Position numbers and translations under genes: made by a program. Shown piece by piece: positions 1 to 62,203 of a stretch of DNA of 62,203 nucleotides (positions within the stretch are counted from its first letter, which is position 1; each line of letters begins with the position of its first letter). This stretch comes from Deltaproteobacteria bacterium. Its GTDB lineage: Bacteria; Myxococcota_A; Bradymonadia; REDH01. The notes beneath the pieces were generated by a model that worked only from the letters and a program-made list of their open reading frames with translations, did no database searches and was not told the origin of the DNA. The stretch is from the NCBI GenBank assembly GCA_007693585.1, contig REDH01000086.1:1-62203 (forward strand), given 5' to 3'.

Positions 1-457
1 TGAGGGGATCGTCGGGCGCGTCGTCGAGGGCCGGGGGGAGGGCGGCGAGGAGGGTGCGTTCGAGGTCGGCGCGGGCGGCGTCGAGGTCGTCGAGGGCGCG
101 GTGGACGTCGGGGAGGTGTTCGGGGCGGGGGGCACGGACGCGGGGGATGGCGTGCTCGAGGCGGTCGGCGAGGTGGTCGACGGCGTCGGTCCAGGCCTGC
201 AGGGCGTGGGAGCGGCGGAGGGTGCGGGCGCGGACGAAGTCGCGGGCGTGGAGGGAGGCGAGGTCGTGGGCGTGCCGGACGGTGTGCAGGGCTTCGGCCA
301 GGGCGGGTGCGGGGTCGGGGCGGAGGGCCTCGCGTGCGCCGGTGCAGCCGGCGAGGGGCAGGAGCAGGAGGGCGGCGGCGGCGAGGAGGGCGCGCGAGGC
401 GAAAAAAGTGGGAGGGCGGCGACGCGCAGCCTTGCCACGGTGTGGGGAAACGGCCAC
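1..457 (-). CDS. Putative lipoprotein, C-terminus cut by window edge
   Basis: Seen: a minus-strand frame opens with GTG at 457-455 and stays open to base 1, so the C-terminus lies outside the window. The N-terminus is basic (several Arg), followed by an Ala/Leu-rich hydrophobic stretch ending in a lipobox (LAGC), so the product is probably a lipid-anchored envelope protein. The mature part is Ala/Leu/Arg/Asp-rich and looks helical (LERTLLAALP near the cut end). I recognise no family. The next gene is divergent with only about 50 bp between the two starts, so both promoters must be compressed or overlap. The plus-strand frame through this stretch is also open, but its Arg/Ala/Gly peptide looks like a codon-bias shadow. 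Confidence 0.6.
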   Translation of the reverse strand, partial: MAVSPHRGKAARRRPPTFFASRALLAAAALLLLPLAGCTGAREALRPDPAPALAEALHTVRHAHDLASLHARDFVRARTLRRSHALQAWTDAVDHLADRLEHAIPRVRAPRPEHLPDVHRALDDLDAARADLERTLLAALPPALDDAPDDPL

Positions 458-506
458 GATGGGCGCGGTCCGCCCGTCTTGTGTCCCCGTCGAGGTGAGT
501 CTGCAC

Positions 507-2516
507 GTGAGAGGCATCCGACCCCTGTTTCCGGTCCTCGTCGTGGCGCTGTTGGCGCCGCTGCTCGGTGGGTGCGAGACCCTGGAGCGCATCATCCGGG
601 AGATCTCCGACGGCGCGTCGTGCACGTCCGATGGGGCCTGCCTGGGCGGGACCTGCCTGCAGGACAACCAGGGCTTCCCGGGCGGCTACTGCACCACGCT
701 CGAGTGTGACGCGCAAGGTTGCTCCAACATCTTCGGCGCGGAGTGTCTCGACCTGGCGAGCATCGGCCTGGGCGCGGCGTGCTTCTCGGAGTGCTCGAGC
801 CGGGCGCCGTGCCGGGAAGGGTACGAGTGCCTGACGGTGGACACCAAGTCGGTGTGCCTGCCGATGGACCTGGCGGAGGCGTTTCCCGGGGCGGGGCAGA
901 TCGGGACGGCGTGCGGCTCGGCGTCGGACTGTCGCACGGACACGTGCCTCACGAACCTGATCGGCGGGTACTGCTCGCAGCTGGACTGCGGGGGGGACGG
1001 GGACTGCCCGGAGGACGGGCGGTGCCTGCCGCTCGATCCGGAGGAGCCGGAAGGGGTGACGGCGTGCTTCCGGACGTGCGCCAACGACGCGGCATGTCGC
1101 TTCGGCTACCGCTGCGCGGACCCCGACGGGGACGGCGGCGCGTGCGTCCCGGTCGACGAGGACGAGCGATCGCCGGTGCGCAACCCGAACGGTCGGGACG
1201 ACGGGGAGCCCTGCGCGGTGGACATCAACTGCAAGGGCGGGACCTGCCTGATCGAGCAGACCGGATACACCGGCGGCTACTGCACCACGCTGAACTGTGC
1301 GCAGGTGGGCTGCAATCCTCCGTCCGGGGGCACCGCGGAGTGCCGCACCGTGACCGAGAGCACGGTCTGCTACGTGGGCTGCAGCCAGGATGCGGACTGC
1401 CGCACCGGGTACGCGTGCGTCGGTGCCGACGACGGCAGCGGCGTCTGTCTGCCTCCGTCCGAGGGGGCGACGCCGCCGGCGGAGGAGGACACTCCGGGAG
1501 GCAGCACGGACATCCGCGTCTCCTGCCAGTCCTCGTCCATCACCGGGGGGCGCGCCCTGCGCTTCAACATCGACCCGTCGACGATCGCGTTCGCGGTCGT
1601 TCCCTACTCCACCAGCGAGAGCGTGCGCCCGCGGCGACTGCTCGGCCCGTCCGGCCAGGCCGTCGCGGACTTCGGCTCCGATCATGCCTTCATGAACGTG
1701 AACCCCGACATTCTCGTGAACATGACCCCGGTGTTCTTTCCGGCCGCGCCGCAGTTCACGTCGATCACCGAGCTCGGCGGAGGGGAGTACACCCTGGAGA
1801 TCACGACGCGCGACAGCCGCCCCTGCTTCTACGTGCTCGAGAAGACGTCTCCCGGCACGCAGCTCGACGTGAATTTCTACCTGCTGGGCGTGCCTGGACT
1901 GAGCGGATCGAACGCGCTGGACGACCCGAACTTCAGCCAGATGATGACGGTCTTCCGCCGCATCTTCGACCGCGCGGGGATCACCATCCGGGAGGTGCGC
2001 TTCGTGGACGTGGCGGGCGATGACCTCGAGCGCTTCCGCATCATCCGCTCGTTCAACGACATCTTCGCGCTGGCGAGCATCAGCCGCGATCCCGGGTCGT
2101 CGCTGCGGGAGCGGCTGAGCATCAACGTGTTTCTGATCCAGGGCTTCTCCATCAGCCAGGCCCCGGGGCTGCTCGGGGTCTCGCTCGGCATCCCCGGGGT
2201 GCCGGGCTTCCACGGCAACTCCGGCTCGGGGCTGATCTTCACCAGCGAATACCTCCCCAACGCCGCGGCGGACACCGGCCAGACACTCGCCCACGAGATC
2301 GGACACTTCATGGGGTTGCGTCACACCACCGAGCACGGCGGAAGCACCGCGGATCCCCTCGATGACACGCCGCGCTGCGCGAACCCGGACCGGGGGGCGA
2401 ACTGCCCGGACGCGAACAACTTCATGTTCCCCTTCTCGCTGCGCGGGGTCACCCAGGAGCAGGTCTCCGATGGCCAGTCCTTCGTGCTGCGGCGCTCCCC
2501 GTTCAGCCAGCGCTGA
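507..2516 (+). CDS. Cys-rich lipoprotein zinc metallopeptidase (M43/pappalysin-like metzincin)
   Basis: Predicted secreted, lipid-anchored protease of 669 residues. The GTG at 507 was chosen because GAGGTGAG lies about 7 nt upstream and it leads directly into a signal peptide with lipobox LGGC (Cys about residue 23). Residues about 40-320 hold three Cys-rich modules of the C-x(n)-GGTC...GGYCT type. The C-terminal half carries a metzincin zinc site, HEXXHXXGXXH, with histidines at about 596, 600 and 606, followed by an Asp-Asp-Thr-Pro segment and an NNFM sequence that fits a Met-turn. That order resembles M43 pappalysin/cytophagalysin peptidases. Substrate unknown. The 3' end overlaps the convergent exporter gene by 14 bp. 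An open frame extends upstream to base 54, but it lies opposite the divergent lipoprotein and lacks a plausible signal. Confidence 0.8.
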   Translation: MRGIRPLFPVLVVALLAPLLGGCETLERIIREISDGASCTSDGACLGGTCLQDNQGFPGGYCTTLECDAQGCSNIFGAECLDLASIGLGAACFSECSSRAPCREGYECLTVDTKSVCLPMDLAEAFPGAGQIGTACGSASDCRTDTCLTNLIGGYCSQLDCGGDGDCPEDGRCLPLDPEEPEGVTACFRTCANDAACRFGYRCADPDGDGGACVPVDEDERSPVRNPNGRDDGEPCAVDINCKGGTCLIEQTGYTGGYCTTLNCAQVGCNPPSGGTAECRTVTESTVCYVGCSQDADCRTGYACVGADDGSGVCLPPSEGATPPAEEDTPGGSTDIRVSCQSSSITGGRALRFNIDPSTIAFAVVPYSTSESVRPRRLLGPSGQAVADFGSDHAFMNVNPDILVNMTPVFFPAAPQFTSITELGGGEYTLEITTRDSRPCFYVLEKTSPGTQLDVNFYLLGVPGLSGSNALDDPNFSQMMTVFRRIFDRAGITIREVRFVDVAGDDLERFRIIRSFNDIFALASISRDPGSSLRERLSINVFLIQGFSISQAPGLLGVSLGIPGVPGFHGNSGSGLIFTSEYLPNAAADTGQTLAHEIGHFMGLRHTTEHGGSTADPLDDTPRCANPDRGANCPDANNFMFPFSLRGVTQEQVSDGQSFVLRRSPFSQR

Positions 2517-3429
2517 GCAGGGCGTACACCAGGGGCACGAGCACCGGCACCGCCACCGACAGGAGCATGCCGAGGGCGAGGCCCGCCGCCGCTCCGGCCG
2601 AGCCGTAGCTCCGCACGAGGAAGGGCAGGGTCGAGTCCATGGCGGTCGCACCCCCCCACGCGGCGGCGGTGGGTGCGCTCAGGCCGGCGCGCGCGAGCAG
2701 GGGGACGAGCACCATCGCGCTCAGCTCCCGGAAGAGGTTGGCAAGAAACACCACGCCGCCGGCCGCGGGCTGGTCGAGCGCTGTCACCATGGGTCCGCTC
2801 ACGCTGTAGAAGCCGAAGCCGACGCTCCCGGCGATCATCGCCGCCGAGGAGTGGGGCAGCCAGGGCAGCACCGCCAGGGCGCCGAGCACGGCGGCGACAA
2901 GCGCCACCGGCGCGAGCAGAAGCAGTCGCCCCGCGCGGCGCAGCTCGCGCACGACCGCTGCCCGCCGCCGGCCCAGATCCGCGCCGATGAAGGCGAGGAG
3001 CCCGAAGAGCGGCGCATCGCGCCACGGGGCGAGCCGGTCCGCGTGTGCCTCGAGCAGGACACCTGCGCCGAGCCCCGCGCCGAGGACGACCAGCAGCACG
3101 AACGCAGTGCGGAGCGCGGTCTTCCACGAACCCTCGCCGGTCCGCGCCTCCTCCCGCTGCCGAGCCAGACCGAGACCCCGCGCGGCCAGCTCCACGAGCA
3201 GAAGGGTGAACGCGCCGATGCTCGCCGTCAGCAGCCCGGCCTGCGCCGCGAGCGGAGCGAGCAGCGCCCTGACCTCCGCATCGGCACCGAGGGCCGCCCC
3301 CTGCGCCCAGACGACGAGGAGCACGAAGAAGGCCGTTCCGGCCGCGATCACCCGCGCGGCCGGCCGCGCACCGCCGAACACGGCCCCGACAAGGAAGCCC
3401 AGACCAATGGGGAGCAGCAGGAGGAGCAT
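2503..3429 (-). CDS. lysO: LysO-family (DUF340) membrane exporter, putative lysine exporter
   Basis: Integral inner-membrane protein of about 308 residues with roughly eight hydrophobic segments. The C-terminal half matches the LysO (YbjE) pattern closely: GFGFYSVSGP, an FLANLFREL segment, GGATAMDSTLP and a final hydrophobic VPVLVPL run. In E. coli LysO exports L-lysine and its toxic analogue; the substrate here is inferred. The ATG at 3429 gives the family's usual start (MLLLLLP). A GTG at 3471 would add 14 basic residues, and neither start has a convincing ribosome-binding site. The coding end overlaps the convergent metallopeptidase stop. The next gene upstream is divergent. Confidence 0.78.
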   Translation of the reverse strand: MLLLLLPIGLGFLVGAVFGGARPAARVIAAGTAFFVLLVVWAQGAALGADAEVRALLAPLAAQAGLLTASIGAFTLLLVELAARGLGLARQREEARTGEGSWKTALRTAFVLLVVLGAGLGAGVLLEAHADRLAPWRDAPLFGLLAFIGADLGRRRAAVVRELRRAGRLLLLAPVALVAAVLGALAVLPWLPHSSAAMIAGSVGFGFYSVSGPMVTALDQPAAGGVVFLANLFRELSAMVLVPLLARAGLSAPTAAAWGGATAMDSTLPFLVRSYGSAGAAAGLALGMLLSVAVPVLVPLVYALLSAG

Positions 3430-3575
3430 GGGGCGCGTGGCGGCTGGAGGGGTCCTGCGTCGGCCGAACACCGCTGGACGCGGCGGCCGCGGGGCTGTAC
3501 CATAGCCGAGATACGATACCAGGGGTTTGACAGGATTGCCGGCGCGTCAGGCCGAAGAACATCTGGAGAAGAGCG

Positions 3576-6500
3576 ATGACGGGATGGTCGTTTCGAGGGG
3601 TTGCGGTCGCTGTGGGCTGTGCGTTGCTCGCCGCGTGCGGTGGAGGGGAACCGGCACCGCACGACGCGCAGGGATGCGACGAAGGCGCGGATGTCGCGGG
3701 TTGTCTGTCCGCGGACGACGCCGATGTTCGGGGCGGGGACGAGGACTCGCCCGCCGCGGTGGAGCGCCTCGCCTACTCGGCGCATGCCCTGCCCGGAATG
3801 CGCACCGTCGGACAGTTCGAAGGCTGGGTGGATCCGCGCACCGGGCAGGCCCACATCGAGATGGTGGACGAGCTGCAGCCCAAGAGCGCCGCGATTCCCG
3901 GCTATCGGGACGACGTCCGGCAGAACCGCGACGAAGGGGACTTCGAGAACCGGCGCCCCGGCACGCTGCGGTTCTGGCAGGACGAGTCCCCGGCCGTGAC
4001 GTCGTCCGATCTCGACGTCTGCCGAAACTTCTGGACGAATGGCTGGGCCAGCGACGGAGAGGACTTCCGCTTCGGATGGTATCCGGAAGGCCCCATCCGC
4101 GACGAGTTCCTCTTCAGCGTCCTGCCGCAGGGCGGCCCCGGCGCGGCGGCCCTGCCACCGAGCGACTACACCTTCTGCACCGACTTCCTCGTCCGCAACG
4201 ACACCGGGGCCGACCTCCGCGACCTGTGGATCCTGATCGACAACTTCACCGGCATCTCCGACGCGCGTTCGTATCTTGCCGATGCGCCCCGCGTGTACTT
4301 CGACGCCGTCGAGGGAACATTCGTCCGGCTCCAGCCGGACTCGAACATCGGGATGTTCCGATACGGTGCCCTCGCGGGCGGGCCAGAGCCGGGCGACGCC
4401 GAGATCGTCCGACGCCAGTGGATGTTCTACCTGGGCGACACGGATCCCGCGCCGTTCCGGCTGACGGGCCGACTCGTCGAACTGCAGCGCGAGGTATGCT
4501 GGAGCGGCAACGATGACAACGGCGACGGGGTGGCAGACAGCGGCTGCGGCACCGGCTGGGCCAACAGCCCCTGCTATCAGGACGCCGACTGCCTCAGCGG
4601 GACCTGCGTCGGCGGTGTGCTCGGCGACTTCACCACCGGCGGGGGCAGCCTCGGCACCTGTGCACTCAGCGAGGAAGGGCAGCCGTGTCGGCTCGCCACG
4701 GACTGCAGCGACTCGCTCCCCTGCGCTGGCGCCGATGACGACGCCAGGATCCTCGGCACCTGTGGCGGCGGTCCCGCTCCATGCACGCTCCCCTGGGGCG
4801 GCTCCATCGCGTCCGGCGCGTCCGTGCCCGCGTTCGAAACCGAATCCGTCGACTGCGGGCTCACCTGCGACATGGAGCTGCGCGAGTGCGACGACGGAGA
4901 ACTCTCCGGCTCGTTCCTCTTCGAGAGCTGCGATGCACCCGCGTGTCCCGTCGGCTACTTCGTGCTCTCCGCCCAGGCCCGCAACGGCAACCTCGGCGGC
5001 CTCGCCGGCGCCGCGCAGGCCTGCCTCGCCGAGCTCAACTCCAATACCTGGCTCGGACAGGAGGATGCCGTCAGCGCGGGACTGCTCACCGCAGATCGCG
5101 TCCGGCCCTTCCTGTGCTCCACCGATGGCTGCCTGCTGCCACAGGCCAACACCGAATACCTCTTCGCGGCCATGGACAGTTCTGCCGGTGGGGCGTCGTT
5201 CACCACCGACGGCGATCGCATCGGTCCGTTCGATACCGTGACGTGGGACGGACCGGACCACTTCGGCCAGAACGTCCCTTACCACACGGGGATGGCCAAT
5301 CTGGGCCTGTCGAACGATGAGTGGCTCGGCCTGCCCGACGAAGGCAACACCTGTCTCAACTGGACAACCGGCTCGATCATCCCCTACGCGCACACTTCGC
5401 TCACCGGAAGGTCCGGAAGTTTCGGCCGCCTGCGCTGGTCATCCAACGCCGTCGGGTGCAACACCGGCGGCCATCGACTCATCTGCATGGTCCACCCGGA
5501 GCCGGAGCCGCCCATCGCCCCCGCTTCCTGTGTGCTCCCCTGGGGAGGGACGCTGCCCCATGGCGAGAGCGTGACCGCATGGCAGGAAGCCGCCGCATGC
5601 AACGGCGAGTGCCTCTCCGAAGAGCGCTTCTGCGACGATGGTGTCCTGTCCGGAAGCTTCCGCAACGAGACGTGCACCGAGCTCGCCGTCGGCGCCTGCG
5701 ACAATCCCGGGTACTTCGTGCTCTCGAGAGAGTTCGTGATCGGCGGGGCACTCGGCGGACTCGCCGGTGCCAATGCAAGCTGCCTCGAGCGCCTGCAGAA
5801 CACCGACTGGCTCGGCAAGGATGACGCCGGACCGCTCACGGCCGACCGGGTCCGCGCGTTCCTCTGCGACGACAACGGTTGCCAGGACCCCGTTCCCGAC
5901 AGCGTCTACTTCTTCGCCGCCGCTACCCAGCCCGCCTCCGGCGGAGCACCCCTCGTCGTGGACAGCGAAGGCTACGGACCGAACGACCGCATCGCGTGGA
6001 CCGAGAGCAGGCGCTTCGACTTCAGCGGAAGCTACTACACCGGACGGCAGTGGGACGACGGCACACCCCAGGCCGATGAACGATGGTCACTCCTCCCGTC
6101 TGCAAGCACCTGCGGCAACTGGTCCGACGTCGATGCACTGGCGGGGACCGTGGGCGGCGCCATGCGAAGCGACTACCGCCGCTGGAACATGTCTCCCAGC
6201 GGAGCCTGCGGCACCGGCTCCGCCATGCTGGTCTGCATGGTGGATCCCGCCGCCACCGCTGATGGCGAGCTCGGAGATGCCTGCACCTCCGACGGCGACT
6301 GCGCCTCCGGACTCTGTGACCCAGTCCTCGACGAGTGCCGCCTTGCCCTCGGGGAGCCCTGCACCGAATCCGCGCAGTGCGTCGGGAACGCCTTCTGCGA
6401 AGGGGATCCGAACGTCTGCACCCCCGTCTTCGTGACCGTGTGGGACACCACATTGCCCGGCGTCAACAACGACTTCCAGATCGAACTGCCGCTGGAATCC

Positions 6501-7679
6501 GGGGGCAACTACAACTTCACCGTGGACTGGGGCGACGGAGAAGTCGACGTCATCACCGCCTTCGACGACATCGCCGTCCGCCACAACTATGGCGAGGAAG
6601 GCATCTACACCGTCGAGATCCGCGGCCAGATCGAAGGATGGCGCTTCGCGAACGGTGGCGACGCGCCCAAGCTCCTCGAAGTCTCCTCCTGGGGACCCCT
6701 CAGGCTCGGCAACGGTGGAAACTACTTCCACGGCGCCGAGAACCTCGAGATCACCGCCGTCGACGTGCTCGATCTCACCGGCACCATGTCCCTGTCCGCA
6801 GCCTTCCGAGACTGCACCAGCCTGACCAGCATCCCCTCCATCAACGCCTGGGACGTCTCTGCGGTCTCCAATCTGGGCTTCATGTTCCTCGGCGCGAGCA
6901 ACTTCAACGCCGATCTCGATCGGTGGGACGTGTTGAACGTCAGCAACTTCAACGCCATGTTCTGGGGTGCGTCCAGCTTCAACGGTGACGTCACCACCTG
7001 GAACACCGCGAACGCAAGCGTCCTCTCCAACATGTTCTTCGGTGCCAGCAGCTTCAACCGGGACATCGGCGGCTGGACCGTCGACAACGTCACCACGATG
7101 AACGGCCTCTTCTCCGGTGCATCCGACTTCAACCAGGACCTCAACGAGTGGAACGTCTCGAATGTCTGGATGATGCGGGAGGTCTTCCGCAACGCCTCGT
7201 CGTTCAACGGCGACATCAGCGACTGGAACGTCAGCGGCGCCTCGAACATGAGCCAGATGTTCTTCGGGGCCTCGGCATTCAACGGCGACATCAGCGAATG
7301 GAACGTCAGCGGCGCGACGGACATGCACGGCATGTTCAGCAGCGCGAGCAGTTTCAACCAGGACATCGGTGGCTGGAACGTGTCCAGCGTCACCGACATG
7401 CAAGGCATGTTCTCCAGTGCGAGTAGCTTCGATCAGGACCTCGGCAACTGGGACATCTCCAGCGTCACCAACCTGAACTTCATGTTCACAGGGATTTTGA
7501 GCCTCAGTACCGCCAACTACGATGCCCTCCTCATGGGCTGGGCCGCGCTCCCCACCGTCCCCTCGGACCTCACCTTCCACGCCATTGGCCGCCAGTACTC
7601 CAGCGCAGCCCAGGCCGCCCGGGACTTCCTGACCAACGAGAGGGGCTGGACCATCAACGACGGGGGACTCCTTCCCTGA
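3576..7679 (+). CDS. Surface lipoprotein with two DUF1554 domains and BspA/DUF285 repeats
   Basis: Large predicted outer-surface lipoprotein (1367 residues). ATG at 3576 follows GGAG by 9 nt. Signal peptide with lipobox LAAC. Residues about 30-320 are unassigned, followed by Cys-rich DCLSGTC-type segments. Residues about 456-640 and 711-888 are two copies of a DUF1554-like domain (GYFVLS, NGNLGGLAGA, NTEYLFAA, final ICMV), a fold described as C-type-lectin/endostatin-like in Leptospira surface proteins. A dickkopf-like Cys patch (about 897-948) precedes a PKD-like segment (FTVDWGDG) and then about eight 25-residue DUF285 repeats (ASSFNGDI..WNVS) to the C-terminus. BspA/DUF285 repeats are typical of adhesins and surface proteins. 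An adhesive role is inferred; no catalytic motif is visible. It stands alone between divergent and convergent neighbours. Confidence 0.82.
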   Translation: MTGWSFRGVAVAVGCALLAACGGGEPAPHDAQGCDEGADVAGCLSADDADVRGGDEDSPAAVERLAYSAHALPGMRTVGQFEGWVDPRTGQAHIEMVDELQPKSAAIPGYRDDVRQNRDEGDFENRRPGTLRFWQDESPAVTSSDLDVCRNFWTNGWASDGEDFRFGWYPEGPIRDEFLFSVLPQGGPGAAALPPSDYTFCTDFLVRNDTGADLRDLWILIDNFTGISDARSYLADAPRVYFDAVEGTFVRLQPDSNIGMFRYGALAGGPEPGDAEIVRRQWMFYLGDTDPAPFRLTGRLVELQREVCWSGNDDNGDGVADSGCGTGWANSPCYQDADCLSGTCVGGVLGDFTTGGGSLGTCALSEEGQPCRLATDCSDSLPCAGADDDARILGTCGGGPAPCTLPWGGSIASGASVPAFETESVDCGLTCDMELRECDDGELSGSFLFESCDAPACPVGYFVLSAQARNGNLGGLAGAAQACLAELNSNTWLGQEDAVSAGLLTADRVRPFLCSTDGCLLPQANTEYLFAAMDSSAGGASFTTDGDRIGPFDTVTWDGPDHFGQNVPYHTGMANLGLSNDEWLGLPDEGNTCLNWTTGSIIPYAHTSLTGRSGSFGRLRWSSNAVGCNTGGHRLICMVHPEPEPPIAPASCVLPWGGTLPHGESVTAWQEAAACNGECLSEERFCDDGVLSGSFRNETCTELAVGACDNPGYFVLSREFVIGGALGGLAGANASCLERLQNTDWLGKDDAGPLTADRVRAFLCDDNGCQDPVPDSVYFFAAATQPASGGAPLVVDSEGYGPNDRIAWTESRRFDFSGSYYTGRQWDDGTPQADERWSLLPSASTCGNWSDVDALAGTVGGAMRSDYRRWNMSPSGACGTGSAMLVCMVDPAATADGELGDACTSDGDCASGLCDPVLDECRLALGEPCTESAQCVGNAFCEGDPNVCTPVFVTVWDTTLPGVNNDFQIELPLESGGNYNFTVDWGDGEVDVITAFDDIAVRHNYGEEGIYTVEIRGQIEGWRFANGGDAPKLLEVSSWGPLRLGNGGNYFHGAENLEITAVDVLDLTGTMSLSAAFRDCTSLTSIPSINAWDVSAVSNLGFMFLGASNFNADLDRWDVLNVSNFNAMFWGASSFNGDVTTWNTANASVLSNMFFGASSFNRDIGGWTVDNVTTMNGLFSGASDFNQDLNEWNVSNVWMMREVFRNASSFNGDISDWNVSGASNMSQMFFGASAFNGDISEWNVSGATDMHGMFSSASSFNQDIGGWNVSSVTDMQGMFSSASSFDQDLGNWDISSVTNLNFMFTGILSLSTANYDALLMGWAALPTVPSDLTFHAIGRQYSSAAQAARDFLTNERGWTINDGGLLP
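6886..7485 (+). repeat. 75-bp coding repeats (DUF285 units)
   Basis: About eight diverged 75-bp units, each encoding 25 residues of the form ASxFNxDIxxWNVSxVxxM. Units differ at many third positions, so this is an old protein repeat and not a recent DNA slippage array. Confidence 0.8.
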
Positions 7680-7733
7680 CGGCAACGCGGAGCACCGACA
7701 GGGGACCGGAATCCAGCACGACCCGGATCGCCC

Positions 7734-8501
7734 TCAAGCCAGCGGATCCTCCCCGGGGTTGACCGTCATGCTTCGGCTGGCGTCGATGGCCACCGTCGTG
7801 GGCGAAGCCGGGTCAAAGCGTACCGGGACCTCCGCCCCCGGGGCATAGCGCTCGAGTCGCTGTTGATGAATCACCGCCATCGTCGTCGCATCGTATGGCA
7901 CGCCGTCCGCGCCGATCACCTTCAGGCGCAGGCGAGACACGACGCCGATGCGGTTCACCCGATGCGGCATGTCCGTGCGCTCGACCACGATCGCCGTGGC
8001 CGGGAGCCCGTCCGCGCTCAGCCGCTCCTTCTCCGCCTGCTGCTTCGTGACGAGGGCGAACAGCTCCTCCTTCGTGGCCGGGGTGTCCACGTCCGCATGA
8101 CCGTACGCGGCCAGAGCGATCTCCTTCTGCGGGCGTTCGGGGTTGTATCGAACGGTCACCGGCTGCCCCGGGACCGCGTGCATGGACTCGTGGGGCGGCA
8201 CCGGGCGCCTGACCCACGCCCGGAACGGATCGCCCTCTCGTGGGGTCACCTCCACCTCGAACCGGTAGACGAACACACCGTTGATGCGGGTTCCCGTGAT
8301 CTCGACCGTTCGGATCACCCCCGGCGCCGGTGTGCCCGTTCGAAGGACCGCCGGATTGAACATCCGCCGAAGCCAGACCAGCACGAACACGATGACGACA
8401 CCCGAGAAGAGGAAGGACGCCCCGATGATGGCGAAGGTCAGGCCCACCTCGGTATCGAGCACGGCGCTCAGGCGGTCGAACAGGGACGGGGTCTTGTCCA
8501 T
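7734..8501 (-). CDS. Membrane-anchored protein with two DUF3592-like beta domains
   Basis: 255 residues. One strong N-terminal membrane segment (about residues 20-44, FAIIGASFLFSGVVIVFVLVW) is followed by two similar soluble domains. Each has a GTPAPGVI or GLPATAIV opening, a central hydrophobic strand pair and a PGxxVxVRYNP/VRFDP ending. The duplication and the YNP/FDP motif resemble DUF3592-type domains, but the match is by eye and the function is unknown. It reads as a monocistronic gene between convergent and tandem neighbours, with its own candidate sigma-70 promoter just upstream. The C-terminus runs to the edge of the gap behind the DUF285 surface protein. Confidence 0.7.
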   Translation of the reverse strand: MDKTPSLFDRLSAVLDTEVGLTFAIIGASFLFSGVVIVFVLVWLRRMFNPAVLRTGTPAPGVIRTVEITGTRINGVFVYRFEVEVTPREGDPFRAWVRRPVPPHESMHAVPGQPVTVRYNPERPQKEIALAAYGHADVDTPATKEELFALVTKQQAEKERLSADGLPATAIVVERTDMPHRVNRIGVVSRLRLKVIGADGVPYDATTMAVIHQQRLERYAPGAEVPVRFDPASPTTVAIDASRSMTVNPGEDPLA

Positions 8502-8553
8502 CGGATGGCCTCATCGGGGTGTGGGGCAGGCGCGAATGCGGCAAGGGACGTCG

Positions 8554-8584
8554 CGTATAGGAGCACTCTGCCAGAGACTGTCAA
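8554..8584 (-). promoter_or_regulatory. Candidate sigma-70 promoter for the DUF3592-like gene
   Basis: Read on the minus strand: TTGACA at 8584-8579, a 19-nt spacer, then TATACG at 8559-8554. A start site near 8547 would leave about 45 nt of leader. The spacer is on the long side. Confidence 0.45.
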
Positions 8585-8670
8585 CCGCTCTGCGTCCCGA
8601 TCGGTCCCCGGCCCGAGAGCCACCGGGCACCGCGCCCGCCGGCTGCGTGACGCCCCACCGCTCGCTCGGG

Positions 8671-10392
8671 TCAGGGGCTTTCGTCCTGCGCGTTCACCAC
8701 CCGACTGCGCGGGCAGCCGCCCCGCCGCGCCATGCGCACGCCGAAATGCATCTGCCCCAGCTCGGCGGTCGAGTGCGCGTCGGTATTGATGGTGAGCATC
8801 AGCCGGTCCCGCTCCAGCGCCCGCTGGATCAGACGATCGTCCAGGTCCACGCGCCATGGGGAGGCGTTGACCTCGAGGGCGACGCCGGCGTCCGCGCAGG
8901 CGTCGAACACGGCGTCCACATCGAAGGTGAACCCGTCCCGGCGCCCGACCAGCCGCCCCGTGGGGTGGCCGAGGGCGTGCAGGAATCCACTGCCGATCGC
9001 GCGGAGCAGCCGCTCGGTCATGGTCTGCGGGTCCTGGCCCATCCACTGGTGGACCGAGCCCACCACCCAGTCGAGCGCGGCGAGGACGTCGTCGTCCATG
9101 TCCAGCGCGCCGTCCTCGAGGATGTCGACCTCCAGCCCCTTGAGGACCCGCACGGCAGGATCACCCGCGTTGTAGGCGTCGATCTCCTCCATCTGGGCGC
9201 GGAGCCGCCTGGCGTCGAGGCCGTTCGCCACGGTCAGGGAGCGGGAGTGGTCCGTGATCGCGATCCGCTTCAGTCCGCGGTCCCGCGCGGCCTCCGCCAT
9301 CCGGGCGACGGAGTGTCGGCCATCGGAGGCGGTCGTGTGCATGTGCAGATCAGCGACGATGTCCTCGAGGGTGACGAGCTCGGGCAGCCGGTCCTCCTCG
9401 GCGGCACCGATCTCCCCGCGGTCCTCGCGAAGCTCGGGCGGAATGAAGGGCAGCCCCACCGCTGCGAAGATGTCCTCCTCGGTGGCGCACGCCACGAGCT
9501 CGCCATCGGTCGCGTCGCCCCCATCCTCTCCGTCGCGCCGAAAGACGCCCCACTCGCTGACCCGCAACCCGCGCTTCAGGGCGCGGGACCGGATCGCCAC
9601 GTTGTGCTCCTTCGAGCCTGTGAAGTGGTGCAGCGTCGCCCCGAAGACCTCGGGAGGGACCACACGGACGTCGGCGCTCAGGCCTCCGGAGAGGCGGATG
9701 GTGGTCTTGGTGTCGCCGCGCGCCACGACCTCCTCGACATCGCCGTCGGTCGCGAACGCCTCCATCACGGGTCCCGGCTCCCGCGAGGCGACGACGAAGT
9801 CGAGGTCGCCGACCGTCTCGCGTCCGCGCCGCAGGCTCCCGGCGATCTCCGCGCGCTCCACCCCGGATACCTCGCGCAGCAGCCCGAGGAGCCGCTCCGC
9901 GTGTGGCCAGGCTTCGGCCAGCGGGGTTCGCCCGGCCGTGCGTCGCAGGCGCTCGACCTCCTTGAGGATCTTCTCCTCGGTGCGCGCGCCGAAGCCCTTG
10001 AGGCCGGCGATGCGCCCCTCGGAGGCCCGCGCCTCGAGCGCGTCGAGATCGCCGATGCCCAGCTCCTCGTAGAGCGCCTTGACCTTCTTCGGGCCCAGGC
10101 CCTGCACACGGAGCAGGTCGGTGATTCCGTCCGGAAGACTGGCCCGCAACTCGTCCAGCAGATCGCAGCTTCCGCGTTCGCGGATCTGGCGCAGATCCTC
10201 GGCGATGCTCTTCCCGATGCCGTCGACCGCGGTCACTTCGCCCTCGGCGAGCACGGTGTCGAGGTCTTCGGCCATGCCGTCGATCACGCGCGCCGCCTTC
10301 TGGAAGGCCCGAACCCGGAACGGGTTGGCTCCCGTCACCTGCAGCAGGTCCGCGATCTCCTCGAGCCGAGCGACGTAGGTTCCGTTCTCCAT
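8671..10392 (-). CDS. polX: DNA polymerase X family protein with PHP domain (PolX)
   Basis: 573 residues, the usual bacterial PolX length. The N-terminal half is the Pol-beta-like module: helix-hairpin-helix segments (VTGANPFRVRAF, VDGIGKSIAEDL, VQGLGPKKVKALYEELG) and the nucleotidyltransferase signature GSLRRGRE...GDLD. From about residue 340 there is a PHP phosphoesterase domain with metal-binding motifs HMHTTASDG, ITDHS, GLEVDIL, HALGHP, EVNASPW and NTDAHS. Family members fill short gaps and carry PHP-linked 3'-5' exonuclease or AP-endonuclease activity in base-excision repair. ATG 10392 gives the conserved beginning. About 270 bp of sequence without a recognisable gene separates it from DUF423 upstream. 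Confidence 0.92.
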   Translation of the reverse strand: MENGTYVARLEEIADLLQVTGANPFRVRAFQKAARVIDGMAEDLDTVLAEGEVTAVDGIGKSIAEDLRQIRERGSCDLLDELRASLPDGITDLLRVQGLGPKKVKALYEELGIGDLDALEARASEGRIAGLKGFGARTEEKILKEVERLRRTAGRTPLAEAWPHAERLLGLLREVSGVERAEIAGSLRRGRETVGDLDFVVASREPGPVMEAFATDGDVEEVVARGDTKTTIRLSGGLSADVRVVPPEVFGATLHHFTGSKEHNVAIRSRALKRGLRVSEWGVFRRDGEDGGDATDGELVACATEEDIFAAVGLPFIPPELREDRGEIGAAEEDRLPELVTLEDIVADLHMHTTASDGRHSVARMAEAARDRGLKRIAITDHSRSLTVANGLDARRLRAQMEEIDAYNAGDPAVRVLKGLEVDILEDGALDMDDDVLAALDWVVGSVHQWMGQDPQTMTERLLRAIGSGFLHALGHPTGRLVGRRDGFTFDVDAVFDACADAGVALEVNASPWRVDLDDRLIQRALERDRLMLTINTDAHSTAELGQMHFGVRMARRGGCPRSRVVNAQDESP

Positions 10393-10664
10393 GAGCCTTC
10401 CTGCGTTCCGGGAGCATGCGGGCCCACGTCGACACCGGGCCCGGGCCGCCTCGCCCTGCGGCCGCCCCTGACGTGTGCACCGGCCGCCTCCCCCGCAACG
10501 ACCCGCGGCTGCCCCGAGGCACCATGTCCTTCCGACACAATGATCCCATCCCCCGAACACGCGCCTCTTCTGCACGGTGTCCAGGGTCCACGACCGTCTC
10601 GAGGGATTCGAGCCCCACGAATTCGGAACGGCGCCGAGCCTGGGTGTGTCGAGGCGGGACGTCG

Positions 10665-11063
10665 TCAGGCGTCGGTGCGCCGTAGCGTCGAGAACCCCAG
10701 GATCAGCCACCCGGCGATGAGGGCCGCCCCGCCCAGCGGCGTGATCGCACCGAGCCACCGTACTCCGGACAGGACGAGCAGATAGAGCGAGCCACTGAAG
10801 ATCACCGTGCCCGTCAGCAGCAGCCAGCCGGCGCGGTGCGGGCGGGCCGGATGGGCCGCCACCAGCCCCAGTGCAAGAGCATGGAAGACGTGATAGCGGG
10901 CAGCGGTCTCCCACGTCACGAGGAGCTGGGGGTCCTCGATGAGATTGCGCAGCCCGTGGGCGCCGAAGGCCCCGAGGGCGACGCCGAGGGCCCCGAGCAC
11001 GCCGGCGGCGCGCCACCATGGAGAGAGGGAGGGGGCGGTGGGGGGATCGGCTGGGGCGGTCAT
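10665..11063 (-). CDS. DUF423 family small membrane protein
   Basis: 132 residues with four hydrophobic segments. Family hallmarks are [15 protein letters not shown] near the N-terminus, [15 protein letters not shown] in the middle, and [11 protein letters not shown]...[13 protein letters not shown] near the end, as in YgdD-like DUF423 proteins. The molecular function of this family is unknown. Its ATG (11063-11061) overlaps the stop codon of the upstream ABC transporter gene as ATGA, so the two are probably translationally coupled. Confidence 0.88.
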
Positions 11064-12841
11064 GGTTCGTCCTGGGTGCGTGCGTCCGCGTCGGGCTCGC
11101 CGCTCTGGATGCGCCAGAGGCGTGCGTAGGTTCCGCCTGCGGCGAGGAGCGCCTCGTGGGTTCCGCTCTCCACGAGCCGGCCATCCTCGAGGACGTGGAT
11201 GTGGTCGGCGTGGCGGATCGTGCTCAGGCGGTGAGCCACGACGATCATGGTGCGCTCCCGGGCCACCCGGTGGAGGGTGCGCTGAATCGCGGCCTCGGTC
11301 TCGTTGTCGATGGCGCTGGTGGCCTCGTCGAGCACCAGCACGGGGGGCTCGCGCAGGAGCGCGCGGGCCAGGGCAAGCCGCTGGCGCTGCCCGCCGGAGA
11401 GGCGTTGACCCCGCTCTCCCACCTGCGTGTACAGCCCCGCGGGGAGGGACCGGACGAAGGCCAGGATCTCGGCCTGGTCCAGAGCGCGCTCCAGCTCGTC
11501 CTCGCTCGCTCCGGGACGCCCGAGACGAAGATTCGCGGCGATGGTCCCGTCGAAGAGGAACGTGTCCTGACTCACCAGCCCGAACGCCTCCCGGAGTATG
11601 CGGAGGTCCCACTCCGGCAGCGGCACGCCGTCGAGCAGGATGTGCCCGCTCGTGGGATCGTGAAACCGCAGCAGCAGCTTGAGCAGCGTGCTCTTTCCGG
11701 CTCCGGTGGCGCCCACGAACGCCGTGGTGCGGCCCGCAGGCAGGCTCAGCGACAGGCCGTGCAGCACCGGGGCGCCTGCGCCATAGGCGAACCGCACGCC
11801 CTCGAGGGACAGCTCACCCTCCACGCGTGAGGGCAGGTGCGTGCCGCCGGTCAGCTCCGGGCGCGTGTCGAGGACGTCGAGAACCCGCGTGGTGGACGCC
11901 ATGGCGCGCTGATACAGATCGAAGGTCTGCCCGAGGCGTGTGAGCGGCCAGAGCAGGCGCTGGGTCAGGAACACCAGCACGCCATATGCACCCACCGCGA
12001 GCGTCCCCTCGAGCGCGAGGAACCCACCGTAGACGAGCGTCGCCGTGAAGCCGACCACGATCACCATGCGGATGATCGGAACGAACGCCGCCGACAGACG
12101 GATCGCGTGGCGGTTCGCCTCCTGGTAGTCCGTGCTCGCTGCAGCGACGTGATCCGTCATCGCCTGCTCCGCCCCGAACGCCCGGACGGTGGCGACCCCG
12201 CCGAGCGCGTTGGCGAGCTGCCGGTTCAGATCCGCCACGCGCTCGCGCACCCGCGTGTAGCGCGGCTGAATCCGCGACTGGAACCGGAAGCTGCCCACCA
12301 GAATGAACGGGACCGGGAGGAACGCGAGCACGGCGATCGTCGGCGAGAGCACGAAGAACATCGCGCCCACCGCCACCACGGTCGTCCCCACCTGCAGCAG
12401 ATCGTTCGCTCCCCCGTCGAGAAAACGCTCGAGCTGGTTGATGTCGTCGTTGAGTACCGCCATCAGCTCGCCGGTCGTCCGGCCCTCGTGCCACGACTGA
12501 TCGAGGCGCGTGACGTGGCCGAACGCGTCCACCCGCAGGTCGTGCTGGAGCGTCTGAGCAAGGTTTCGCCACAGCACGGCAAAGGCGTACTCGAAGACCG
12601 ACTCCAGCGCCCACACGATCACCGTCAGCACCCCGAGGGCGACGAGCTGCTGCCGAACGTCGACGACCCCGAGGCCGGCGAGGAAGGAGTCCTCGCCCTG
12701 CACGACCACGTCGATGGCCATGCCGATCAGCAGGGGGGGCGCGAGATCGAAGATCTTGTTGAGGACCGAACAGGCCGTGGCGGTGACGATCCGCCGTCGG
12801 TAGCCGCGCGCGTACCGCAGCAGGCGACGAAGTGGGGACAA
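11060..12841 (-). CDS. ABC transporter with fused permease and ATPase (MsbA/lipid-exporter type)
   Basis: 593 residues. Residues about 1-310 are a six-helix type-1 exporter transmembrane domain. The C-terminal ATPase has Walker [10 protein letters not shown], a Q-loop, the signature LSGGQRQRL, Walker [13 protein letters not shown] and the H-loop VAHRLST, so it should be active as a homodimer or heterodimer. The substrate cannot be read from sequence; lipid, peptide and drug exporters share this architecture. The only start upstream of the first helix is TTG at 12841, because an in-frame stop lies 66 nt further upstream with no ATG or GTG between. No Shine-Dalgarno is evident there. Coupled by ATGA to the DUF423 gene. 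Confidence 0.9.
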
Positions 12842-13277
12842 GACGACCGGGGGGAGAAGGGAAGCGGGTGGGACGAAGACGCCGGAGACGACGCGAACCT
12901 CTGCCTAGAACACGGCCGGGGCAAGGTCCACGACGCTTCGCGTGCTCGCGCCCCACCGGAGAGTCCGAGCGCCGACAGTGTGCGCCAGCGCACTGGCGGG
13001 ACCGGGCCGAGCCGGCCGAGGGGCGCCACCGCCCGAAGCGCGGCGATCTTGCCCGCCGTGCGCGCTTCGGGCATCGAGGAGAGCGGGAACCTCCCAGTCT
13101 CGCGATCGCTCCCGTCCGGGCGGTCCGCTCCACTCCTTCGAAGCCCGTTCGAACGACCCTGCGGAAGAATTGCTGTCAGGAACCCGCCGTTCCATGACGC
13201 AGGGAGGGTGTCCGGCCCACAGGGCCCGACCGACGAACCCTCCCCCCGTACCGCGGGACCTCCCATGACCCCCGAGC
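12842..13277. other. Divergent intergenic region between ABC exporter and ECF sigma genes
   Basis: 436 bp with no gene I can support; open frames here are shadows. It must hold the promoters of both neighbours. The only structure I can point to is the dyad at 13175-13198. Confidence 0.6.
13175..13198. promoter_or_regulatory. Inverted repeat carrying GGAAC on both strands, candidate operator or ECF promoter element
   Basis: GTCAGGAAC, a 5-nt spacer, then GTTCCATGAC: the arms pair with a single inserted base. GGAAC is a common ECF sigma -35 core, here present on both strands about 80-100 bp upstream of the ECF sigma gene. I could not pair it with a convincing -10 element. Confidence 0.35.
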
Positions 13278-13904
13278 ATGTCCTCTCCCTCTCCACCAGC
13301 CACGGACCCGAGTACGCTGGCCTACGGCGAGGTGCCCGACGCTGCGCTCTTCCTGCGCGCCTCCGAGGAGGATCCGGAGGCCATCGAGACGCTGCATCGC
13401 CGCCACCACAGCGCCTGGTGCCGAACGGCCACCGGTCTGCTGGGCCGGATCGACCTCGGGGAAGAGGTCGTGCAGGAGGTATGGATTCATGGTCTGGCCC
13501 TCCTGCAGGACGGAAGACTCGACCCCGGGATCGCCACAGCGGCGTTTCGCCGCATGGTCGTGCGGCGCTCGCTCGACCTGCTGCGCCGACGTCGCCGTCG
13601 CGACCGGCTGCTCCGCCTCTTCGGGGCCACCGCGCTGAAGCCCGAGCCCGCGCGACCGTCCGCAGACCCCCTGCTCGGCAACCGACTGCGGCTCGCCCTC
13701 GACCAGCTCCCGGAAGGACAACGGGTTCCGCTCCTCCTGCGCGAAATCGACGGATGGAGCGGGCACGAGATCGCCGAAGCGCTGGACCTGGGCGTGGACA
13801 CCGTGGACCAGCGCATCTCCCGCGCACGGAAGCGGCTGCGGGAGCTCCTCGAGAAGCAGGGCATCACCGACAGCACGCCGGCTCGTGGCCCCGACATGCC
13901 GTGA
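13278..13904 (+). CDS. ECF-type RNA polymerase sigma factor
   Basis: 208 residues, about the length of ECF sigma factors. Region 2 spans about residues 35-110 (IETLHRRHH, GEEVVQEVWIHG, VVRRSLDLLRRRRRRD). Region 4 spans about 140-195 (LDQLPEGQRVPLLLREIDGWS, HEIAEALDLGVDTVDQRISRARKRL), the helix-turn-helix that reads the -35 element. Region 3 is absent, as expected. The ATG at 13278 has only a weak upstream ribosome-binding site. It is followed after 7 nt by a small membrane protein and then a Spy/CnrX-like periplasmic protein, suggesting it is held inactive by them and released by an envelope signal, possibly metal. Confidence 0.9.
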   Translation: MSSPSPPATDPSTLAYGEVPDAALFLRASEEDPEAIETLHRRHHSAWCRTATGLLGRIDLGEEVVQEVWIHGLALLQDGRLDPGIATAAFRRMVVRRSLDLLRRRRRRDRLLRLFGATALKPEPARPSADPLLGNRLRLALDQLPEGQRVPLLLREIDGWSGHEIAEALDLGVDTVDQRISRARKRLRELLEKQGITDSTPARGPDMP

Positions 13905-13911
13905 GGAACGC

Positions 13912-14271
13912 ATGAACCCCGAGACCCTCGACGACGCCATCGACCGCTACCGCGAGGACCGGGACCGGACGATGCAACAGGCTGCGGCACGGGACACCGT
14001 GTCGCTCCAGGACCGGGCCGCGGACGCGCGGCACCGGGCCCGCGCGCTCCGCCGCCTCTGGCGGTGGCAGCGCCACGGACGGACCGTGCTGCCGGCGCTG
14101 GCCGCGCTCGCACTCGGTCTACACCTGTGGGCGACCAGACTGGTCGACCACACCGCGGAGGAGCACGCCCTGGCCACGCTGCTGCTCCTGCACGAACCCG
14201 CCGCCTCCATGGATGACCCATGGGAGGACTGGCTCGCACTGCACCCCGAGGACGAGGAGAACTCGCCATGA
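13912..14271 (+). CDS. Small single-pass membrane protein, putative anti-sigma factor
   Basis: 119 residues. ATG 13912 follows GAGGAACGC, a good ribosome-binding site, and the ORF starts 7 nt after the sigma stop. About 60 charged, helix-forming N-terminal residues (DAIDRYREDRD, RHRARALRRLWRWQRHGR) come before one membrane segment (LPALAALALGLHLWATRL, about 62-80) and a short acidic outer tail. That is the topology of small anti-sigma factors such as CnrY, but I see no zinc-binding ZAS motif and no sequence match, so the role rests on context. Its TGA overlaps the next ATG (ATGA). Confidence 0.65.
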   Translation: MNPETLDDAIDRYREDRDRTMQQAAARDTVSLQDRAADARHRARALRRLWRWQRHGRTVLPALAALALGLHLWATRLVDHTAEEHALATLLLLHEPAASMDDPWEDWLALHPEDEENSP

Positions 14272-15080
14272 AGACATCATCGACCGTCACACGAAAGGTC
14301 AGGGAACACTCCACCATTCTCGCGATCGTGGTGGCCGCATTCGTCGCCGGACTCGTGTCCGGCAGCGCATGGACCCGCGGCGCGGACGCCCGGGAACTGG
14401 CCGCCGACCTCGCTCACCACAGCCTCCTCGCCGAAGCGGCCCCCGACGCCGAAGCCTCTGCGCCCGACGAGCGCGCCCGCCGCGGTGGGGACCACCGCCG
14501 CGGTCAGGGCCAGGGCGCCGGACACGGCTGGGAACGGCTGCAGGACCGCCTCGACCTCACCCCGGAGCAGGTCGCCGCCATCGAGTCCATCCGTCAGGAG
14601 CACCGCGAGGAGCTCTCCGCTCATCGCGAAGCATGTCGCGCCGCAGCACAGCCCCACCGCGAGCAAATGCGGGAGGACATCCGCGCCGTCCTCACCGAGG
14701 AGCAGCGCGCCGAACTGGACACCATCCACGAGCGGGCGCGAGAGCGCGGGCAGAGGGGACAGATGCAGCGTGGCCCCCGCGGCGACGGCGAACGGATGCA
14801 GCGTGGCCCCCGCGGCGACGGCGAACGGATGCAGCGCGGACCACGAGGTGGAGAACCCGCCGAAACCCTGCCCGGCCGCGGCTCCCGCGAGGAGAGGGTC
14901 AACGATGCCGTCCGGATCGACCCCCCCGCCGAGCGCCGCATCGACGGCCGCGGGGGTCGCGACGGACGCGGCACCCGCGGCGAGGGCCAGCGCGGCCGAG
15001 CCTCCGACGAGGTGCGCCGCGGCGACGGCCCGCGCCGGGGCGAGGGCGGTCGTGGACGGGGCACGCAGGGAAGCCCCTGA
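14268..15080 (+). CDS. Periplasmic Spy/CpxP/CnrX-like heavy-metal-sensor family protein with RG-rich tail
   Basis: 270 residues. One N-terminal membrane segment (ILAIVVAAFVAGLVSGSAW) puts the rest in the periplasm. The core (about residues 90-165) is helical with two LTxxQ-type elements (LDLTPEQVAAIESIRQEH and LTEEQRAELD), typical of Spy/CpxP chaperones and of CnrX/ZraP-like metal sensors. His and Asp/Glu residues between them could bind metal. The last about 100 residues are low-complexity Arg/Gly/Asp/Glu, including a repeated 11-residue unit. Translational coupling to the putative anti-sigma gene suggests a sensor that controls the ECF factor. The inducing signal is unknown. Confidence 0.75.
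   Translation: MKTSSTVTRKVREHSTILAIVVAAFVAGLVSGSAWTRGADARELAADLAHHSLLAEAAPDAEASAPDERARRGGDHRRGQGQGAGHGWERLQDRLDLTPEQVAAIESIRQEHREELSAHREACRAAAQPHREQMREDIRAVLTEEQRAELDTIHERARERGQRGQMQRGPRGDGERMQRGPRGDGERMQRGPRGGEPAETLPGRGSREERVNDAVRIDPPAERRIDGRGGRDGRGTRGEGQRGRASDEVRRGDGPRRGEGGRGRGTQGSP
14763..14840 (+). repeat. 33-bp tandem repeat within the Spy-like gene
   Basis: Two identical 33-bp units (14763-14795 and 14796-14828), each encoding MQRGPRGDGER, followed by a degenerate third unit. Exact identity points to recent slippage. Confidence 0.85.
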
Positions 15081-15193
15081 TCCCCCCGAACGGTCGTGCG
15101 GTGCCGATGCACGTCGCCTCCGGTCCCGCCTCAGCCCACAGATTCGCCCCCTGAACCGACCGCCCGCTCAAGCGGCGCGACCCACCCTCGATC

Positions 15194-15240
15194 CGGACGG
15201 CGTGACTTCGGGGGACGAAACCCCCTGACCCCGCCGTCCG
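15194..15240. terminator. Hairpin between convergent Spy-like and Usp genes, possible bidirectional terminator
   Basis: CGGACGGCG pairs with CCGCCGTCCG, with a second inner pairing of GGGGG and CCCCC. No T-tract follows on either strand, so intrinsic termination is only possible. Confidence 0.35.
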
Positions 15241-15334
15241 CTCGAACGGGGCAGTCCCCGCCGCAACCCCCTGCGGGCCGGTCACGCCCCCACCGGAGTC
15301 GCCAACCGTCCCCCCCCCCACGGGTACACACCCC

Positions 15335-16264
15335 TCACCACCCGCCGGCGGTTGACTCCTCCGGCGGCGTGATGACAACCCTGCCCCGGAAGTCCCTGGA
15401 CACCCGGAGGACCGTGCTCCCCGGAAGCGTCGTCGTCACCCCACCGTGGCCCGCGCTCCCCAGGATGATCGTGTCCACCTTTCGCGCCCGCGCGAACGAG
15501 AGGATCTCCCGCGCCGGGATCCCCTGACGAACCTCCCGGAACACATGGTGCTCGCTCTCCTCCCGCTCCACCACGAGGTCGTCCAGGCGCTGGCGCATCG
15601 CCTCGCCCACCGTGCGGTCCACCTGCTCCTCCGACAGATGCCCCTCGATGGCATCCCAGAAGTACGAGGGCAGCGCATAGACCGACAGGACGTGGGTGTC
15701 CGCCTCCTCCACCCTCGGCAACTCCCGCAGAAACGCGAGCTGCTTCGGCGCGCAGGGGCCGAAGTCCACCGGCAGAAGCACGCCCTTCGCCGGCAGCGGC
15801 GTCTCCCCCACGAGCACCAGCGGGCACGGAAGCCGAGCGATCAGCCGCTCCGATGTGCCGCCGAGCATCAGCCGCTCCAGCGCCCCGGCACCACTGCGCC
15901 CGGCCACGACGACATCCGCCTCCAGCTCGCGCGCAAGCCGTGCGATCTCCTGTACCGCACTGCCCGCCGTCACATGCAGGGTCACATCCACATCCGCGAG
16001 ATCCTCCGCCGCCACGAGCGTCTCCAGCTTCTCGTGCGCGACCTCATGGGCGATGCGCCCCAGCTCCAGCGCGTCCAGCGCCATCCCGAACGGCCGCAAC
16101 CACGACACGCTGAACCCCGGATCATCCGAGAGATCGTCGTTGACGTGGAGCACCGCGAGCGTCGCCGACCAGGCCCGCGCAAAGGCCGCAGCCTCCCGAA
16201 CCGCAGCCAGGGCACCCCCGCTGAAGTCCGTCGCCACCAGCACCGTCCGTGTCCCCTCCGCCAT
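15335..16264 (-). CDS. Universal stress protein with two tandem UspA domains
   Basis: 309 residues. ATG 16264 follows GGAGG with 7-nt spacing. Two Usp domains lie in tandem: the first opens VLVATDFSGGALAAV and carries the ATP-binding-type pattern GRSGAGALERLMLGGTSE; the second begins around VLLPVDFGP and ends with GSAGHGGVTTTLPGST. The conserved G-2x-G-9x-G(S/T) signature suggests nucleotide binding, as in the ATP-binding Usp subgroup. Tandem Usps are usually linked to oxidative, energy or stationary-phase stress. It is monocistronic and faces the Spy-like gene convergently. Confidence 0.88.
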   Translation of the reverse strand: MAEGTRTVLVATDFSGGALAAVREAAAFARAWSATLAVLHVNDDLSDDPGFSVSWLRPFGMALDALELGRIAHEVAHEKLETLVAAEDLADVDVTLHVTAGSAVQEIARLARELEADVVVAGRSGAGALERLMLGGTSERLIARLPCPLVLVGETPLPAKGVLLPVDFGPCAPKQLAFLRELPRVEEADTHVLSVYALPSYFWDAIEGHLSEEQVDRTVGEAMRQRLDDLVVEREESEHHVFREVRQGIPAREILSFARARKVDTIILGSAGHGGVTTTLPGSTVLRVSRDFRGRVVITPPEESTAGGW

Positions 16265-16651
16265 CAGCCTGCCTCCGCTCGTCCCGATGAATCCCGCTCC
16301 CAGCTCCCCTCGCCACGCCGGCGACCCCTCTCCAGTCCACCCCTCTAGCCCGTCCCCCCGCACTTGTCATGGCCCACCCCGACCCCCGCACCGGGTTTCC
16401 CTGCGTGACCCCTCGAATTTCTGAGGGCCCTCGCTCCAACTTCGACGCCGATGCCCTGGCACCTTCCTCCCACCTCCGCCTCCGGCGCCTCCCCGAAACC
16501 GGCCTGAGGGAGTATCCGCAGGCAGATCCGAGCGTTCGAATCGCGGCCCAGGAATCTGGCACAAGCGATGCATCCGTGGCAGGCAGGTGTGCCGATCCCG
16601 CCGATCGATGCCTCGCCACGCCCCACCTGCCACCCGACTCGAGGAGAACCC
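16265..16651. other. Divergent intergenic region between Usp and MYXO-CTERM genes
   Basis: 387 bp without a supportable gene. It contains the sigma-54-type element at 16557-16573 reading toward the MYXO-CTERM gene. I see no clear promoter for the Usp gene. Confidence 0.6.
16557..16573 (+). promoter_or_regulatory. Candidate sigma-54 (-24/-12) promoter
   Basis: TGGCAC at 16557-16562, five bases, then ATGCAT at 16568-16573. This gives the required GG-N10-GC spacing and a full TGGCAC -24 box. The expected start near 16583 would leave about 70 nt before the ATG at 16652. An enhancer-binding protein would be needed; I see none in the window. Confidence 0.55.
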
Positions 16652-17809
16652 ATGGCGCCGCACAACCTCCGACCCCTTCCCCTGCTTGCCAGCCTCGCAC
16701 TCACGGCGATGTTCGCCACCACCGCCGCCGCCGACCAGGCGATCTGCATGGACGACGCCGACTGCGCTCCCGGGGAGATCTGTGTCGAGATCCCCTGCCC
16801 AGGCGACTGCGAGCCCGTCTGGGAGGCCTACTGCATGTCCGCCGAAGACGGCTCCGGGGAGGGCCCCCCGCCATCCGGCGTCCCACCCATGCCCATGCCC
16901 GAGCCGGACTACGGATGCGACAGCAACGCCGACTGCGACGAGGACGAGTACTGCCTCGACACCATCGGGGAGTGCGTGCCCGACTGGTTCGTGGCCTGCG
17001 CGAACGACAGCGACTGCGGCGCAGGACTCCGCTGCATCGACATCGGCGACATGATGGGGGGCTCGGGTTCGTGGGAAGATGACACCGACGCCGTCGAGCC
17101 TCTTCCGTTTCCGGGAGAGCGGGACGGCGCGCCCAAGAGCGGCGGCGTCCTCCCCGAAGAGAGCTCGTACTGCCTGCCGGAGTGGCTGAACCCCGAACCC
17201 TGCACCTCGGACGCGGACTGCGCCGATGGCTTCGCCTGTGAACGCGCCGAGATCTGCGCATGCGGCGGATGGGGAGGGGAGCCCGGGGCCGGCGGGGGCT
17301 GGGATGGACCCGAACCCGACTTCGACGAGCGCCAGAAGGACGATCCGGAGTGCGAGTGCTGGCTCGAGGAGGAGGCCTACTGCCAGTTGCAGGAGATCGA
17401 GTGCTCGAGCGCCAGCGACTGCCCCGAGGACTGGACCTGCGAAGCGTGGCACGACGCCGACGGTGTCTGCGCCGTGGACTCCGATGGAAACGAGTGGTGT
17501 GACGAGCCGTCCGACGCACCCGAGAGCGTGTGCCTGCCCCCCTTCTACGGTGACATCGGCGGCGTGGGGGCCGGGGGGGGAGAGTTCGACGAGGCGATCG
17601 GCGGCGCACCGCGACCCGGTGGTCCGGGCGCTGGTCCCGCTGACGAGCAGGCGGCCGACGGCGACGACTTCCTGAACAGGCCTGACGCCGAAAGCAGCGG
17701 CGGCTGCAGCGCAGCCTCGGGAACGCCCGCGCCCCTGCCCTGGAGCCTCCTGCTCGTCGGGCTCATCGCGCTCTCGACCCGGCGCCGCGACGAAGCAGCG
17801 GGCTGCTGA
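16652..17809 (+). CDS. Cys-rich secreted protein with MYXO-CTERM sorting tail
   Basis: 385 residues. ATG 16652 follows GAGGAG and starts a clear signal peptide ending near TTAAADQ. The mature protein is a series of Asp/Glu- and Cys-rich modules (CMDDADCAPGEICV, CDSNADCDEDEYC, CTSDADCADGFAC, CSSASDCPEDWTC), resembling dickkopf/EGF-like disulphide knots. The C-terminus has GGCSA, a hydrophobic segment (LPWSLLLVGLIAL) and STRRR: a MYXO-CTERM tripartite signal, processed in Myxococcota by the rhombosortase-like MrtX/MrtC system for surface anchoring. Function otherwise unknown. A sigma-54-type promoter lies about 80 bp upstream. Confidence 0.82.
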   Translation: MAPHNLRPLPLLASLALTAMFATTAAADQAICMDDADCAPGEICVEIPCPGDCEPVWEAYCMSAEDGSGEGPPPSGVPPMPMPEPDYGCDSNADCDEDEYCLDTIGECVPDWFVACANDSDCGAGLRCIDIGDMMGGSGSWEDDTDAVEPLPFPGERDGAPKSGGVLPEESSYCLPEWLNPEPCTSDADCADGFACERAEICACGGWGGEPGAGGGWDGPEPDFDERQKDDPECECWLEEEAYCQLQEIECSSASDCPEDWTCEAWHDADGVCAVDSDGNEWCDEPSDAPESVCLPPFYGDIGGVGAGGGEFDEAIGGAPRPGGPGAGPADEQAADGDDFLNRPDAESSGGCSAASGTPAPLPWSLLLVGLIALSTRRRDEAAGC

Positions 17810-17903
17810 GCACCCTGCGCGACGGAACCCACGCGTCCCCGAGGCCGCGTGAGGACATCGCCAGCTTGTCCTGACTGCACGAAACTGTCACAACGGAGAG
17901 CGC

Positions 17904-19724
17904 ATGGAAGAAGGGGCCCCCATGGCTCCTCAACTCCACCCTCCAGCACACGACAGCGCGGCCATGAACGGAACCCCTCGCATCCAGCGAATCTCACGCA
18001 TTCTCGCCCTCTCGGCGGGGAGTCTCTCCATTCTGCTCGCCCTCTCCGGTTGCGGTTCGGGAGGCGGGCTCGACCCGCAGGAACCGTCCGAGTCGTTCGC
18101 CCTCGACGAGTGCGAACGAGATCGGGACTGCGTCGGCGGGGAGCAGTGCCTCGAGGGTCTCTGCAGGGAGCTCTGCGCCGTGGAGGACGGGTGCGAAGGC
18201 CCGCTCCCGTTCTGCGATCTCGGGCGAGGCATCTGCGTCGCCTGCCTGACCGACGACGACTGCGGCGGCGGCCGGTGTGACGAGCTGCGCTGCCGGGCAT
18301 CCGGCTGCGGCGAAGGACCCGCATGCGGGGAGGGAGAGATCTGCGACTTGGCCGAAGGCATCTGCCTGCCCGAGACCTGTTCCGTCAACACTGACTGCCC
18401 CGGCGGCTTCCAGTGCCGAAACGACGAGTGCACACCCATCGAACAGGCCGGATGCACACCGGGAACCTCCCGCTGCTCCGGGGACGTGGCCATCCGGTGC
18501 TCCGCGGCCGGTGCCGAGCAGCGCGAGGACTGTGCCGTGCAGGAACGCGCCTGCCGTGTACAGGGCGGGGAAGCCATCTGCGAAAGCCCGATCGGACCCC
18601 CGGCGACCGAGGAACCCGGCACGGAAGTTCCCGGCACGGAAGTCCCGGGCACGGAGGTTCCCGGCACGGAAGTTCCCGGCACGGAAGTCCCGGGCACGGA
18701 AGTCCCGGGCACGGAAGTCCCGGGCACGGAAGTTCCCGGCACGGAAGTCCCGGGCACGGAAGTCCCGGGCACGGAAGTTCCCGGCACGGAGCCAACGGAC
18801 TGCAATGAGGGAGAGGTCGGCTGTTTCTCGTCCGAGCTCGCCTGGTTCTGCGACGAGGACGAGCGCATCGCGGTACCCTGCGGCGCCGGGGAGCAGTGCA
18901 GGGCGGGCGCCTGTGAGCCACCCCCCACGGGGCCGGGTTCCTGCGGCGCGGCGCGCGCCCAGTGCTCCGCGCCGGGGTGGCCCTCCGGACGGTTGCTCCT
19001 GGCGCGACCGGGCGATACCATCGCCTGCAGCGGCGCCGGGAGCACCGGTGCGGACGGTGCGTCGGCCACAACGTGGACGTGGACGCATGTGACTCCATCC
19101 GAGGGGGCGCCGTTCACCCCCTCGGCGACGGCGCGCGACGCCAGCTATGCCGTGGGCGAACCGGGACCGGAGATCGTGCGCCTGGAGAGCGGGAACGCCG
19201 CTGGAGACGCCTGCGAACCTGAATGGGTGCAGACCGCCGTGGTCGACCGCTCCTCGGAGGGACTGTTCATCGTGATCGGATGGAGGGCGGAAGCCACCGG
19301 GTCGCCGATGGGCTCTCGCGATGTGGATGTCTACCTCCGCCGTGGTGAGACGGGGCTCTGGCGCGGCTCGGGTACTTCGGTGTTCTGGCAGCAGCGCGCC
19401 CCCACATGGACGCGGGGGGAGCGGCTCATGAACCCGGTGCTCGTGCAGGACTCGATCCGGGACGGGGGGCCCGAGGTGCTCCACGTCCCGAGCTGGTTCT
19501 CCGAAGAGACCTTCAGCGTGGGCGTTCACTACTACACCACCACCAACAACGCCTCCGCCGCTCCGGTGCTCGTCGACCTCCTGCTGGTGCGGGATGGCCG
19601 AGTCGTGCACCGCAGCGAGGGCGTGCGCCTCGGAGGCGATCAGCAGTTCTGGCACGCGGTTGACTTCAGCGGCTCCAGCCCCACCGTCACCCCGGTGAAC
19701 GCGTTCTCGCGATTCACCGAGTGA
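17904..19724 (+). CDS. Cys-rich lipoprotein with (GTEVP)n linker
   Basis: 606 residues from ATG 17904, which has GGAGAG 5 nt upstream. An ATG at 17964 would give a more normal 30-residue signal peptide but has no ribosome-binding site. Lipobox LSGC. Residues about 65-220 hold Cys-rich modules (CERDRDCVGGEQC, CLTDDDCGGGRC, CSVNTDCPGGFQC). Then come eleven GTEVP units, another Cys segment, and a C-terminal beta-rich domain of about 270 residues that starts near the GDTIACSGAGSTG segment and looks PKD/Ig-like, ending in an unassigned module. Predicted to be surface-exposed. I recognise no enzyme motif. Confidence 0.75.
   Translation: MEEGAPMAPQLHPPAHDSAAMNGTPRIQRISRILALSAGSLSILLALSGCGSGGGLDPQEPSESFALDECERDRDCVGGEQCLEGLCRELCAVEDGCEGPLPFCDLGRGICVACLTDDDCGGGRCDELRCRASGCGEGPACGEGEICDLAEGICLPETCSVNTDCPGGFQCRNDECTPIEQAGCTPGTSRCSGDVAIRCSAAGAEQREDCAVQERACRVQGGEAICESPIGPPATEEPGTEVPGTEVPGTEVPGTEVPGTEVPGTEVPGTEVPGTEVPGTEVPGTEVPGTEVPGTEPTDCNEGEVGCFSSELAWFCDEDERIAVPCGAGEQCRAGACEPPPTGPGSCGAARAQCSAPGWPSGRLLLARPGDTIACSGAGSTGADGASATTWTWTHVTPSEGAPFTPSATARDASYAVGEPGPEIVRLESGNAAGDACEPEWVQTAVVDRSSEGLFIVIGWRAEATGSPMGSRDVDVYLRRGETGLWRGSGTSVFWQQRAPTWTRGERLMNPVLVQDSIRDGGPEVLHVPSWFSEETFSVGVHYYTTTNNASAAPVLVDLLLVRDGRVVHRSEGVRLGGDQQFWHAVDFSGSSPTVTPVNAFSRFTE
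18618..18782 (+). repeat. 15-bp tandem repeat, 11 units, encoding GTEVP
   Basis: Eleven 15-bp units of the form GGCACGGAAGTYCCS. Variation is almost all synonymous, with two unit types ending TTCCC or TCCCG, plus one partial unit. Copy number can change without a frameshift. Confidence 0.92.
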
Positions 19725-19785
19725 TGCGCATCCGGGACGTGGCGTTCCGTGCGCCCGAACGTCCCCCCGATGGCAAGGCATCCCG

Positions 19786-20238
19786 ATGCATCCAGTCCTT
19801 CGAACGGCGCTCCTGGGCGGGTCCGCACCCGGCACGCCCGCAGCCGACGCTGCCCTGACGTCGCTTCGCGTCGCCGCGGGGCTTGCGATGGCCTTCGCTC
19901 ACGGGCTGGGCAAGGTTCCACCGTCCGAGGGCTTCATCGGCGCCGTGGGCGGCATGGGCTTTCCCGCTCCGGTGCTCTTCGCCTGGCTCGCCGGGCTGGC
20001 GGAGGTCGTGGGCGGCCTCCTGCTCGCAGTGGGGCTGATGACGCGTCCCGCGGCCTTCTCCATCCTCATCACGATGGTGGTGGCCTTCTTCATCCGGCAC
20101 GGGGACGATCCCTTCCGACAGAAGGAGCTCGCGTTCCTCTTCATGTTCATCTCCCTGGCCTTCGTGTTCCTCGGCAGCGGACGGTTCGGGCTGGATCGTT
20201 TCCTTCGGAAGAGCGCGAAGGGGGAGACGGCGGACTGA
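19786..20238 (+). CDS. DoxX family membrane protein
   Basis: 150 residues with four membrane segments. DoxX features are LRVAAGLAMAFAHGLGKV at the N-terminus, GFPAPVLFAWLAGLAEVVGG, the GLMTRPAAF turn and a late hydrophobic segment before GRFGLDRFL. DoxX proteins are small quinone-linked or accessory redox membrane proteins; the precise role here is unknown. ATG 19786 has AAGG about 8 nt upstream. The gene ends 90 bp from the convergent HlyD-like gene. Confidence 0.85.
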   Translation: MHPVLRTALLGGSAPGTPAADAALTSLRVAAGLAMAFAHGLGKVPPSEGFIGAVGGMGFPAPVLFAWLAGLAEVVGGLLLAVGLMTRPAAFSILITMVVAFFIRHGDDPFRQKELAFLFMFISLAFVFLGSGRFGLDRFLRKSAKGETAD

Positions 20239-20328
20239 CGCGGTGAGGGCCGCAGGGCAAGGTGCGCCCGCCCGACCCGATCCACCCTGCCGGGTCCGAC
20301 AGCCACTCGCACCGGGCTGGACATCGAG

Positions 20329-21471
20329 CTAGAAGCGCACGTCCAGACGCTCTCCCGGACGGGCCGGCAGTCCCTCCGGCAGGCTGAGCCGGACGGGAAC
20401 GCCCCACTCCGGGACGCCGGGGTCGGACCGCTGGTGCTCGGGAAGCAGTTCGACGGAGTCGCCGACCTGCAGCACGGTGGCCAGCCAGCTTGCGTTGTGT
20501 ACCGGAAGCGGGCGAACGCGCGCATTCTGACCGGGTTGCGGGCGCCGCGGGTCATGCTGCGGGATCCACGCGACCACGGACTCCCGCTGGGATGAGGTGA
20601 GGCGAACGACGGGATCGCCTGCGCTCACGACCTCGCCGGGCTGGCGATGGATCGCGGTGATGGTGCCGCTGGAGGGGGCGCGAATCTCGAGGTCTTCCCG
20701 GCGCTGGGAGAGCAGTTCGAGCTCGGCCATATGGACGGATATCCGGGCCTGGAGGGGCGCGAGGATGTCGTCCAGATCGGGCTCGTCGGGAGGCTCAAGC
20801 TCCCCGAGGCGTCGCTCGGCCTGCCGCAGCTCCCGGCGGGTCTCGACGAGCGCCTGCTCCTGCTCGCGAAGGTCCGTCTCGACCTGCTGGCGCTCGAGCT
20901 CGGCGATGCGGAGCGCGTTGGGGGTCTCGGCGCCGCGTTCGGCGAGGTCGCGGAGGCGGGCCTCCTGCTCAAGCGCGCGATCGCGGGCCATCCGGAGACT
21001 CTCCACCTGGGCGCGTCGGTCGATCACGTCGATGCGCAGTCCCTGGACGTCGACGCCGAGTCTCTGTCGGGTGAGCGCCTGGTCCAGCAGGTCCGATTCG
21101 CGGTCGATCCGGGAGCGTGCCGTGGTGGCGACGATCTCGGCGCGGGTGACCTCGACCTCCGCACGGAGCACCGCAAGCTCGGCCTGAAGGTGCCGGTCAT
21201 CGATGCGCGCCAGGAGCTGGCCTTCCTGGACGACGTCAAGGAGGGCGAGACGGCTTGCGGGCAGCTCCACGAGTCTTCCCTCGATGGGGCTGGCGAGCTC
21301 CCAGCGCTCGGCGAGAACTTCGCCGGGGAGCCCCCCGACGGGCTCGTGCTGGTTCCACAGCCAGACGCAGGCGAGGATGCCGAGGACGAGGGCGACGGGC
21401 GTGCCGTACTGCTGCAGGGCGCGCTGGAGCCTGCGGCGGGCGGGAACGGGGATGGGACGATGGGTGGTCAC
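20329..21471 (-). CDS. HlyD-type membrane fusion / periplasmic adaptor protein
   Basis: 380 residues. One N-terminal membrane segment (VALVLGILACVWLW), a lipoyl/barrel-sandwich half-motif (ASPIEGRLVEL...VQEGQLLARID), a long coiled-coil hairpin (about residues 85-250, very rich in Glu/Arg/Gln/Leu), then the second half-motif (IRAPSSGTITAIHRQPGEVVSAGDPVVRL) and a beta-barrel C-terminal region. This is the architecture of periplasmic adaptors for export systems. No cognate ABC or RND pump is beside it; instead its GTG overlaps the stop of the DUF4956 gene (GTGA), making it the last gene of a VTC-DUF4956-MFP operon. Confidence 0.85.
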   Translation of the reverse strand: MTTHRPIPVPARRRLQRALQQYGTPVALVLGILACVWLWNQHEPVGGLPGEVLAERWELASPIEGRLVELPASRLALLDVVQEGQLLARIDDRHLQAELAVLRAEVEVTRAEIVATTARSRIDRESDLLDQALTRQRLGVDVQGLRIDVIDRRAQVESLRMARDRALEQEARLRDLAERGAETPNALRIAELERQQVETDLREQEQALVETRRELRQAERRLGELEPPDEPDLDDILAPLQARISVHMAELELLSQRREDLEIRAPSSGTITAIHRQPGEVVSAGDPVVRLTSSQRESVVAWIPQHDPRRPQPGQNARVRPLPVHNASWLATVLQVGDSVELLPEHQRSDPGVPEWGVPVRLSLPEGLPARPGERLDVRF

Positions 21472-22175
21472 ACTTCCGCCTCCTCCTCGCGCCGGAAGTA
21501 CGAGGCTTCACGGACGTGGTCGAGCTCCTGCAACTCGGCGACGAGCTCGGCGGAACGGTCGGGGTCGCGCATTTCGAGATGGTAGTTGAGGCTCATTTCG
21601 TCGCGGTCGGAACGCTGACTGGCGAGATCGGCGCGCAGGGTGTGGCGCTGGAGCACGGGGAGGACCGGGCCGAGGGTGTCGTCTGCGCCTGCGCCTGCGC
21701 CTGCGAGCTGCAGGCTGAGCATGGCGTCGTAGCGCTCCCGGCTCCCGAAGCCGACGGAGCGCAGCCACGCGAAGAGGAGGGTGAGGGAGACGGCGCCGAC
21801 GACGGCCAGGCCGAAGCGCATGGTGCCCACGGCCATGCCGGTCATGATCGCCCACAGCACGAAGCTGGTGTCCCGGGTGTCCTTCACGATGTTCCGGAAC
21901 CGGACGATGGCGAAGACGGCGAACAGCCCGAACGCCACGATGATGTTGTCGACCATGATGAGCATCACCAGGGCGACGATCATCGGCAGGGCCGCCATGG
22001 CGACGGTGAACGAGCGAGAGTAGGACACGCCCTGATGGGTGCGCACATACACGAGCCCGATGATCTGACCGAGCACGAACGCCAGGACAAGAGTCAGGGC
22101 CACGGCGTGCAGGCCGCCGGGGGTACCGGTCCACTCACCGGTGGAGAGTGCATCGAGGAGACCGTCCACGGTCAC
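21468..22175 (-). CDS. DUF4956 membrane protein
   Basis: 235 residues. Three or four membrane segments span about residues 20-150, with the DUF4956 signature SRSFTVAMAALPMIVALVM, VAFGLFAVFAIVRFRN and KDTRDTSFVLWAIMTGMAVG. A soluble C-terminal domain of about 90 residues follows (LRADLASQRSDRDEMSLNYH, LVAELQELDHVREASY), resembling a ferredoxin-like regulatory fold. The function is not established. DUF4956 genes are often found beside VTC-domain genes, as here: its GTG overlaps the VTC stop (GTGA) and its stop overlaps the next GTG. Confidence 0.85.
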   Translation of the reverse strand: MTVDGLLDALSTGEWTGTPGGLHAVALTLVLAFVLGQIIGLVYVRTHQGVSYSRSFTVAMAALPMIVALVMLIMVDNIIVAFGLFAVFAIVRFRNIVKDTRDTSFVLWAIMTGMAVGTMRFGLAVVGAVSLTLLFAWLRSVGFGSRERYDAMLSLQLAGAGAGADDTLGPVLPVLQRHTLRADLASQRSDRDEMSLNYHLEMRDPDRSAELVAELQELDHVREASYFRREEEAEV

Positions 22176-22945
22176 GCGCCCTGGGAATGGAACATGGGTC
22201 GTCGGGCGTCGCGGCGCACACGGTTCTCGCCGAACGACTCCACACTCCAGCCGTACTTCGGCACCGACTGTCGTTCAAGCCGGAAGATGTGGACCAGTTC
22301 CTGAAGCCAGCGGGGCCAGCGGTTCACGTACTTGATCTCGAAGATGACCTTCTTCTCGTGCCCGCTCACCAGCGGAATGTCCGTGTGCAGGCCCCGGTCC
22401 GGGTCGTAGGCGAGCGCGCGCAGGTCGCGGTCGAAGGTGAGCCTGGCGTTGGAGGTGCTGACGTCGAGGTAGGCCTCGCGGTTGTAGCCCACGATCAACG
22501 TGGGGCGCGCGTCGAGGTTGCGCTGGAGTTCCTGAAAGTCGAGCAGGTCCCGGCGTTCGCGGGCCGGGTTCAGGAGTGCGCTGTCCGGGAGATCCCGGAA
22601 GGACAGGAGCGCGTCGAGCGCGCTGCGGTGGACTCCGGCGCGCTGCTTGCGAATCACCTGATCGGCGCGCCGCTTGATCTCGCAGAAGATCGGGGAGTCC
22701 CGGCCATCATCGTAGTACCGGATGCGGAGCTTGAACCGGTTCTTTTGGCCCTCCGCCGCCGTGCGGTAGAGCGTGAGCTCGGGGCTGTCGAGATAGAGGC
22801 TGTAGACCGGATAGCCGCGCGGATGGTCCGCCGTGAGGTGCTCGTCCGGCTCGACGCGCGTGCGGAGCCATGCGCGCACCTGGCGCGCCCGGGCCTCGGT
22901 GAGGACGTACTTTCGCTCGAAGCGATTGGCGAGGAAGGACTGCAT
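22172..22945 (-). CDS. VTC-domain protein, putative polyphosphate polymerase
   Basis: 257 residues, essentially a single VTC catalytic domain. Basic and acidic tunnel residues expected from yeast Vtc4 seem present: FERKYVL, YSLYLDSPELTLYR, RFKLRIRYYDD, FCEIKRR..QVIRKQR, VGYNREAY, LTFDRDLRAL and FEIKYVNRWPRWL. In yeast the domain makes polyphosphate from ATP and feeds it through a membrane channel. Enzyme activity here is inferred. ATG 22945. First gene of a three-gene operon in which every junction is a 4-nt GTGA overlap. Confidence 0.85.
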   Translation of the reverse strand: MQSFLANRFERKYVLTEARARQVRAWLRTRVEPDEHLTADHPRGYPVYSLYLDSPELTLYRTAAEGQKNRFKLRIRYYDDGRDSPIFCEIKRRADQVIRKQRAGVHRSALDALLSFRDLPDSALLNPARERRDLLDFQELQRNLDARPTLIVGYNREAYLDVSTSNARLTFDRDLRALAYDPDRGLHTDIPLVSGHEKKVIFEIKYVNRWPRWLQELVHIFRLERQSVPKYGWSVESFGENRVRRDARRPMFHSQGA

Positions 22946-23039
22946 CGTGCCGGGGTCGGCGTGGTCGTGGAACGGGCGGTGGCGCCCGGGGCGCTGTCAC
23001 CGGCCCGCCATCATGGCGACCATCGGGGTGGAGGGCAAG

Positions 23040-25232
23040 TCAACGACGAACATCGGCGAGCGCGAGGGCCTCGTCCACGGGAAGCGCCGGCGACCAGAGC
23101 CATCCCTGGCCGAGCTGCACCCCCAGGCTCTCGAGGATCGCAAGCGCTGCGCTGGTCTCCACCATCTCCGCGACCACCTCCTTGCCCAGGCTGTGGCACA
23201 CCTGCACCATGGCTCCGACGACGGACTGCAGCGTCGGGTCGCTCTCCAGGTTGCGGATGAACGAACCGTCCAGCTTCACGCGGTCGGCGGGAATCCGCCG
23301 CAGGTAGTCGAAGGTCGAGAAGCCCGCCCCGAAGTCGTCGAGCGCGAACTGGCAGCCTCGCTCCTGCAGCGCCTGCATCCAGGCCAGCGCGCCGGTCAGA
23401 TCGCTGACGGCCGTGGACTCCGTGATCTCCAGGGTCAGGCGCCCGGCCAGCTCGGGGGTCGCCTCGAGCTCCGCCATGAGCCACTCGAGGAGCGAGTCGT
23501 CCGTGAGCCCCTGTGCGGACAGGTTGACGAACAGCTCAAGATCCGGCTCGCGGCGGAGCAACGCGAGAGAGTGCTCGATCACCCATCGGTCGATCCGTCC
23601 CATCCAGCCGAACCGCTGCGCCGGGGGCAGGAACTCGCCCGGGGAAACAAAGCCGCCCTCCCCATCCGGAAGCCGGAGCAGGACCTCGAAGTACGCCGGC
23701 GCCACCCCCTCCGAGTGCGGGAGCCGGAAGATCGGCTGGAGGTGCAGCGCGAAGCCGTCATTCCCGAGCGCCTCTTCAACCGTGCGGAGCCACCGCCCGG
23801 CCTGCCCGAGCTCGCTCTTCGACTCGGACAGGCTGGGGTAGTACTCGCAGCGACCCCGGCCCCGCTCCTTCGCGGTGAACAGCGCCACCTCGGCGAGGCC
23901 GAGCAGCTGCTCGGGCTCGCCTGCCGCATCCAGCGGAACCATGCCCCCGCTGAGCTGGGCGTCGCGAACCGCGGTGGACGTGTCCGTGCCTGCCGCGGCT
24001 GCGAGCAGGGCCTCGCTGACCCGCGCAAAAAACGCTCGCCCTGCCTCGGCATCGCGGCCCGGGAGCACCGCGACGAACTCGTCGGAGCCCACACGGGCGA
24101 TCGTGTCGGAGGGATCGCGTGCGTCACGAAGGACGTCCGCCAGCTGGCACAGCAGGCGATCCCCGCCCGCGTGGCCGTGTGCGGTGTTGACCAGCTTGAA
24201 GTGATCGAGATCCATCAGGAGCAGGACCCCGACGGGCCGACCAGCGCGAGGCGGCTCATGTCGCGCCGCGCGCAGGGGGGCGATCAGACCGCGGCGGTTC
24301 GGAAGGCGCGTGAGGGGATCGATGCTCGACGCGCGCAGCAGCGCCAGCTCGCGCGCCATGCGCTCCTCCTCGGCCTCGTGCTGGCGCGTCACGTCCCGGC
24401 ACGTGCCCAGCGCCCCCACCGTCCGACCGTCCGGCAGGCGGAGCGGCACGGTGGTGCACTGCAGGTAGACCGGCCTGTTCGACGTCGTCCACACCATGGA
24501 GAAGCGCGTCGTCCGACCCTCCAGGGCGTCGTCGATCGCGCGGGACAGCAGCGGACCGTGCTCCGGCATGACCTCGCCCGGACGTTTGCCGATCGCCAGC
24601 CGACCGATCAGCTCGAGACGCCGAGGCAGGCGACCCTGCAGCCCCGTGAGACAGCCGGACGCGTCCACGGAGAAGACCAGATCGTCAATGGCCTGCAGGG
24701 TGCCGGTCAGGGCCCCCACCGTGAGGGAGAGTGCCTGTCGACGTTGCTCCAGCCGGCGGACCAGCCGATACACGAGAAGGAAGATGAGGCATGCCGTCAG
24801 GCCGACGAACGCGAGGCCCTTCAGCGTCTGGGCCGCATGCTGGTGCGCCGGGTCGGGGAAGAGCTGGACCACGAGCTGATCGGAGCCCACGATCCACAGC
24901 ACGGACAACAGCAGGAACACGCCGGCCACACCCGCCGCCTCACGCCATGGGACGAATGCCGCGCCACTCCCCGTCTCGACGGCCGCCCAGACGTGCCGAT
25001 CGGTCAGGTCGTTGCCGAGCAGATCCGTCGCGAAGGTGACCGGCTCCGCAAGCTCCTCCGTCGTGGTGAGCTCCCCGGATTCGGGCATGGGCGATGCGGC
25101 GGCCATGCCCGAATCCGGAGTCGACGCAGACGTCCCTGTACCGGAGACCTCCGGATCCCGCACTCGCTCCGCGGACGTCGGACCGCCTGTATCGCCAATG
25201 CCCAAGTGGCCGCCTCCCTGTGACTTACCCAC
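23040..25232 (-). CDS. Membrane GGDEF-EAL c-di-GMP signalling protein with PAS-like domain
   Basis: 730 residues from GTG 25232; a TTG at 25205 has a better ribosome-binding site (GGGAGG) and is a serious alternative. Order: low-complexity N-terminus, two membrane segments (about 110-165), PAS-like domain (AIDDLVFSVDASG), GGDEF domain with a changed signature GSDEF, and EAL domain. The EAL motif reads EVL, but metal and catalytic residues look intact: VNLSA, LEITES, LDDFGAG, KLDGS, AEMVET and QG. A working phosphodiesterase is therefore plausible, and cyclase activity is doubtful but not excluded. A 16-bp inverted repeat lies in the first 160 nt of the reading frame. Confidence 0.88.
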   Translation of the reverse strand: MGKSQGGGHLGIGDTGGPTSAERVRDPEVSGTGTSASTPDSGMAAASPMPESGELTTTEELAEPVTFATDLLGNDLTDRHVWAAVETGSGAAFVPWREAAGVAGVFLLLSVLWIVGSDQLVVQLFPDPAHQHAAQTLKGLAFVGLTACLIFLLVYRLVRRLEQRRQALSLTVGALTGTLQAIDDLVFSVDASGCLTGLQGRLPRRLELIGRLAIGKRPGEVMPEHGPLLSRAIDDALEGRTTRFSMVWTTSNRPVYLQCTTVPLRLPDGRTVGALGTCRDVTRQHEAEEERMARELALLRASSIDPLTRLPNRRGLIAPLRAARHEPPRAGRPVGVLLLMDLDHFKLVNTAHGHAGGDRLLCQLADVLRDARDPSDTIARVGSDEFVAVLPGRDAEAGRAFFARVSEALLAAAAGTDTSTAVRDAQLSGGMVPLDAAGEPEQLLGLAEVALFTAKERGRGRCEYYPSLSESKSELGQAGRWLRTVEEALGNDGFALHLQPIFRLPHSEGVAPAYFEVLLRLPDGEGGFVSPGEFLPPAQRFGWMGRIDRWVIEHSLALLRREPDLELFVNLSAQGLTDDSLLEWLMAELEATPELAGRLTLEITESTAVSDLTGALAWMQALQERGCQFALDDFGAGFSTFDYLRRIPADRVKLDGSFIRNLESDPTLQSVVGAMVQVCHSLGKEVVAEMVETSAALAILESLGVQLGQGWLWSPALPVDEALALADVRR
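25075..25118. repeat. Perfect 16-bp inverted repeat in the 5' part of the GGDEF-EAL gene
   Basis: CCGGATTCGGGCATGG at 25075-25090 and its exact complement CCATGCCCGAATCCGG at 25103-25118, with a 12-nt loop. In mRNA it would form a very stable hairpin just after the predicted start codon. It encodes unremarkable residues (PDSGMA and PMPESG), so the symmetry is not forced by the protein. Confidence 0.85.
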
Positions 25233-25330
25233 CGGGACAACCTGCAGCGTTCGAGCAGCGACGTCAAGTCAGCCGGCCACCGTGTACCGGAGAATGCATG
25301 GGTACCGCACGGCGGGCATTCGCTCGGAGA

Positions 25331-26548
25331 TCAGCTTTCCCCCATCCGGACGGGCGAGAGCGGATGAACCCAGATGTTCATGTCCTCGAAGCACCCGTAG
25401 ATGTCGCAGTTGTTGATGAGGCGACCGCAGAACTCGTAGCCGAGCCGATAGAACACCACGTTCATGCCGGCGCTCATGGCGCGGGCCAGGGTGTAGGCCG
25501 TCATGATGCCCCGCTCCGCAAGATCCTGCTCCAGCGCCCGAAGAAGGTGGAACATGAGGCCGCGTCCACGCTCGGACGGGTTCGTGGCACAGTCGGTCAT
25601 CTCCGCGTTGCTGTGTTTCTCGTCCACTTCTGCGCTGGCCGCGCTCACGATGCTTCCCTCCGCGTTCTTCACCGCGCGATACAGGATGTGACGCTCCATC
25701 GTCGCCAGGATGTAGTCCGGATGCGTGAGCGGGCTCGGATAGGTCTGGAAGACGCTGCGGTAGATCGACACCAGCGCCGGAATGTCCTCCGGGGTGGCGC
25801 GAACGAGCCGGTATCCCTCCGGCAGGGGCGGTGGAGTGTACGCCCGCGGGCGCTGCATCACCGACTCGATCAGCGTGGTCTCCTCCATCAGGTGCGGGCT
25901 GTGGAGACGCTCATTGGAGCGAAACCGGCTCATCACGTAGGCGTCCTCGCCACGAAAATAGTACTTGAGGATTCCCTCGAGCTGGTACCCCCACGGCAGG
26001 AACCGCTGCCAGTCGCCCCGCTCCGCCTTGAGGAATACCTTGTCGAACTCGTTCGCCTCGGCCAGCCAGGAGATGTGGTGGACCATCGCGCCGTAGTCTC
26101 GCGCCTCGTAGTCGATCACCTTCAACCGCCGGTTGTAGTGATCGAAGAACAGCTTCACCTCGTACCCAGCGCCCTCGATCTCGAAGTCAAGTCCGTAGAG
26201 CTGCCCGATGGCCGTTGTCTTCACCCCCCGATCGAGGGTCAGGCGAACGAGCCCCATGCCCTTCTTGCTCGGCTGGGTCGATGCCCACTCTCCTGCCCCC
26301 TCGGCATCCCCTTCCGACGGGCCGGCCGAGTGACCGACGGAGCACCCCGGTTCCCGCCCCTCCGCATCGTGCAGGGAACCGATGACCGGTAGTCCGCTCC
26401 CGGTTGTGCAGGGAGCCTGAACGCCCCCCGAACCGCTGGGCACGGAACCGGTCGGCTCCACGTCGCCCGAAGGCTCGTCGGCTGGATCGGTCAGGGCATG
26501 AACGCCGGTGAGGCGCTCGGTACTCCGGGAGGAGGTCGGTGCGGTCAT
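25331..26548 (-). CDS. ablB: AblB-type putative beta-lysine N-acetyltransferase (GNAT)
   Basis: 405 residues from ATG 26548. From about residue 100 the protein matches AblB well: an N-terminal domain (FDKVFLKAERGDWQRFLPWG, EDAYVMSRF), then a GNAT domain with TYPSPLTHPDY, SAEVDEKHSNAEMTDCAT, the acetyl-CoA loop ERGRGLMFHLL, TAYTLARAMSAGMNVVF and GRLINNCDIYGCFEDMNIW. AblB acetylates beta-lysine to the osmolyte N-epsilon-acetyl-beta-lysine. Its usual partner, lysine 2,3-aminomutase AblA, is not in the window. The first about 97 residues are Ser/Gly/Pro/Glu-rich and unlike AblB; an ATG at 26257 would give a standard-length protein. Substrate is inferred. Confidence 0.8.
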   Translation of the reverse strand: MTAPTSSRSTERLTGVHALTDPADEPSGDVEPTGSVPSGSGGVQAPCTTGSGLPVIGSLHDAEGREPGCSVGHSAGPSEGDAEGAGEWASTQPSKKGMGLVRLTLDRGVKTTAIGQLYGLDFEIEGAGYEVKLFFDHYNRRLKVIDYEARDYGAMVHHISWLAEANEFDKVFLKAERGDWQRFLPWGYQLEGILKYYFRGEDAYVMSRFRSNERLHSPHLMEETTLIESVMQRPRAYTPPPLPEGYRLVRATPEDIPALVSIYRSVFQTYPSPLTHPDYILATMERHILYRAVKNAEGSIVSAASAEVDEKHSNAEMTDCATNPSERGRGLMFHLLRALEQDLAERGIMTAYTLARAMSAGMNVVFYRLGYEFCGRLINNCDIYGCFEDMNIWVHPLSPVRMGES

Positions 26549-26623
26549 GTCGTCGAAGGGAGGCGGAGGGCGCAACAGGTCACGGGTCCGGGCTTAGCCA
26601 CCGTGATGCCCCCCGCAAGGGCT

Positions 26624-27487
26624 TCATCGGCTCTCCAGACGGGAGAAGACCACGATCGCACCTGCGCCGGTCGCGAACATGATCAGGCTGTAGATCGCCG
26701 GAGGGATGGCCATGACCTCGCTCCCCAGAATGCCCGCCGCGATGGCAATGCCCAGCGTTCCGTTCTGCAGGCCCCCCTCGATGCTCACCGAGATCCGCTG
26801 GCGAACCGGAAGGCGCGCAAGGGCCGCAAGCCCGAATCCAACCGACATCATGACGAGATTGAGCGTGAGCGCGGCGGGTCCGCTCTGCACGAAGAACCCG
26901 ACGATCTCGTCCCGCTGGCGCAGCACGAGGGCGAGGATGATCACGGCGAGCAGCACCGCCGAGATGACCTTCATCGGCCCACCGGCCCGCTCCGCCAGCC
27001 CGGGTGCTCGTGCGCGGACGGCCATGCCGATCGACACCGGGACGATCGTGATCACCACGATCTGGAGAATCATCTGCAGCGCCGGGGGGCGAACGATCTC
27101 GCCGCCGTCGAGGAAGTAGCTCATCGACAGGCCGAGGATCAGCGGGATCGTCACCACCGAGATCACGCTGCTCACGGCCGTCAGCGTAACACTCAGCGCG
27201 GCGTCCCCCCGGGCCAGCCAGGTGATGAGGTTGCTCGTCGCGCCTCCGGGACACGCCGCGAGCACCATGATGCCCATCGCGAGCTCGGGAGACATCGGGA
27301 ACGTGCGCGCGATCACGAAGCCCACCACGGGGAGCAGCACGAGCTGCACCCCCAGCCCGAGAAGGGCGCCGCGTGGCTGAACGATCACCCGGCGGAAGTC
27401 CTCCACCATCAGCGAGAGCCCGAGCCCCAGCATGATGAGGAAGAGCGCGGCAGGAAGAAAGAGTTGGCTGGCGAGGCTCGATTCCAT
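26624..27487 (-). CDS. Bile acid:sodium symporter (SBF/BASS) family transporter
   Basis: 287 residues with about nine or ten membrane segments. Family motifs: LPAALFLIMLGLGLSL at the N-terminus, LAMGIMVLAACPGGATSNLITWLARGD (the sodium-site ACPGG...SN region) and IEGGLQNGTLGIAIAA, the second conserved polar crossover. Such carriers move organic anions with sodium; bacterial substrates vary (bile acids, pantoate, glycolate, pyruvate-like acids) and cannot be chosen here. ATG 27487. Same strand as its neighbours but with about 100-bp gaps, so probably its own unit. Confidence 0.85.
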   Translation of the reverse strand: MESSLASQLFLPAALFLIMLGLGLSLMVEDFRRVIVQPRGALLGLGVQLVLLPVVGFVIARTFPMSPELAMGIMVLAACPGGATSNLITWLARGDAALSVTLTAVSSVISVVTIPLILGLSMSYFLDGGEIVRPPALQMILQIVVITIVPVSIGMAVRARAPGLAERAGGPMKVISAVLLAVIILALVLRQRDEIVGFFVQSGPAALTLNLVMMSVGFGLAALARLPVRQRISVSIEGGLQNGTLGIAIAAGILGSEVMAIPPAIYSLIMFATGAGAIVVFSRLESR

Positions 27488-27592
27488 GCGTTCCGGTTCA
27501 CGGGGCAGGGGCGGAGCCCAGCATGCCCTCGCCCGATGCGGATGTCGACGACCGCGGGCAGAGGGGAGCGGCTGCGGCGGAGAGCCCGTCCC

Positions 27593-28420
27593 CTATCGCC
27601 CGCCGCGCCGGTATCGGCGCTGCCGATGGCGCCCCACGGCACGCACGAGGGGACCGATCCCTCTGGAGAGGCCCGGCACCGCACCCCCCACCCGCGCGAG
27701 CCATCCTCGATGCCCGGGAAGCGTGAGCTCCACAGGCCTGTGGGGCAGCACCGTGTCGAAGACGGCACGCTCGATGTCCTCGACCCGCAGAGGGCGAGCG
27801 CCGCTGAAGGTCATCGCGGCCTCCTCCCGGTGCACCTGCAGGTCGAGCATCGGGGTCTCCACGGCGTCCGGAGAGATCAGCGAGACGGCCACGCCCCGCG
27901 GCCTGACCTCCTCCGCCAGCGCCAGGGTGAACCCGCGGACCGCGAACTTCGAGGCGGAGTACAGGGCGATGCCCGGCACCGGCGCAATGCCGGCCAGCGA
28001 GCCCACCACGACGATGTGCCCCCGCTCACGCTCGATCATCCCGGGAAGCACGACCCGCGTACCCTGCATGACCCCGGCCGCATTGATGGAGAGGTGCCGG
28101 TCGATGTCCATCGGGTCGCACTCGGCGATGTAGCCCGGGCTCAGGTAGCCCGCAACATGCAGCAGCACGTCGGGAGGCCCGAGCAGGTCCTCCGTCGCAG
28201 CAAGCACCTCCGCCCACGCCGCGCGATCCCGCACGTCCAGCGCGCGGGTCACGACCCGGTCCGATGGCCAGCCGCCGGTCCGACAGGCTTCCTCGAGCCG
28301 GCCCATGGCGACATCCGTGGCCATCACGAGCCAGCCGCGCTGCGCGAACGCTCCCGCGAGATGCTGGCCGATCCCACTGGCGCAGCCGGTGAGGAGAATC
28401 ACCTGCGGGTCCACGCTCAC
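27593..28420 (-). CDS. Short-chain dehydrogenase/reductase (SDR)
   Basis: 275 residues. GTG 28420 was chosen because it overlaps the upstream MBL gene stop as GTGA and opens straight into the first Rossmann strand. Cofactor motif TGCASGIG; acidic residue in ATDVAM after strand 2, suggesting NAD(H) preference; HVAGYL in place of the usual NNAG; catalytic Ser in GSLAG and the YSASK tetrad Tyr/Lys. The C-terminal extension is Arg/Gly-rich. Substrate unknown. Tight coupling to a metallo-beta-lactamase-fold hydrolase suggests both act on one metabolite. Confidence 0.87.
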   Translation of the reverse strand: MSVDPQVILLTGCASGIGQHLAGAFAQRGWLVMATDVAMGRLEEACRTGGWPSDRVVTRALDVRDRAAWAEVLAATEDLLGPPDVLLHVAGYLSPGYIAECDPMDIDRHLSINAAGVMQGTRVVLPGMIERERGHIVVVGSLAGIAPVPGIALYSASKFAVRGFTLALAEEVRPRGVAVSLISPDAVETPMLDLQVHREEAAMTFSGARPLRVEDIERAVFDTVLPHRPVELTLPGHRGWLARVGGAVPGLSRGIGPLVRAVGRHRQRRYRRGGR

Positions 28421-29523
28421 GGCGAACCGCCCGGGCGCCCAACGGCGCTGCCGAAGCACAGATCCCCGAAACGGAAGGTCGGAGACAGCCCCGGGGCAAA
28501 CCACGCCCGATCGAACTCGCTGGAACACACCATGTTCGGGAATCGCGGATCCCGCAGCGACGGGCCGGCCACCTCCTTCTCGATGACCATCGACGCGTAC
28601 TGCTCCAGGCCACGCTCGAGTGTGTTGCCATTGAGCACCACCTCCATGCCCGTGGCGCGCGCGAACGCCCGGAGTCCGGGGATCGAACTGTGCTCGGGCG
28701 CGTAGGCGTCGGGCCCGACCCCGTTCTCGCTGGTGACCATCAGGCCCTCCGGGGTCCGCGCGACGATCGAGTGGTTCCCCTCCGTGTGGCCCGGTGTCCA
28801 GAGCAGGGCAAGGCTGTCTCCGATGCGCGTGCTGCCCTCGAGCAGCACCACCCGATCCTCGGGGATGTCCCGGGTCCCGTCCGGGCAGTACCAGTCACGC
28901 TGTGGCGGCGAAGGATCCGAGGCCGTGCGCCACTCCTGCTCGGTGACGAGCAGCCGGGCGTTGGGGAAGAACCCGGGCGTGCGACCGTCGCCCAACCAAC
29001 GCCGGAGATCCTGAGTGTGCAGGTGATCGTAGGTGATGTAGTCCACGTCCTCAGGACGCACCCCGGCAAGGGCCATCGCCTCCTCCACGCTGTGCAACCG
29101 GGGGGCGATCAACCGCTCTCCCGCAGCGCGAAGCGGGCCGAGCGAACCGGCAAGCCGCCGGAAGAACGGGGTCTCCGCGTTGCCGTCCGCGTCCGAGGGC
29201 GACACCACCACGGTTCGCAGACCCGCCAGGGTCTCCGTCTGGACCACGAACACTCGATTCACGATGTGCATGTACGGAACGGGCAGCGCCAGGGCATCGC
29301 GCAGGCCGTAGCGGGTGGGATACGGTGCCCGGACCAGCTCCATCGATCGATAGTAGGCCACCGGGGGAGCGTCGAGCATCCTCTCCCGGAACTCCCGCGC
29401 CGCCTGTCGAAGCCGCGCGAGACGCCGTCCCGGGGACACGGAGGAATCCCAGTGGCGATCCACGTCGTCGAACGGCACCAGGGCCGGATCTCCACCAGGA
29501 GACGGTTCAGGTCTGCGGGGCAT
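28417..29523 (-). CDS. Metallo-beta-lactamase-fold hydrolase
   Basis: 368 residues from ATG 29523; a GTG at 29580 is possible. Metal motifs are a variant HLHTQD (HxHxxD without the usual final His), a later TPGHTEGNHS, and a downstream region ending in NGNTLERGL. A long N-terminal segment (about 130 residues) precedes the fold and may shape the substrate pocket (YYRSMELVRAPYPTRYGL). The family includes lactonases, thioesterases and glyoxalase II-like enzymes; no specific substrate can be assigned. Coupled to the SDR gene by a 4-nt overlap. Confidence 0.78.
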   Translation of the reverse strand: MPRRPEPSPGGDPALVPFDDVDRHWDSSVSPGRRLARLRQAAREFRERMLDAPPVAYYRSMELVRAPYPTRYGLRDALALPVPYMHIVNRVFVVQTETLAGLRTVVVSPSDADGNAETPFFRRLAGSLGPLRAAGERLIAPRLHSVEEAMALAGVRPEDVDYITYDHLHTQDLRRWLGDGRTPGFFPNARLLVTEQEWRTASDPSPPQRDWYCPDGTRDIPEDRVVLLEGSTRIGDSLALLWTPGHTEGNHSIVARTPEGLMVTSENGVGPDAYAPEHSSIPGLRAFARATGMEVVLNGNTLERGLEQYASMVIEKEVAGPSLRDPRFPNMVCSSEFDRAWFAPGLSPTFRFGDLCFGSAVGRPGGSP

Positions 29524-29666
29524 GGACTTCGCGCGAAACGAGGGGAAGGACAATGACCGGACCACATCGGCCCTGTGCACTTGTAAGCGGGCCCGGGCTG
29601 GGTTTCAATACGACGGTGCCCCGCGCCGGGGACGCCCCGCCCGAACGCCCTCCCTCCCGGTTCCGA

Positions 29667-29981
29667 ATGAACGACATCGCCCGCAACGCCCCGTGCCCCT
29701 GCGGAAGCGGCCGGAAGTACAAGCAGTGCTGCCTGCGATCCGGCAAGCGCATCCGGACGACCGAGACCGGTGAGCCGGAACCCCGCTCCCTGTGGATCCC
29801 GGCAATCCTCCTCGCCGGACTCGTCGCGGCCGTCGCCGTGGGCATGTGGAAGGGGTTCGGGCTCGGGGTCACCACCTTCGGCGTCTTCGGCATCATCGCG
29901 GGACTCATCCTGATCTTCCGAAATCCACCCCCGCCGAACCCCAACGCGGGCGACCCGGCCGGACTCAACTTCGGAAGCTGA
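29667..29981 (+). CDS. SEC-C motif small membrane protein
   Basis: 104 residues from ATG 29667. The N-terminus is a SEC-C zinc motif (RNAPCPCGSGRKYKQCC), the metal-binding module found at the SecA C-terminus and in many small proteins. Two membrane segments follow (IPAILLAGLVAAVAVGMW and TTFGVFGIIAGLILIF) and a Pro/Asn tail. SEC-C modules usually bind zinc and contact protein partners. An in-frame ATG at 29553 with an AGGGG sequence upstream would add 38 nondescript residues. Sits between divergent MBL and convergent CCA-enzyme genes. Confidence 0.72.
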   Translation: MNDIARNAPCPCGSGRKYKQCCLRSGKRIRTTETGEPEPRSLWIPAILLAGLVAAVAVGMWKGFGLGVTTFGVFGIIAGLILIFRNPPPPNPNAGDPAGLNFGS

Positions 29982-30014
29982 CCGCCGGCGCCCCTCCCGG
30001 CGCCAGCGCCGTCC

Positions 30015-31376
30015 TCAGTTGTCCCGAAGCCAACCGATGCACGCGTCGATGTCGGGGTCGTTGGCGAGCGCTTCGTCCAGAATGGCCTCCCGCAGTCGCG
30101 CCATGGCCTCGGCGAGCGCCGGGCCGCGGGGCATCCCCAACTGCTCGTGCAGCGCATGGCCAAGTCCCTTCGGCAGGCGAGGCAGTGGATCCTCGACCGA
30201 GCGAAGCGACACAAGCGCCTCCCGAAGCCGGCCCGTGTGCTCCGTCAGCCCCGGCACCGTGTCCCCGACGGCGTCCAGAAGATCCAGGACCCGGATCGCG
30301 TCCTCACCGAATCCGATCAGGTGGCGGCGCAGCGCGGGCCGGTCCCAGTCGGCCCGCAAGGACGCCGGATCCGGAATGCCGCCCAGCAGCCGCTCAACGC
30401 ACTGGCGCTCGGCATTCGAGAACCGGAAGCGGCTCGCGACCCCCGAAGCGAACGCGGTCCGTAGTGGCTCGTCCGGCCACGTCTCCAGCGACCGGGAGAG
30501 GTCGAGGCGACAATCCGTGTGCTCCGTGACCACCGTGTGAAGGAGAAGAACGGACCACCGGGTCATCAGATCATCAGGCGTATCGAGGAGCTGTGCACCC
30601 ACCCGCCGAACCTGTCCGAGGCGTACGAGGGGCCCGGTGGCCGGCAGAACCACCTGCAGCGCCCCCGTGTGGGCGAGCCAGGCGAGGCCCTGGTCCGCGT
30701 GCCGGGTCAGGAGCAGCTTGTCCATCTCCATCTTCCACCGCTCCCGGGAAATGCGGAGCAACTCCGCCCGGCAGTCCATCGCGGCCTGGGTCGTGTCCGG
30801 GGTTGGTGCGAAGCCCAGCCGTCCGGCGAACCGCGCGATCCGGAGCAGGCGGAGGGGATCGTCCCGAAGGATGGAGCGTGTGTTCTCGAGCCCGCCGCGC
30901 GGAACCTCCAGGATGCGCCGTTCGAGAGCCGAGCACCCGTCGAACGGATCGATGAGGTGCCCGTGCCGATCGATGGCCATCGCATTGATCGAGAGGTCGC
31001 GTCGCGACAGGTCATCGTCCAGGCTGTCTCCGAATTCCACCTCCGGCTTTCTGCTGCCGGGCTCGTACGCCTCCTGAACCCGGAACGTGGTAATCTCCAC
31101 CAGCGTATCGGAGATCGCCGCCGCGATCGTTCCGAACCGGGCACCGATCGGAAAGGTGCGCAGGCCCGCGGCCCGAAGGATCCGCAAGGACTCCTCGGGC
31201 AGCGCATCGGTGGCGAAGTCGTAGTCCGCCCGATGGGTGTCGCCCAGCAGTGCGTCCCGCACCGAACCGCCAACGAGGTACAGCCGTCGTCCCTCGCGCG
31301 CGAACAGATCGAACAGATCGCCGAAGCGCTGTCCGAGGAGCACCAGAGCCTGCCGAGGGTCGCCTGAGAGGTTCAT
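30015..31376 (-). CDS. cca: CCA tRNA nucleotidyltransferase / poly(A) polymerase family
   Basis: 453 residues. Class II nucleotidyltransferase head: LYLVGGSVRDALLG, then the catalytic DYDFATDALPEE (DxD), the flexible-loop region RRDLSINAMA, and DPLRLLRIARFAGRLGF for base selection. The C-terminal about 230 residues form a helical tail (HD-like LLLHTVVTEH). Such enzymes add or repair the tRNA 3' CCA; poly(A) polymerases are close relatives and cannot be fully excluded. ATG 31376 is used because a longer frame would run back into the 3' end of rnpB. The only tRNA in the window lacks encoded CCA, which fits the assigned role. Confidence 0.85.
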   Translation of the reverse strand: MNLSGDPRQALVLLGQRFGDLFDLFAREGRRLYLVGGSVRDALLGDTHRADYDFATDALPEESLRILRAAGLRTFPIGARFGTIAAAISDTLVEITTFRVQEAYEPGSRKPEVEFGDSLDDDLSRRDLSINAMAIDRHGHLIDPFDGCSALERRILEVPRGGLENTRSILRDDPLRLLRIARFAGRLGFAPTPDTTQAAMDCRAELLRISRERWKMEMDKLLLTRHADQGLAWLAHTGALQVVLPATGPLVRLGQVRRVGAQLLDTPDDLMTRWSVLLLHTVVTEHTDCRLDLSRSLETWPDEPLRTAFASGVASRFRFSNAERQCVERLLGGIPDPASLRADWDRPALRRHLIGFGEDAIRVLDLLDAVGDTVPGLTEHTGRLREALVSLRSVEDPLPRLPKGLGHALHEQLGMPRGPALAEAMARLREAILDEALANDPDIDACIGWLRDN

Positions 31377-31394
31377 GCCGAGTGGGGGGGGAGT

Positions 31395-31795
31395 GCGGGC
31401 CGGGCGATAAGCCGGGTTCTGTTCCTTCGCCGGGGCGGAGGTGGTGACCATTCATCTGGGGCCGCCGTTGCCGACGGCCTCGAGCGGCTCTACCCGGGGC
31501 GTGACGGGCGGGCCACCCGTTCCGGACATGCCGGTTCACCCCTACTTGGCCTTGCTCCGGATGGGGTTTGCCATGCGCTCGGCGTCACCGTCGAGCCGGT
31601 GGGCTCTTACCCCACCTTTTCACCCTGGCCGCCGGCTCCGGTGCCCGAAGGCACGGAGTGAGGGCGGTGGACTGTTTTCTGTGGCACTTTCCCTGGGGTC
31701 TCCCCCGGTCGCGGTTAGCGACCATCCTGCCCTGTGGAGCCCGGACTTTCCTCTGGAGGTGGCAGGCACCCTCAGCGGTCACCTGCCCGGCCCGC
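31395..31795 (-). ncRNA. rnpB: RNase P RNA (bacterial type A)
   Basis: Minus-strand sequence carries the invariant RNase P RNA blocks in order: GAGGAAAGTCCGGGCTCC (P4 5' side and CR-I), ACAGAAA, AGGGTGAAAAGGTGGGGTAA, GAGCCCACCG, an AGATGAATGGTCACC segment and ACAGAACCCGGCTTATCG near the 3' end. The terminal helix P1 pairs GCGGGCCGGGC at the 5' end (31795-31785) with GCCCGGCCCGC at the 3' end (31405-31395), fixing ends to within a few bases. RNase P removes tRNA 5' leaders. The RNA starts about 50 nt after the zinc-ribbon stop and ends just before the CCA-enzyme ATG. Confidence 0.96.
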
Positions 31796-31802
31796 GTCCC
31801 CC

Positions 31803-31830
31803 GGATGACACCGATGGGCGGCGATGGCAA
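31803..31830 (-). promoter_or_regulatory. Candidate rnpB promoter
   Basis: Minus strand: TTGCCA at 31830-31825, 16-nt spacer, TCATCC at 31808-31803, 8 nt before the RNA 5' end inferred from P1 pairing. The -10 is poor, but the position is right. Confidence 0.4.
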
Positions 31831-31844
31831 GCCTGGAAGGACCT

Positions 31845-32576
31845 TCAGGCCTCCGCGGCCGCCAGCTCCTCCTCGTTCTCGTAGTACAGGATGCGCTGGC
31901 AGCTCGGGCACTGCTGCATTCGGGTCGCCTGCTGGACCTCGTTGTACAGCTGCGGGGGAAGCATCATGTTGCACCCGGTGCAGACCCCGCCACGGGCCGG
32001 AACGATGACCTTTCCGGGACGCCGGGAGGTGATGAACTCGTACCGGCGCACCAGCGCCTTCGGAAGATCCTTCTTCAGCTTGTCGCGCTCCGACTCGAGC
32101 TTGCCGATCTCCTTCTCGGTGGCGCTGCTCTCCCGGTCGACCAGGGCTTCCTCGTCGGCGATCTGCTTGTTCACCTCGGCGGCCTTCGCCTCCTTCTCCT
32201 CCACGTCCGCCGTGAAGTCGGACACGGCATCCTTGAGGGAGTCGTGCTCCTCCTCGAGCTGGGCCCTCAGCTTGCGAAGGGTCTCGATCTCCTTCTCCAG
32301 AGCCGCGTACTCCTTGGAATTCGTGATCTGGTTGATCTTGGACTTGGACTGGCCGTAGCGCTCCTCGTTGGCCTCCAGGTCGACCTGCTTGTTCCGCATC
32401 AGCAGCCTCGTCTCCTCGAGCTGCTGCTTCTGCTGCTCGAGCGAGGCCACCAACGCATCGCGAAGGGCGTAGAGTTCCTCGAGGGCATCGCGCAGCGTGT
32501 CCGTGCGTTCGTCCAATTCGAGGATTCGGAGGTCATAGTCCTGGAGCTTTCGGAGCAGGGCGATCTCGTTCTGCAA
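31845..32576 (-). CDS. Coiled-coil protein with C-terminal C4 zinc ribbon (CdsZ/DUF164-like)
   Basis: 243 residues. About 170 N-terminal residues are an unbroken coiled coil (LRKLQDYDLRILELDERTD through ESERDKLKKDLP), followed by a zinc ribbon with CTGC near residue 205 and CPSC near 228. This is the common C4-type zinc-ribbon family often found near rpoD or RNA-processing genes; roles proposed include nucleic-acid-related functions, but none is firm. No ATG precedes the coil; TTG at 32576 with GAGG upstream is the best start. Upstream on the same strand lie a terminator and a tRNA. Confidence 0.82.
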   Translation of the reverse strand: MQNEIALLRKLQDYDLRILELDERTDTLRDALEELYALRDALVASLEQQKQQLEETRLLMRNKQVDLEANEERYGQSKSKINQITNSKEYAALEKEIETLRKLRAQLEEEHDSLKDAVSDFTADVEEKEAKAAEVNKQIADEEALVDRESSATEKEIGKLESERDKLKKDLPKALVRRYEFITSRRPGKVIVPARGGVCTGCNMMLPPQLYNEVQQATRMQQCPSCQRILYYENEEELAAAEA

Positions 32577-32620
32577 GGTCAGCCTCGGGTTCGGGGGATG
32601 TCGTGAACGGACGGATAACG

Positions 32621-32654
32621 AGAAAAGGCGCTCGGTCTGTGACCGGAGCGCCTC
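32621..32654 (-). terminator. Rho-independent terminator after the tRNA gene
   Basis: Minus strand: GGCGCTC, a 12-nt loop, GAGCGCC (7-bp perfect stem, 32652-32646 with 32633-32627) followed by TTTTC. This would end the dnaG-rpoD-tRNA transcript and separate it from the zinc-ribbon gene. Confidence 0.75.
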
Positions 32655-32734
32655 TTCGTCAGCGGAGAATGATCTGTGAGGAACAGCAGGTGAACCACGA
32701 ACGCCCTGTGGGGGGAGGACTCGGGGTTGCGGAG

Positions 32735-32807
32735 TGGGCCCACCTGGACTCGAACCAGGGACTGACCGGTTATGAGCCGGCGACTCTACCAACTGAGTTA
32801 TAGGCCC
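32735..32807 (-). tRNA. tRNA with CAT anticodon (Ile2 likely, elongator Met possible)
   Basis: 73-nt cloverleaf: acceptor GGGCCTA/TGGGCCC (one G-T pair), D-stem ACTC/GAGT, anticodon stem GCCGG/CCGGT with loop CTCATAA, T-stem CCTGG/CCAGG with loop TTCGAGT, discriminator A. CCA is not encoded. It lacks the initiator features (unpaired 1-72, GGG/CCC anticodon stem). The C4-G69 and C5-G68 pairs are among those TilS uses in E. coli to choose tRNA-Ile2 for lysidine modification, so Ile2 is favoured, but sequence alone does not settle it. Confidence 0.93.
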
Positions 32808-32821
32808 AGTCTGGAGGAGCT

Positions 32822-32837
32822 GGCCGCCAAAGCGGCC
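32822..32837 (-). terminator. Short hairpin between rpoD and the tRNA
   Basis: GGCCGC, 4-nt loop, GCGGCC, about 85 nt downstream of the rpoD stop. No T-tract, so it may be only a processing or attenuating structure. Confidence 0.3.
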
Positions 32838-32920
32838 GGCCCGCCCGCGAGGCTGGTGGGTTACACAAGTCGACGGCCCAGATCAAGCGCGATGTGCGCC
32901 TGCCGTCCGATCGGCGGGAC

Positions 32921-34735
<1,815 letters not shown>

Positions 34736-34793
34736 GTATCTCCTCGGCAGTGAACTCGACGCGCCATGGGCCCCGGCGGGCGGACGCGTGCCT

Positions 34794-36614
34794 CTAGGGC
34801 CGACCCTGATGAGGGTCAAGTCTCTGGAGCCAGGACAGCAGGTCCCGACTCCGCTCCATCAACTGGGCATAGGCCTCCCCGTCCGTCTCGCCCCCAAGAC
34901 GGCGCAACGCCTCCTGCGTGCGACGCAACTCGCGATCCAGCCACGACCGCTTGAGCCGGTGCCCTACCTCGTCGAACACCCGCTGGTGCGTCCCCGGAGC
35001 GATGCGACCCTCTCCCGCGAGCACCCCGGTCAGCGCCCGACGCAGCGACGAGTCCTCCGGAAGCCCTCCCACATGGGTACGCAGTTCCCGACCACCCTCC
35101 TCCACCCACTCACGGGACACCTCTTCCAGATACGAGGCGAGCGCACCGGTCGGCAATACGCGGAAGAGTTCCTCCCGGTACAGGCGTCCCAGCAGGGCGG
35201 GTTCATCGGCCAGCGCCTCGACGAGCATCGACTCGTGGGCTGAAAGGTGGAGCAGGGGGCGGTCTCGACTCGCTCCGGAGGGATCGGCCCCTGGCTGGGG
35301 GCGTCCCGCGGAACGCTCCCGGACGTAACGGTCGAGTCGACGCGCGTCAACCTGCAGCCGGCGAGAACAGTCGCGCACCCACGCGTCGCGCAGAACAGGG
35401 TCCCGCACGTGGTACAACACATCCACCACAGCGGTCACCGCACCACGTCGCGAGGTCGCGTCCGCCGCTCCCGCCGCCGGAGCGATCGCCTCGTCGAGGA
35501 GAACGTCCACCATCGGCCGGGCTTCGTCGAGCAACGCCTGCAGGGCCTCCGCACCCTCGGAGCGGACGACGTCGTCCGGATCGCGACCCTCCGGAAGACG
35601 GACGATCCGAACGTCCGGCACCTCCTCGGCCAGCAGCACCTCGAGCGCCTTGCGGGCTGCCTTCCGACCGGCGACGTCCCCGTCGTACAGGAGCAGCACC
35701 CGATCCGCGAACCGCCGGAGAAGCCGAGCCTGTTCCTCCGTCAGGGCCGTACCGAGGGCCGCGCAGGTCCGGTCGAACCCTCCAGCGTGGAGCGACACCA
35801 CGTCGAAGTTCCCCTCCACGAGAATCACCTCGCCGAGCGACCGGATGGAACGCTGGGCCAGGGGCAGGCCGTACAGGTTCCGGCCCTTCACGTAGATCTC
35901 CGTCTCCGACGTGTTGATGTACTTGGCCCGCTCCCCGGGATCCAGCGTGCGGCCGCTGAAGGCGAGCACCCGCCTCGACAGGTCCGTCACCGGGAACATG
36001 ATCCGGTCGCGAAATCGGTCGATGTACCCCCCGCCCTGACGCCTCGCCATCGCAAGGCCCGCCGCCTCCAGCCACTGCGGACCGAGACCCGCGCGGCCCG
36101 CGGCATCCACCAGTGCGCTCCACTCCGGCGGCGCATAGCCGAGCTCGAACCGCTCCGCCACCTCGCGCGAGATGCCCCGCTCCTCCAGGTACGCCACCGG
36201 AGCCTCCCAGCGCCCGCTCCACAGGGCGCGGGAGAAGAGGTCCCGGGCAAACGCGTTCGCCTCGAGCAACGCCTGGCGGCGATCCCGATCCCGGCGCTCG
36301 CGCTCCGGATCCCCCTGCTCCAGCTCGAGACGAACCCCGGCCCGCGCCGCAAGCTGCTCCATCGCCTCCCGGAACGACAGCCCGTCGTGCTGCATCAGGA
36401 ACGACACCGTGTTGCCGGACGCCCCGCACCCGAAGCAGTGGTACAGCCCACGGTCCGGATTCACCGAGAAGGACGGCGTCTTCTCGTCATGGAACGGACA
36501 CAGACCCAGCATCCGCGTCCCCTTGCGCTGAAGCTTCACGTAGTCCCCGATCACCTGCCCGATGGGCACGCGCGCCAGGATCTCGTCGATCGTGCTCTGA
36601 GGTATCCGCTTCAC
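34794..36614 (-). CDS. dnaG: DNA primase DnaG
   Basis: 606 residues from GTG 36614 ([10 protein letters not shown] is the family's usual opening; ATG 36668 would add 18 residues). N-terminal CHC2 zinc finger ([11 protein letters not shown]...YHCFGCG), primase core with TOPRIM motifs ([43 protein letters not shown]), and a C-terminal helicase-binding helical region ([20 protein letters not shown]). It synthesises RNA primers at the replication fork with DnaB. First gene of the dnaG-rpoD unit, divergent from a Ser/Thr kinase gene across about 200 bp. Confidence 0.96.
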
Positions 36615-36811
36615 CGTCCTCGTCCGGGGCTCGAATCCAGCCACCTGTCGTGGCGTCCCGGTACGCATCCGTCAACCCGCCGCAACGGACATCGTTCGAC
36701 CGCGGACCCCCACCGCGAGGCACCGGACACTGCCCCGGAATGATACGGCACCCGCTTTCGAAGCACCGCCGCGCGTTGACCCGACCATGCACCACCGTCA
36801 CCTTCCCCCCG

Positions 36812-39800
36812 ATGAACGCTGCCGGACAGTCCACCGAAGTGGGGAACGTGACCCGACACTTCCGCGAACAGCCGCCACCCCACCCCCTGGTCCGCCCCGT
36901 CTCCTCGGGCGGCATGGGCGTGGTGTACCTGGCGCGACACGCCACCACCGGCCGCCCCATCGCCATCAAGGGGCTGCGCGACATGAACCCCGAGACGCTC
37001 GCCTCCCTCGCACAGGAGGTGCGACTCCTCGCCCGGCTCGATCACCCCGGCATCGTCCGCATCATCGATCACCGCCTGGATGGCCCTGCGCCATGGTACG
37101 CGATGGACTACATCGAGGGCCAGGTGCTCGACGAGTGGCTGGCCCCCCTGCGAACCGCCCGGCCAACCCGCACCGCTGCCCTCCCGCACACCGAAGTCCT
37201 GCCTCCACCCGGGGAGTGGCCGCCCCCCCAGACCGACGACACCCACCCGCTCCAGCGGGACCGCCGCGGAGCACACCGAGGTACCCTCGGCCGGCCAGGA
37301 CCCCTCGCCCCCTCCGCATTCACGCGTTTCGCAACCCTCGTGACCCGACTGTGCGATGCCCTCGCGCACGTCCACGAACGGGGGCTCGTCCACCGCGATG
37401 TCAAGCCGGCCAACATCCTCGTCCAGCGAGACGACCGCCCCGTCCTGGTCGACTTCGGCGTAGGCCATGCCGCCTCCGGAACCCTGCGCCACGAGGTCCT
37501 CCACCGCGGGCGCATCCGCGGCTCCGTGCACTACCTCGCGCCAGAGGTCTTCGATCCCCACCCCGTCGACCTCCGCGCCGATCTCTACGCGCTGGGCTGC
37601 GTCCTCTTCGAGGCCCTCTCCGGTGCCCGGCCCTTCGCCGGAGAGACCGCCGCCGAGGTCGTCCGTGCACACCGACACCCGGTCCGACCGAGCTTCGCAC
37701 GATACGGCGTCGTCGCACCCCCAGACATCGCCACCACCGTCGAGCGCCTGCTCTCCCTCCACCCGGATGATCGCCCCTCCGATGCCGCGGAGGTGGCGCA
37801 CGCATTCCAGTCCTTCGCGTCGGAAGCCCTCCCCAACGTGCGGACATCCCCCCACCTCCTGCCCGTCCGGCTCGTGGGGCGCGTTCCCCTCCGGACGCGA
37901 CTCGCAAGACGCGTCGACGCCCTCCATCGGGGACAGCCCTTCACCGTCCTGCTCTGTGGCCCGGCCGGCAGCGGCAAGACCAGGATCGTCGGCGAGATGT
38001 TCGCGGCGCTCCAGGACATCGAGGCGAGAACGATCGCCCTGGGCGGCGCCGGCGCACCCCGGGTCGGCCCCGTCGGCCCGTGGGCCGCGCTCGGCGGCCT
38101 CCTCCGAGAACTGGCGCATCTCCTGTCCTCCCTGCCCGAAGCCCTCCGGACCACCCTCCTCGCCAGCCGCGCGGACGCCCTCTTCACCGTGTGCCCGGAG
38201 CTGCACGCCGTGACCGGGGGAGCGCCGCGCGAAACGCAGGTCCGTGTCAGCCCGCCCGGTTCACCCGAGTTCGTCCGCCGCGTCGCCGACCAGCTCGGCG
38301 CGCTCCTCCGCGGACTCTCGGTGCGCCACGCCATCGGGATCGTCCTCGACGGGCTCGAGGAGGTCGATCCCTCCTCGCGCCGGGTGCTCGACGTCCTCGT
38401 CAGACGGCTCCGCGAGTTCCCCGCGCCCATCGGCATCCTCGCCACCACCCGTCAGCCCCCGCGGGACATACGGCGGGAGGCCGAGGAGACCGGGTGGACC
38501 GTGGAACGCATGACCCCGCTCACCGCCTCCCAGTCGCGACAGCTCCTGCAGCGGCTCGTGAGGATCCCCGAGCCGCTGCCGGACGCCGTGGCCAGCCTCG
38601 TGGACGCCACCGCGGAAGGAAACCCCTGGCACGTGGGCGTCCTCGCCGAGACACTCCTGCAACAGGGGCTCGTGAACGCCGAGCCCGGGCGGCCGCGTCA
38701 ATGGACCCTCGAACCCGGCGCAGCGCTGCCCCAGGGCGTGCCGGTCTCCACCGACGGACTGCTCCACGCGCGGCTCGAATCCCTCGGCCAGACGACCCGC
38801 GAAGTCCACGCCACCCTCTGCGTCGCCGGCGCCGGGCTCTCCCCCTCCCTGATCGCCCTCGCCACCCGACAGCCCGAACGGTCCGTCGAACTCATCATCG
38901 ACGAGCTGCTCAGCGCCGGGCTCGTCCACCTCGGAAGCGACGGAAACTTCGGCGTGGCCTCCGGAAGCCTCGCCACCTTCGTGCGCTCGATGCTGCCCGC
39001 AGACCGCGCCGTGCGCCTGCACGGCAGGATCGCAGACGCCCTCACCGCCGGAACGTCCGAACCAGACCTTCCCTTCGCCCGCGTCGCCCACCACCTCGAG
39101 CGAGCCGGCCGCAACGAGGAAGCCAGCGACATGTGGGCGCGCGCCGCCAACCAGTTCCGGGAAGCCGGCGCCATCGCCCAGTGCCTCGAAGCCTGCCGAG
39201 CCGCGGCGGAGTGCACCCTCGACCGCTCCCGGATGGCGGCGCGACTGCTCGACGCGATCGAGCACGGCGCCATCGCGCTCAACAACGTCGCCCTTGCCCT
39301 CGACCTGGTGAACCGCGTCACCCCCCTGCTCGCGGACGACGGCCTGCCCAGCGAACTCGCCCGACTCCGCCTCCTGCAGGACCGGCTCGATCTGCCCGGC
39401 GCCACCGGAATGTCCCGGATCGCGTTCCTCCGCCGGCATGACGCCTTCGTCCAGCGCCACGGATCCCCGACCGTGCGACGCCGCTGGCAGGCCCGAATGG
39501 CCCGCGCCCTCGCCCTGTCCCCGGAACCCGACGCCGCTCCGGCCATCCTGGCCAGCGTGGAACGAGAGAGCCGACAGGCCGGAGACATCGAGGCGCTCAT
39601 GGAGACCCTCAGCGCCCGGGCCATCACCTGGCGACGCCTCCCACCCAACGACATCCACCGCGACGGCGTCGCCGAACCCGCCTCCATCGCCGAGCAGCAG
39701 CACGCCGCAGGCTACACCCTCCGCGCCATCAACACCCTCCACAACGCCATCCCCGTCGTCATCGGCGTCGGACGCGTGGACGCCGCCGTCGACGCACTCC

Positions 39801-40483
39801 GACGGGCCGACGCGCTCCAGCGCGCCTTCGGCGCTTCTTCCGACGAACGGGCCGACAGGTTCGTCCGCGGGGTCGTCGCGCACGCTCTCGGCAGATACCA
39901 GGATGCCGAGCTGATCCTCCGACGCTGCGCCGAGTTCATGCGGGCCACCGGAAACCTCCGCCAGGCCGGCTACACCGAGGGTGCCCTCGCCATGCTCGCC
40001 CGCAGCGCGCGACGGCCCCTCCGGGCCTGCCGTCACGTGCAGAACGCCCGCGAGTGCTTCCCCGGAAGCGACCTCCCCTTCCTCGAAGGCCACCTCCTCC
40101 CTGTCCTCTACGCGGTGGCCGTCGAACACGGCTGGTCCCGCCGCGAACGACAGTGGCGCGAACCCGCCGTCGAAGCCGCCCGGCACGTGAACAACCCCTT
40201 CGGCACGTGGACCTGTCACATCATGCACGCCCGCCACCTCCGGCGCTGCGGGGAGCTCGCGCGCGCCCTCGACGTTCTGAACGCCCTGGTCGAGGAACCC
40301 CTCACCGAGGAGTTCCGCGTCCAGTTCCTCGCCGAGCGCGTCCGGATCGCGGATGCCAGCGACGGAACCCCGCAGCCGCTCGCCGACGAGCTCCGCGAAG
40401 CGGCCATCCGCCTCGGCCCCCCGTCCCACTACCACCTCACCCACCGGGTGCTCGGCGAAGCCCTCGCCGTGCTCGACCGCTGA
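36812..40483 (+). CDS. Ser/Thr protein kinase fused to an AAA-type ATPase and helical repeat region
   Basis: 1223 residues. Hanks-type kinase at about 30-350: Gly loop SSGGMGVVYLA, AIK lysine (about 53), HRDVKPANIL (about 194), DFG (about 214) and APE, all intact. A Pro/Arg-rich insert of about 70 residues (near 110-180) separates the small and large lobe elements. Next comes a P-loop ATPase (Walker A GPAGSGKT at about 383, Walker B-like IVLDGLEEVD) and about 600 residues of TPR-like helices. This kinase-ATPase-TPR layout is common in Myxococcota and resembles STAND regulators: ligand or partner binding by the helical part controlling the kinase. Targets unknown. The ATG has no clear ribosome-binding site. 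Confidence 0.87.
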   Translation: MNAAGQSTEVGNVTRHFREQPPPHPLVRPVSSGGMGVVYLARHATTGRPIAIKGLRDMNPETLASLAQEVRLLARLDHPGIVRIIDHRLDGPAPWYAMDYIEGQVLDEWLAPLRTARPTRTAALPHTEVLPPPGEWPPPQTDDTHPLQRDRRGAHRGTLGRPGPLAPSAFTRFATLVTRLCDALAHVHERGLVHRDVKPANILVQRDDRPVLVDFGVGHAASGTLRHEVLHRGRIRGSVHYLAPEVFDPHPVDLRADLYALGCVLFEALSGARPFAGETAAEVVRAHRHPVRPSFARYGVVAPPDIATTVERLLSLHPDDRPSDAAEVAHAFQSFASEALPNVRTSPHLLPVRLVGRVPLRTRLARRVDALHRGQPFTVLLCGPAGSGKTRIVGEMFAALQDIEARTIALGGAGAPRVGPVGPWAALGGLLRELAHLLSSLPEALRTTLLASRADALFTVCPELHAVTGGAPRETQVRVSPPGSPEFVRRVADQLGALLRGLSVRHAIGIVLDGLEEVDPSSRRVLDVLVRRLREFPAPIGILATTRQPPRDIRREAEETGWTVERMTPLTASQSRQLLQRLVRIPEPLPDAVASLVDATAEGNPWHVGVLAETLLQQGLVNAEPGRPRQWTLEPGAALPQGVPVSTDGLLHARLESLGQTTREVHATLCVAGAGLSPSLIALATRQPERSVELIIDELLSAGLVHLGSDGNFGVASGSLATFVRSMLPADRAVRLHGRIADALTAGTSEPDLPFARVAHHLERAGRNEEASDMWARAANQFREAGAIAQCLEACRAAAECTLDRSRMAARLLDAIEHGAIALNNVALALDLVNRVTPLLADDGLPSELARLRLLQDRLDLPGATGMSRIAFLRRHDAFVQRHGSPTVRRRWQARMARALALSPEPDAAPAILASVERESRQAGDIEALMETLSARAITWRRLPPNDIHRDGVAEPASIAEQQHAAGYTLRAINTLHNAIPVVIGVGRVDAAVDALRRADALQRAFGASSDERADRFVRGVVAHALGRYQDAELILRRCAEFMRATGNLRQAGYTEGALAMLARSARRPLRACRHVQNARECFPGSDLPFLEGHLLPVLYAVAVEHGWSRRERQWREPAVEAARHVNNPFGTWTCHIMHARHLRRCGELARALDVLNALVEEPLTEEFRVQFLAERVRIADASDGTPQPLADELREAAIRLGPPSHYHLTHRVLGEALAVLDR

Positions 40484-40554
40484 ACCCCGCCCCGACACCC
40501 GACACCCGACGGCACGACACACCGCACCGCGACGCGGGGCTGCGGGCTGCCCCA

Positions 40555-40582
40555 TTGACATCCGGCGACCGAGGGGTCATCC
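40555..40582 (+). promoter_or_regulatory. Candidate sigma-70 promoter for fadN-fadA
   Basis: Perfect TTGACA at 40555-40560, 16-nt spacer, TCATCC at 40577-40582. The -10 is weak. The same weak -10 sequence appears upstream of rnpB. The palindrome at 40597 overlaps or immediately follows the expected start site. Confidence 0.45.
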
Positions 40583-40596
40583 CTTTCGCGGCGCAG

Positions 40597-40610
40597 TGAA
40601 TGGCCATTCA
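40597..40610. promoter_or_regulatory. Perfect 14-bp palindrome TGAATGGCCATTCA, candidate fatty-acid-responsive operator
   Basis: TGAATG and CATTCA half-sites match those of the TetR-type FadR operator that controls fadN-fadA-fadE in Bacillus (consensus half-site TGAATGA), though the spacing is shorter here. It sits just downstream of the candidate promoter and 128 bp before the fadN ATG, where repressor binding would block transcription. Confidence 0.45.
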
Positions 40611-40737
40611 GTCGACGAACTGGGGGCTCGGCGCCGGCCGTCCCGTCGCGAGGACCTTCCCGCATCGGGGCGCCTCGCCCGCAGCGAGGGCACTCGGCCG
40701 GACCCTGCCTCGCATCACCACCCCGGAGCAGACACAC

Positions 40738-43131
40738 ATGACTACCCAGATCCGCAAGGTCGCCGTCCTCGGCAGTGGCGTGATGGGCAGCGGCATCGCC
40801 GCCCACCTCGCCAACGCCGGAATCCCGAGCATCATGCTGGACATCGTCCCGCCGAACCCGAAGGAGGGAGAGGACACGACCGCGAAGCGCTTCCGAAACC
40901 GCTTCGCCGAAGGATCCAGGAAGGCGCTCTTCAAGCAGAAGCCGGCACCGCTGTTCACCCCCGCCGTGGGCGACCTGATCGAGACGGGCAACTTCGAGGA
41001 CGACTTCGCCCGCATCGCCGACTGCGACCTCATCATCGAGGTCGTCAAGGAGGACATGGCCATCAAGCAGAAGGTGTTCGCCCGCGTGGACGAGCACCGC
41101 AAGCCCGGCGCCATCGTCACCTCGAACACCTCCGGACTCTCCATCCGGGGGATGACCGAAGGGCGCAGCGATGACTTCCGCAAGCACTTCGCCGTCACGC
41201 ACTTCTTCAACCCCGTCCGCTACATGCGTCTGCTGGAGCTCGTGGCCGGCGAGGAGACCCTCCCCGAGGTCATGCAGACCCTCCACCGCTTCGGCGAGGA
41301 AGTCCTCGGAAAGGGCATCGTCTACGGCAAGGACACCACGAACTTCATCGCCAACCGCATCGGCGTCTACGGCATGATGAAGACCATGCAGGAGATGCAG
41401 GCGTTCGAGCTGAGCGTCGAGGAGGTCGACAAGGTCTTCGGACCCGCCATGGGACGACCCAAGTCCGCCGTCTTCCGCACCGCGGACCTCGTCGGCCTCG
41501 ACACCTTCGTCCACGTCGCCAACAACTGCTACGACACCCTGACCCACGACGAGGAGCGCGAGGTCTTCCGGATCCCCGCCTTCGTCCAGAGCATGGTCGA
41601 CAAGGGCATGCTCGGCTCCAAGTCCGGCCAGGGCTTCTACCGCAAGGGCAAGGACGCCGACGGGAAGAAGGCCATCCTCTCCCTCGACATCCGGACCCTC
41701 GAGTACGGCCCCCAGAAGAAGGTCCGCTTCGACTCCCTCGGTGCCGCGCGCGGCGTCGAGGACGTCCGCGAACGCGTCGCCACCGTCCTCCAGGGCGATG
41801 ACAAGGCCGCCCGCTTCGCCGAGAAGGTCACCCTCTCCGTCCTCGCCTACGCCTCCCGACGCATCCCCGAGATCGCCGACGACATCGTCAACGTCGACCG
41901 CGGCATGCGCTGGGGATTCGGCTGGGACCTGGGCCCCTTCGAGACCTGGGACGCCATCGGCGTCGAGAAGGCCCTCGCCCGCATGGACGAGCTCGGCATC
42001 GAGCCCGCAGGCTGGGTCCGCGAGATGGTCTCCTCCGGTCGAACCAGCTTCTACGCCGTCGACGGCATCGAGGACACCTTCTTCGACATCCCCTCCTCCT
42101 CCCCCGCCGTCGTGCCCGAGAACGACCGCGTCCTGCGCGTCGCCCACCTCGGTCGGGGCGAGCGCAAGATCAAGGAGACCTTCGGCGCCACCCTGTGGGA
42201 CATGCAGGACGGGATCGTGCTCCTCGAGTTCCACACGAAGATGAACTCGATCGACGATGACATCATCGCCATGATGCACGACACCGTCGATATCGCCGAG
42301 AAGGACTTCCGCGGCATCGTCATCGGCAACGACGCCACCAACTTCTCCGCCGGCGCCAACATCATGAGCCTCCTCATGGCGGCGAAGACCGGACAGTGGG
42401 ACGCCATCGAGAAGATGATCGGCGGCTTCCAGCAGGCCAACCAGCGCATGCGCTTCTCCAGCGTGCCCGTCGTCACCGCCCCCCGCGGCCTCGTGCTCGG
42501 CGGCGGCTGCGAAGTCACCATGGGCGGCAACGCCGTCCAGGCCGCCGCCGAATCCTACGTCGGTCTCGTCGAGTTCGGCGTCGGACTCATCCCCGGCGGC
42601 GGCGGAAACCTCCAGCTCCTCCGGAACGTCTACGGACCCTTCGCCGCGGACAAGGAGTTCGATCCCTCTCCCTTCCTCAAGAAGGTCTTCCTCACCATCG
42701 GCATGGCGAAGGTCGCCACCAGCGCCGAGGAAGCACGCGAGGTCGGATTCCTCGGACCCGACAACGGCATCTCCCTCAACGGAGACTTCCTGCTGAGCGA
42801 CGCGAAGGAGCGCGCCATCGGCATGGCCAACGCCGGCTTCCGACCCCCCCGCGAGACGAAGTTCCTCCTCCCCGGACCCTCCGGGAAGGCCACCTTCGAC
42901 ATGGTGCTCTACGACATGGCCCAGAACGGACAGGTCACCGAGCACGAACGCGTCATCGGCGGAAAGCTCGCCACCGTCCTCACCGGCGGACAGACCTCCC
43001 CCTCCACACCGGTCTCCGAGCAGCAGCTCCTCGACCTCGAGCGGGAAGCCTTCCTCAGCCTCTGCGGCGAGGAGAAGACCCAGGAGCGACTCGCCCACAT
43101 GCTGCAGAACGGAAAGCCGCTCCGCAACTGA
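40738..43131 (+). CDS. fadN: FadN-type bifunctional 3-hydroxyacyl-CoA dehydrogenase / enoyl-CoA hydratase
   Basis: 797 residues. ATG 40738 follows GGAG. The N-terminal NAD domain has GSGVMGSG and SNTSGLSI; the 3HCDH domain (HFFNPVRYMRLLELV, GKDTTNFIANRIG, FRTADLVGLDTF) ends near residue 430; the C-terminal crotonase domain runs about 480-720, with SAGANIMSLL (oxyanion-hole element), LVLGGGCEVTM and GLIPGGGG. The dehydrogenase-first order is that of FadN, not E. coli FadB. It catalyses hydration and NAD-dependent oxidation in fatty-acid beta-oxidation. Followed after 69 bp by the thiolase. Confidence 0.93.
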   Translation: MTTQIRKVAVLGSGVMGSGIAAHLANAGIPSIMLDIVPPNPKEGEDTTAKRFRNRFAEGSRKALFKQKPAPLFTPAVGDLIETGNFEDDFARIADCDLIIEVVKEDMAIKQKVFARVDEHRKPGAIVTSNTSGLSIRGMTEGRSDDFRKHFAVTHFFNPVRYMRLLELVAGEETLPEVMQTLHRFGEEVLGKGIVYGKDTTNFIANRIGVYGMMKTMQEMQAFELSVEEVDKVFGPAMGRPKSAVFRTADLVGLDTFVHVANNCYDTLTHDEEREVFRIPAFVQSMVDKGMLGSKSGQGFYRKGKDADGKKAILSLDIRTLEYGPQKKVRFDSLGAARGVEDVRERVATVLQGDDKAARFAEKVTLSVLAYASRRIPEIADDIVNVDRGMRWGFGWDLGPFETWDAIGVEKALARMDELGIEPAGWVREMVSSGRTSFYAVDGIEDTFFDIPSSSPAVVPENDRVLRVAHLGRGERKIKETFGATLWDMQDGIVLLEFHTKMNSIDDDIIAMMHDTVDIAEKDFRGIVIGNDATNFSAGANIMSLLMAAKTGQWDAIEKMIGGFQQANQRMRFSSVPVVTAPRGLVLGGGCEVTMGGNAVQAAAESYVGLVEFGVGLIPGGGGNLQLLRNVYGPFAADKEFDPSPFLKKVFLTIGMAKVATSAEEAREVGFLGPDNGISLNGDFLLSDAKERAIGMANAGFRPPRETKFLLPGPSGKATFDMVLYDMAQNGQVTEHERVIGGKLATVLTGGQTSPSTPVSEQQLLDLEREAFLSLCGEEKTQERLAHMLQNGKPLRN

Positions 43132-43200
43132 ACCGGACCGCTCCCCCAACGAGCCTACCCTCACCCCTCGCGGCCCACCGCGGCCGATGGAGTCTTCCCC

Positions 43201-44385
43201 ATGACCAAGCCAGTCGTCATCGCGAGCGCCACCCGCACGCCCTTCACCCGCGCCCACAAGGGCGAACTCAAGGACACCCGGCCCGACACCATGGCCGCCT
43301 GGGCCATCCAGGCCGCCATCGAACAGGTCCCCGGACTCAAGCCCGAACAGATCGAGGACGTCATCCTCGGCTGCGCCATGCCCGAAGCCGAACAGGGCAA
43401 CAACGTCGCCCGCGTCGCCGCCATGCTCGCCGGACTCCCGGATACCGTCCCCGGCATGACCATCAACCGCTTCTGCTCCTCCGGCGTACAGTCCATCGCC
43501 AACGCCGCGCAGGCCATCGCCTCCGGATCCATCGACATCGCCATCGCCGGCGGCACCGAGACCATGACCATGGTCCCCATGGGCGGACTCAAGTTCTCCG
43601 CCAACCCGGAGCTCATGGCCAACTACCCCGAGGTCTACACCTCCATGGGCACCACCGCCGAGAAGGTGGCCGAGAAGTTCGGCGTCTCCCGAGAGGAACA
43701 GGACGCCTTCGCCGCCCGCTCCCAGCAGCGCGCCGCCGAAGCCACCCAGGCCGGACGCCTCAAGGACGAGATCTTCGAGGTCACCGCCACCGTCTTCGGA
43801 CCCGGCGGCGAAGCCCGGGAAGTCACCGTCAGCCATGACACCATCATCCGTCCCGATACCACCGCCGAAGGCCTCGGAAAGCTCCGGCCCGCCTTCAAGC
43901 CCGTGGGAGGCACCGTCACCGCCGGCAACGCCTCGCCCCTCACCGACGGCGCCGCCGCCGCCGTCGTCATGAGCCAGGAGAAGGCCACCGAGATGGGCGT
44001 CACCGCCCTCGGCTACTTCCACGACATCCAGATCGCAGGCGTGCCCCCGGACATCATGGGCATCGGACCCGTGCCCGCCATCCGGAAGCTCCTCGCCAAG
44101 CACGACCTCTCCATCGACGACATCGACGTCTTCGAGATCAACGAGGCCTTCGCCGCACAGGCCGCCTACTGCGTCCGCGAACTCGGCATCGACGAGAACA
44201 AGGTCAACCCCAACGGCGGCGCCATCGCGCTCGGTCACCCCCTCGGCGTGTCCGGAACCCGCATGACCGCCACCCTCCTCCGCGAACTCCGCCGCCGCGG
44301 CGGAAACCTCGGCGTCGTCTCCATGTGCATCGGCGGTGGCATGGGAGCAGCCGCACTCTTCAGCATCAACGGCTCCATCCGCTGA
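43201..44385 (+). CDS. fadA: Acetyl-CoA acyltransferase (thiolase, FadA)
   Basis: 394 residues, full thiolase length. Nucleophilic Cys at about 92 (RFCSSGVQ), His at about 346 (GGAIALGHPLGVSG) and acid/base Cys at about 376 (MCIGGGMGAA) are all present, with EINEAFAAQA before the His. It cleaves 3-ketoacyl-CoA to acetyl-CoA and a shortened acyl-CoA, completing the cycle begun by FadN; the pair is presumably one operon. A strong GC hairpin follows 13 nt after the stop. Confidence 0.95.
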   Translation: MTKPVVIASATRTPFTRAHKGELKDTRPDTMAAWAIQAAIEQVPGLKPEQIEDVILGCAMPEAEQGNNVARVAAMLAGLPDTVPGMTINRFCSSGVQSIANAAQAIASGSIDIAIAGGTETMTMVPMGGLKFSANPELMANYPEVYTSMGTTAEKVAEKFGVSREEQDAFAARSQQRAAEATQAGRLKDEIFEVTATVFGPGGEAREVTVSHDTIIRPDTTAEGLGKLRPAFKPVGGTVTAGNASPLTDGAAAAVVMSQEKATEMGVTALGYFHDIQIAGVPPDIMGIGPVPAIRKLLAKHDLSIDDIDVFEINEAFAAQAAYCVRELGIDENKVNPNGGAIALGHPLGVSGTRMTATLLRELRRRGGNLGVVSMCIGGGMGAAALFSINGSIR

Positions 44386-44397
44386 GCCCACCAAACC

Positions 44398-44424
44398 GCA
44401 GGCCCGCACCGCGTGCGGGCCTGC
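44398..44424 (+). terminator. Strong hairpin after fadA
   Basis: GCAGGCCCGCAC, 3-nt loop CGC, GTGCGGGCCTGC: a perfect 12-bp stem 13 nt after the fadA stop. The downstream run is C/T mixed and not a T-tract. Confidence 0.6.
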
Positions 44425-44606
44425 CCTCCATCCCACTCCCGCAACACCCCCCCCCGCCGTCCCGGAACCCCCCAGGCCCGTGCCGCCCGGGACCCCCGAC
44501 AGCCAGACGGGCGGGGGAATCAAGGGCGTCAAAGACTCCGCCGGTGAAGGCACCGGCGGAAGCACCGCGAGGAAGCTCGGCCAGGACGGACCTCGGAGCC
44601 CACACC

Positions 44607-45488
44607 ATGAACGCGCTCCCCCCACCCGTCGCGGACCACCTCCGATCCCTCCTCCACGCCCGGCAGATCGACGCCCGACCCGTCCACGGCGGGTCCATTC
44701 ACAGCGCGCTCCACATTCGCGCCGGTGGCCGTGAGCTCTTCCTCAAGCTCGGACGAGGCGAGCAGGCACGCGCCAGCCTCGAGGCCGAGCACGACGGACT
44801 CCATCGCCTCGCACGCCTCGATGGCGTGAGGGTACCCATTCCCCTCGCCCTCGCCACACGCGACGACTGGACCTGGCTCGCGCTCCCCTGGATCGACACC
44901 GGCCCCGCGCGTCTCGACCATCGCGTCGGAGAACTCGTCGCCACGCTCCACGACCACAGCGCCAGGTCCTTCGGCCTCGAACGCGACAACTGCATCGCCC
45001 TGCTGCACCAGCCCAACCCGCCACACGACTGTGGCGACACCTTCTGGGCCCGGCACCGCCTGCGATACGGCTGCCGTCTGGCCCGCGAAGCCGGCGCCCT
45101 GCACACCGAGGACGAGGAGCCCGTCCTCCGGCTCGCCGACCTCCTCGAGTCCGACCGGCTGCCCGCCCCCCGTGGACCCGTCTGGCTCCACGGAGACCTC
45201 TGGCAGGGAAACGTCCTCGTCGACACAGCCGGCCTGCCCTGGCTCATCGACCCCGCCGTCTACGCCGGCGACCCCCGCGTCGACCTCGCCATGGCACGGC
45301 TCTTCGGCGGCTTCGAACCCTCCTTCTTCGACGCCTGGTACGCCACCCACGGGCGCCGGCCCGACGATGACCTCCGCGACCGCATCCTCGTCCTCTGGCC
45401 CCTGCTGGTTCACGCCGCCCTCTTCGGCGCCAGCTACGGGCGCCAGACCGGTCGCGTCGCCCGTCAGGCCCTCGCGGCACTGACCTGA
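44607..45488 (+). CDS. Fructosamine kinase family protein
   Basis: 293 residues. Aminoglycoside-phosphotransferase-like fold: an N-terminal lobe with GGSIHSALHIRAGGRELFLKLG (nucleotide-binding Lys), a WTWLALPWID hinge, and catalytic HGDLWQGNVL with LIDPAVYAGDPRVDLAM (Brenner and DxD-type metal motifs), characteristic of fructosamine/ketosamine-3-kinases. The family phosphorylates glycated amines so that sugar adducts fall off proteins. ATG 44607 lies about 220 bp downstream of fadA beyond the hairpin. Probably monocistronic. Confidence 0.88.
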   Translation: MNALPPPVADHLRSLLHARQIDARPVHGGSIHSALHIRAGGRELFLKLGRGEQARASLEAEHDGLHRLARLDGVRVPIPLALATRDDWTWLALPWIDTGPARLDHRVGELVATLHDHSARSFGLERDNCIALLHQPNPPHDCGDTFWARHRLRYGCRLAREAGALHTEDEEPVLRLADLLESDRLPAPRGPVWLHGDLWQGNVLVDTAGLPWLIDPAVYAGDPRVDLAMARLFGGFEPSFFDAWYATHGRRPDDDLRDRILVLWPLLVHAALFGASYGRQTGRVARQALAALT

Positions 45489-45632
45489 AGCGTTCCCTTC
45501 CGGAACGTCCACCACGCGGATCACCACCCGCGGCTTGCCGCGAATGGCGCCGTTCCCTACTCCCGTCACGGATGCAGCCGCCGCGACTCCGCGAGCCGCC
45601 CCCGGCCACGAACGCGGCCCCGAGGGAGAACC

Positions 45633-47294
45633 ATGAACCCCGAACAGGCCCGATACCAGGCCGAGCTCCTCGACTGCGCGCCCTGGCCCGCAGCCGTGCT
45701 CGACGCGGACGGGTGCATCCTCCACCTCAACGGAGCCCTCGCCCTGCACCTCGGCGTCCCCCCCGACAGCGCCCTCGGCCAGCCCCTCGCCACGTACCTC
45801 GACGAGGAGCAGAGACCACGTCTGCTCGAGATGATCCGGTGCGCCAGCGAGAATGAGCCGGCGACTTCCATGGACATCCGCACACATCGCGCCGTCGACG
45901 GCAGGGAACGACGACTCCGCCTCCTGTGCCGGCCGAGCCGGACCCCGGGAGAGTTCCTCGTCCACGGGCGTGACGTCACCGAGGACCTCCGCAGGCATCT
46001 CCGCAGGGAGCAGATCCTCGAACGAATGTCCGACGCTCTCGACGCCGCCATGACCGGACTGTGGGAAGTCGATCTCGGCAACGGCGAAGTGCGCCTCGAC
46101 TCCCGCGCCAGCACCCTCCTCGGACTCGCCACCGCCCCACGAAGCATGACCATCGGCGACTGGAGGGAGCTCGTCCATCCCGACGACGAGGATCAGGCCA
46201 CCGCCGTCTTCACCGGCGACGACGCGAGGGAGCGAAGCATCAGTGTCGAGGTGCGTGCCCGACACCGGGACGGACGCTGGCTCTGGATCAGCCTCAGTGG
46301 ACGCATCGTCGATGCCGACGCCGACGACCGTGCACGCCGGCTCGCCGGAACCCTCCGCGACGTCACCGGCCGACGCTCCGCGCAGGACGAGGCCCGGCGC
46401 CTCGGCCGGCGCCTCGAACTCGCCACGCGCGCCGCCGGCATCGGCGCCTTCGAGATGACCCTCGCCAACCGCAAACTCCAGTGGGACGAACGCATGTTCT
46501 CCCTCTTCGATCTCCCGTCCAGGGGAAACCAGCCCCTCCAGATCCGCTGGCGGGACCGGCTCGTCGACGAAGACCGCGAACGCGTCCTGCAGGACCTCCG
46601 ACACGTCCTGCGCACCGGCGAGAGCGCCGAAATCACCTACCGGATCGCCCTCTCCGACCAGGCGATCCGCTGGATCCGCGCCTCCGTCACCTGCTCCCTC
46701 GACGCCGCAGGACGACGCGAGAGCCTCCTCGGGGTCTGCCTCGACGTCACGCGAGAGAAGGAAGACGCCGCAAATCTCCGCCGGCTGGCACTCACCGACC
46801 CCCTCACCGGACTCCACAACCGACGCGCCTTCGCCGAAGCCCTCGAACGTGCCCACCAGCGCCGAACGCGCGCACCCTCCGCACTCCTCTGCCTCGACGT
46901 CGATCACTTCAAACGCATCAACGACACCTGGGGACACCCCGCTGGTGACGTCGTCCTCATCGAAATCGCCACCAGACTCCGCGCCACCGCACGCTCCAGC
47001 GACCTCATCGCCCGCATCGGCGGCGAGGAGTTCGCCATCCTCATGGACGACACCACCGCCAGCACCGCGCACGCCGTCGCCCAGCGCATCGCCGACGCCA
47101 TCCGCAGCACTCCGGTCGCCCACCAACCGCCCCTGCAGATCACCGCCAGCATGGGCCTCGTCGAGACCCATCCGGACGACGTCGACGCCGACGCTCCCCT
47201 GCGCCGCGTCGACCGCGCACTCTACACCTCCAAGCAGAACGGACGGGACCGCATCGTCATCGGCGACGAGGGGGAAGCGCGCGTCGAACACTGA
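45633..47294 (+). CDS. PAS-PAS-PAS diguanylate cyclase
   Basis: 553 residues, no membrane segment. Three PAS-like sensory domains: about 10-115 (AAVLDADGCILHLN), 130-255 with a PAC end (RWLWISLSGRI...GTLRDVTGRR) and 265-385 (GIGAFEMTLANRKLQWDERM, GVCLDVTREKE). The C-terminal GGDEF domain has DPLTGLHNRRAF, LDVDHFKRINDTWGH and an intact GGEEF, with an RSSD I-site five residues before it, so active c-di-GMP synthesis with product inhibition is expected. The signal is unknown. ATG 45633 follows GAGGGAGAACC. A weak hairpin lies about 90 nt after the stop. Confidence 0.92.
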   Translation: MNPEQARYQAELLDCAPWPAAVLDADGCILHLNGALALHLGVPPDSALGQPLATYLDEEQRPRLLEMIRCASENEPATSMDIRTHRAVDGRERRLRLLCRPSRTPGEFLVHGRDVTEDLRRHLRREQILERMSDALDAAMTGLWEVDLGNGEVRLDSRASTLLGLATAPRSMTIGDWRELVHPDDEDQATAVFTGDDARERSISVEVRARHRDGRWLWISLSGRIVDADADDRARRLAGTLRDVTGRRSAQDEARRLGRRLELATRAAGIGAFEMTLANRKLQWDERMFSLFDLPSRGNQPLQIRWRDRLVDEDRERVLQDLRHVLRTGESAEITYRIALSDQAIRWIRASVTCSLDAAGRRESLLGVCLDVTREKEDAANLRRLALTDPLTGLHNRRAFAEALERAHQRRTRAPSALLCLDVDHFKRINDTWGHPAGDVVLIEIATRLRATARSSDLIARIGGEEFAILMDDTTASTAHAVAQRIADAIRSTPVAHQPPLQITASMGLVETHPDDVDADAPLRRVDRALYTSKQNGRDRIVIGDEGEARVEH

Positions 47295-47383
47295 ACCGAT
47301 CGCGCCCTCCCCGAGCCGAACCGCGCACAGCGAGGCCAGACCACGCCGCTCCCGAAACCGGACTGGGGCCACCGGTCGAACAG

Positions 47384-47405
47384 GTTGTCCCGCCTCGGGA
47401 ACAAC
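47384..47405 (+). terminator. Weak hairpin after the diguanylate cyclase gene
   Basis: GTTGTCCCG, 3-nt loop, CGGGAACAAC with one bulged base. A run of six T follows about 13 nt later, too far for a textbook terminator. Confidence 0.35.
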
Positions 47406-47514
47406 AAGCCCGCGCACCTTTTTTCCCCACGAACCATCCAAGGCCCATCGCCCGGTCCGCCTGGAACAACACACCCAGCCGGGCCTCAATCGAACCCGTT
47501 CCGTGGGGACCTGC

Positions 47515-48495
47515 ATGATCAACCTGACAAACCGCCTTCTGCTCACCGCGCTACTCGCCCTCTCCGGAGCCGTCCTCGCCGCCTGCGGCGACGACGAAGA
47601 CCCGGCCACCACCGCCACCCCGGACCCGTCCAGCCCCAGCTCCGGGAACGGGACCGACATCCCCTCCGGAGAGCTCGGCAACATCGCCGAGGTCGCCACC
47701 GAAGCCGGCAACTTCACCATCCTGCTCCAGGCGGTCGAGGCCGCAGGACTCGCCGACGCACTCGCCGGGACCGATGACCTCACCGTCTTCGCCCCCACCG
47801 ACGCCGCCTTCGAGGCCGCCATCACCGCGCTCGGCACCACCGCCGATGACCTGCTCGCCGACACCGAGCTCCTCGGCACCGTGCTCACCTACCACGTCGT
47901 CGCCGGCACCGTGCTGAGCACCGACCTCGAGACCGGACCCGCCAGCACCCTCGGCGGTCTCTCCCTGTGGGTCAACCTCCTCCCCGAAGGCGTCCGCATC
48001 AACAACGCCGCCGTCACCGCAGCCGACGTTCGCGCCAGCAACGGCGTCATCCACGTCATCGACGCCGTGATGCTCCCGGCCAACATCGTCGACATGGCCA
48101 CCTACGCCGGCCTGAACACCCTCGTCTCCGCCGTCGACGCCGCCAATCTCGGCGGAACCCTCGCCGACCCCACCAACTCCCTCACCGTCTTCGCCCCCTC
48201 CGACGAAGCCTTCGACGCAGCGCTGACCGCACTCGGCCTCACCGCCGATGCGCTCTTCGCCGACGAAGAACTCCTCGGAAACATTCTCGGGTACCACGTG
48301 TTCCCCGCAGCAGCCCTCTCCTCCGAACTCTCCGATGGCCAGGTCCTCGAGATGTTCAACGGCGAGGACGCCACCGTCGATCTCACCGCACTCACCGTCG
48401 GCGGCGCCCGGCTCGGCGTCCTCGACATCGTGGTCACCAATGGCGTGATCCACACCCTCGACGACGTGATGGTGCCCCCGTCCCTCGAGGATTGA
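47515..48495 (+). CDS. Lipoprotein with two fasciclin (FAS1) domains
   Basis: 326 residues. ATG 47515 follows GGGGACCTGC. Signal peptide and lipobox LAAC, then an Asp/Thr/Pro/Ser linker and two FAS1 domains (about 55-190 and 195-325). Each has the FAS1 core: LTVFAPTDAAFEA or LTVFAPSDEAFDA, then TYHVV/GYHVF and NGVIHVIDAV/NGVIHTLDDV near the end. FAS1 proteins mediate cell-cell and cell-matrix adhesion. A terminator and then the 78-bp repeat array follow. Confidence 0.92.
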   Translation: MINLTNRLLLTALLALSGAVLAACGDDEDPATTATPDPSSPSSGNGTDIPSGELGNIAEVATEAGNFTILLQAVEAAGLADALAGTDDLTVFAPTDAAFEAAITALGTTADDLLADTELLGTVLTYHVVAGTVLSTDLETGPASTLGGLSLWVNLLPEGVRINNAAVTAADVRASNGVIHVIDAVMLPANIVDMATYAGLNTLVSAVDAANLGGTLADPTNSLTVFAPSDEAFDAALTALGLTADALFADEELLGNILGYHVFPAAALSSELSDGQVLEMFNGEDATVDLTALTVGGARLGVLDIVVTNGVIHTLDDVMVPPSLED

Positions 48496-48540
48496 CCACC
48501 ACGGGGCACACCGCCCCGCGACGGAAGCCTCGCTTCGCAC

Positions 48541-48577
48541 ACGCCCCGCCCGGTCTGCCCGGCGGGGCGTTGGCTTT
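48541..48577 (+). terminator. Rho-independent-like terminator after the fasciclin gene
   Basis: ACGCCCCGCC and GGCGGGGCGT form a perfect 10-bp stem around a 10-nt loop, followed by TGGCTTT. It lies 45 nt after the stop codon. Confidence 0.7.
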
Positions 48578-48630
48578 GCAGCAGTGACGCCACGCTGCCG
48601 AGTCGGTTGGCACGAAACCCACCCCGACCG

Positions 48631-48960
48631 GTTCGCCCCGCGGGCTGTCATCGACGACTCGTCGATGACACGGGCTCAGGGAAGACGACGCCGAAGGCAC
48701 GCTGCCCGGTTCGCCCCGCGAGCTGTCATCGACGATTCGTCGATGACACGGGCTCAGGGAAGACGACGCCGAAGGCACGCTGCCCGGTTCGCCCCGCGAG
48801 CTGTCATCGACGATTCGTCGATGACACGGGCTCAGGGAAGACGACGCCGAAGGCACGCTGCCCGGTTCGCCCCGCGAGCTGTCATCGACGATTCGTCGAT
48901 GACACGGGCTCAGGGAAGACGACGCCGAAGGCACGCTGCCCGGTTCGCCCCGCGAGCTGT
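48631..48960. repeat. 78-bp direct repeats (4.2 copies), each with a perfect 25-bp palindrome
   Basis: Units begin at 48631, 48709, 48787 and 48865; a fifth begins at 48943 and stops after 18 bp. Copies 2-4 are identical. Copy 1 differs at two bases, one being the centre of the palindrome. Each unit holds TGTCATCGACGA, one central base, and the exact complement TCGTCGATGACA (48646-48670, 48724-48748, 48802-48826, 48880-48904). The array fills most of the 497-bp gap between two convergent lipoprotein genes. Because 78 is a multiple of 3 the array is open in several frames, but I see no gene in it. Confidence 0.93.
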
Positions 48961-48992
48961 TGTCGTGGAGCGGAACAACCCACGATGGAGAC

Positions 48993-51005
48993 TCAACCTG
49001 CCGAGTGCTCCTCGGGCGTGCCGGAGCCACTCTGCCCGGACGCGCCGCTGCCCTCGTCCGTGCCGCCCGGCTCGGAGGGCTCTGCAGCCGGATCGAGGCA
49101 CACCCCCCCGGACGACAGCTCCAGCCGGAGTGCGTCCGCAAAGGCCTCGTGGATCCCGTCCGCATCCTCGTCCTCGAAGATCAGCTCCACCCGGAGCTCG
49201 TCGACACCTTCCGGGATCACCATGCTCGCGGCACGGCGCACCAGGGCCTGACCATCCCCGAGATCCTCGTCGCGCACCGGGCCGAGCAGCAGCTCGTCCA
49301 CCCGACGTCCCTCTCCGCGAAGCAGAACGCGCAGACGGACCGTGTCCTCGCTGCCGGCGAGGACGCCGAACCACCCCTCGACGTCGAGCTGGACGGCTCC
49401 CGCACCGATCTCCTCCGACAGGTTGGCGAGATCGATCTCCTGGCGCGCGCGCACCGTGCCAGCGCCCTCCGCCGCGAAGTGCCGGTCCCCCCGATCGGAA
49501 GGACCGCTCAGCGCCGAGGGGAGCCCTGCAGCAGAGTCCCATCCCACCGACAGCAGGGCACCACTGATCAACTCCCAGCCAGTCGCCAGCGCGATCGCCG
49601 GGCCGGGCGTGGTGGGTTCCGGCGTGGTGGGGTCGGGGGTGCCTGTTTCGGACGGGTCCGGTTCGGAGGGTTCTGGCGTGGTGGGGTCGGGGGTGCCCGT
49701 TTCGGACGGGTCCGGTTCGGAGGGTTCTGGCGTGGTGGGGTCGGGGGTGCCTGTTTCGGACGGGTCCGGTTCGGAGGGTTCTGGCGTGGTGGGGTCGGGG
49801 GTGCCCGTTTCGGACGGGTCCGGTTCGGAGGGTTCTGGCGTGGTGGGGTCGGGGGTGCCTGTTTCGGACGGGTCCGGTTCGGAGGGTTCTGGCGTGGTGG
49901 GGTCGGGGGTTGTCGGGACCGGCTCCGTGGGTTCTGGCGTGGTGGGGTCCGTAGGGCCAGGCTCCGTGGGGCTGTCCTCGTTCTTCGCGGGTCCATTCTC
50001 CTCCATCCGCACAAACGCCTCGGCACCACCATTGGCGAGGAGGGAGGGGCAGGGGTCGATCCCGTCCACGACGGTCACGAGCACGGAGGCCTCCGCCGTG
50101 CGTGTCTCGCTCTGCGCCACGACCCGCAGTGCGAGGGTGGTTCCGGCTTCGAGCCCGTCGAGCTCGAACCGAAAGCCGCGATCCTCATCCAGGGCGTCGA
50201 GCAGGTCGAACGCCTCGTCCTCGTCAACGATGATCTCGAGCCGCGTGACATCGAGGGTGCCGGTGACCTCCCCTTCCACGAGGAGTGCTGGAGCCACCAC
50301 CTGGGAGCCGTCCGCCGGGGACAGGATGCTCACCCCGAACGCCGTGGCGTCCTCGGGCTCGCGGATCACGGTGATGCTCATCTCGGCGGCCTGGTCGGAG
50401 GTGTCGATGGCCCGGAGGAGCAGCGTGTTCTCTCCGGTCTCCAGCGCGACATCCGCTTCGAAGCCCCCTTCGTCGTCCAGCAGCGGAAGCACGTTGATGG
50501 CGGAACCGTCGTTCACGCGCAGCGTCGCCGACCGCACCCCGTAGTCGTCGGTCACCGTGCCGCGCACGCGGATCGACTCTGCCGTGGTGCGCTCGCCGTC
50601 CGCGGGTTCGAGAAAGGCGACCTCGGGCACATCGTCCCGCCGGCGGATCGTGAGCGCGGCCGAGCCCGTGTATCCCTGGATGTTGGTGGCCGCCACCGTA
50701 AGCACGTTGTTGCCGGGCTCGAGTCCCGTCACCGTGAGGGTGAAGGTGTTGGTGGCAGCATCCCAGCCGTTGAACCCGCTTGTCGCGGGCTCCCCGTTGA
50801 GGCTCCACGTCAGCGCGGTCAGGGCCGACGGAGACTGGATGGTGCCGTTCACCCGGACCTCGTCGCCGTCCACCACGGTGCCCGGGGTGGGGCTGGTGAA
50901 CGCCACCTGCGGCGTATTGAGGGCGGAACGGATGGCCTCGCATCCCGTCAGGAACGGTGCGACGAGGACGAAGAGCGCCAGCAGGCGAAGCGAAGGCGGA
51001 TTCAT
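48993..51005 (-). CDS. Large lipoprotein with Ig-like domains and a repeated Pro/Thr/Glu/Ser linker
   Basis: 670 residues. ATG 51005 follows GGTGAG. Lipobox LTGC (Cys about 20). Residues about 28-310 form three or four Ig/cadherin-like beta domains (VAFTSPTPGTVVDGDEVRVNG, VAFLEPADGERTTAESIRVRG, VSILSPADGSQVVAPALLVEG) resembling bacterial Ig-like domains in surface proteins. Residues about 345-465 are the Pro/Thr/Glu/Asp/Ser linker built of 18-residue units. The C-terminal about 190 residues form a beta-rich module (ATGWELISGALL...VRLRVLLRGEGRRVDELLLG), possibly carbohydrate-binding-like, but I cannot name it. Probably surface-displayed. Promoter candidate about 110 bp upstream. Confidence 0.82.
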   Translation of the reverse strand: MNPPSLRLLALFVLVAPFLTGCEAIRSALNTPQVAFTSPTPGTVVDGDEVRVNGTIQSPSALTALTWSLNGEPATSGFNGWDAATNTFTLTVTGLEPGNNVLTVAATNIQGYTGSAALTIRRRDDVPEVAFLEPADGERTTAESIRVRGTVTDDYGVRSATLRVNDGSAINVLPLLDDEGGFEADVALETGENTLLLRAIDTSDQAAEMSITVIREPEDATAFGVSILSPADGSQVVAPALLVEGEVTGTLDVTRLEIIVDEDEAFDLLDALDEDRGFRFELDGLEAGTTLALRVVAQSETRTAEASVLVTVVDGIDPCPSLLANGGAEAFVRMEENGPAKNEDSPTEPGPTDPTTPEPTEPVPTTPDPTTPEPSEPDPSETGTPDPTTPEPSEPDPSETGTPDPTTPEPSEPDPSETGTPDPTTPEPSEPDPSETGTPDPTTPEPSEPDPSETGTPDPTTPEPTTPGPAIALATGWELISGALLSVGWDSAAGLPSALSGPSDRGDRHFAAEGAGTVRARQEIDLANLSEEIGAGAVQLDVEGWFGVLAGSEDTVRLRVLLRGEGRRVDELLLGPVRDEDLGDGQALVRRAASMVIPEGVDELRVELIFEDEDADGIHEAFADALRLELSSGGVCLDPAAEPSEPGGTDEGSGASGQSGSGTPEEHSAG
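49615..49884. repeat. 54-bp coding repeat, five copies, with an alternating variant
   Basis: Five 54-bp units (18 residues of the type DPTTPEPSEPDPSETGTP). They differ mainly at one synonymous C/T position (GCCTG or GCCCG on the plus strand) that strictly alternates along copies 1-5. That points to duplication of a 108-bp two-unit block. Degenerate units continue to about 49960. Confidence 0.88.
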
Positions 51006-51114
51006 GGGCTCACCGACGGGGCAGGGGGGCTGGAGCGGGCAGGACGCGCCCGGCAGGCTGTCGAGGAAAGTCGCCCGTTTCGCACGGGCAGGGATCGAGA
51101 CGGTCCGGCACCGC

Positions 51115-51143
51115 GAGTTATTCTCCCTGACGATCCAGGTCAA
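51115..51143 (-). promoter_or_regulatory. Candidate sigma-70 promoter for the Ig-like lipoprotein
   Basis: Minus strand: TTGACC at 51143-51138, 17-nt spacer, TAACTC at 51120-51115. Start near 51108 gives a leader of about 100 nt. It lies in a 454-bp gap (51006-51459) in which I see no gene and no other feature. Confidence 0.5.
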
Positions 51144-51459
51144 TTCCTCCCGCGTGCCAACGCCAGGGCGAACCCGGTGCCCTCGCGCGGACGAACGGCC
51201 GAGAACACTGGCGCATCCCGTCTGCAGGGCGAGAAAGGCGCGGTCTGCTGATCCCGGATCCGCGTTCTCCCCTCGATGCTTCATCGCAGTGTCCGTTGTA
51301 CCACGGCCGAAACGCGCCGGAGCCGCGCTCCGACCGCGATCGTGCCATGGGGTTGACGAAACCGTTCATCCGCCGGATGCTTGCGGTCGCACGGAGCTGC
51401 AGGTGGACCGCCTGTGGCGCTCGAACACATGGACAGCGTTGCCTGGATTGCGGACGGCC

Positions 51460-51732
51460 ATGAAGACCCCGAACCCCAGCGGATCGAGCCGCGGAGAGCT
51501 TCCCCTCCCGCTGGCCATCGCACTCGGCGCCGTGGCCGTGATCACTCCACTCGTCCTCGTCCTCGCCGTGCTCGGCGGTGGACCGGACCCCGGAGACGAC
51601 GTCGCGGAGGACCCGGCGTCGATCACCACCACCGAGGACACGACCGGCGCCGCGGCCTCTTCGGCGACCGAGGACACGGGCGAGCCCCAGCAGGAGGAGT
51701 CGGACGACGCGCCCGTTCCGGCCACGCGCTGA
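51460..51732 (+). CDS. Small single-pass membrane protein, unknown
   Basis: 90 residues. Short N-terminus, one membrane segment (LPLAIALGAVAVITPLVLVLAVL, about 15-38) and an acidic Thr/Glu/Asp tail that would be extracytoplasmic. I recognise no family. The composition fits a real anchored peptide, but the ribosome-binding site is weak (GGAC), so it could be spurious. It is convergent with folB, with a hairpin between. Confidence 0.5.
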   Translation: MKTPNPSGSSRGELPLPLAIALGAVAVITPLVLVLAVLGGGPDPGDDVAEDPASITTTEDTTGAAASSATEDTGEPQQEESDDAPVPATR

Positions 51733-51760
51733 GCCCCGCCCGAATCGCTCGCCGATGCGT

Positions 51761-51795
51761 TCGGACTGACCACACAAAGGGTGTGGCCGTCCGAG
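51761..51795. terminator. Hairpin between convergent genes (possible bidirectional terminator)
   Basis: Outer arms TCGGAC/GTCCGA and inner arms CCACAC/GTGTGG around AAAGG, with a small internal bulge. No T-tract on either side. Confidence 0.45.
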
Positions 51796-51906
51796 TTCGC
51801 CCACGCGCCCGCTTCGCCCACGCATCGCGTCCCGTGGTCCGGGACCGTCGCCGCGGCCATGGCGGATGCGCGGACCATCCCGAGGACCGCAGCGGCCGTG
51901 CATGGC

Positions 51907-52293
51907 TCAACCGCCGTCGTGATCCGCGTCCCGGCAGCGAAGGATCCGCAGCCCGACCCAGTCCGGGTCACCGGGCACGCCGGTGGCGTACTTCCGGATG
52001 GTGAGTTCCACCTGCCGAACCGATGGCAACTCGTCGAGAATCCGGGTGCAGCTCTCTTCGGCCAGGGTCTCGATGAGGTGACGGCTCGGGCCGTCCGCCA
52101 CCTCGAGCACGATCCGGGCGAGGTCTCGGTAGTCCACCGTGTCGCCCAGCCGATCCGAGGAGCCCGCTCCGCGGGTCTCGACGTGAGCGGCGATGTCCAC
52201 GGCGAAGCGCCGCCCCTCGTGGCGTTCCTCGTCGTAGACACCATGATGGCCAACGAACTCGAGGTTGTGAACGAGGATCGTGTCCCGTGTCAT
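51907..52293 (-). CDS. folB: Dihydroneopterin aldolase FolB
   Basis: 128 residues. FolB signature: ILVHNLEFVGHHGVYDEER near the N-terminus with the catalytic-pocket Gly-His-His-Gly-Val element, DTVDYRDLARIV in the middle, RHLIETLAEESCTRIL and ELTIRKYATGVPGDPDWVGL. The enzyme cleaves 7,8-dihydroneopterin to 6-hydroxymethyl-dihydropterin in folate synthesis. ATG 52293 follows GGAAGG. No other folate gene is adjacent. The next gene upstream on this strand ends about 90 bp away and is unrelated. Confidence 0.9.
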   Translation of the reverse strand: MTRDTILVHNLEFVGHHGVYDEERHEGRRFAVDIAAHVETRGAGSSDRLGDTVDYRDLARIVLEVADGPSRHLIETLAEESCTRILDELPSVRQVELTIRKYATGVPGDPDWVGLRILRCRDADHDGG

Positions 52294-52384
52294 GGCGCCT
52301 TCCTGCTTCAGCGAGGTTTCGACAGGCAGGGGACCTACCTGCAGCCTGGGGCCGTCGCAACGGGAATGCGCCGGATGGCCGACG

Positions 52385-54493
52385 TCAGTTCGGGGGAAAG
52401 AACAGCACCAGGTCCCCGATCCAGCCGGTGTCCTCGAACCGGTCCACGCTCCCGTCCTTTGCGTAGGTGAAGGTGACGGCCTCGGTGCCCTCCGGCAGGG
52501 ACAGTGTGGCCTGTTGCCAGCCCGTGTCGCCGGAGATCCGCTCGTCGAAGCCGAAGCTGCGGTTGCAGGCGCTGCGGCCGGTGCACACCAGGAGGTAGTC
52601 GAAGTTGTTCTCCGAACTGGCACGCCAGTTCCACTGCATGGCGGTAGCGTCACTGGGCAGCTCGATGGTCAGGCTGGTGCTCTGGTTGTGCGTGACGGAT
52701 CCCGCGCGCAGCGCCGGATCCCCTTCCGGGGTCTCGACGGCCGTGTCCTCGGTCCATGCGGACACGCCGAAACGCAGCCCGGTGAGCAGGATGGCAGCAT
52801 CGCCCGGGAGCGACTGCGCCGTAACCTCGATGGTCGAGAAAGCGCGGTCGTAGGTCACCGGCCCGAAGGGCATCTCCCACGACATGACCGTCGGAGGAAT
52901 GAGGTTCGTGTCGTCCTCGTCGATGAGCGCGTACCGAAGCTGAGGGATCGGCTGGCCACTCGAGACCTCGAACGTGCGGTCGAGCCCGTCGGACCCACGC
53001 TGCAGCACGATGCGCTCGATCAGCACGAACTGGTCGAGTGCTCGCGTGAAGAACCCCCCCTCGGCGGACGAACCAAGGGTGAACGTCTCCTCGAGAGCCG
53101 TGACCTGGGGATCCGCGTCCGGATCGAACGCTTCGCCGAGCAGGGTCCCTTCAATGGGCTCCAGGCCAAGGTCCGGGGCGAGATTCAGCAACACGAGCTG
53201 GTTCCGTTCGAAAGGCACCGCGCGAACCGTGATCGCGAAGTCCTCGTCGACCCCGGGGTCACCATCGCCTCCATCCCCGCCATCGCCGCCCCCGTCCGGC
53301 TCGACCTCGTCCAGCCGGATGAACACCATCACCCGCTGCATCGGCTCGCCCGTGATGACCTGATCCAGACTGAACTGCGATGGTGGCAGGAAGGGGTCGT
53401 CGCCGAAGCCGTCGGACACGTCGCCGAAATCGAACTGACCCTCGCCGAAGTCGAAGCCACCCTCCCCGATGTCGAACTGACCCTCGCCGAACGGATCGTC
53501 CGACCGAAGCACCACCCGGATGTCTCCCGGCCGCAATCCGCTCAACCGCTCGGTGCGGTTGCCGGACAGGAAGCCCTCCCGCCCGGCGACCCGCCAGATC
53601 ACGTCGATGCCCGTCGGGTTCACCAACTCGACCTCCACGAGGCCCTCGACCACGTCCACATCGTTGCGCTCGAACACATCCACCGAGCACCCGTCCGTGG
53701 CGATGGCGACCACCTGCTGGCCCTCGCCCGCGCCCCGCGGGGTCAGCGTCCACGACCCATCCTCCTCCGCCACACGGAACGAACCCGCCACCAGCCGCAC
53801 GCGGATGGCGTCCTCGTCAATGCCACCAGCCACCTCGACCGTCACCGGCCCGAACGGCCAGTTCGCGTAGTACGGCTCCTCGGGAAGCGTGATCGAGCTG
53901 ATCGTCAGCGGGGTGGCGCCGGCGCACGGCGCATCCTCACCCGGCTCTCCGGTCGGCCCCGGCTCCCCGGTCGGCCCCGGCTCCCCGGTCGGCCCCGGCT
54001 CCCCGTCGCATACCGGCGTCTCCGACAGCAGCGTGCGATCCTCATCCTCCGCAGGACCGTCCCACACCGAGACAAGCACGCCCCCGTTGGGACAGGCCTC
54101 ACCAGGTTCGAGCGGCGTCACCTCCGTCCATGCGGTCTCCCCGTCTGCTCCCGCCGCACCCTCTGGCCCGGCCGGTCCCTCGGGTCCCGCGGGACCTTCC
54201 GGCCCGGTCGCCCCTGCCAGGCCTTCCGCATTGCACAGGGTCTCGGTCGACACCGTCTCCCGGGAACCGTCCACCTCGCGGAAGAACTCCACGCGAAACC
54301 CGCCCGCCGGACAGTCGGCGTCGCCAGCATCCAGTCGCGTCACGTCCGCGAGCACCGCCGCGCCCGGAGGGCCCATCGGACCCTCGATGACCTCGTCCTC
54401 GTCCCGCGTGGAGCAGGCGGATGCGCCGATGGAGAGGGCGAGCGCAAGCACGGCCACTCGGGGAAGGAGTCGACATCGTCGGGAATACTGCAT
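52385..54493 (-). CDS. Lipoprotein with collagen-like Gly-X-Y and DUF7151-like segments
   Basis: 702 residues. ATG 54493. Signal peptide and lipobox SACS. N-terminal half alternates Cys-containing modules (DADCPAGGFRVEFFREVDG...ETLCNAEG; EACPNGGVLVSVWDG...TPVCDGEPG), which resemble DUF7151, with collagen-like triplets (GPEGPAGPEGPAGPEG; GEPGPTGEPGPT). The rest is beta-rich and unassigned, with an acidic Gly/Asp run (GGDGGDGGDGDPG) near residue 420 and a Gly/Phe/Asp repeat (FDIGEGGFDFGEGQ). Short bacterial collagen-like regions form extended stalks; a surface role is inferred. The final about 100 residues look like a beta-sandwich. Confidence 0.8.
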   Translation of the reverse strand: MQYSRRCRLLPRVAVLALALSIGASACSTRDEDEVIEGPMGPPGAAVLADVTRLDAGDADCPAGGFRVEFFREVDGSRETVSTETLCNAEGLAGATGPEGPAGPEGPAGPEGAAGADGETAWTEVTPLEPGEACPNGGVLVSVWDGPAEDEDRTLLSETPVCDGEPGPTGEPGPTGEPGPTGEPGEDAPCAGATPLTISSITLPEEPYYANWPFGPVTVEVAGGIDEDAIRVRLVAGSFRVAEEDGSWTLTPRGAGEGQQVVAIATDGCSVDVFERNDVDVVEGLVEVELVNPTGIDVIWRVAGREGFLSGNRTERLSGLRPGDIRVVLRSDDPFGEGQFDIGEGGFDFGEGQFDFGDVSDGFGDDPFLPPSQFSLDQVITGEPMQRVMVFIRLDEVEPDGGGDGGDGGDGDPGVDEDFAITVRAVPFERNQLVLLNLAPDLGLEPIEGTLLGEAFDPDADPQVTALEETFTLGSSAEGGFFTRALDQFVLIERIVLQRGSDGLDRTFEVSSGQPIPQLRYALIDEDDTNLIPPTVMSWEMPFGPVTYDRAFSTIEVTAQSLPGDAAILLTGLRFGVSAWTEDTAVETPEGDPALRAGSVTHNQSTSLTIELPSDATAMQWNWRASSENNFDYLLVCTGRSACNRSFGFDERISGDTGWQQATLSLPEGTEAVTFTYAKDGSVDRFEDTGWIGDLVLFFPPN
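53943..53996. repeat. 18-bp repeat, three copies, encoding GEPGPT
   Basis: Three tandem 18-bp units in the collagen-like stalk of the lipoprotein gene, differing at one base. In frame, so stalk length can vary. Confidence 0.85.
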
Positions 54494-54899
54494 GGGGGAC
54501 TCGCTGATCGGGGGGACTGGGGACGGCACGCGCCCTCGGAGAGCGCCGACCGCGGGATGCCCGGCACGCAGGGAGCGAGCCGGACACGACCTCGGAGCAC
54601 GCAGGAGCGGTATCCCGGATGCGGGAGCCGTGCAAGGCTCCAGCAAGAGGCGGCAATCGAATCCGGGATCCGGACGATTCTACCCCGATCGTGCACCGCA
54701 CCTCCGACTGCTTCGTGGCCCGCCTTCCGCCCTGACGCCGCACGCACTCCGCCACCTGCCGCCGACCCGGCACCCGGGTCCCGCCGTCGCCCCCCCCCAC
54801 CCGCACCTTGCGTCCACCCGACGATTGGCGCACCGTGCCTCGGCGGCAGCACGCCGCCGATCCCGCCCTGCCTCGCTCCACTCTCGCTCCCGCCGCACC
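54494..54899. other. Divergent intergenic region, no gene seen
   Basis: 406 bp between the collagen-like lipoprotein and the aminotransferase. A TAGAAT on the minus strand at 54679-54674 could be a -10 for the lipoprotein, but I see no matching -35. Confidence 0.5.
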
Positions 54900-56300
54900 A
54901 TGACCACCGAGACGCCCACCGCCCCCGGCAACCTCCCCCCCCGGATCGTCTCGCCGCCCCCCGGACCGGCCGCCCGCGCGCTCATCGAGCGCCTCGCCGC
55001 CGTCGAGTGCCCAGCGATCACCGCCCGACGGGACCGCCGCCGTGCCGCCGGCGGCGACGACCCCATCGTCTGGGCCGAAGCCACCGGAAGCAACGTCACC
55101 GACGTCGACGGCAACCGCTACGTCGACCTCGCCGGCGGCTTCGCCGTCGCCGCCATCGGGCACCGCCACCCCGAAGTCGTGGCCGCCGCCCACGCCCAGC
55201 TCGACCGCCTCATCCACACCATGGGCGACCTCTTCCCCGCCGCCGAGAAGGTCCACCTCGCCGAGACCCTCGCCCGCCTCGCCCCCGGCCGCCTCTCGAT
55301 GAGCATCCTCGGGCTCTCCGGCTCCGACGCCGTCGAAGCCGCCATCAAGACCGCCCTCATCGCCACCGGACGCTCCCGCATCCTCGCCTTCCACGGCGGA
55401 TACCACGGCATGAGCCTCGGCGCCCTCGGCGTCTCCGGCTACCGCGCGTCCTTCCGACAGCCCTTCGCCTCCATGACCCCCCGCCCCGAGCTGCGCCTCC
55501 CCTACCCGGACTGCGCCGACTGCCCCCTCGGACACCAGTACCCCGACTGCGCCTTCGCCTGCCTCGACCAGATCGCCCGCATCCTCGACGACCCCACCTT
55601 CGGCGGCGAGGACGTCGCCGCCCTCATCGCCGAACCCATCCAGGGCCGCGGCGGCGACATCGTCCCCCCCGACGGCTGGCTCACCCGCCTGCGCGACATC
55701 ACCCGCGAACGCGGCATCCTCCTCATCCTCGACGAGATCTACACCGGCTTCGGACGAACCGGCCGGCTCTTCGCCTGCCAGCACGAGGGCGTCGAACCCG
55801 ACCTCCTCTGCGTCGGCAAGGCCATGGGCGGCGGCGCACCCATCTCCGCCTGCATCGGCACCCCCGAAGTCATGCAGGCCTGGGGCCGCTCCACCGGCGA
55901 GGCCATCCACACCAGCACCTTCCTCGGCCACCCGCTCTCCGCCGCCATGGCCAGCGCCGCCCTCTCCGTCATCGTCGATCACGATCTCCCCGCTCGCGCC
56001 GAACGCGTCGGACAACGGTTCCTCGAACAGCTTCGCAAGACCCTCCACGGTCACCCGGCAGTCCGGGACGTCCGCGGGCGGGGACTCATGATCGGCATCG
56101 TCCTGCAGGACTCCCACGGCCGGGCCGCACCCGGCAGCGCCGTCCTCGCCATGCACCGCCTGCTCGGGCAAGGCTGGATCATCTCTCCGGGCGGACGCGA
56201 CGGCGACGTCATCAGCCTCGCACCCCCCATGACCATCGACGAAGACCTCCTCGACGCCTTCGTCGAACAGCTCCCCGGGGTGCTGGCTCCCTGCCCCTGA
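54900..56300 (+). CDS. Class III PLP-dependent aminotransferase
   Basis: 466 residues. Class III hallmarks: YVDLAGGFAVAAIGHRHPEVV, LSGSDAVEAAIKTA, FHGGYHGMSLG, the PLP-binding ILDEIYTGFGRTG and the Schiff-base Lys at about 307 (CVGKAMGGG), followed by HTSTFLGHPLSAA. The family includes 4-aminobutyrate, acetylornithine, diaminobutyrate and pyruvate-type transaminases. Substrate cannot be fixed, since neighbours give no pathway. A Cys-rich insert (DCADCPLGHQYPDC, about 200-225) is also known from 4-aminobutyrate/5-aminovalerate-type members. ATG 54900. Confidence 0.9.
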   Translation: MTTETPTAPGNLPPRIVSPPPGPAARALIERLAAVECPAITARRDRRRAAGGDDPIVWAEATGSNVTDVDGNRYVDLAGGFAVAAIGHRHPEVVAAAHAQLDRLIHTMGDLFPAAEKVHLAETLARLAPGRLSMSILGLSGSDAVEAAIKTALIATGRSRILAFHGGYHGMSLGALGVSGYRASFRQPFASMTPRPELRLPYPDCADCPLGHQYPDCAFACLDQIARILDDPTFGGEDVAALIAEPIQGRGGDIVPPDGWLTRLRDITRERGILLILDEIYTGFGRTGRLFACQHEGVEPDLLCVGKAMGGGAPISACIGTPEVMQAWGRSTGEAIHTSTFLGHPLSAAMASAALSVIVDHDLPARAERVGQRFLEQLRKTLHGHPAVRDVRGRGLMIGIVLQDSHGRAAPGSAVLAMHRLLGQGWIISPGGRDGDVISLAPPMTIDEDLLDAFVEQLPGVLAPCP

Positions 56301-56486
56301 ACTTGCTCGCACCTCCACCACTGACGCGCTGCGCCAGCGGCAGGGCATGAAGCCGTGCATGAAACACTGCTACGGTACGTCCACCCGAGGGCGATCGAAC
56401 GCCCACCCGCCTCCCGGGTGCCCCGCGAGCGCACGCCACTTTCCGTCCCCCACCCCACCCTCCGCCCCCCCCAAGGAGCCGCGGCC

Positions 56487-57119
56487 ATGCGCCACCGTCC
56501 CCCCTTCGTCGGCCCGATCGTCCTCCTGCTCGTCCTCTTCCACGCCGGCATCGCCCTCGCCCAGGCCAGGCCGAGCGCACCCCGGCTCAACGACGACCGC
56601 ATCGCGCGCCTCGATGCCGGCGAGAAGCTCACCTACGCCACCATCGACGACATGAACCGCGGCGAGGTCGTCGGGGTGGTCGACGCCAGCGTGGACGAGG
56701 TCCTCGCCGTCCTGAGGGACTACGACAACTACATGCGGTGGTACCCCGACCAGCGCGCCGCCGAGCTGCTCTGGAGACGAGGAAACGAGGCCCGCGCCCG
56801 CGGCGAGATCCGCATGCCCTTCCCCTTCCCCAACCGACGCTACGACATCGACGTCCGGCAGCAGAACCGATCCGTCAACGGGGTCGACGTCGTCACCGTC
56901 ACCTGGCAGTATGTCGAGGACAGCGGAAACTTCCGGGAAATGTACGGCTTCTGGTGGATTCAGCCCTGGCAGGACAACCCCCGCCGTACGCTCCTCCGGT
57001 ATGTCCTCTACGCCGACCTCGGGACCTGGCTCCCCGACGGCGTCATCCGCTGGGCGCAGCGGCGAATGCTCCCCGGCATCATCGACGGCATCCGCGAGGA
57101 GGTCGCCCGCCGTCGCTGA
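56487..57119 (+). CDS. Secreted SRPBCC/START-like protein, copy 1
   Basis: 210 residues. ATG 56487 follows AAGGAG. Signal peptide ending AQA, so exported. Mature domain is SRPBCC/COQ10-like (VVGVVDASVDEVLAVLRDYDNYMRWYPD), a fold that binds hydrophobic ligands, with conserved MPFPFPNRRYDIDV, VTWQYVEDSGNFREMYGFW and DLGTWLPDGVIRWAQRRMLPG. No catalytic residues are evident. Shares long stretches with the next gene, so the two are tandem paralogues. Probable role: lipid or steroid-like ligand handling in the envelope (inference). Confidence 0.8.
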   Translation: MRHRPPFVGPIVLLLVLFHAGIALAQARPSAPRLNDDRIARLDAGEKLTYATIDDMNRGEVVGVVDASVDEVLAVLRDYDNYMRWYPDQRAAELLWRRGNEARARGEIRMPFPFPNRRYDIDVRQQNRSVNGVDVVTVTWQYVEDSGNFREMYGFWWIQPWQDNPRRTLLRYVLYADLGTWLPDGVIRWAQRRMLPGIIDGIREEVARRR

Positions 57120-57151
57120 ACCCGCCGCAGCGCACCGGGCCGGCACCCCGT

Positions 57152-57180
57152 TTGTCTTTCGCCAATCGACCGATTAGAAT
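57152..57180 (+). promoter_or_regulatory. Sigma-70 promoter for the second SRPBCC gene
   Basis: TTGTCT at 57152-57157, exact 17-nt spacer, TAGAAT at 57175-57180. Start near 57187 gives about 60 nt of leader before ATG 57250. The AT-rich -10 stands out against the surrounding GC. Confidence 0.65.
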
Positions 57181-57249
57181 GTCCTCTCCCGGGCGCTCCT
57201 CGCCCCGCCGCAGACACCGCCCGCCCAGATCATCGCGATGGGAAGAACC

Positions 57250-57924
57250 ATGCCGAATTCGTTGCGAACGCTCCTTGCCCTCATCGCCTTCGGCCTCGTC
57301 GTCCCCGCGTTTCCGGGTGCGTCCCTGATCCCCGGCGGTGACCGCATCGTCGCCACCGCCTACGCCCAGGCGCGTCCCGCACCTCCCCGGCTCAACGACA
57401 GCAGACGGGAGCGAATCCGGAGCGGTGAGCGACTCATCTACGCCGAGGTCGGCGAGATGAATCGCGCCGAGGCCATCGGACTCATCGATGTTCCCCTCGC
57501 CGATGTCATCGAGATCCTCCGCGATTACCCCAACTACGTGCACTGGTACCCCAGCCAGCGCTCCGCCGAGCTCCTCTCCATCGACGGACTGCGGGCCACC
57601 GCTCGCGGGGAACTCGGCATGCCGTTCCCTTTCCCGAACCGGCACTACACCGTCGAGGTCAACGGTCGACCGATCCAGCACGAGGGACGAAACGCCGTCG
57701 AGGTCACCTGGCAGTACGTCGAAGGCAGCGGGAACCTGCGCGAGATGCACGGCTTCTGGTTCCTTCAGGAGTGGGAGGAGGACGTGAACAAGACCCTCGC
57801 CCGCTACGTCCTCTACGTCGACCTCGGGACCTGGCTCCCCGACGGCGTCATCCGCTGGGGACAGCGCCGCATGCTGCCCGGCATCTTCGACGGCATCGAG
57901 AGCTGGCACCGCCAGCGCGGCTGA
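57250..57924 (+). CDS. Secreted SRPBCC/START-like protein, copy 2
   Basis: 224 residues. ATG 57250 follows GGGAAGAACC; an ATG at 57238 lacks one. Signal peptide ending AYAQA. SRPBCC domain as in copy 1, with MPFPFPNRHYTVEV, VTWQYVEGSGNLREMHGFW and the same DLGTWLPDGVIRWGQRRMLPG ending. Has its own promoter, so the paralogues may be separately controlled. The following lipoprotein starts about 66 bp downstream and may be cotranscribed. Ligand unknown. Confidence 0.8.
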   Translation: MPNSLRTLLALIAFGLVVPAFPGASLIPGGDRIVATAYAQARPAPPRLNDSRRERIRSGERLIYAEVGEMNRAEAIGLIDVPLADVIEILRDYPNYVHWYPSQRSAELLSIDGLRATARGELGMPFPFPNRHYTVEVNGRPIQHEGRNAVEVTWQYVEGSGNLREMHGFWFLQEWEEDVNKTLARYVLYVDLGTWLPDGVIRWGQRRMLPGIFDGIESWHRQRG

Positions 57925-57990
57925 CTCGGTCGGAGCCCGCCGCCCCCGCCGGGCCCGGTCGCGTCGCCCTCCCTCCGTGAGACCGCAACG

Positions 57991-59097
57991 ATGCCCCGCA
58001 CAACCGTTCCCGACCGGCTCGCCCTCCTCGTTCTCGCCCTCGTGTTCGCCGGAGCAGCCTCCGCCTGCGCGGGAGCACAGACCCGCGACACGGGTCCTCC
58101 GTCGTGGTTCCCCGGGGGCGATCGGGATGCCTATCCCGCCGGAGAGTGGATCCTCGGCCTCGGCGCCTGCGGCGCCGAAACACCCCAGGCCGACCGGGCG
58201 AGCTGCGCCGCACACCGCGCACGACGTGAGCTCGCATTCAGCATCCGCTCCGAAGTCGAAGCCAGTGTCCGCATGCAGTCCGAGGCGGAGCGGGAGCGAC
58301 TCTGGTCCACAGGGCGTGGTGGAACGGACCAGTCCGTCACCCGGGAGACGGACCGACTCGCCGACGCAGGGGCCGTCACCACCGCCCTCGAGATGGTCGA
58401 CGTCGAACCTCGGGAAGTCACCTGCCGCGGAGAACACTGCTACGCCATGGTTGCCGTGCGTCGCCGCGATGTGGCCGCCCGCGTCGCCCGGGAACTCGCC
58501 GAGGATGAGCTCCGGCTCGAACGGCACCTGCAGCACGCCAGGCAGGGAGACACCCTGCAGGCCATCCAGTCCCTCGCCGCCGCCGAGTCGCTTGCGAGAG
58601 GGGTCGACCGCGCCGGACTCCTCCATCAGTCCCTCACCGGAATCAACCCCGTGGACCCCCCGGCGGTGCACCGCGTCCACGGACTGACCCGGGATCTGCT
58701 CTCCGGGGCCAGCGTGTGCTTCGCCAGCGATCTCGATGAGGTCCCCGCGTCCGAGGTGTTCGCCACCTCGGTCGCCCGCATGCGGGCCATGGGCTTCGGT
58801 GAAGTGCGCACCGCCGCCTCGGAGCACGACTGCGCTGGCGCTCTCGTCATCTTTCGCTTCGAGGGCACCTCCGACCTGCGGTGGGCTCACACCACCCTCA
58901 CCGATGATCAGCCCGTGACGATGGAGTACGTGGGATTCGTCCACTTCTCCACCGCGCGGCAAGGACAGCAGATGAGCCGCCGCCTGACCGCCCGCGGCAT
59001 GCACGTGGCCACACCCCAGGCCATCGACGCTGCCACGCGCAGGCTCTCGGAAGAGATTCACCGGTTCGTCGAGGAGGTACTCGCGGAAGGGACCTGA
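57991..59097 (+). CDS. LPP20-like lipoprotein
   Basis: 368 residues. Signal peptide ending ASACAGAQ (lipobox SAC). After it comes an LPP20-type segment (PPSWFPGG..AYPAGEWILGLGAC, then helical RARRELAFSIRSEVEASVR and DVEPREVTCRGEHCYAMVAVRR), seen in flagellar or outer-membrane-associated lipoproteins of the LPP20/FlgO-like group. The C-terminal about 150 residues (ASVCFASDLDEVPASEVFATSV onward) form a second domain I cannot name. Function unknown. It follows the SRPBCC pair, suggesting a shared envelope module. Confidence 0.72.
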   Translation: MPRTTVPDRLALLVLALVFAGAASACAGAQTRDTGPPSWFPGGDRDAYPAGEWILGLGACGAETPQADRASCAAHRARRELAFSIRSEVEASVRMQSEAERERLWSTGRGGTDQSVTRETDRLADAGAVTTALEMVDVEPREVTCRGEHCYAMVAVRRRDVAARVARELAEDELRLERHLQHARQGDTLQAIQSLAAAESLARGVDRAGLLHQSLTGINPVDPPAVHRVHGLTRDLLSGASVCFASDLDEVPASEVFATSVARMRAMGFGEVRTAASEHDCAGALVIFRFEGTSDLRWAHTTLTDDQPVTMEYVGFVHFSTARQGQQMSRRLTARGMHVATPQAIDAATRRLSEEIHRFVEEVLAEGT

Positions 59098-59124
59098 GAC
59101 GCCCTGCCGACGCGGGTCCGCTCG

Positions 59125-59156
59125 TTCGCCGCAGGCCGGAACCCCCTGCGGACGAA
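59125..59156. terminator. Hairpin between convergent genes
   Basis: TTCGCCGCAGG pairs with CCTGCGGACGAA (one bulge) around a short loop, 28 nt after the LPP20-like stop and before the convergent small gene. No T-tract. Confidence 0.45.
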
Positions 59157-59213
59157 GACCTCACGGCGTCGCTCCGAAGAGCGGTGACGGGAGCGACCCG
59201 GTTGCCGGCGACG

Positions 59214-59414
59214 TCAGGGCCGGATGAAGCTGAACGCGATGAGCAGCGCCAGCAGGCCGAGCAGGGCCCAGAAGATCCACACCAGCGTACGATCCCTGCC
59301 CCGGCCGCCTCGTGCGGCCCGACGGAATCCACTGCGAAGACCGCTGAGCGCTCCGCCCTTGCTCCCGCCCCGACCGCTGCCGCGGGAGCGCTTCTTCTTG
59401 CTGCGTGTCGCCAT
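59214..59414 (-). CDS. Small basic single-pass membrane protein
   Basis: 66 residues. ATG 59414 is preceded by GGAAGGAAGA, an excellent ribosome-binding site. The N-terminal about 40 residues are strongly basic Lys/Arg/Ser/Gly (RSKKKRSRGSGRGGSKG), followed by one C-terminal membrane segment (TLVWIFWALLGLLALLIAFSF). A tail-anchored topology is expected, with the basic arm possibly binding nucleic acid or acidic lipid head groups. No family recognised. Confidence 0.6.
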   Translation of the reverse strand: MATRSKKKRSRGSGRGGSKGGALSGLRSGFRRAARGGRGRDRTLVWIFWALLGLLALLIAFSFIRP

Positions 59415-59908
59415 TCTTCCTTCCATGAAGTCCGAGGAACCACACCCGGCGCAGCATGGCGCGGTCCGCGCGTCGGCGCAAGGAGGCCGAGAGGCAAGCA
59501 CGCTCTGCGCCAGGGCTGTCGCAAGAGCGGTTCGTCGCCTGCTACGGTACCCTCGTCGGCTCACTTCGGTCGCAAGTGCCTGATCATGGGGCCCGAACCG
59601 TCCGCCTTCCCGACCGCAAGGGGATCCGGGACGACGTTGCGATCACCCCGGCGCCCCGCCTTGCGGGACCGCGCACGTCCGACCGCTCTCGAAGCCTCCT
59701 CGAAGCCTCCTCGATGGATCCGCTCGCCGGGGATCGCCACCCTCGGCAAGGATCGCCCGACGCCCCCGGCTGCCCACCCTCCGCGTGCCGGTCGCCCCGG
59801 CACGCCAATTGGTCTTCCGCACCGGCTTCGGCTATGGCCCGGGAACACGTGGGCCACCCTGCCCGCCCCTGCGATGGAGGATCCCTGCCGCCCGCCCAGC
59901 CCAACCAG
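59415..59908. other. Divergent intergenic region, no gene seen
   Basis: 494 bp between the small membrane protein and the FHA gene. Contains a short direct repeat (GAAGCCTCCTC twice, near 59692-59713). No promoter I can defend. Confidence 0.5.
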
Positions 59909-60688
59909 ATGCTCGTACTGACCATCGACCAGGTTCGCGCCGGTGCCGCTCTCGAACCAGGGCGCGCGTTCCGGCTCGGGAGGAGTCCGTCCCTCGCCGG
60001 GCGCGGCGAGAGCTGTCCCATCTGGCTGCCCGACAGCACGGTCTCCCGCGAGCATGCACGCCTCACCGCGCACGGGCTGGAGATCGAGGTGGAGGTCCTC
60101 CCCGGCCGGAGCAGCACCTTCCTCAACGGGCGCAGACTTCGCCCGGGCGAGTCCGTCCGCGTGCCGGCCGCCGGGGCCCAGCTCCAGCTCGGGGGCGTCC
60201 TCCTCGCGGTGAAGGCCCTCGACGAGACCGTCGAATTCCAGGAGCGGCTCGGGGAGGCCGACAGCCCGGTGACCTCACCCCCGCTCGTCACCTGGAGCTG
60301 GGAGGCCGGCGAGGTCGACGTGCGCGTCAGCGGAAGACGGCTGGATCTCTATCCCGCCGCCGCCCGCGCCCTCGCCGTGCTCCTCGAACACCCCAGCGAG
60401 AGCGTCGCCAGCGCCGACATCCAGGACGAACTGGGCAGCACCGCCAACGTCGAACAGCTCATGTCCTACATCCGCGCGGCCTTCCGACAGGCCATCCAGT
60501 CAGAAGCCCTCCCGCAGGCACGCCTCGCCACCGAAGTGGCCCGCGTCCACTCGGGAGCATCCGTCGAGGAACTCGCCACCATGGACCCTCGAGCGCTGCT
60601 GCGGATCCTCGTGCAGTCCCGGCGCGGCTTCGGCTACGCACTCAACCTGGCGCCCGATGCGGTGCGCATGGAGGTGTCCCATGGCTGA
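59909..60688 (+). CDS. FHA-domain protein with C-terminal winged helix
   Basis: 259 residues. FHA domain at about 20-95 (GRAFRLGRSPSL, LPDSTVSREHARL, NGRRLRPGESVRV), with the Arg/Ser-Arg-His core that binds phosphothreonine. Residues about 135-255 resemble an OmpR/transcriptional-regulatory winged helix (LDLYPAAARALAVLLEHPSE, VEQLMSYIRAAFRQ and a final SRRGFGYALNL that mirrors the RGxGYxL hairpin). It may couple Ser/Thr kinase signalling to transcription. It overlaps the next gene by 8 nt. ATG 59909 lacks a strong ribosome-binding site. Confidence 0.78.
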   Translation: MLVLTIDQVRAGAALEPGRAFRLGRSPSLAGRGESCPIWLPDSTVSREHARLTAHGLEIEVEVLPGRSSTFLNGRRLRPGESVRVPAAGAQLQLGGVLLAVKALDETVEFQERLGEADSPVTSPPLVTWSWEAGEVDVRVSGRRLDLYPAAARALAVLLEHPSESVASADIQDELGSTANVEQLMSYIRAAFRQAIQSEALPQARLATEVARVHSGASVEELATMDPRALLRILVQSRRGFGYALNLAPDAVRMEVSHG

Positions 60689-62203
60689 CGCCATTCACCG
60701 ATCCCCGGTCCATCGATCCGCACCCCCCGAAGGAAAGCGGACAGACAGACGGCTCGACCACCGAGACGATCGGCTGCACCGGTTCTCCTCTCCGCGCTGG
60801 CGTCCATGGACGGCCAGCGCGCAGCGCACGCCCGGCCCAGGTGGACACGTGGCATGGACCCTGTTCGTCCTGGCGATCCTCGCCGCCGCCGCCGCGCCGG
60901 CGTGTTCGCTCGCACCGTTGGACGAGGGCGTGAACCGATGCGGGGCAGCGGGCGCCGACCCCGACCTGCTCGGCGAGGCCTGCGGCGAGTGCGGCGTATG
61001 GTCCTGCGCCCGGCCCGGGTCCAACGAGCTGGCCTGCCGCGGTCAGGTGCACCCCTGCGGTGGACGTTGCCCGGAGCTCTACGGCCACGGCGCGCCCCGG
61101 GAGGACGCGGCTCCGGGACAGGTCTGCGACGCCGCCGGGGTCTCCTTGTGGCAGTGCACGGATGCCTGGACCCTCGACTGCATTCCCCGAGATCGAAACG
61201 CATGCGGCGGCTCCGATGGCCTCGTGGCCACCCCCGGCGCGCCCTGCGGAGACAACTGCTGGCGAGACGCCTGGGCCTGCACCGGGGACGACGAGTCCCC
61301 GCTGGCCTGCGAAGCCAACCGCAACCTGTGCGGCGGCTGCGACCCGCTGCCCGGTCTCCCGGGAAACCCCTGCGGATCCTGCGGCGGCGCCTGGACATGC
61401 GACGAGGCCCTGGGCACCACCGTCTGCTCCCGGGAAACCAACACCTGCGGGGGATGCGAGACCCTCACGATCGACGGACAACCCGCCGCGCCGGGAGTCC
61501 CCTGCCCGGGAGGACGCGCCGTCTGTGATGGCACCGACGGATTGCGGTGTGCGCCGGAGGGAGAGCAGGTCAATCCGTGCGGCGGGCAGACCCGCCTCGA
61601 CGCCGTGCCCGGCGACGTGCGCGCCGACTGCCCGCTGTGCGTCCTGCAGTGCGACGGCCGGGACGCCCTCCGGTGCCGCCCGCCCAGCAGCCCCCTCGAG
61701 GGCCCGGATGCTTGCGGGGGATGCGCCCTCCTCCCCGGCCTGCCCGGAGAAGCCTGTGGAGCCGAGCATGCCTGGTCCTGTGAGGGCACGGACCTGGTCT
61801 GCGCCCTCGCAGCCGAAGCATGCGCCAACCCGACCACGTGGTATCTGGACCGGAACGGGGACGGACTGGGGGACCCCCGGTATCCGCTGCGCAGCTGCTC
61901 ACGCCCGTTCGGCTACGTCTCCAACGACCGGGACCGCTGTCCGGACGGTCAGCCGCGCGATGCGGACGATCGATGCCCGGGGGAGTCCTCGATCTCCATT
62001 CCGGTGGAGCGGAACGCCTGCGGAGGAACCGAGGCTCTCGACGGTGAACCCGGCGACCCTTGCGGCGCGTGCGTCGAGGGGATCTGGGTTTGCATCGGTA
62101 CCGACCGCGTGGAGTGCTCGGTGTCGCTGGCCGCGCAGGAACAGGCCTGCGGTACAGGGACGGAGCCCGTGGAGCCGACGGAGCCCGTGGAGCCGACGGA
62201 GCC
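60681..62203 (+). CDS. Cys-rich envelope protein, C-terminus beyond the window
   Basis: Open from ATG 60681 to the last base (at least 507 residues). GGAGGT lies 5 nt upstream of this ATG, which falls inside the FHA gene, so the two are coupled. A basic 56-residue lead precedes a hydrophobic segment (TLFVLAILAAAAAPAC); GTG 60849 would instead give a normal lipoprotein signal with lipobox APAC. The rest is about nine Cys-rich modules of the form NxCGGC..LxGxPGxxCG...WxC, with one thrombospondin-3-like calcium segment (YLDRNGDGLGD). It ends in an EPVEPTEP linker. No function recognised. Confidence 0.75.
   Translation, partial: MADAIHRSPVHRSAPPEGKRTDRRLDHRDDRLHRFSSPRWRPWTASAQRTPGPGGHVAWTLFVLAILAAAAAPACSLAPLDEGVNRCGAAGADPDLLGEACGECGVWSCARPGSNELACRGQVHPCGGRCPELYGHGAPREDAAPGQVCDAAGVSLWQCTDAWTLDCIPRDRNACGGSDGLVATPGAPCGDNCWRDAWACTGDDESPLACEANRNLCGGCDPLPGLPGNPCGSCGGAWTCDEALGTTVCSRETNTCGGCETLTIDGQPAAPGVPCPGGRAVCDGTDGLRCAPEGEQVNPCGGQTRLDAVPGDVRADCPLCVLQCDGRDALRCRPPSSPLEGPDACGGCALLPGLPGEACGAEHAWSCEGTDLVCALAAEACANPTTWYLDRNGDGLGDPRYPLRSCSRPFGYVSNDRDRCPDGQPRDADDRCPGESSISIPVERNACGGTEALDGEPGDPCGACVEGIWVCIGTDRVECSVSLAAQEQACGTGTEPVEPTEPVEPTE
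62160..62203 (+). repeat. 18-bp linker repeat running off the window
   Basis: About two and a half 18-bp units encoding TEPVEP at the window end, in frame with the Cys-rich protein. Full length unknown. Confidence 0.8.

Follow-up and report, generated by a model that had tools for sequence, protein, structure and literature searches.

A conserved VTC-DUF4956-adaptor gene set as a candidate synthesis-coupled envelope export module

Polyphosphate synthesis in bacteria is credited to PPK enzymes in reviews (e.g. PMC7332688). In eukaryotes, synthesis by the VTC complex is coupled to passage of the polymer across the membrane, by way of a channel that is lined by basic residues (PMC9911596). We analyzed a 62,203-nucleotide stretch of DNA, here called the window, with an operon for a VTC-type polymerase, a DUF4956 membrane protein and a HlyD/EmrA-like adaptor. 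Like the eukaryotic VTC complex (Vtc1/Vtc3/Vtc4), this system has a VTC/TTM polymerase domain with its tunnel residues. Unlike that complex, it lacks SPX, its membrane part is DUF4956 instead of the Vtc1-type domain of three transmembrane (TM) helices, and the bacterial system has an envelope adaptor and an outer-membrane channel. Tripartite efflux and type I secretion systems (EmrAB-TolC, MacAB-TolC, HlyBD-TolC) share the adaptor fold and a TolC-like channel, but here DUF4956 and the polymerase occupy the place of the pump, and the operon has no MFS, ABC or RND pump. Among the accessory genes of Gram-positive pel clusters, a VTC-like polymerase, DUF4956 and CotH are found together (PMC7112168); however, no HlyD- or TolC-like gene is described there, and no pel-type family was recurrent in the loci that we examined. 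Synthase-dependent polysaccharide secretion (Alg8/Alg44) offers a further parallel with its synthesis-driven export, HlyD-like periplasmic part and lack of a separate pump, whereas its synthase is a membrane glycosyltransferase and the VTC enzyme studied here is predicted to be cytosolic.

In the open-access literature that was searched, we found no description of a VTC-DUF4956-adaptor-TolC system. Within that literature, papers naming DUF4956 described no adaptor or TolC-like gene with it, and the search for CotH with polyphosphate gave no account of the VTC-DUF4956-adaptor system. As preprints and most subscription papers were outside the scope of this search, it is only provisionally that we call this gene set, which is conserved across many phyla and often has its own outer-membrane channel, apparently undescribed.

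The three genes (22945-20329, minus strand) are joined by GTGA overlaps of 4 nt, and at both junctions the start codon GTG overlaps the stop codon TGA (Table 1). All three open reading frames were supported as genes by their codon-position GC. Pfam analysis of the neighbours revealed no pump gene adjoining the operon, and there is no MFS, ABC or RND gene within it. The operon contains neither a TolC-like channel gene nor a CotH kinase gene, and promoter and terminator scans found nothing. A convergent DoxX gene lies downstream. Co-transcription of the upstream PAS-GGDEF-EAL gene with the operon is possible; a link to c-di-GMP via this gene was set aside because no such gene was seen to recur as a neighbour among relatives. 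Elsewhere in the window, the gene at 17904-19724 (plus strand) encodes a protein without a Pfam match that has Cys-rich regions and a tandem repeat of PGTEV.

Table 1. Positions of the operon features and the upstream gene in the window.
Feature	Position	Strand	Details
VTC-type (triphosphate tunnel) polymerase	22172-22945	-	257 aa; PF09359 E 7.7e-36
DUF4956 inner-membrane protein	21468-22175	-	235 aa; PF16316 E 1.1e-9
HlyD-like periplasmic adaptor (membrane fusion protein)	20329-21471	-	380 aa; PF13437 (HlyD_3) E 4.1e-12, PF16576 (HlyD_D23) 5.7e-8
GTGA overlap, VTC stop / DUF4956 start	22172-22175	-	sequence
GTGA overlap, DUF4956 stop / adaptor start	21468-21471	-	sequence
PAS-GGDEF-EAL gene	23040-25232	-	94 bp upstream of VTC, same strand

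The window VTC protein matched PF09359 with 124.3 bits (cut-off 23), and NCBIfam gave no match for this protein or for the DUF4956 protein. A profile of the window protein and its relatives identified the yeast Vtc4 crystal structures 3g3q and 5iiq as the nearest solved relatives (E 7e-13 and 3e-12). A residue map showed that R196, K200, R264, R266, K281, K294, Y359, R361, R373, E426 and K458 of Vtc4 are all kept in the window protein, where their counterparts are R8, K12, R74, R76, K91, K100, Y154, R156, R168, E203 and K230. This amounts to 11 of the 13 Vtc4 residues checked, and the same 11 are conserved in all eleven VTC relatives that were checked. The two exceptions are K455, which is S in the window protein and is not conserved among the relatives either, and S457, which is P in the window protein only and not in the eleven relatives. 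Literature support exists for R264, R266 and E426, the combined mutation of which impaired yeast VTC (PMC9911596); the other residues are ones that we take to be tunnel or catalytic residues of Vtc4. The tunnel is apparently intact, and polymerase activity is inferred from the homology and these residues. The gene is the sole VTC gene of its genome. Since PPK1 is also encoded there, VTC is not required for ordinary cytosolic polyphosphate. An earlier, sequence-only reading of the locus had claimed the consecutive GTGA overlaps, the presence of the catalytic tunnel residues and the absence of a pump near the adaptor. All three claims held. Among the neighbours in the relatives, no pump family is recurrent.

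The window DUF4956 protein scored 38.7 bits with PF16316 (cut-off 30.6) and is a member of a divergent, low-scoring subgroup. Its AlphaFold model (pLDDT 85.6) predicts five TM helices followed by a C-terminal ACT/ferredoxin-like domain. Conservation across 57 proteins revealed the invariant motifs T46-G49-S51-Y52-S53 and R92-x-R94...D102 (TxxGxSYS and RxR...D), which are predicted by the positive-inside rule to face the cytosol. A sequence-profile search against solved structures returned nothing significant, and a fold search with the model returned mostly ACT-type domains, including the MgtC C-terminal domain 2lqj, none of them below E 0.001. Profile alignment with MgtC/SapB (hhalign) gave a probability of 94-95% over 110-113 columns, while the controls (MgtC alignments that were reversed or had their columns shuffled, plus two further membrane proteins) all stayed below 1%. 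On the strength of this controlled comparison we regard DUF4956 as a probable remote homologue of MgtC/SapB, with the reservation that Pfam MgtC did not match the window protein. The two families share an alignable membrane region and an ACT-like C-terminal domain, but differ in their conserved motifs and operon context. To our knowledge, no MgtC homologue acts as an exporter.

For the adaptor, the AlphaFold model (pLDDT 92.2) predicts an N-terminal TM anchor (11-41), a barrel-sandwich, a beta-barrel and a long alpha-helical hairpin (93-260). The best match in a fold search was EmrA (4tko, E 7.7e-18), followed by components of EmrAB-TolC and MacAB-TolC; EmrA and MacA are adaptors of TolC pumps. 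Adaptors of at least 550 aa with a C-terminal extension were found at 34 of the 75 surveyed loci, which is about half. We also observed that the long adaptors span 550-780 aa (about half of the adaptors in L039-L112; e.g. L030 1351-3351 and L025 5905-7896) and that some of the extensions are weakly phytase- or DUF6929-like.

DUF4956 relatives were present in 18 of 58 related genomes, and a genome-wide scan for such relatives yielded 80 loci. By record title these belong to Myxococcales, Planctomycetota, Verrucomicrobiota, Kiritimatiellota, Neomarinimicrobiota, KSB1, Ignavibacteriae, Desulfobacteraceae, Halobacteriovorax, Bryobacteraceae, Hydrogenedentota and Sumerlaeota, and many of the records are metagenome bins. 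An adaptor gene lies directly next to DUF4956 in 69 of the 75 loci with more than 1.5 kb of downstream sequence, and a TolC-like outer-membrane gene is present in 43 of the 61 loci with more than 4 kb. The gaps between the DUF4956, adaptor and channel genes are only a few bp (median 5). Pfam confirmed HlyD in 29 of 33 sampled adaptors and OEP in 22 of 28 sampled channels. VTC was found nearby on the DUF4956 strand in 68/80 loci; some of the 12 loci without a same-strand VTC are contig ends, and in others, such as Sorangium, VTC is truly absent from the vicinity. Clustering of the neighbours at the surveyed loci revealed no conserved pump family, and no glycosyltransferase family was recurrent among the neighbour clusters checked. 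Because the scan started from DUF4956 proteins that are linked to an adaptor, the proportion of 69/75 describes that lineage and not all DUF4956 proteins.

As a check for this bias, an independent Pfam-based search was performed, which detected DUF4956 in 158 of 334 genomes of the window's phylum. From this phylum we sampled 20 high-scoring (canonical) and 40 divergent DUF4956 loci. An adaptor was present in 26/40 divergent versus 0/20 canonical loci (Fisher p 5e-7) and a TolC-like gene in 14/40 versus 0/20, with VTC being found in 35/40 divergent and 18/20 canonical loci. In eight of the 20 canonical loci the adaptor is replaced by one gene family with apparent signal peptides, located directly 3' of DUF4956, and one member of this family was confirmed by Pfam as DUF2490. 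Canonical pairs with such a follower gene were seen at L163-L166, L170, L179, L181 and L182.

In a tree of 110 DUF4956 proteins, nearly all operons with both an adaptor and a TolC-like gene fell in one group of 78 rows (98, starred). The window protein clustered with those of L109 and L112 (96, starred), which are adaptor-only lineages; this was a quick tree, and the window branch is long. Since the adaptor-bearing lineages neighbouring the window in the tree likewise have no TolC-like gene, its absence from the window operon looks like a lineage trait and not like damage. The genome of the window does encode five TolC-like proteins; for two of them (on contigs C82 and C139), the neighbouring genes that were examined include no pump. 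The gene on C82 is located between rpsA-like and mlaC-like genes and the one on C139 beside HSP70; with a profile of the operon channels, the C82 gene scored best (41.9 bits) and the C139 gene scored 12.8 bits.

These surveys show, for the loci included, that the adaptor marks a broad DUF4956 lineage and that canonical VTC-DUF4956 pairs lack it. The sequence-only reading had regarded the adaptor as unusual, which did not hold; the survey that it proposed as a check, on conservation of the adaptor beside VTC-DUF4956, was run and found the adaptor conserved. Its broader proposal of a module for polyphosphate or another anionic polymer with an export arm is supported by the adaptor and TolC linkage, with polymer identity and movement remaining inferences. 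As most operons add a TolC-like gene, an envelope-spanning arm is more likely than could be seen in that reading.

We consider a synthesis-coupled envelope export module to be the best explanation for this gene set and hold it with moderate confidence; product and transport are both inferred, and there is no polymerase or transport assay for any member. In this model, the cytosolic VTC protein would convert ATP into polymerized phosphate. VTC would dock on the cytosolic side of DUF4956, where the conserved motifs, including the invariant arginines, are predicted to be located. The nascent anionic chain would then enter DUF4956, acting as an MgtC-like inner-membrane gate in the pump's stead; this role is likewise an inference, for which no pore has been shown. 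On the periplasmic side, the inner-membrane-anchored adaptor would take over the chain; in most relatives it would then pass the chain on to a TolC-like channel in the outer membrane, the gene for which comes next in the operon, a step for which the linkage is shown and the transport, including its direction, inferred. In the window's lineage, an unlinked TolC-like protein may serve as the channel, or the product may remain periplasmic. If true, this would give Gram-negative bacteria a VTC-type route to make polyphosphate and place the polymer on or outside the cell, DUF4956 would have a role, and an adaptor/TolC conduit would be powered by polymer synthesis rather than by a pump.

Several other explanations were weighed. 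VTC might make or transfer another phosphate-containing product, for instance by decorating an exopolysaccharide, with the adaptor/TolC arm secreting that product. In favour of this, Gram-positive polyphosphate-polymerase-like, DUF4956 and CotH genes adjoin pel polysaccharide genes (PMC7112168), and synthase-dependent polysaccharide systems use HlyD-like partners without a pump, as with Alg44. However, the lack of a recurrent glycosyltransferase family among the neighbour clusters checked, together with the Vtc4 polymerases being the closest solved relatives of VTC and the agreement in tunnel residues, makes it improbable. We are similarly doubtful that the adaptor works with a conventional pump (MFS, ABC or RND) encoded elsewhere, with the linkage reflecting co-regulation and VTC-DUF4956 filling a store in the periplasm or cytosol. 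Adaptors of the HlyD type do not normally function without a pump, and the fold of this adaptor is closest to that of EmrA, the partner of an MFS pump; yet adaptor and channel genes follow DUF4956 at very short distances in many phyla without any recurring pump family.

Less credible still is the view that the gene set is an envelope stress or phosphate-homeostasis unit without polymer export, in which DUF4956 regulates ions or phosphate in the manner of MgtC. The remote MgtC homology and the ACT-like domain speak for it, but it leaves the conserved adaptor, the TolC-like channel and the secreted neighbours unexplained. Placement of the adaptor beside VTC-DUF4956 by chance or local rearrangement would fit its absence from the canonical pairs (0/20), but is refuted by its presence in 69/75 loci of the wider lineage across many phyla and can practically be ruled out; linkage of all three genes recurs in dozens of genomes unrelated to one another.

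The recurring extra neighbours of the operon (CotH, lamin-tail and PPDK-like proteins) are mostly predicted to be secreted or lipid-anchored. CotH or lamin-tail genes were linked in 27 of 43 full-context loci. A PPDK_N-domain protein recurs beside VTC-DUF4956, with a lipoprotein-like signal in the copies that have a clear start, and two further families accompanying it also have such a signal. These calls were made with a simple hydropathy/lipobox rule and not with a trained predictor; on the basis of these predicted signal peptides, the PPDK-like proteins would carry a phosphotransferase fold that seems to be located beyond the cytoplasm. PPDK_N-domain proteins of this lipoprotein-like type were noted at L041, L087, L090, L172, L175, L181, L185, L213 and other loci. 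Under the export model, the product would act outside the cell with these surface CotH, lamin-tail and PPDK-like lipoproteins; the linkage is recurrent and the function inferred. Lipoproteins with a CotH fold or of the PPDK-like type are repeatedly found next to the operon, and a bolder reading can be formulated, in which bacteria of many phyla export VTC-made polyphosphate via a conduit of DUF4956, adaptor and TolC, and surface phosphotransferases draw their phosphoryl groups from the exported polymer outside the cell, where ATP is scarce. We regard this extended version as unlikely, use of the polymer by surface phosphotransferases being an inference; if true, the source of phosphoryl groups for secreted kinase-like proteins such as CotH becomes testable. 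A search of the window's genome for a PPDK-like lipoprotein found none. This genome does encode two tandem CotH lipoproteins on contig C60 (L239, 7070-9394 and 9410-11623, plus strand), which are unlinked to the operon.

Follow-up and report, generated by a model that had tools for sequence, protein, structure and literature searches.

Bacterial intergenic minisatellite (VNTR) loci serve MLVA typing. Hairpins in intergenic sequence are also described from two other systems. In the sections of PMC8355165 used here, clustered hairpins are reported as terminators, 98% of correctly identified sites lie within 80 nt, and one section heading states that poly A/U trails are not necessary. The portion of PMC3733652 cited here describes repetitive extragenic palindromes (REPs) as often extragenic and located 3' of genes between convergent ORFs. 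In this study we describe a tandem array of a palindrome-bearing 78-bp unit, which is probably a lineage-specific intergenic minisatellite with a hairpin-carrying unit and perhaps a cluster of bidirectional 3'-end hairpins.

Genomic setting of the array

The window, meaning the whole stretch of 62,203 bp that was analysed, corresponds to C109, one of the 223 contigs that make up a draft genome of 4,971,832 bases; G+C is about 70%. The thiolase encoded here has its best relatives, at about 70–73% identity, mostly among records assigned to Myxococcaceae or Myxococcales, and the bacterium is thus probably a member of the Myxococcota. An earlier note on this DNA had placed the array between two lipoprotein genes, and this position was confirmed, with a fasciclin gene on the plus strand and an Ig-domain gene on the minus strand. 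The two genes are convergent, an orientation absent from that note. For the Ig-domain lipoprotein the Pfam scan used a longer frame reaching to 51158. The features of the region are the following:

47515–48495, plus strand: flanking, convergent fasciclin-domain lipoprotein gene (PF02469, E 2e-54, two stretches)
48496–48992, no strand: convergent intergenic spacer containing the array
48541–48570, plus strand: separate terminator-like hairpin 3' of the fasciclin gene, with perfect arms of 10 bp and a TTGGCTTT tail
48628–48960, no strand: tandem array with four complete 78-bp units and a further 21 bp
48646–48670, no strand: palindrome of copy 1, centre C
48724–48748, no strand: palindrome of copy 2, centre T
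48802–48826, no strand: palindrome of copy 3, centre T
48880–48904, no strand: palindrome of copy 4, centre T
48993–51005, minus strand: flanking, convergent Ig-like (Big_7) lipoprotein gene (PF17957, E 7e-17)

A separate terminator on the fasciclin side had been noticed before and is indeed present as the hairpin at 48541–48570, with a short and weak T tail. Within 48400–49100 the sole consensus terminator is on the plus side (48556–48569), and the minus strand of the same interval yielded no consensus terminator.

Some further repeats and related genes were observed in the same genome. At 6249–8102 of another contig (G000:C157) the fasciclin lipoprotein has a paralogue, with about 52% identity in two matched stretches; neither was matched in five genomes of the same family. 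Within the Ig-domain lipoprotein gene, 54-bp repeats at 49614–49949 (5.5–6.4 copies) encode a Pro/Thr/Ser/Glu-rich linker of the EPSEPDPSETGTPDPTTP type. Another probable secreted protein, encoded on the minus strand at 52385–54457, contains a short collagen-like Gly-X-Y stretch, which is encoded by 18-bp repeats (53940–54005) and matches Pfam Collagen under the cut-off (E 1.3e-4). A 15-bp tandem repeat of 11.7 copies at 18615–18790 is probably coding. The contig terminates within an 18-bp tandem repeat (62159–62203) and the assembly therefore probably broke there.

Layout of the repeat units

Tandem Repeats Finder places the array at 48628–48960 with a period of 78, 4.3 copies and 99% matches. 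An exact-shift test showed identity at a shift of 78 across 48628–48882 with two mismatches, corresponding to an array length of 333 bp (4 x 78 + 21 bp). The full copies start at 48628, 48706, 48784 and 48862, and in every one of them two 12-bp arms around one central base form an exact palindrome, leaving 53 nt between one hairpin and the next. Both tests and the palindrome coordinates thus bear out the array of 78-bp repeats, each full copy with an exact 25-bp palindrome, that had been read from the letters of the window. Three units are identical, as had been said; these are copies 2–4, and their identity points to recent amplification. The deviant unit was previously taken to be the fourth, whereas it proved to be the first, in which two bases differ: G instead of A at 48643 and C instead of T at 48658, the centre of the palindrome. 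The longest exact repeat within the array is 224 bp. The view that the array is not a CRISPR holds, and this candidate is ruled out by the contiguous units of period 78 without unique spacers.

It had also been pointed out that both 12-bp arms are unchanged in all copies. The observation is correct, but as an argument it carries no weight: two random substitutions in 78 bp spare the 24 arm bases with a probability of 0.48. Arm preservation is uninformative, since three copies are identical and two substitutions have about half a chance to miss the arms.

At the right edge of the array, a covariance model of the unit gave a weak match at 48933–48992, the first 28 bases of which are common with the array. 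This stretch may be a decayed fifth copy of the unit. A 17-of-20 match slightly further on, at about 49020–49040, may point the same way but is located inside the lipoprotein gene; 2 of 1000 shuffles were equally good. In the left flank no significant similarity to a decayed copy of the unit was seen (113 and 66 of 1000 shuffles).

Occurrence of the palindrome and the array in this and other genomes

In the whole 5-Mb genome the palindrome at up to 3 mismatches is found in four places only, all of them in the array and each read on both strands. A DNA search of the same genome with a 430-bp region gave nothing outside the array better than E 0.02, and BLAST revealed no second array locus. When 57 genomes were searched, the present one included, the 56 others showed no match better than E 0.003. 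The exact palindrome pattern had no occurrence in viral contigs or in GTDB genome contigs, and phages and plasmids contained no similar DNA, whereby these collections may omit records of the genome itself or very near ones. A phage or plasmid origin was rejected on the lack of similar DNA in phages and plasmids.

Each flanking protein was searched in 38 genomes, and neither was matched in five genomes of the same family. The locus therefore appears absent there, which says nothing about the array; the genomes searched included no other member of the genus. The earlier note had reasoned that a palindrome absent elsewhere, combined with an array lost in close relatives, would probably mean a local slippage product. 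The first half of this was found, as the palindrome at up to 3 mismatches is confined to the array.

Comparison with chance and with other arrays of the genome

Ten first-order random sequences of window length contained no palindrome with an arm of at least 12 and a loop up to 10. In 795,768 bases sampled from the same genome (16%) there were five palindromes with an arm of at least 12 and a loop of at most 4, four of them outside called genes. This rarity in random sequence and in the genome sample indicates that composition does not trivially produce such a palindrome. The palindromes of the array go back to a single event that was multiplied and do not count as four.

Tandem arrays of period 20 or more were also collected from the 795,768-base sample. 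Among the 35 listed, 21 were coding, 13 noncoding and one at a contig edge, as judged by a crude gene caller, which called 78% of the sample coding; some of the 13 noncoding arrays partly overlap called genes. Five of the 13 lie in convergent spacers, which account for 24,311 of the 145,699 spacer bases. None of the 13 holds a palindrome with an arm of at least 9 wholly inside, the largest arm listed being 8. Noncoding arrays in convergent spacers include L067:3225–3305 (32-bp x 2.5, the unit containing a small hairpin) and L172:8370–8504 (28-bp x 4.8). One of the 13, a 45-bp x 2.4 tandem array at L183:5807–5916, has its end straddled by a perfect palindrome of arm 13 (L183:5896–5921), so that at L183:5807–5921 the genome shows a palindrome combined with a tandem duplication for a second time, in weaker form. 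The array under study thus fits what this genome tends to produce, and its palindrome is better than those of the other arrays.

From 13 units of about 505 bp summed in 16% of the genome and 5 palindromes per 796 kb, we estimated by hand and after the fact that 0.02–0.07 coincidences of a long palindrome within an array are expected per genome. Pure chance is therefore somewhat unlikely, which counts against the minisatellite reading and is suggestive of a link, through hairpin-promoted duplication or function, without being proof.

Folding of the palindromes

Folding of the bare palindrome stem yields -15.8 kcal/mol on both strands; with flanks, a 40-nt piece reaches -22.0. The whole spacer folds better than its shuffles, with z-scores of -7.7 on the plus and -6.8 on the minus strand, as expected since any array of palindromes must do so. 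With regard to the two roles that had been suggested for the dyads, hairpin elements are plausible, the palindrome being a strong hairpin former on either strand, while a protein-binding array is unsupported.

A probable intergenic minisatellite with a possible role at 3' ends

The array is probably an ordinary intergenic minisatellite, though its unit is striking. It consists of head-to-tail near-identical units at one noncoding locus; the palindrome is confined to this locus, the spacer is convergent and noncoding arrays recur in the genome. We propose that a 78-bp dyad-bearing stretch in the convergent spacer was recently amplified to about four copies. Slippage or unequal recombination would account for the amplification, and the hairpin itself may have favoured it.

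Function, if there is any, would most likely be exerted via the hairpins, as each copy is predicted to fold to the same 11-bp stem in either direction. Such a hairpin cluster would assist in terminating or protecting the converging transcripts, above all the one from the minus-strand lipoprotein gene, which showed no canonical terminator. The strong stem on both strands, the presence of a consensus terminator on the plus side alone and the terminator function reported for clustered hairpins in PMC8355165 are in favour of a 3'-end role. Against it, no T-run follows the palindrome on either strand, so that the array palindromes lack the stem-loop and subsequent T-run of a canonical intrinsic terminator. 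The palindrome nearest to the minus-strand stop codon lies 88 nt past the stop, compared to the 80-nt range given in the part of PMC8355165 cited above. A 40-nt scan of spacers detected no excess of strong hairpins in convergent spacers (median -19.1, versus -19.8 for divergent and -18.8 for co-directional spacers), and a general excess of this kind was dropped as support for a terminator role.

A more ambitious version, to which we give little probability, is a lineage-specific cis-acting array: a candidate multi-site platform to which a dimeric protein would bind, or bidirectional terminators stacked in a tuneable way, so that the number of copies would set read-through between the two surface lipoprotein genes. 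If copy number did tune termination between the convergent surface-protein genes, this would be a simple expression-tuning device.

Alternative explanations

Near-symmetric 25-bp dyads at fixed spacing could each be the site of a dimeric DNA-binding protein, the tandem spacing building a multi-site complex such as an operator cluster or a centromere-like or nucleoid site. This symmetry constitutes the positive support, and from the sequence such a protein-binding array, as proposed in the earlier note, appears unlikely. The genome contains no other site at up to 3 mismatches; there are 19 looser sites outside the array, and the six inspected were all in called coding frames. No obvious local regulator of the palindrome was present among the 17 other window proteins scanned, the DNA-handling ones being a housekeeping-type sigma factor and a primase. 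A site that lies 3' of both genes would be an unusual operator. The DNA helix has 10.5 bp per turn, and 78 bp is a non-integer number of helical turns.

We consider it similarly improbable that the copy number is an assembly product, i.e. a repeat collapsed or expanded in the draft genome. The 224-bp exact repeat exceeds what common short reads resolve, the genome is in 223 contigs, and the number of copies may depend on the assembly. However, the array sits within a continuous 62-kb contig, and copy 1 can be told apart from the rest; provided that the contig is correct, two or more copies are therefore real.

Much less likely still is a REP/BIME-like origin, that is a family of repetitive extragenic palindromes mobilised by a RAYT transposase and clustered in tandem here. 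The array is extragenic, palindromic and located 3' of genes between convergent ORFs, but it is a single genomic locus without dispersed copies, and an unpaired tag motif is not apparent by eye. A search for the Y1 (RAYT-type) transposase PF01797 gave no hits in this genome; the control search was positive in 5 of 14 known genomes. The single locus had already largely refuted REP/RAYT, and together with the lack of PF01797 hits it led us to reject this candidate.

Equally remote is an element of structured RNA or single-stranded DNA whose units would each fold into a three-way junction, with a GCCCG/CGGGC stem enclosing two hairpins. The minimum-energy DNA fold of one unit on the plus strand does give a junction in which no base is left unpaired at the branch point. 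When the flanks were shuffled 2000 times each with the palindrome kept fixed, 659 (RNA, plus strand), 1608 (RNA, minus strand), 374 (DNA, plus strand) and 1094 (DNA, minus strand) shuffles folded as well or better; the extra pairing is thus ordinary, and the element was rejected on this result. The covariance model of the unit produced 28 matches at E up to 0.1 in 15 of the 57 genomes, nine of them in the array or its edge. Those off the array were weak. In the best of them (G011, 34.6 bits, E 1.4e-5) several pairs are broken, and all six that were checked, this one included, fall in long open frames. We treated the off-array matches as chance, although the E-values of the model are rough. The spacer had no Rfam match at the gathering score, which argues against a known RNA family, and relaxing the threshold to E 10 added only miRNA-hairpin matches that scored well below their cut-offs.

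Repetitive coding sequence with 26-residue repeats is the least likely explanation, in line with the earlier view that the array is not a plausible gene: 78 is divisible by 3 and three or more of the six frames are open through the array, but the three open frames contain no Pfam family above cut-off (one minus-strand frame has a single hit below it, E 4.6e-4), extend into the lipoprotein gene in antisense or into the end of the fasciclin gene, and have a third-position G+C of only 0.59–0.74.

Comparison with known systems

As a minisatellite, the array is a possible strain-typing marker, and it offers a naturally occurring case of tandem amplification of a palindrome. It resembles the REP/BIME elements of PMC3733652, to the extent that they are described in the portion cited, in that extragenic palindromes lie 3' of genes and are sometimes clustered in tandem. 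It differs from them in its single locus, without dispersed copies, a RAYT-type transposase or an apparent tag motif. With the clustered-hairpin intrinsic terminators of PMC8355165, as presented in the sections used, it shares strong hairpins in series downstream of stop codons, for which a U-tract is not obligatory. In contrast to those clusters, where fewer than 15 nt separate the hairpins, the spacing here is 53 nt, and the copies are exact repeats starting 88 nt past the minus-strand stop.

Like bacterial minisatellite or VNTR loci, the array occupies a single intergenic position and repeats a unit of tens of bases head to tail in near-identical copies; unlike them, its unit carries an unusually perfect palindrome.
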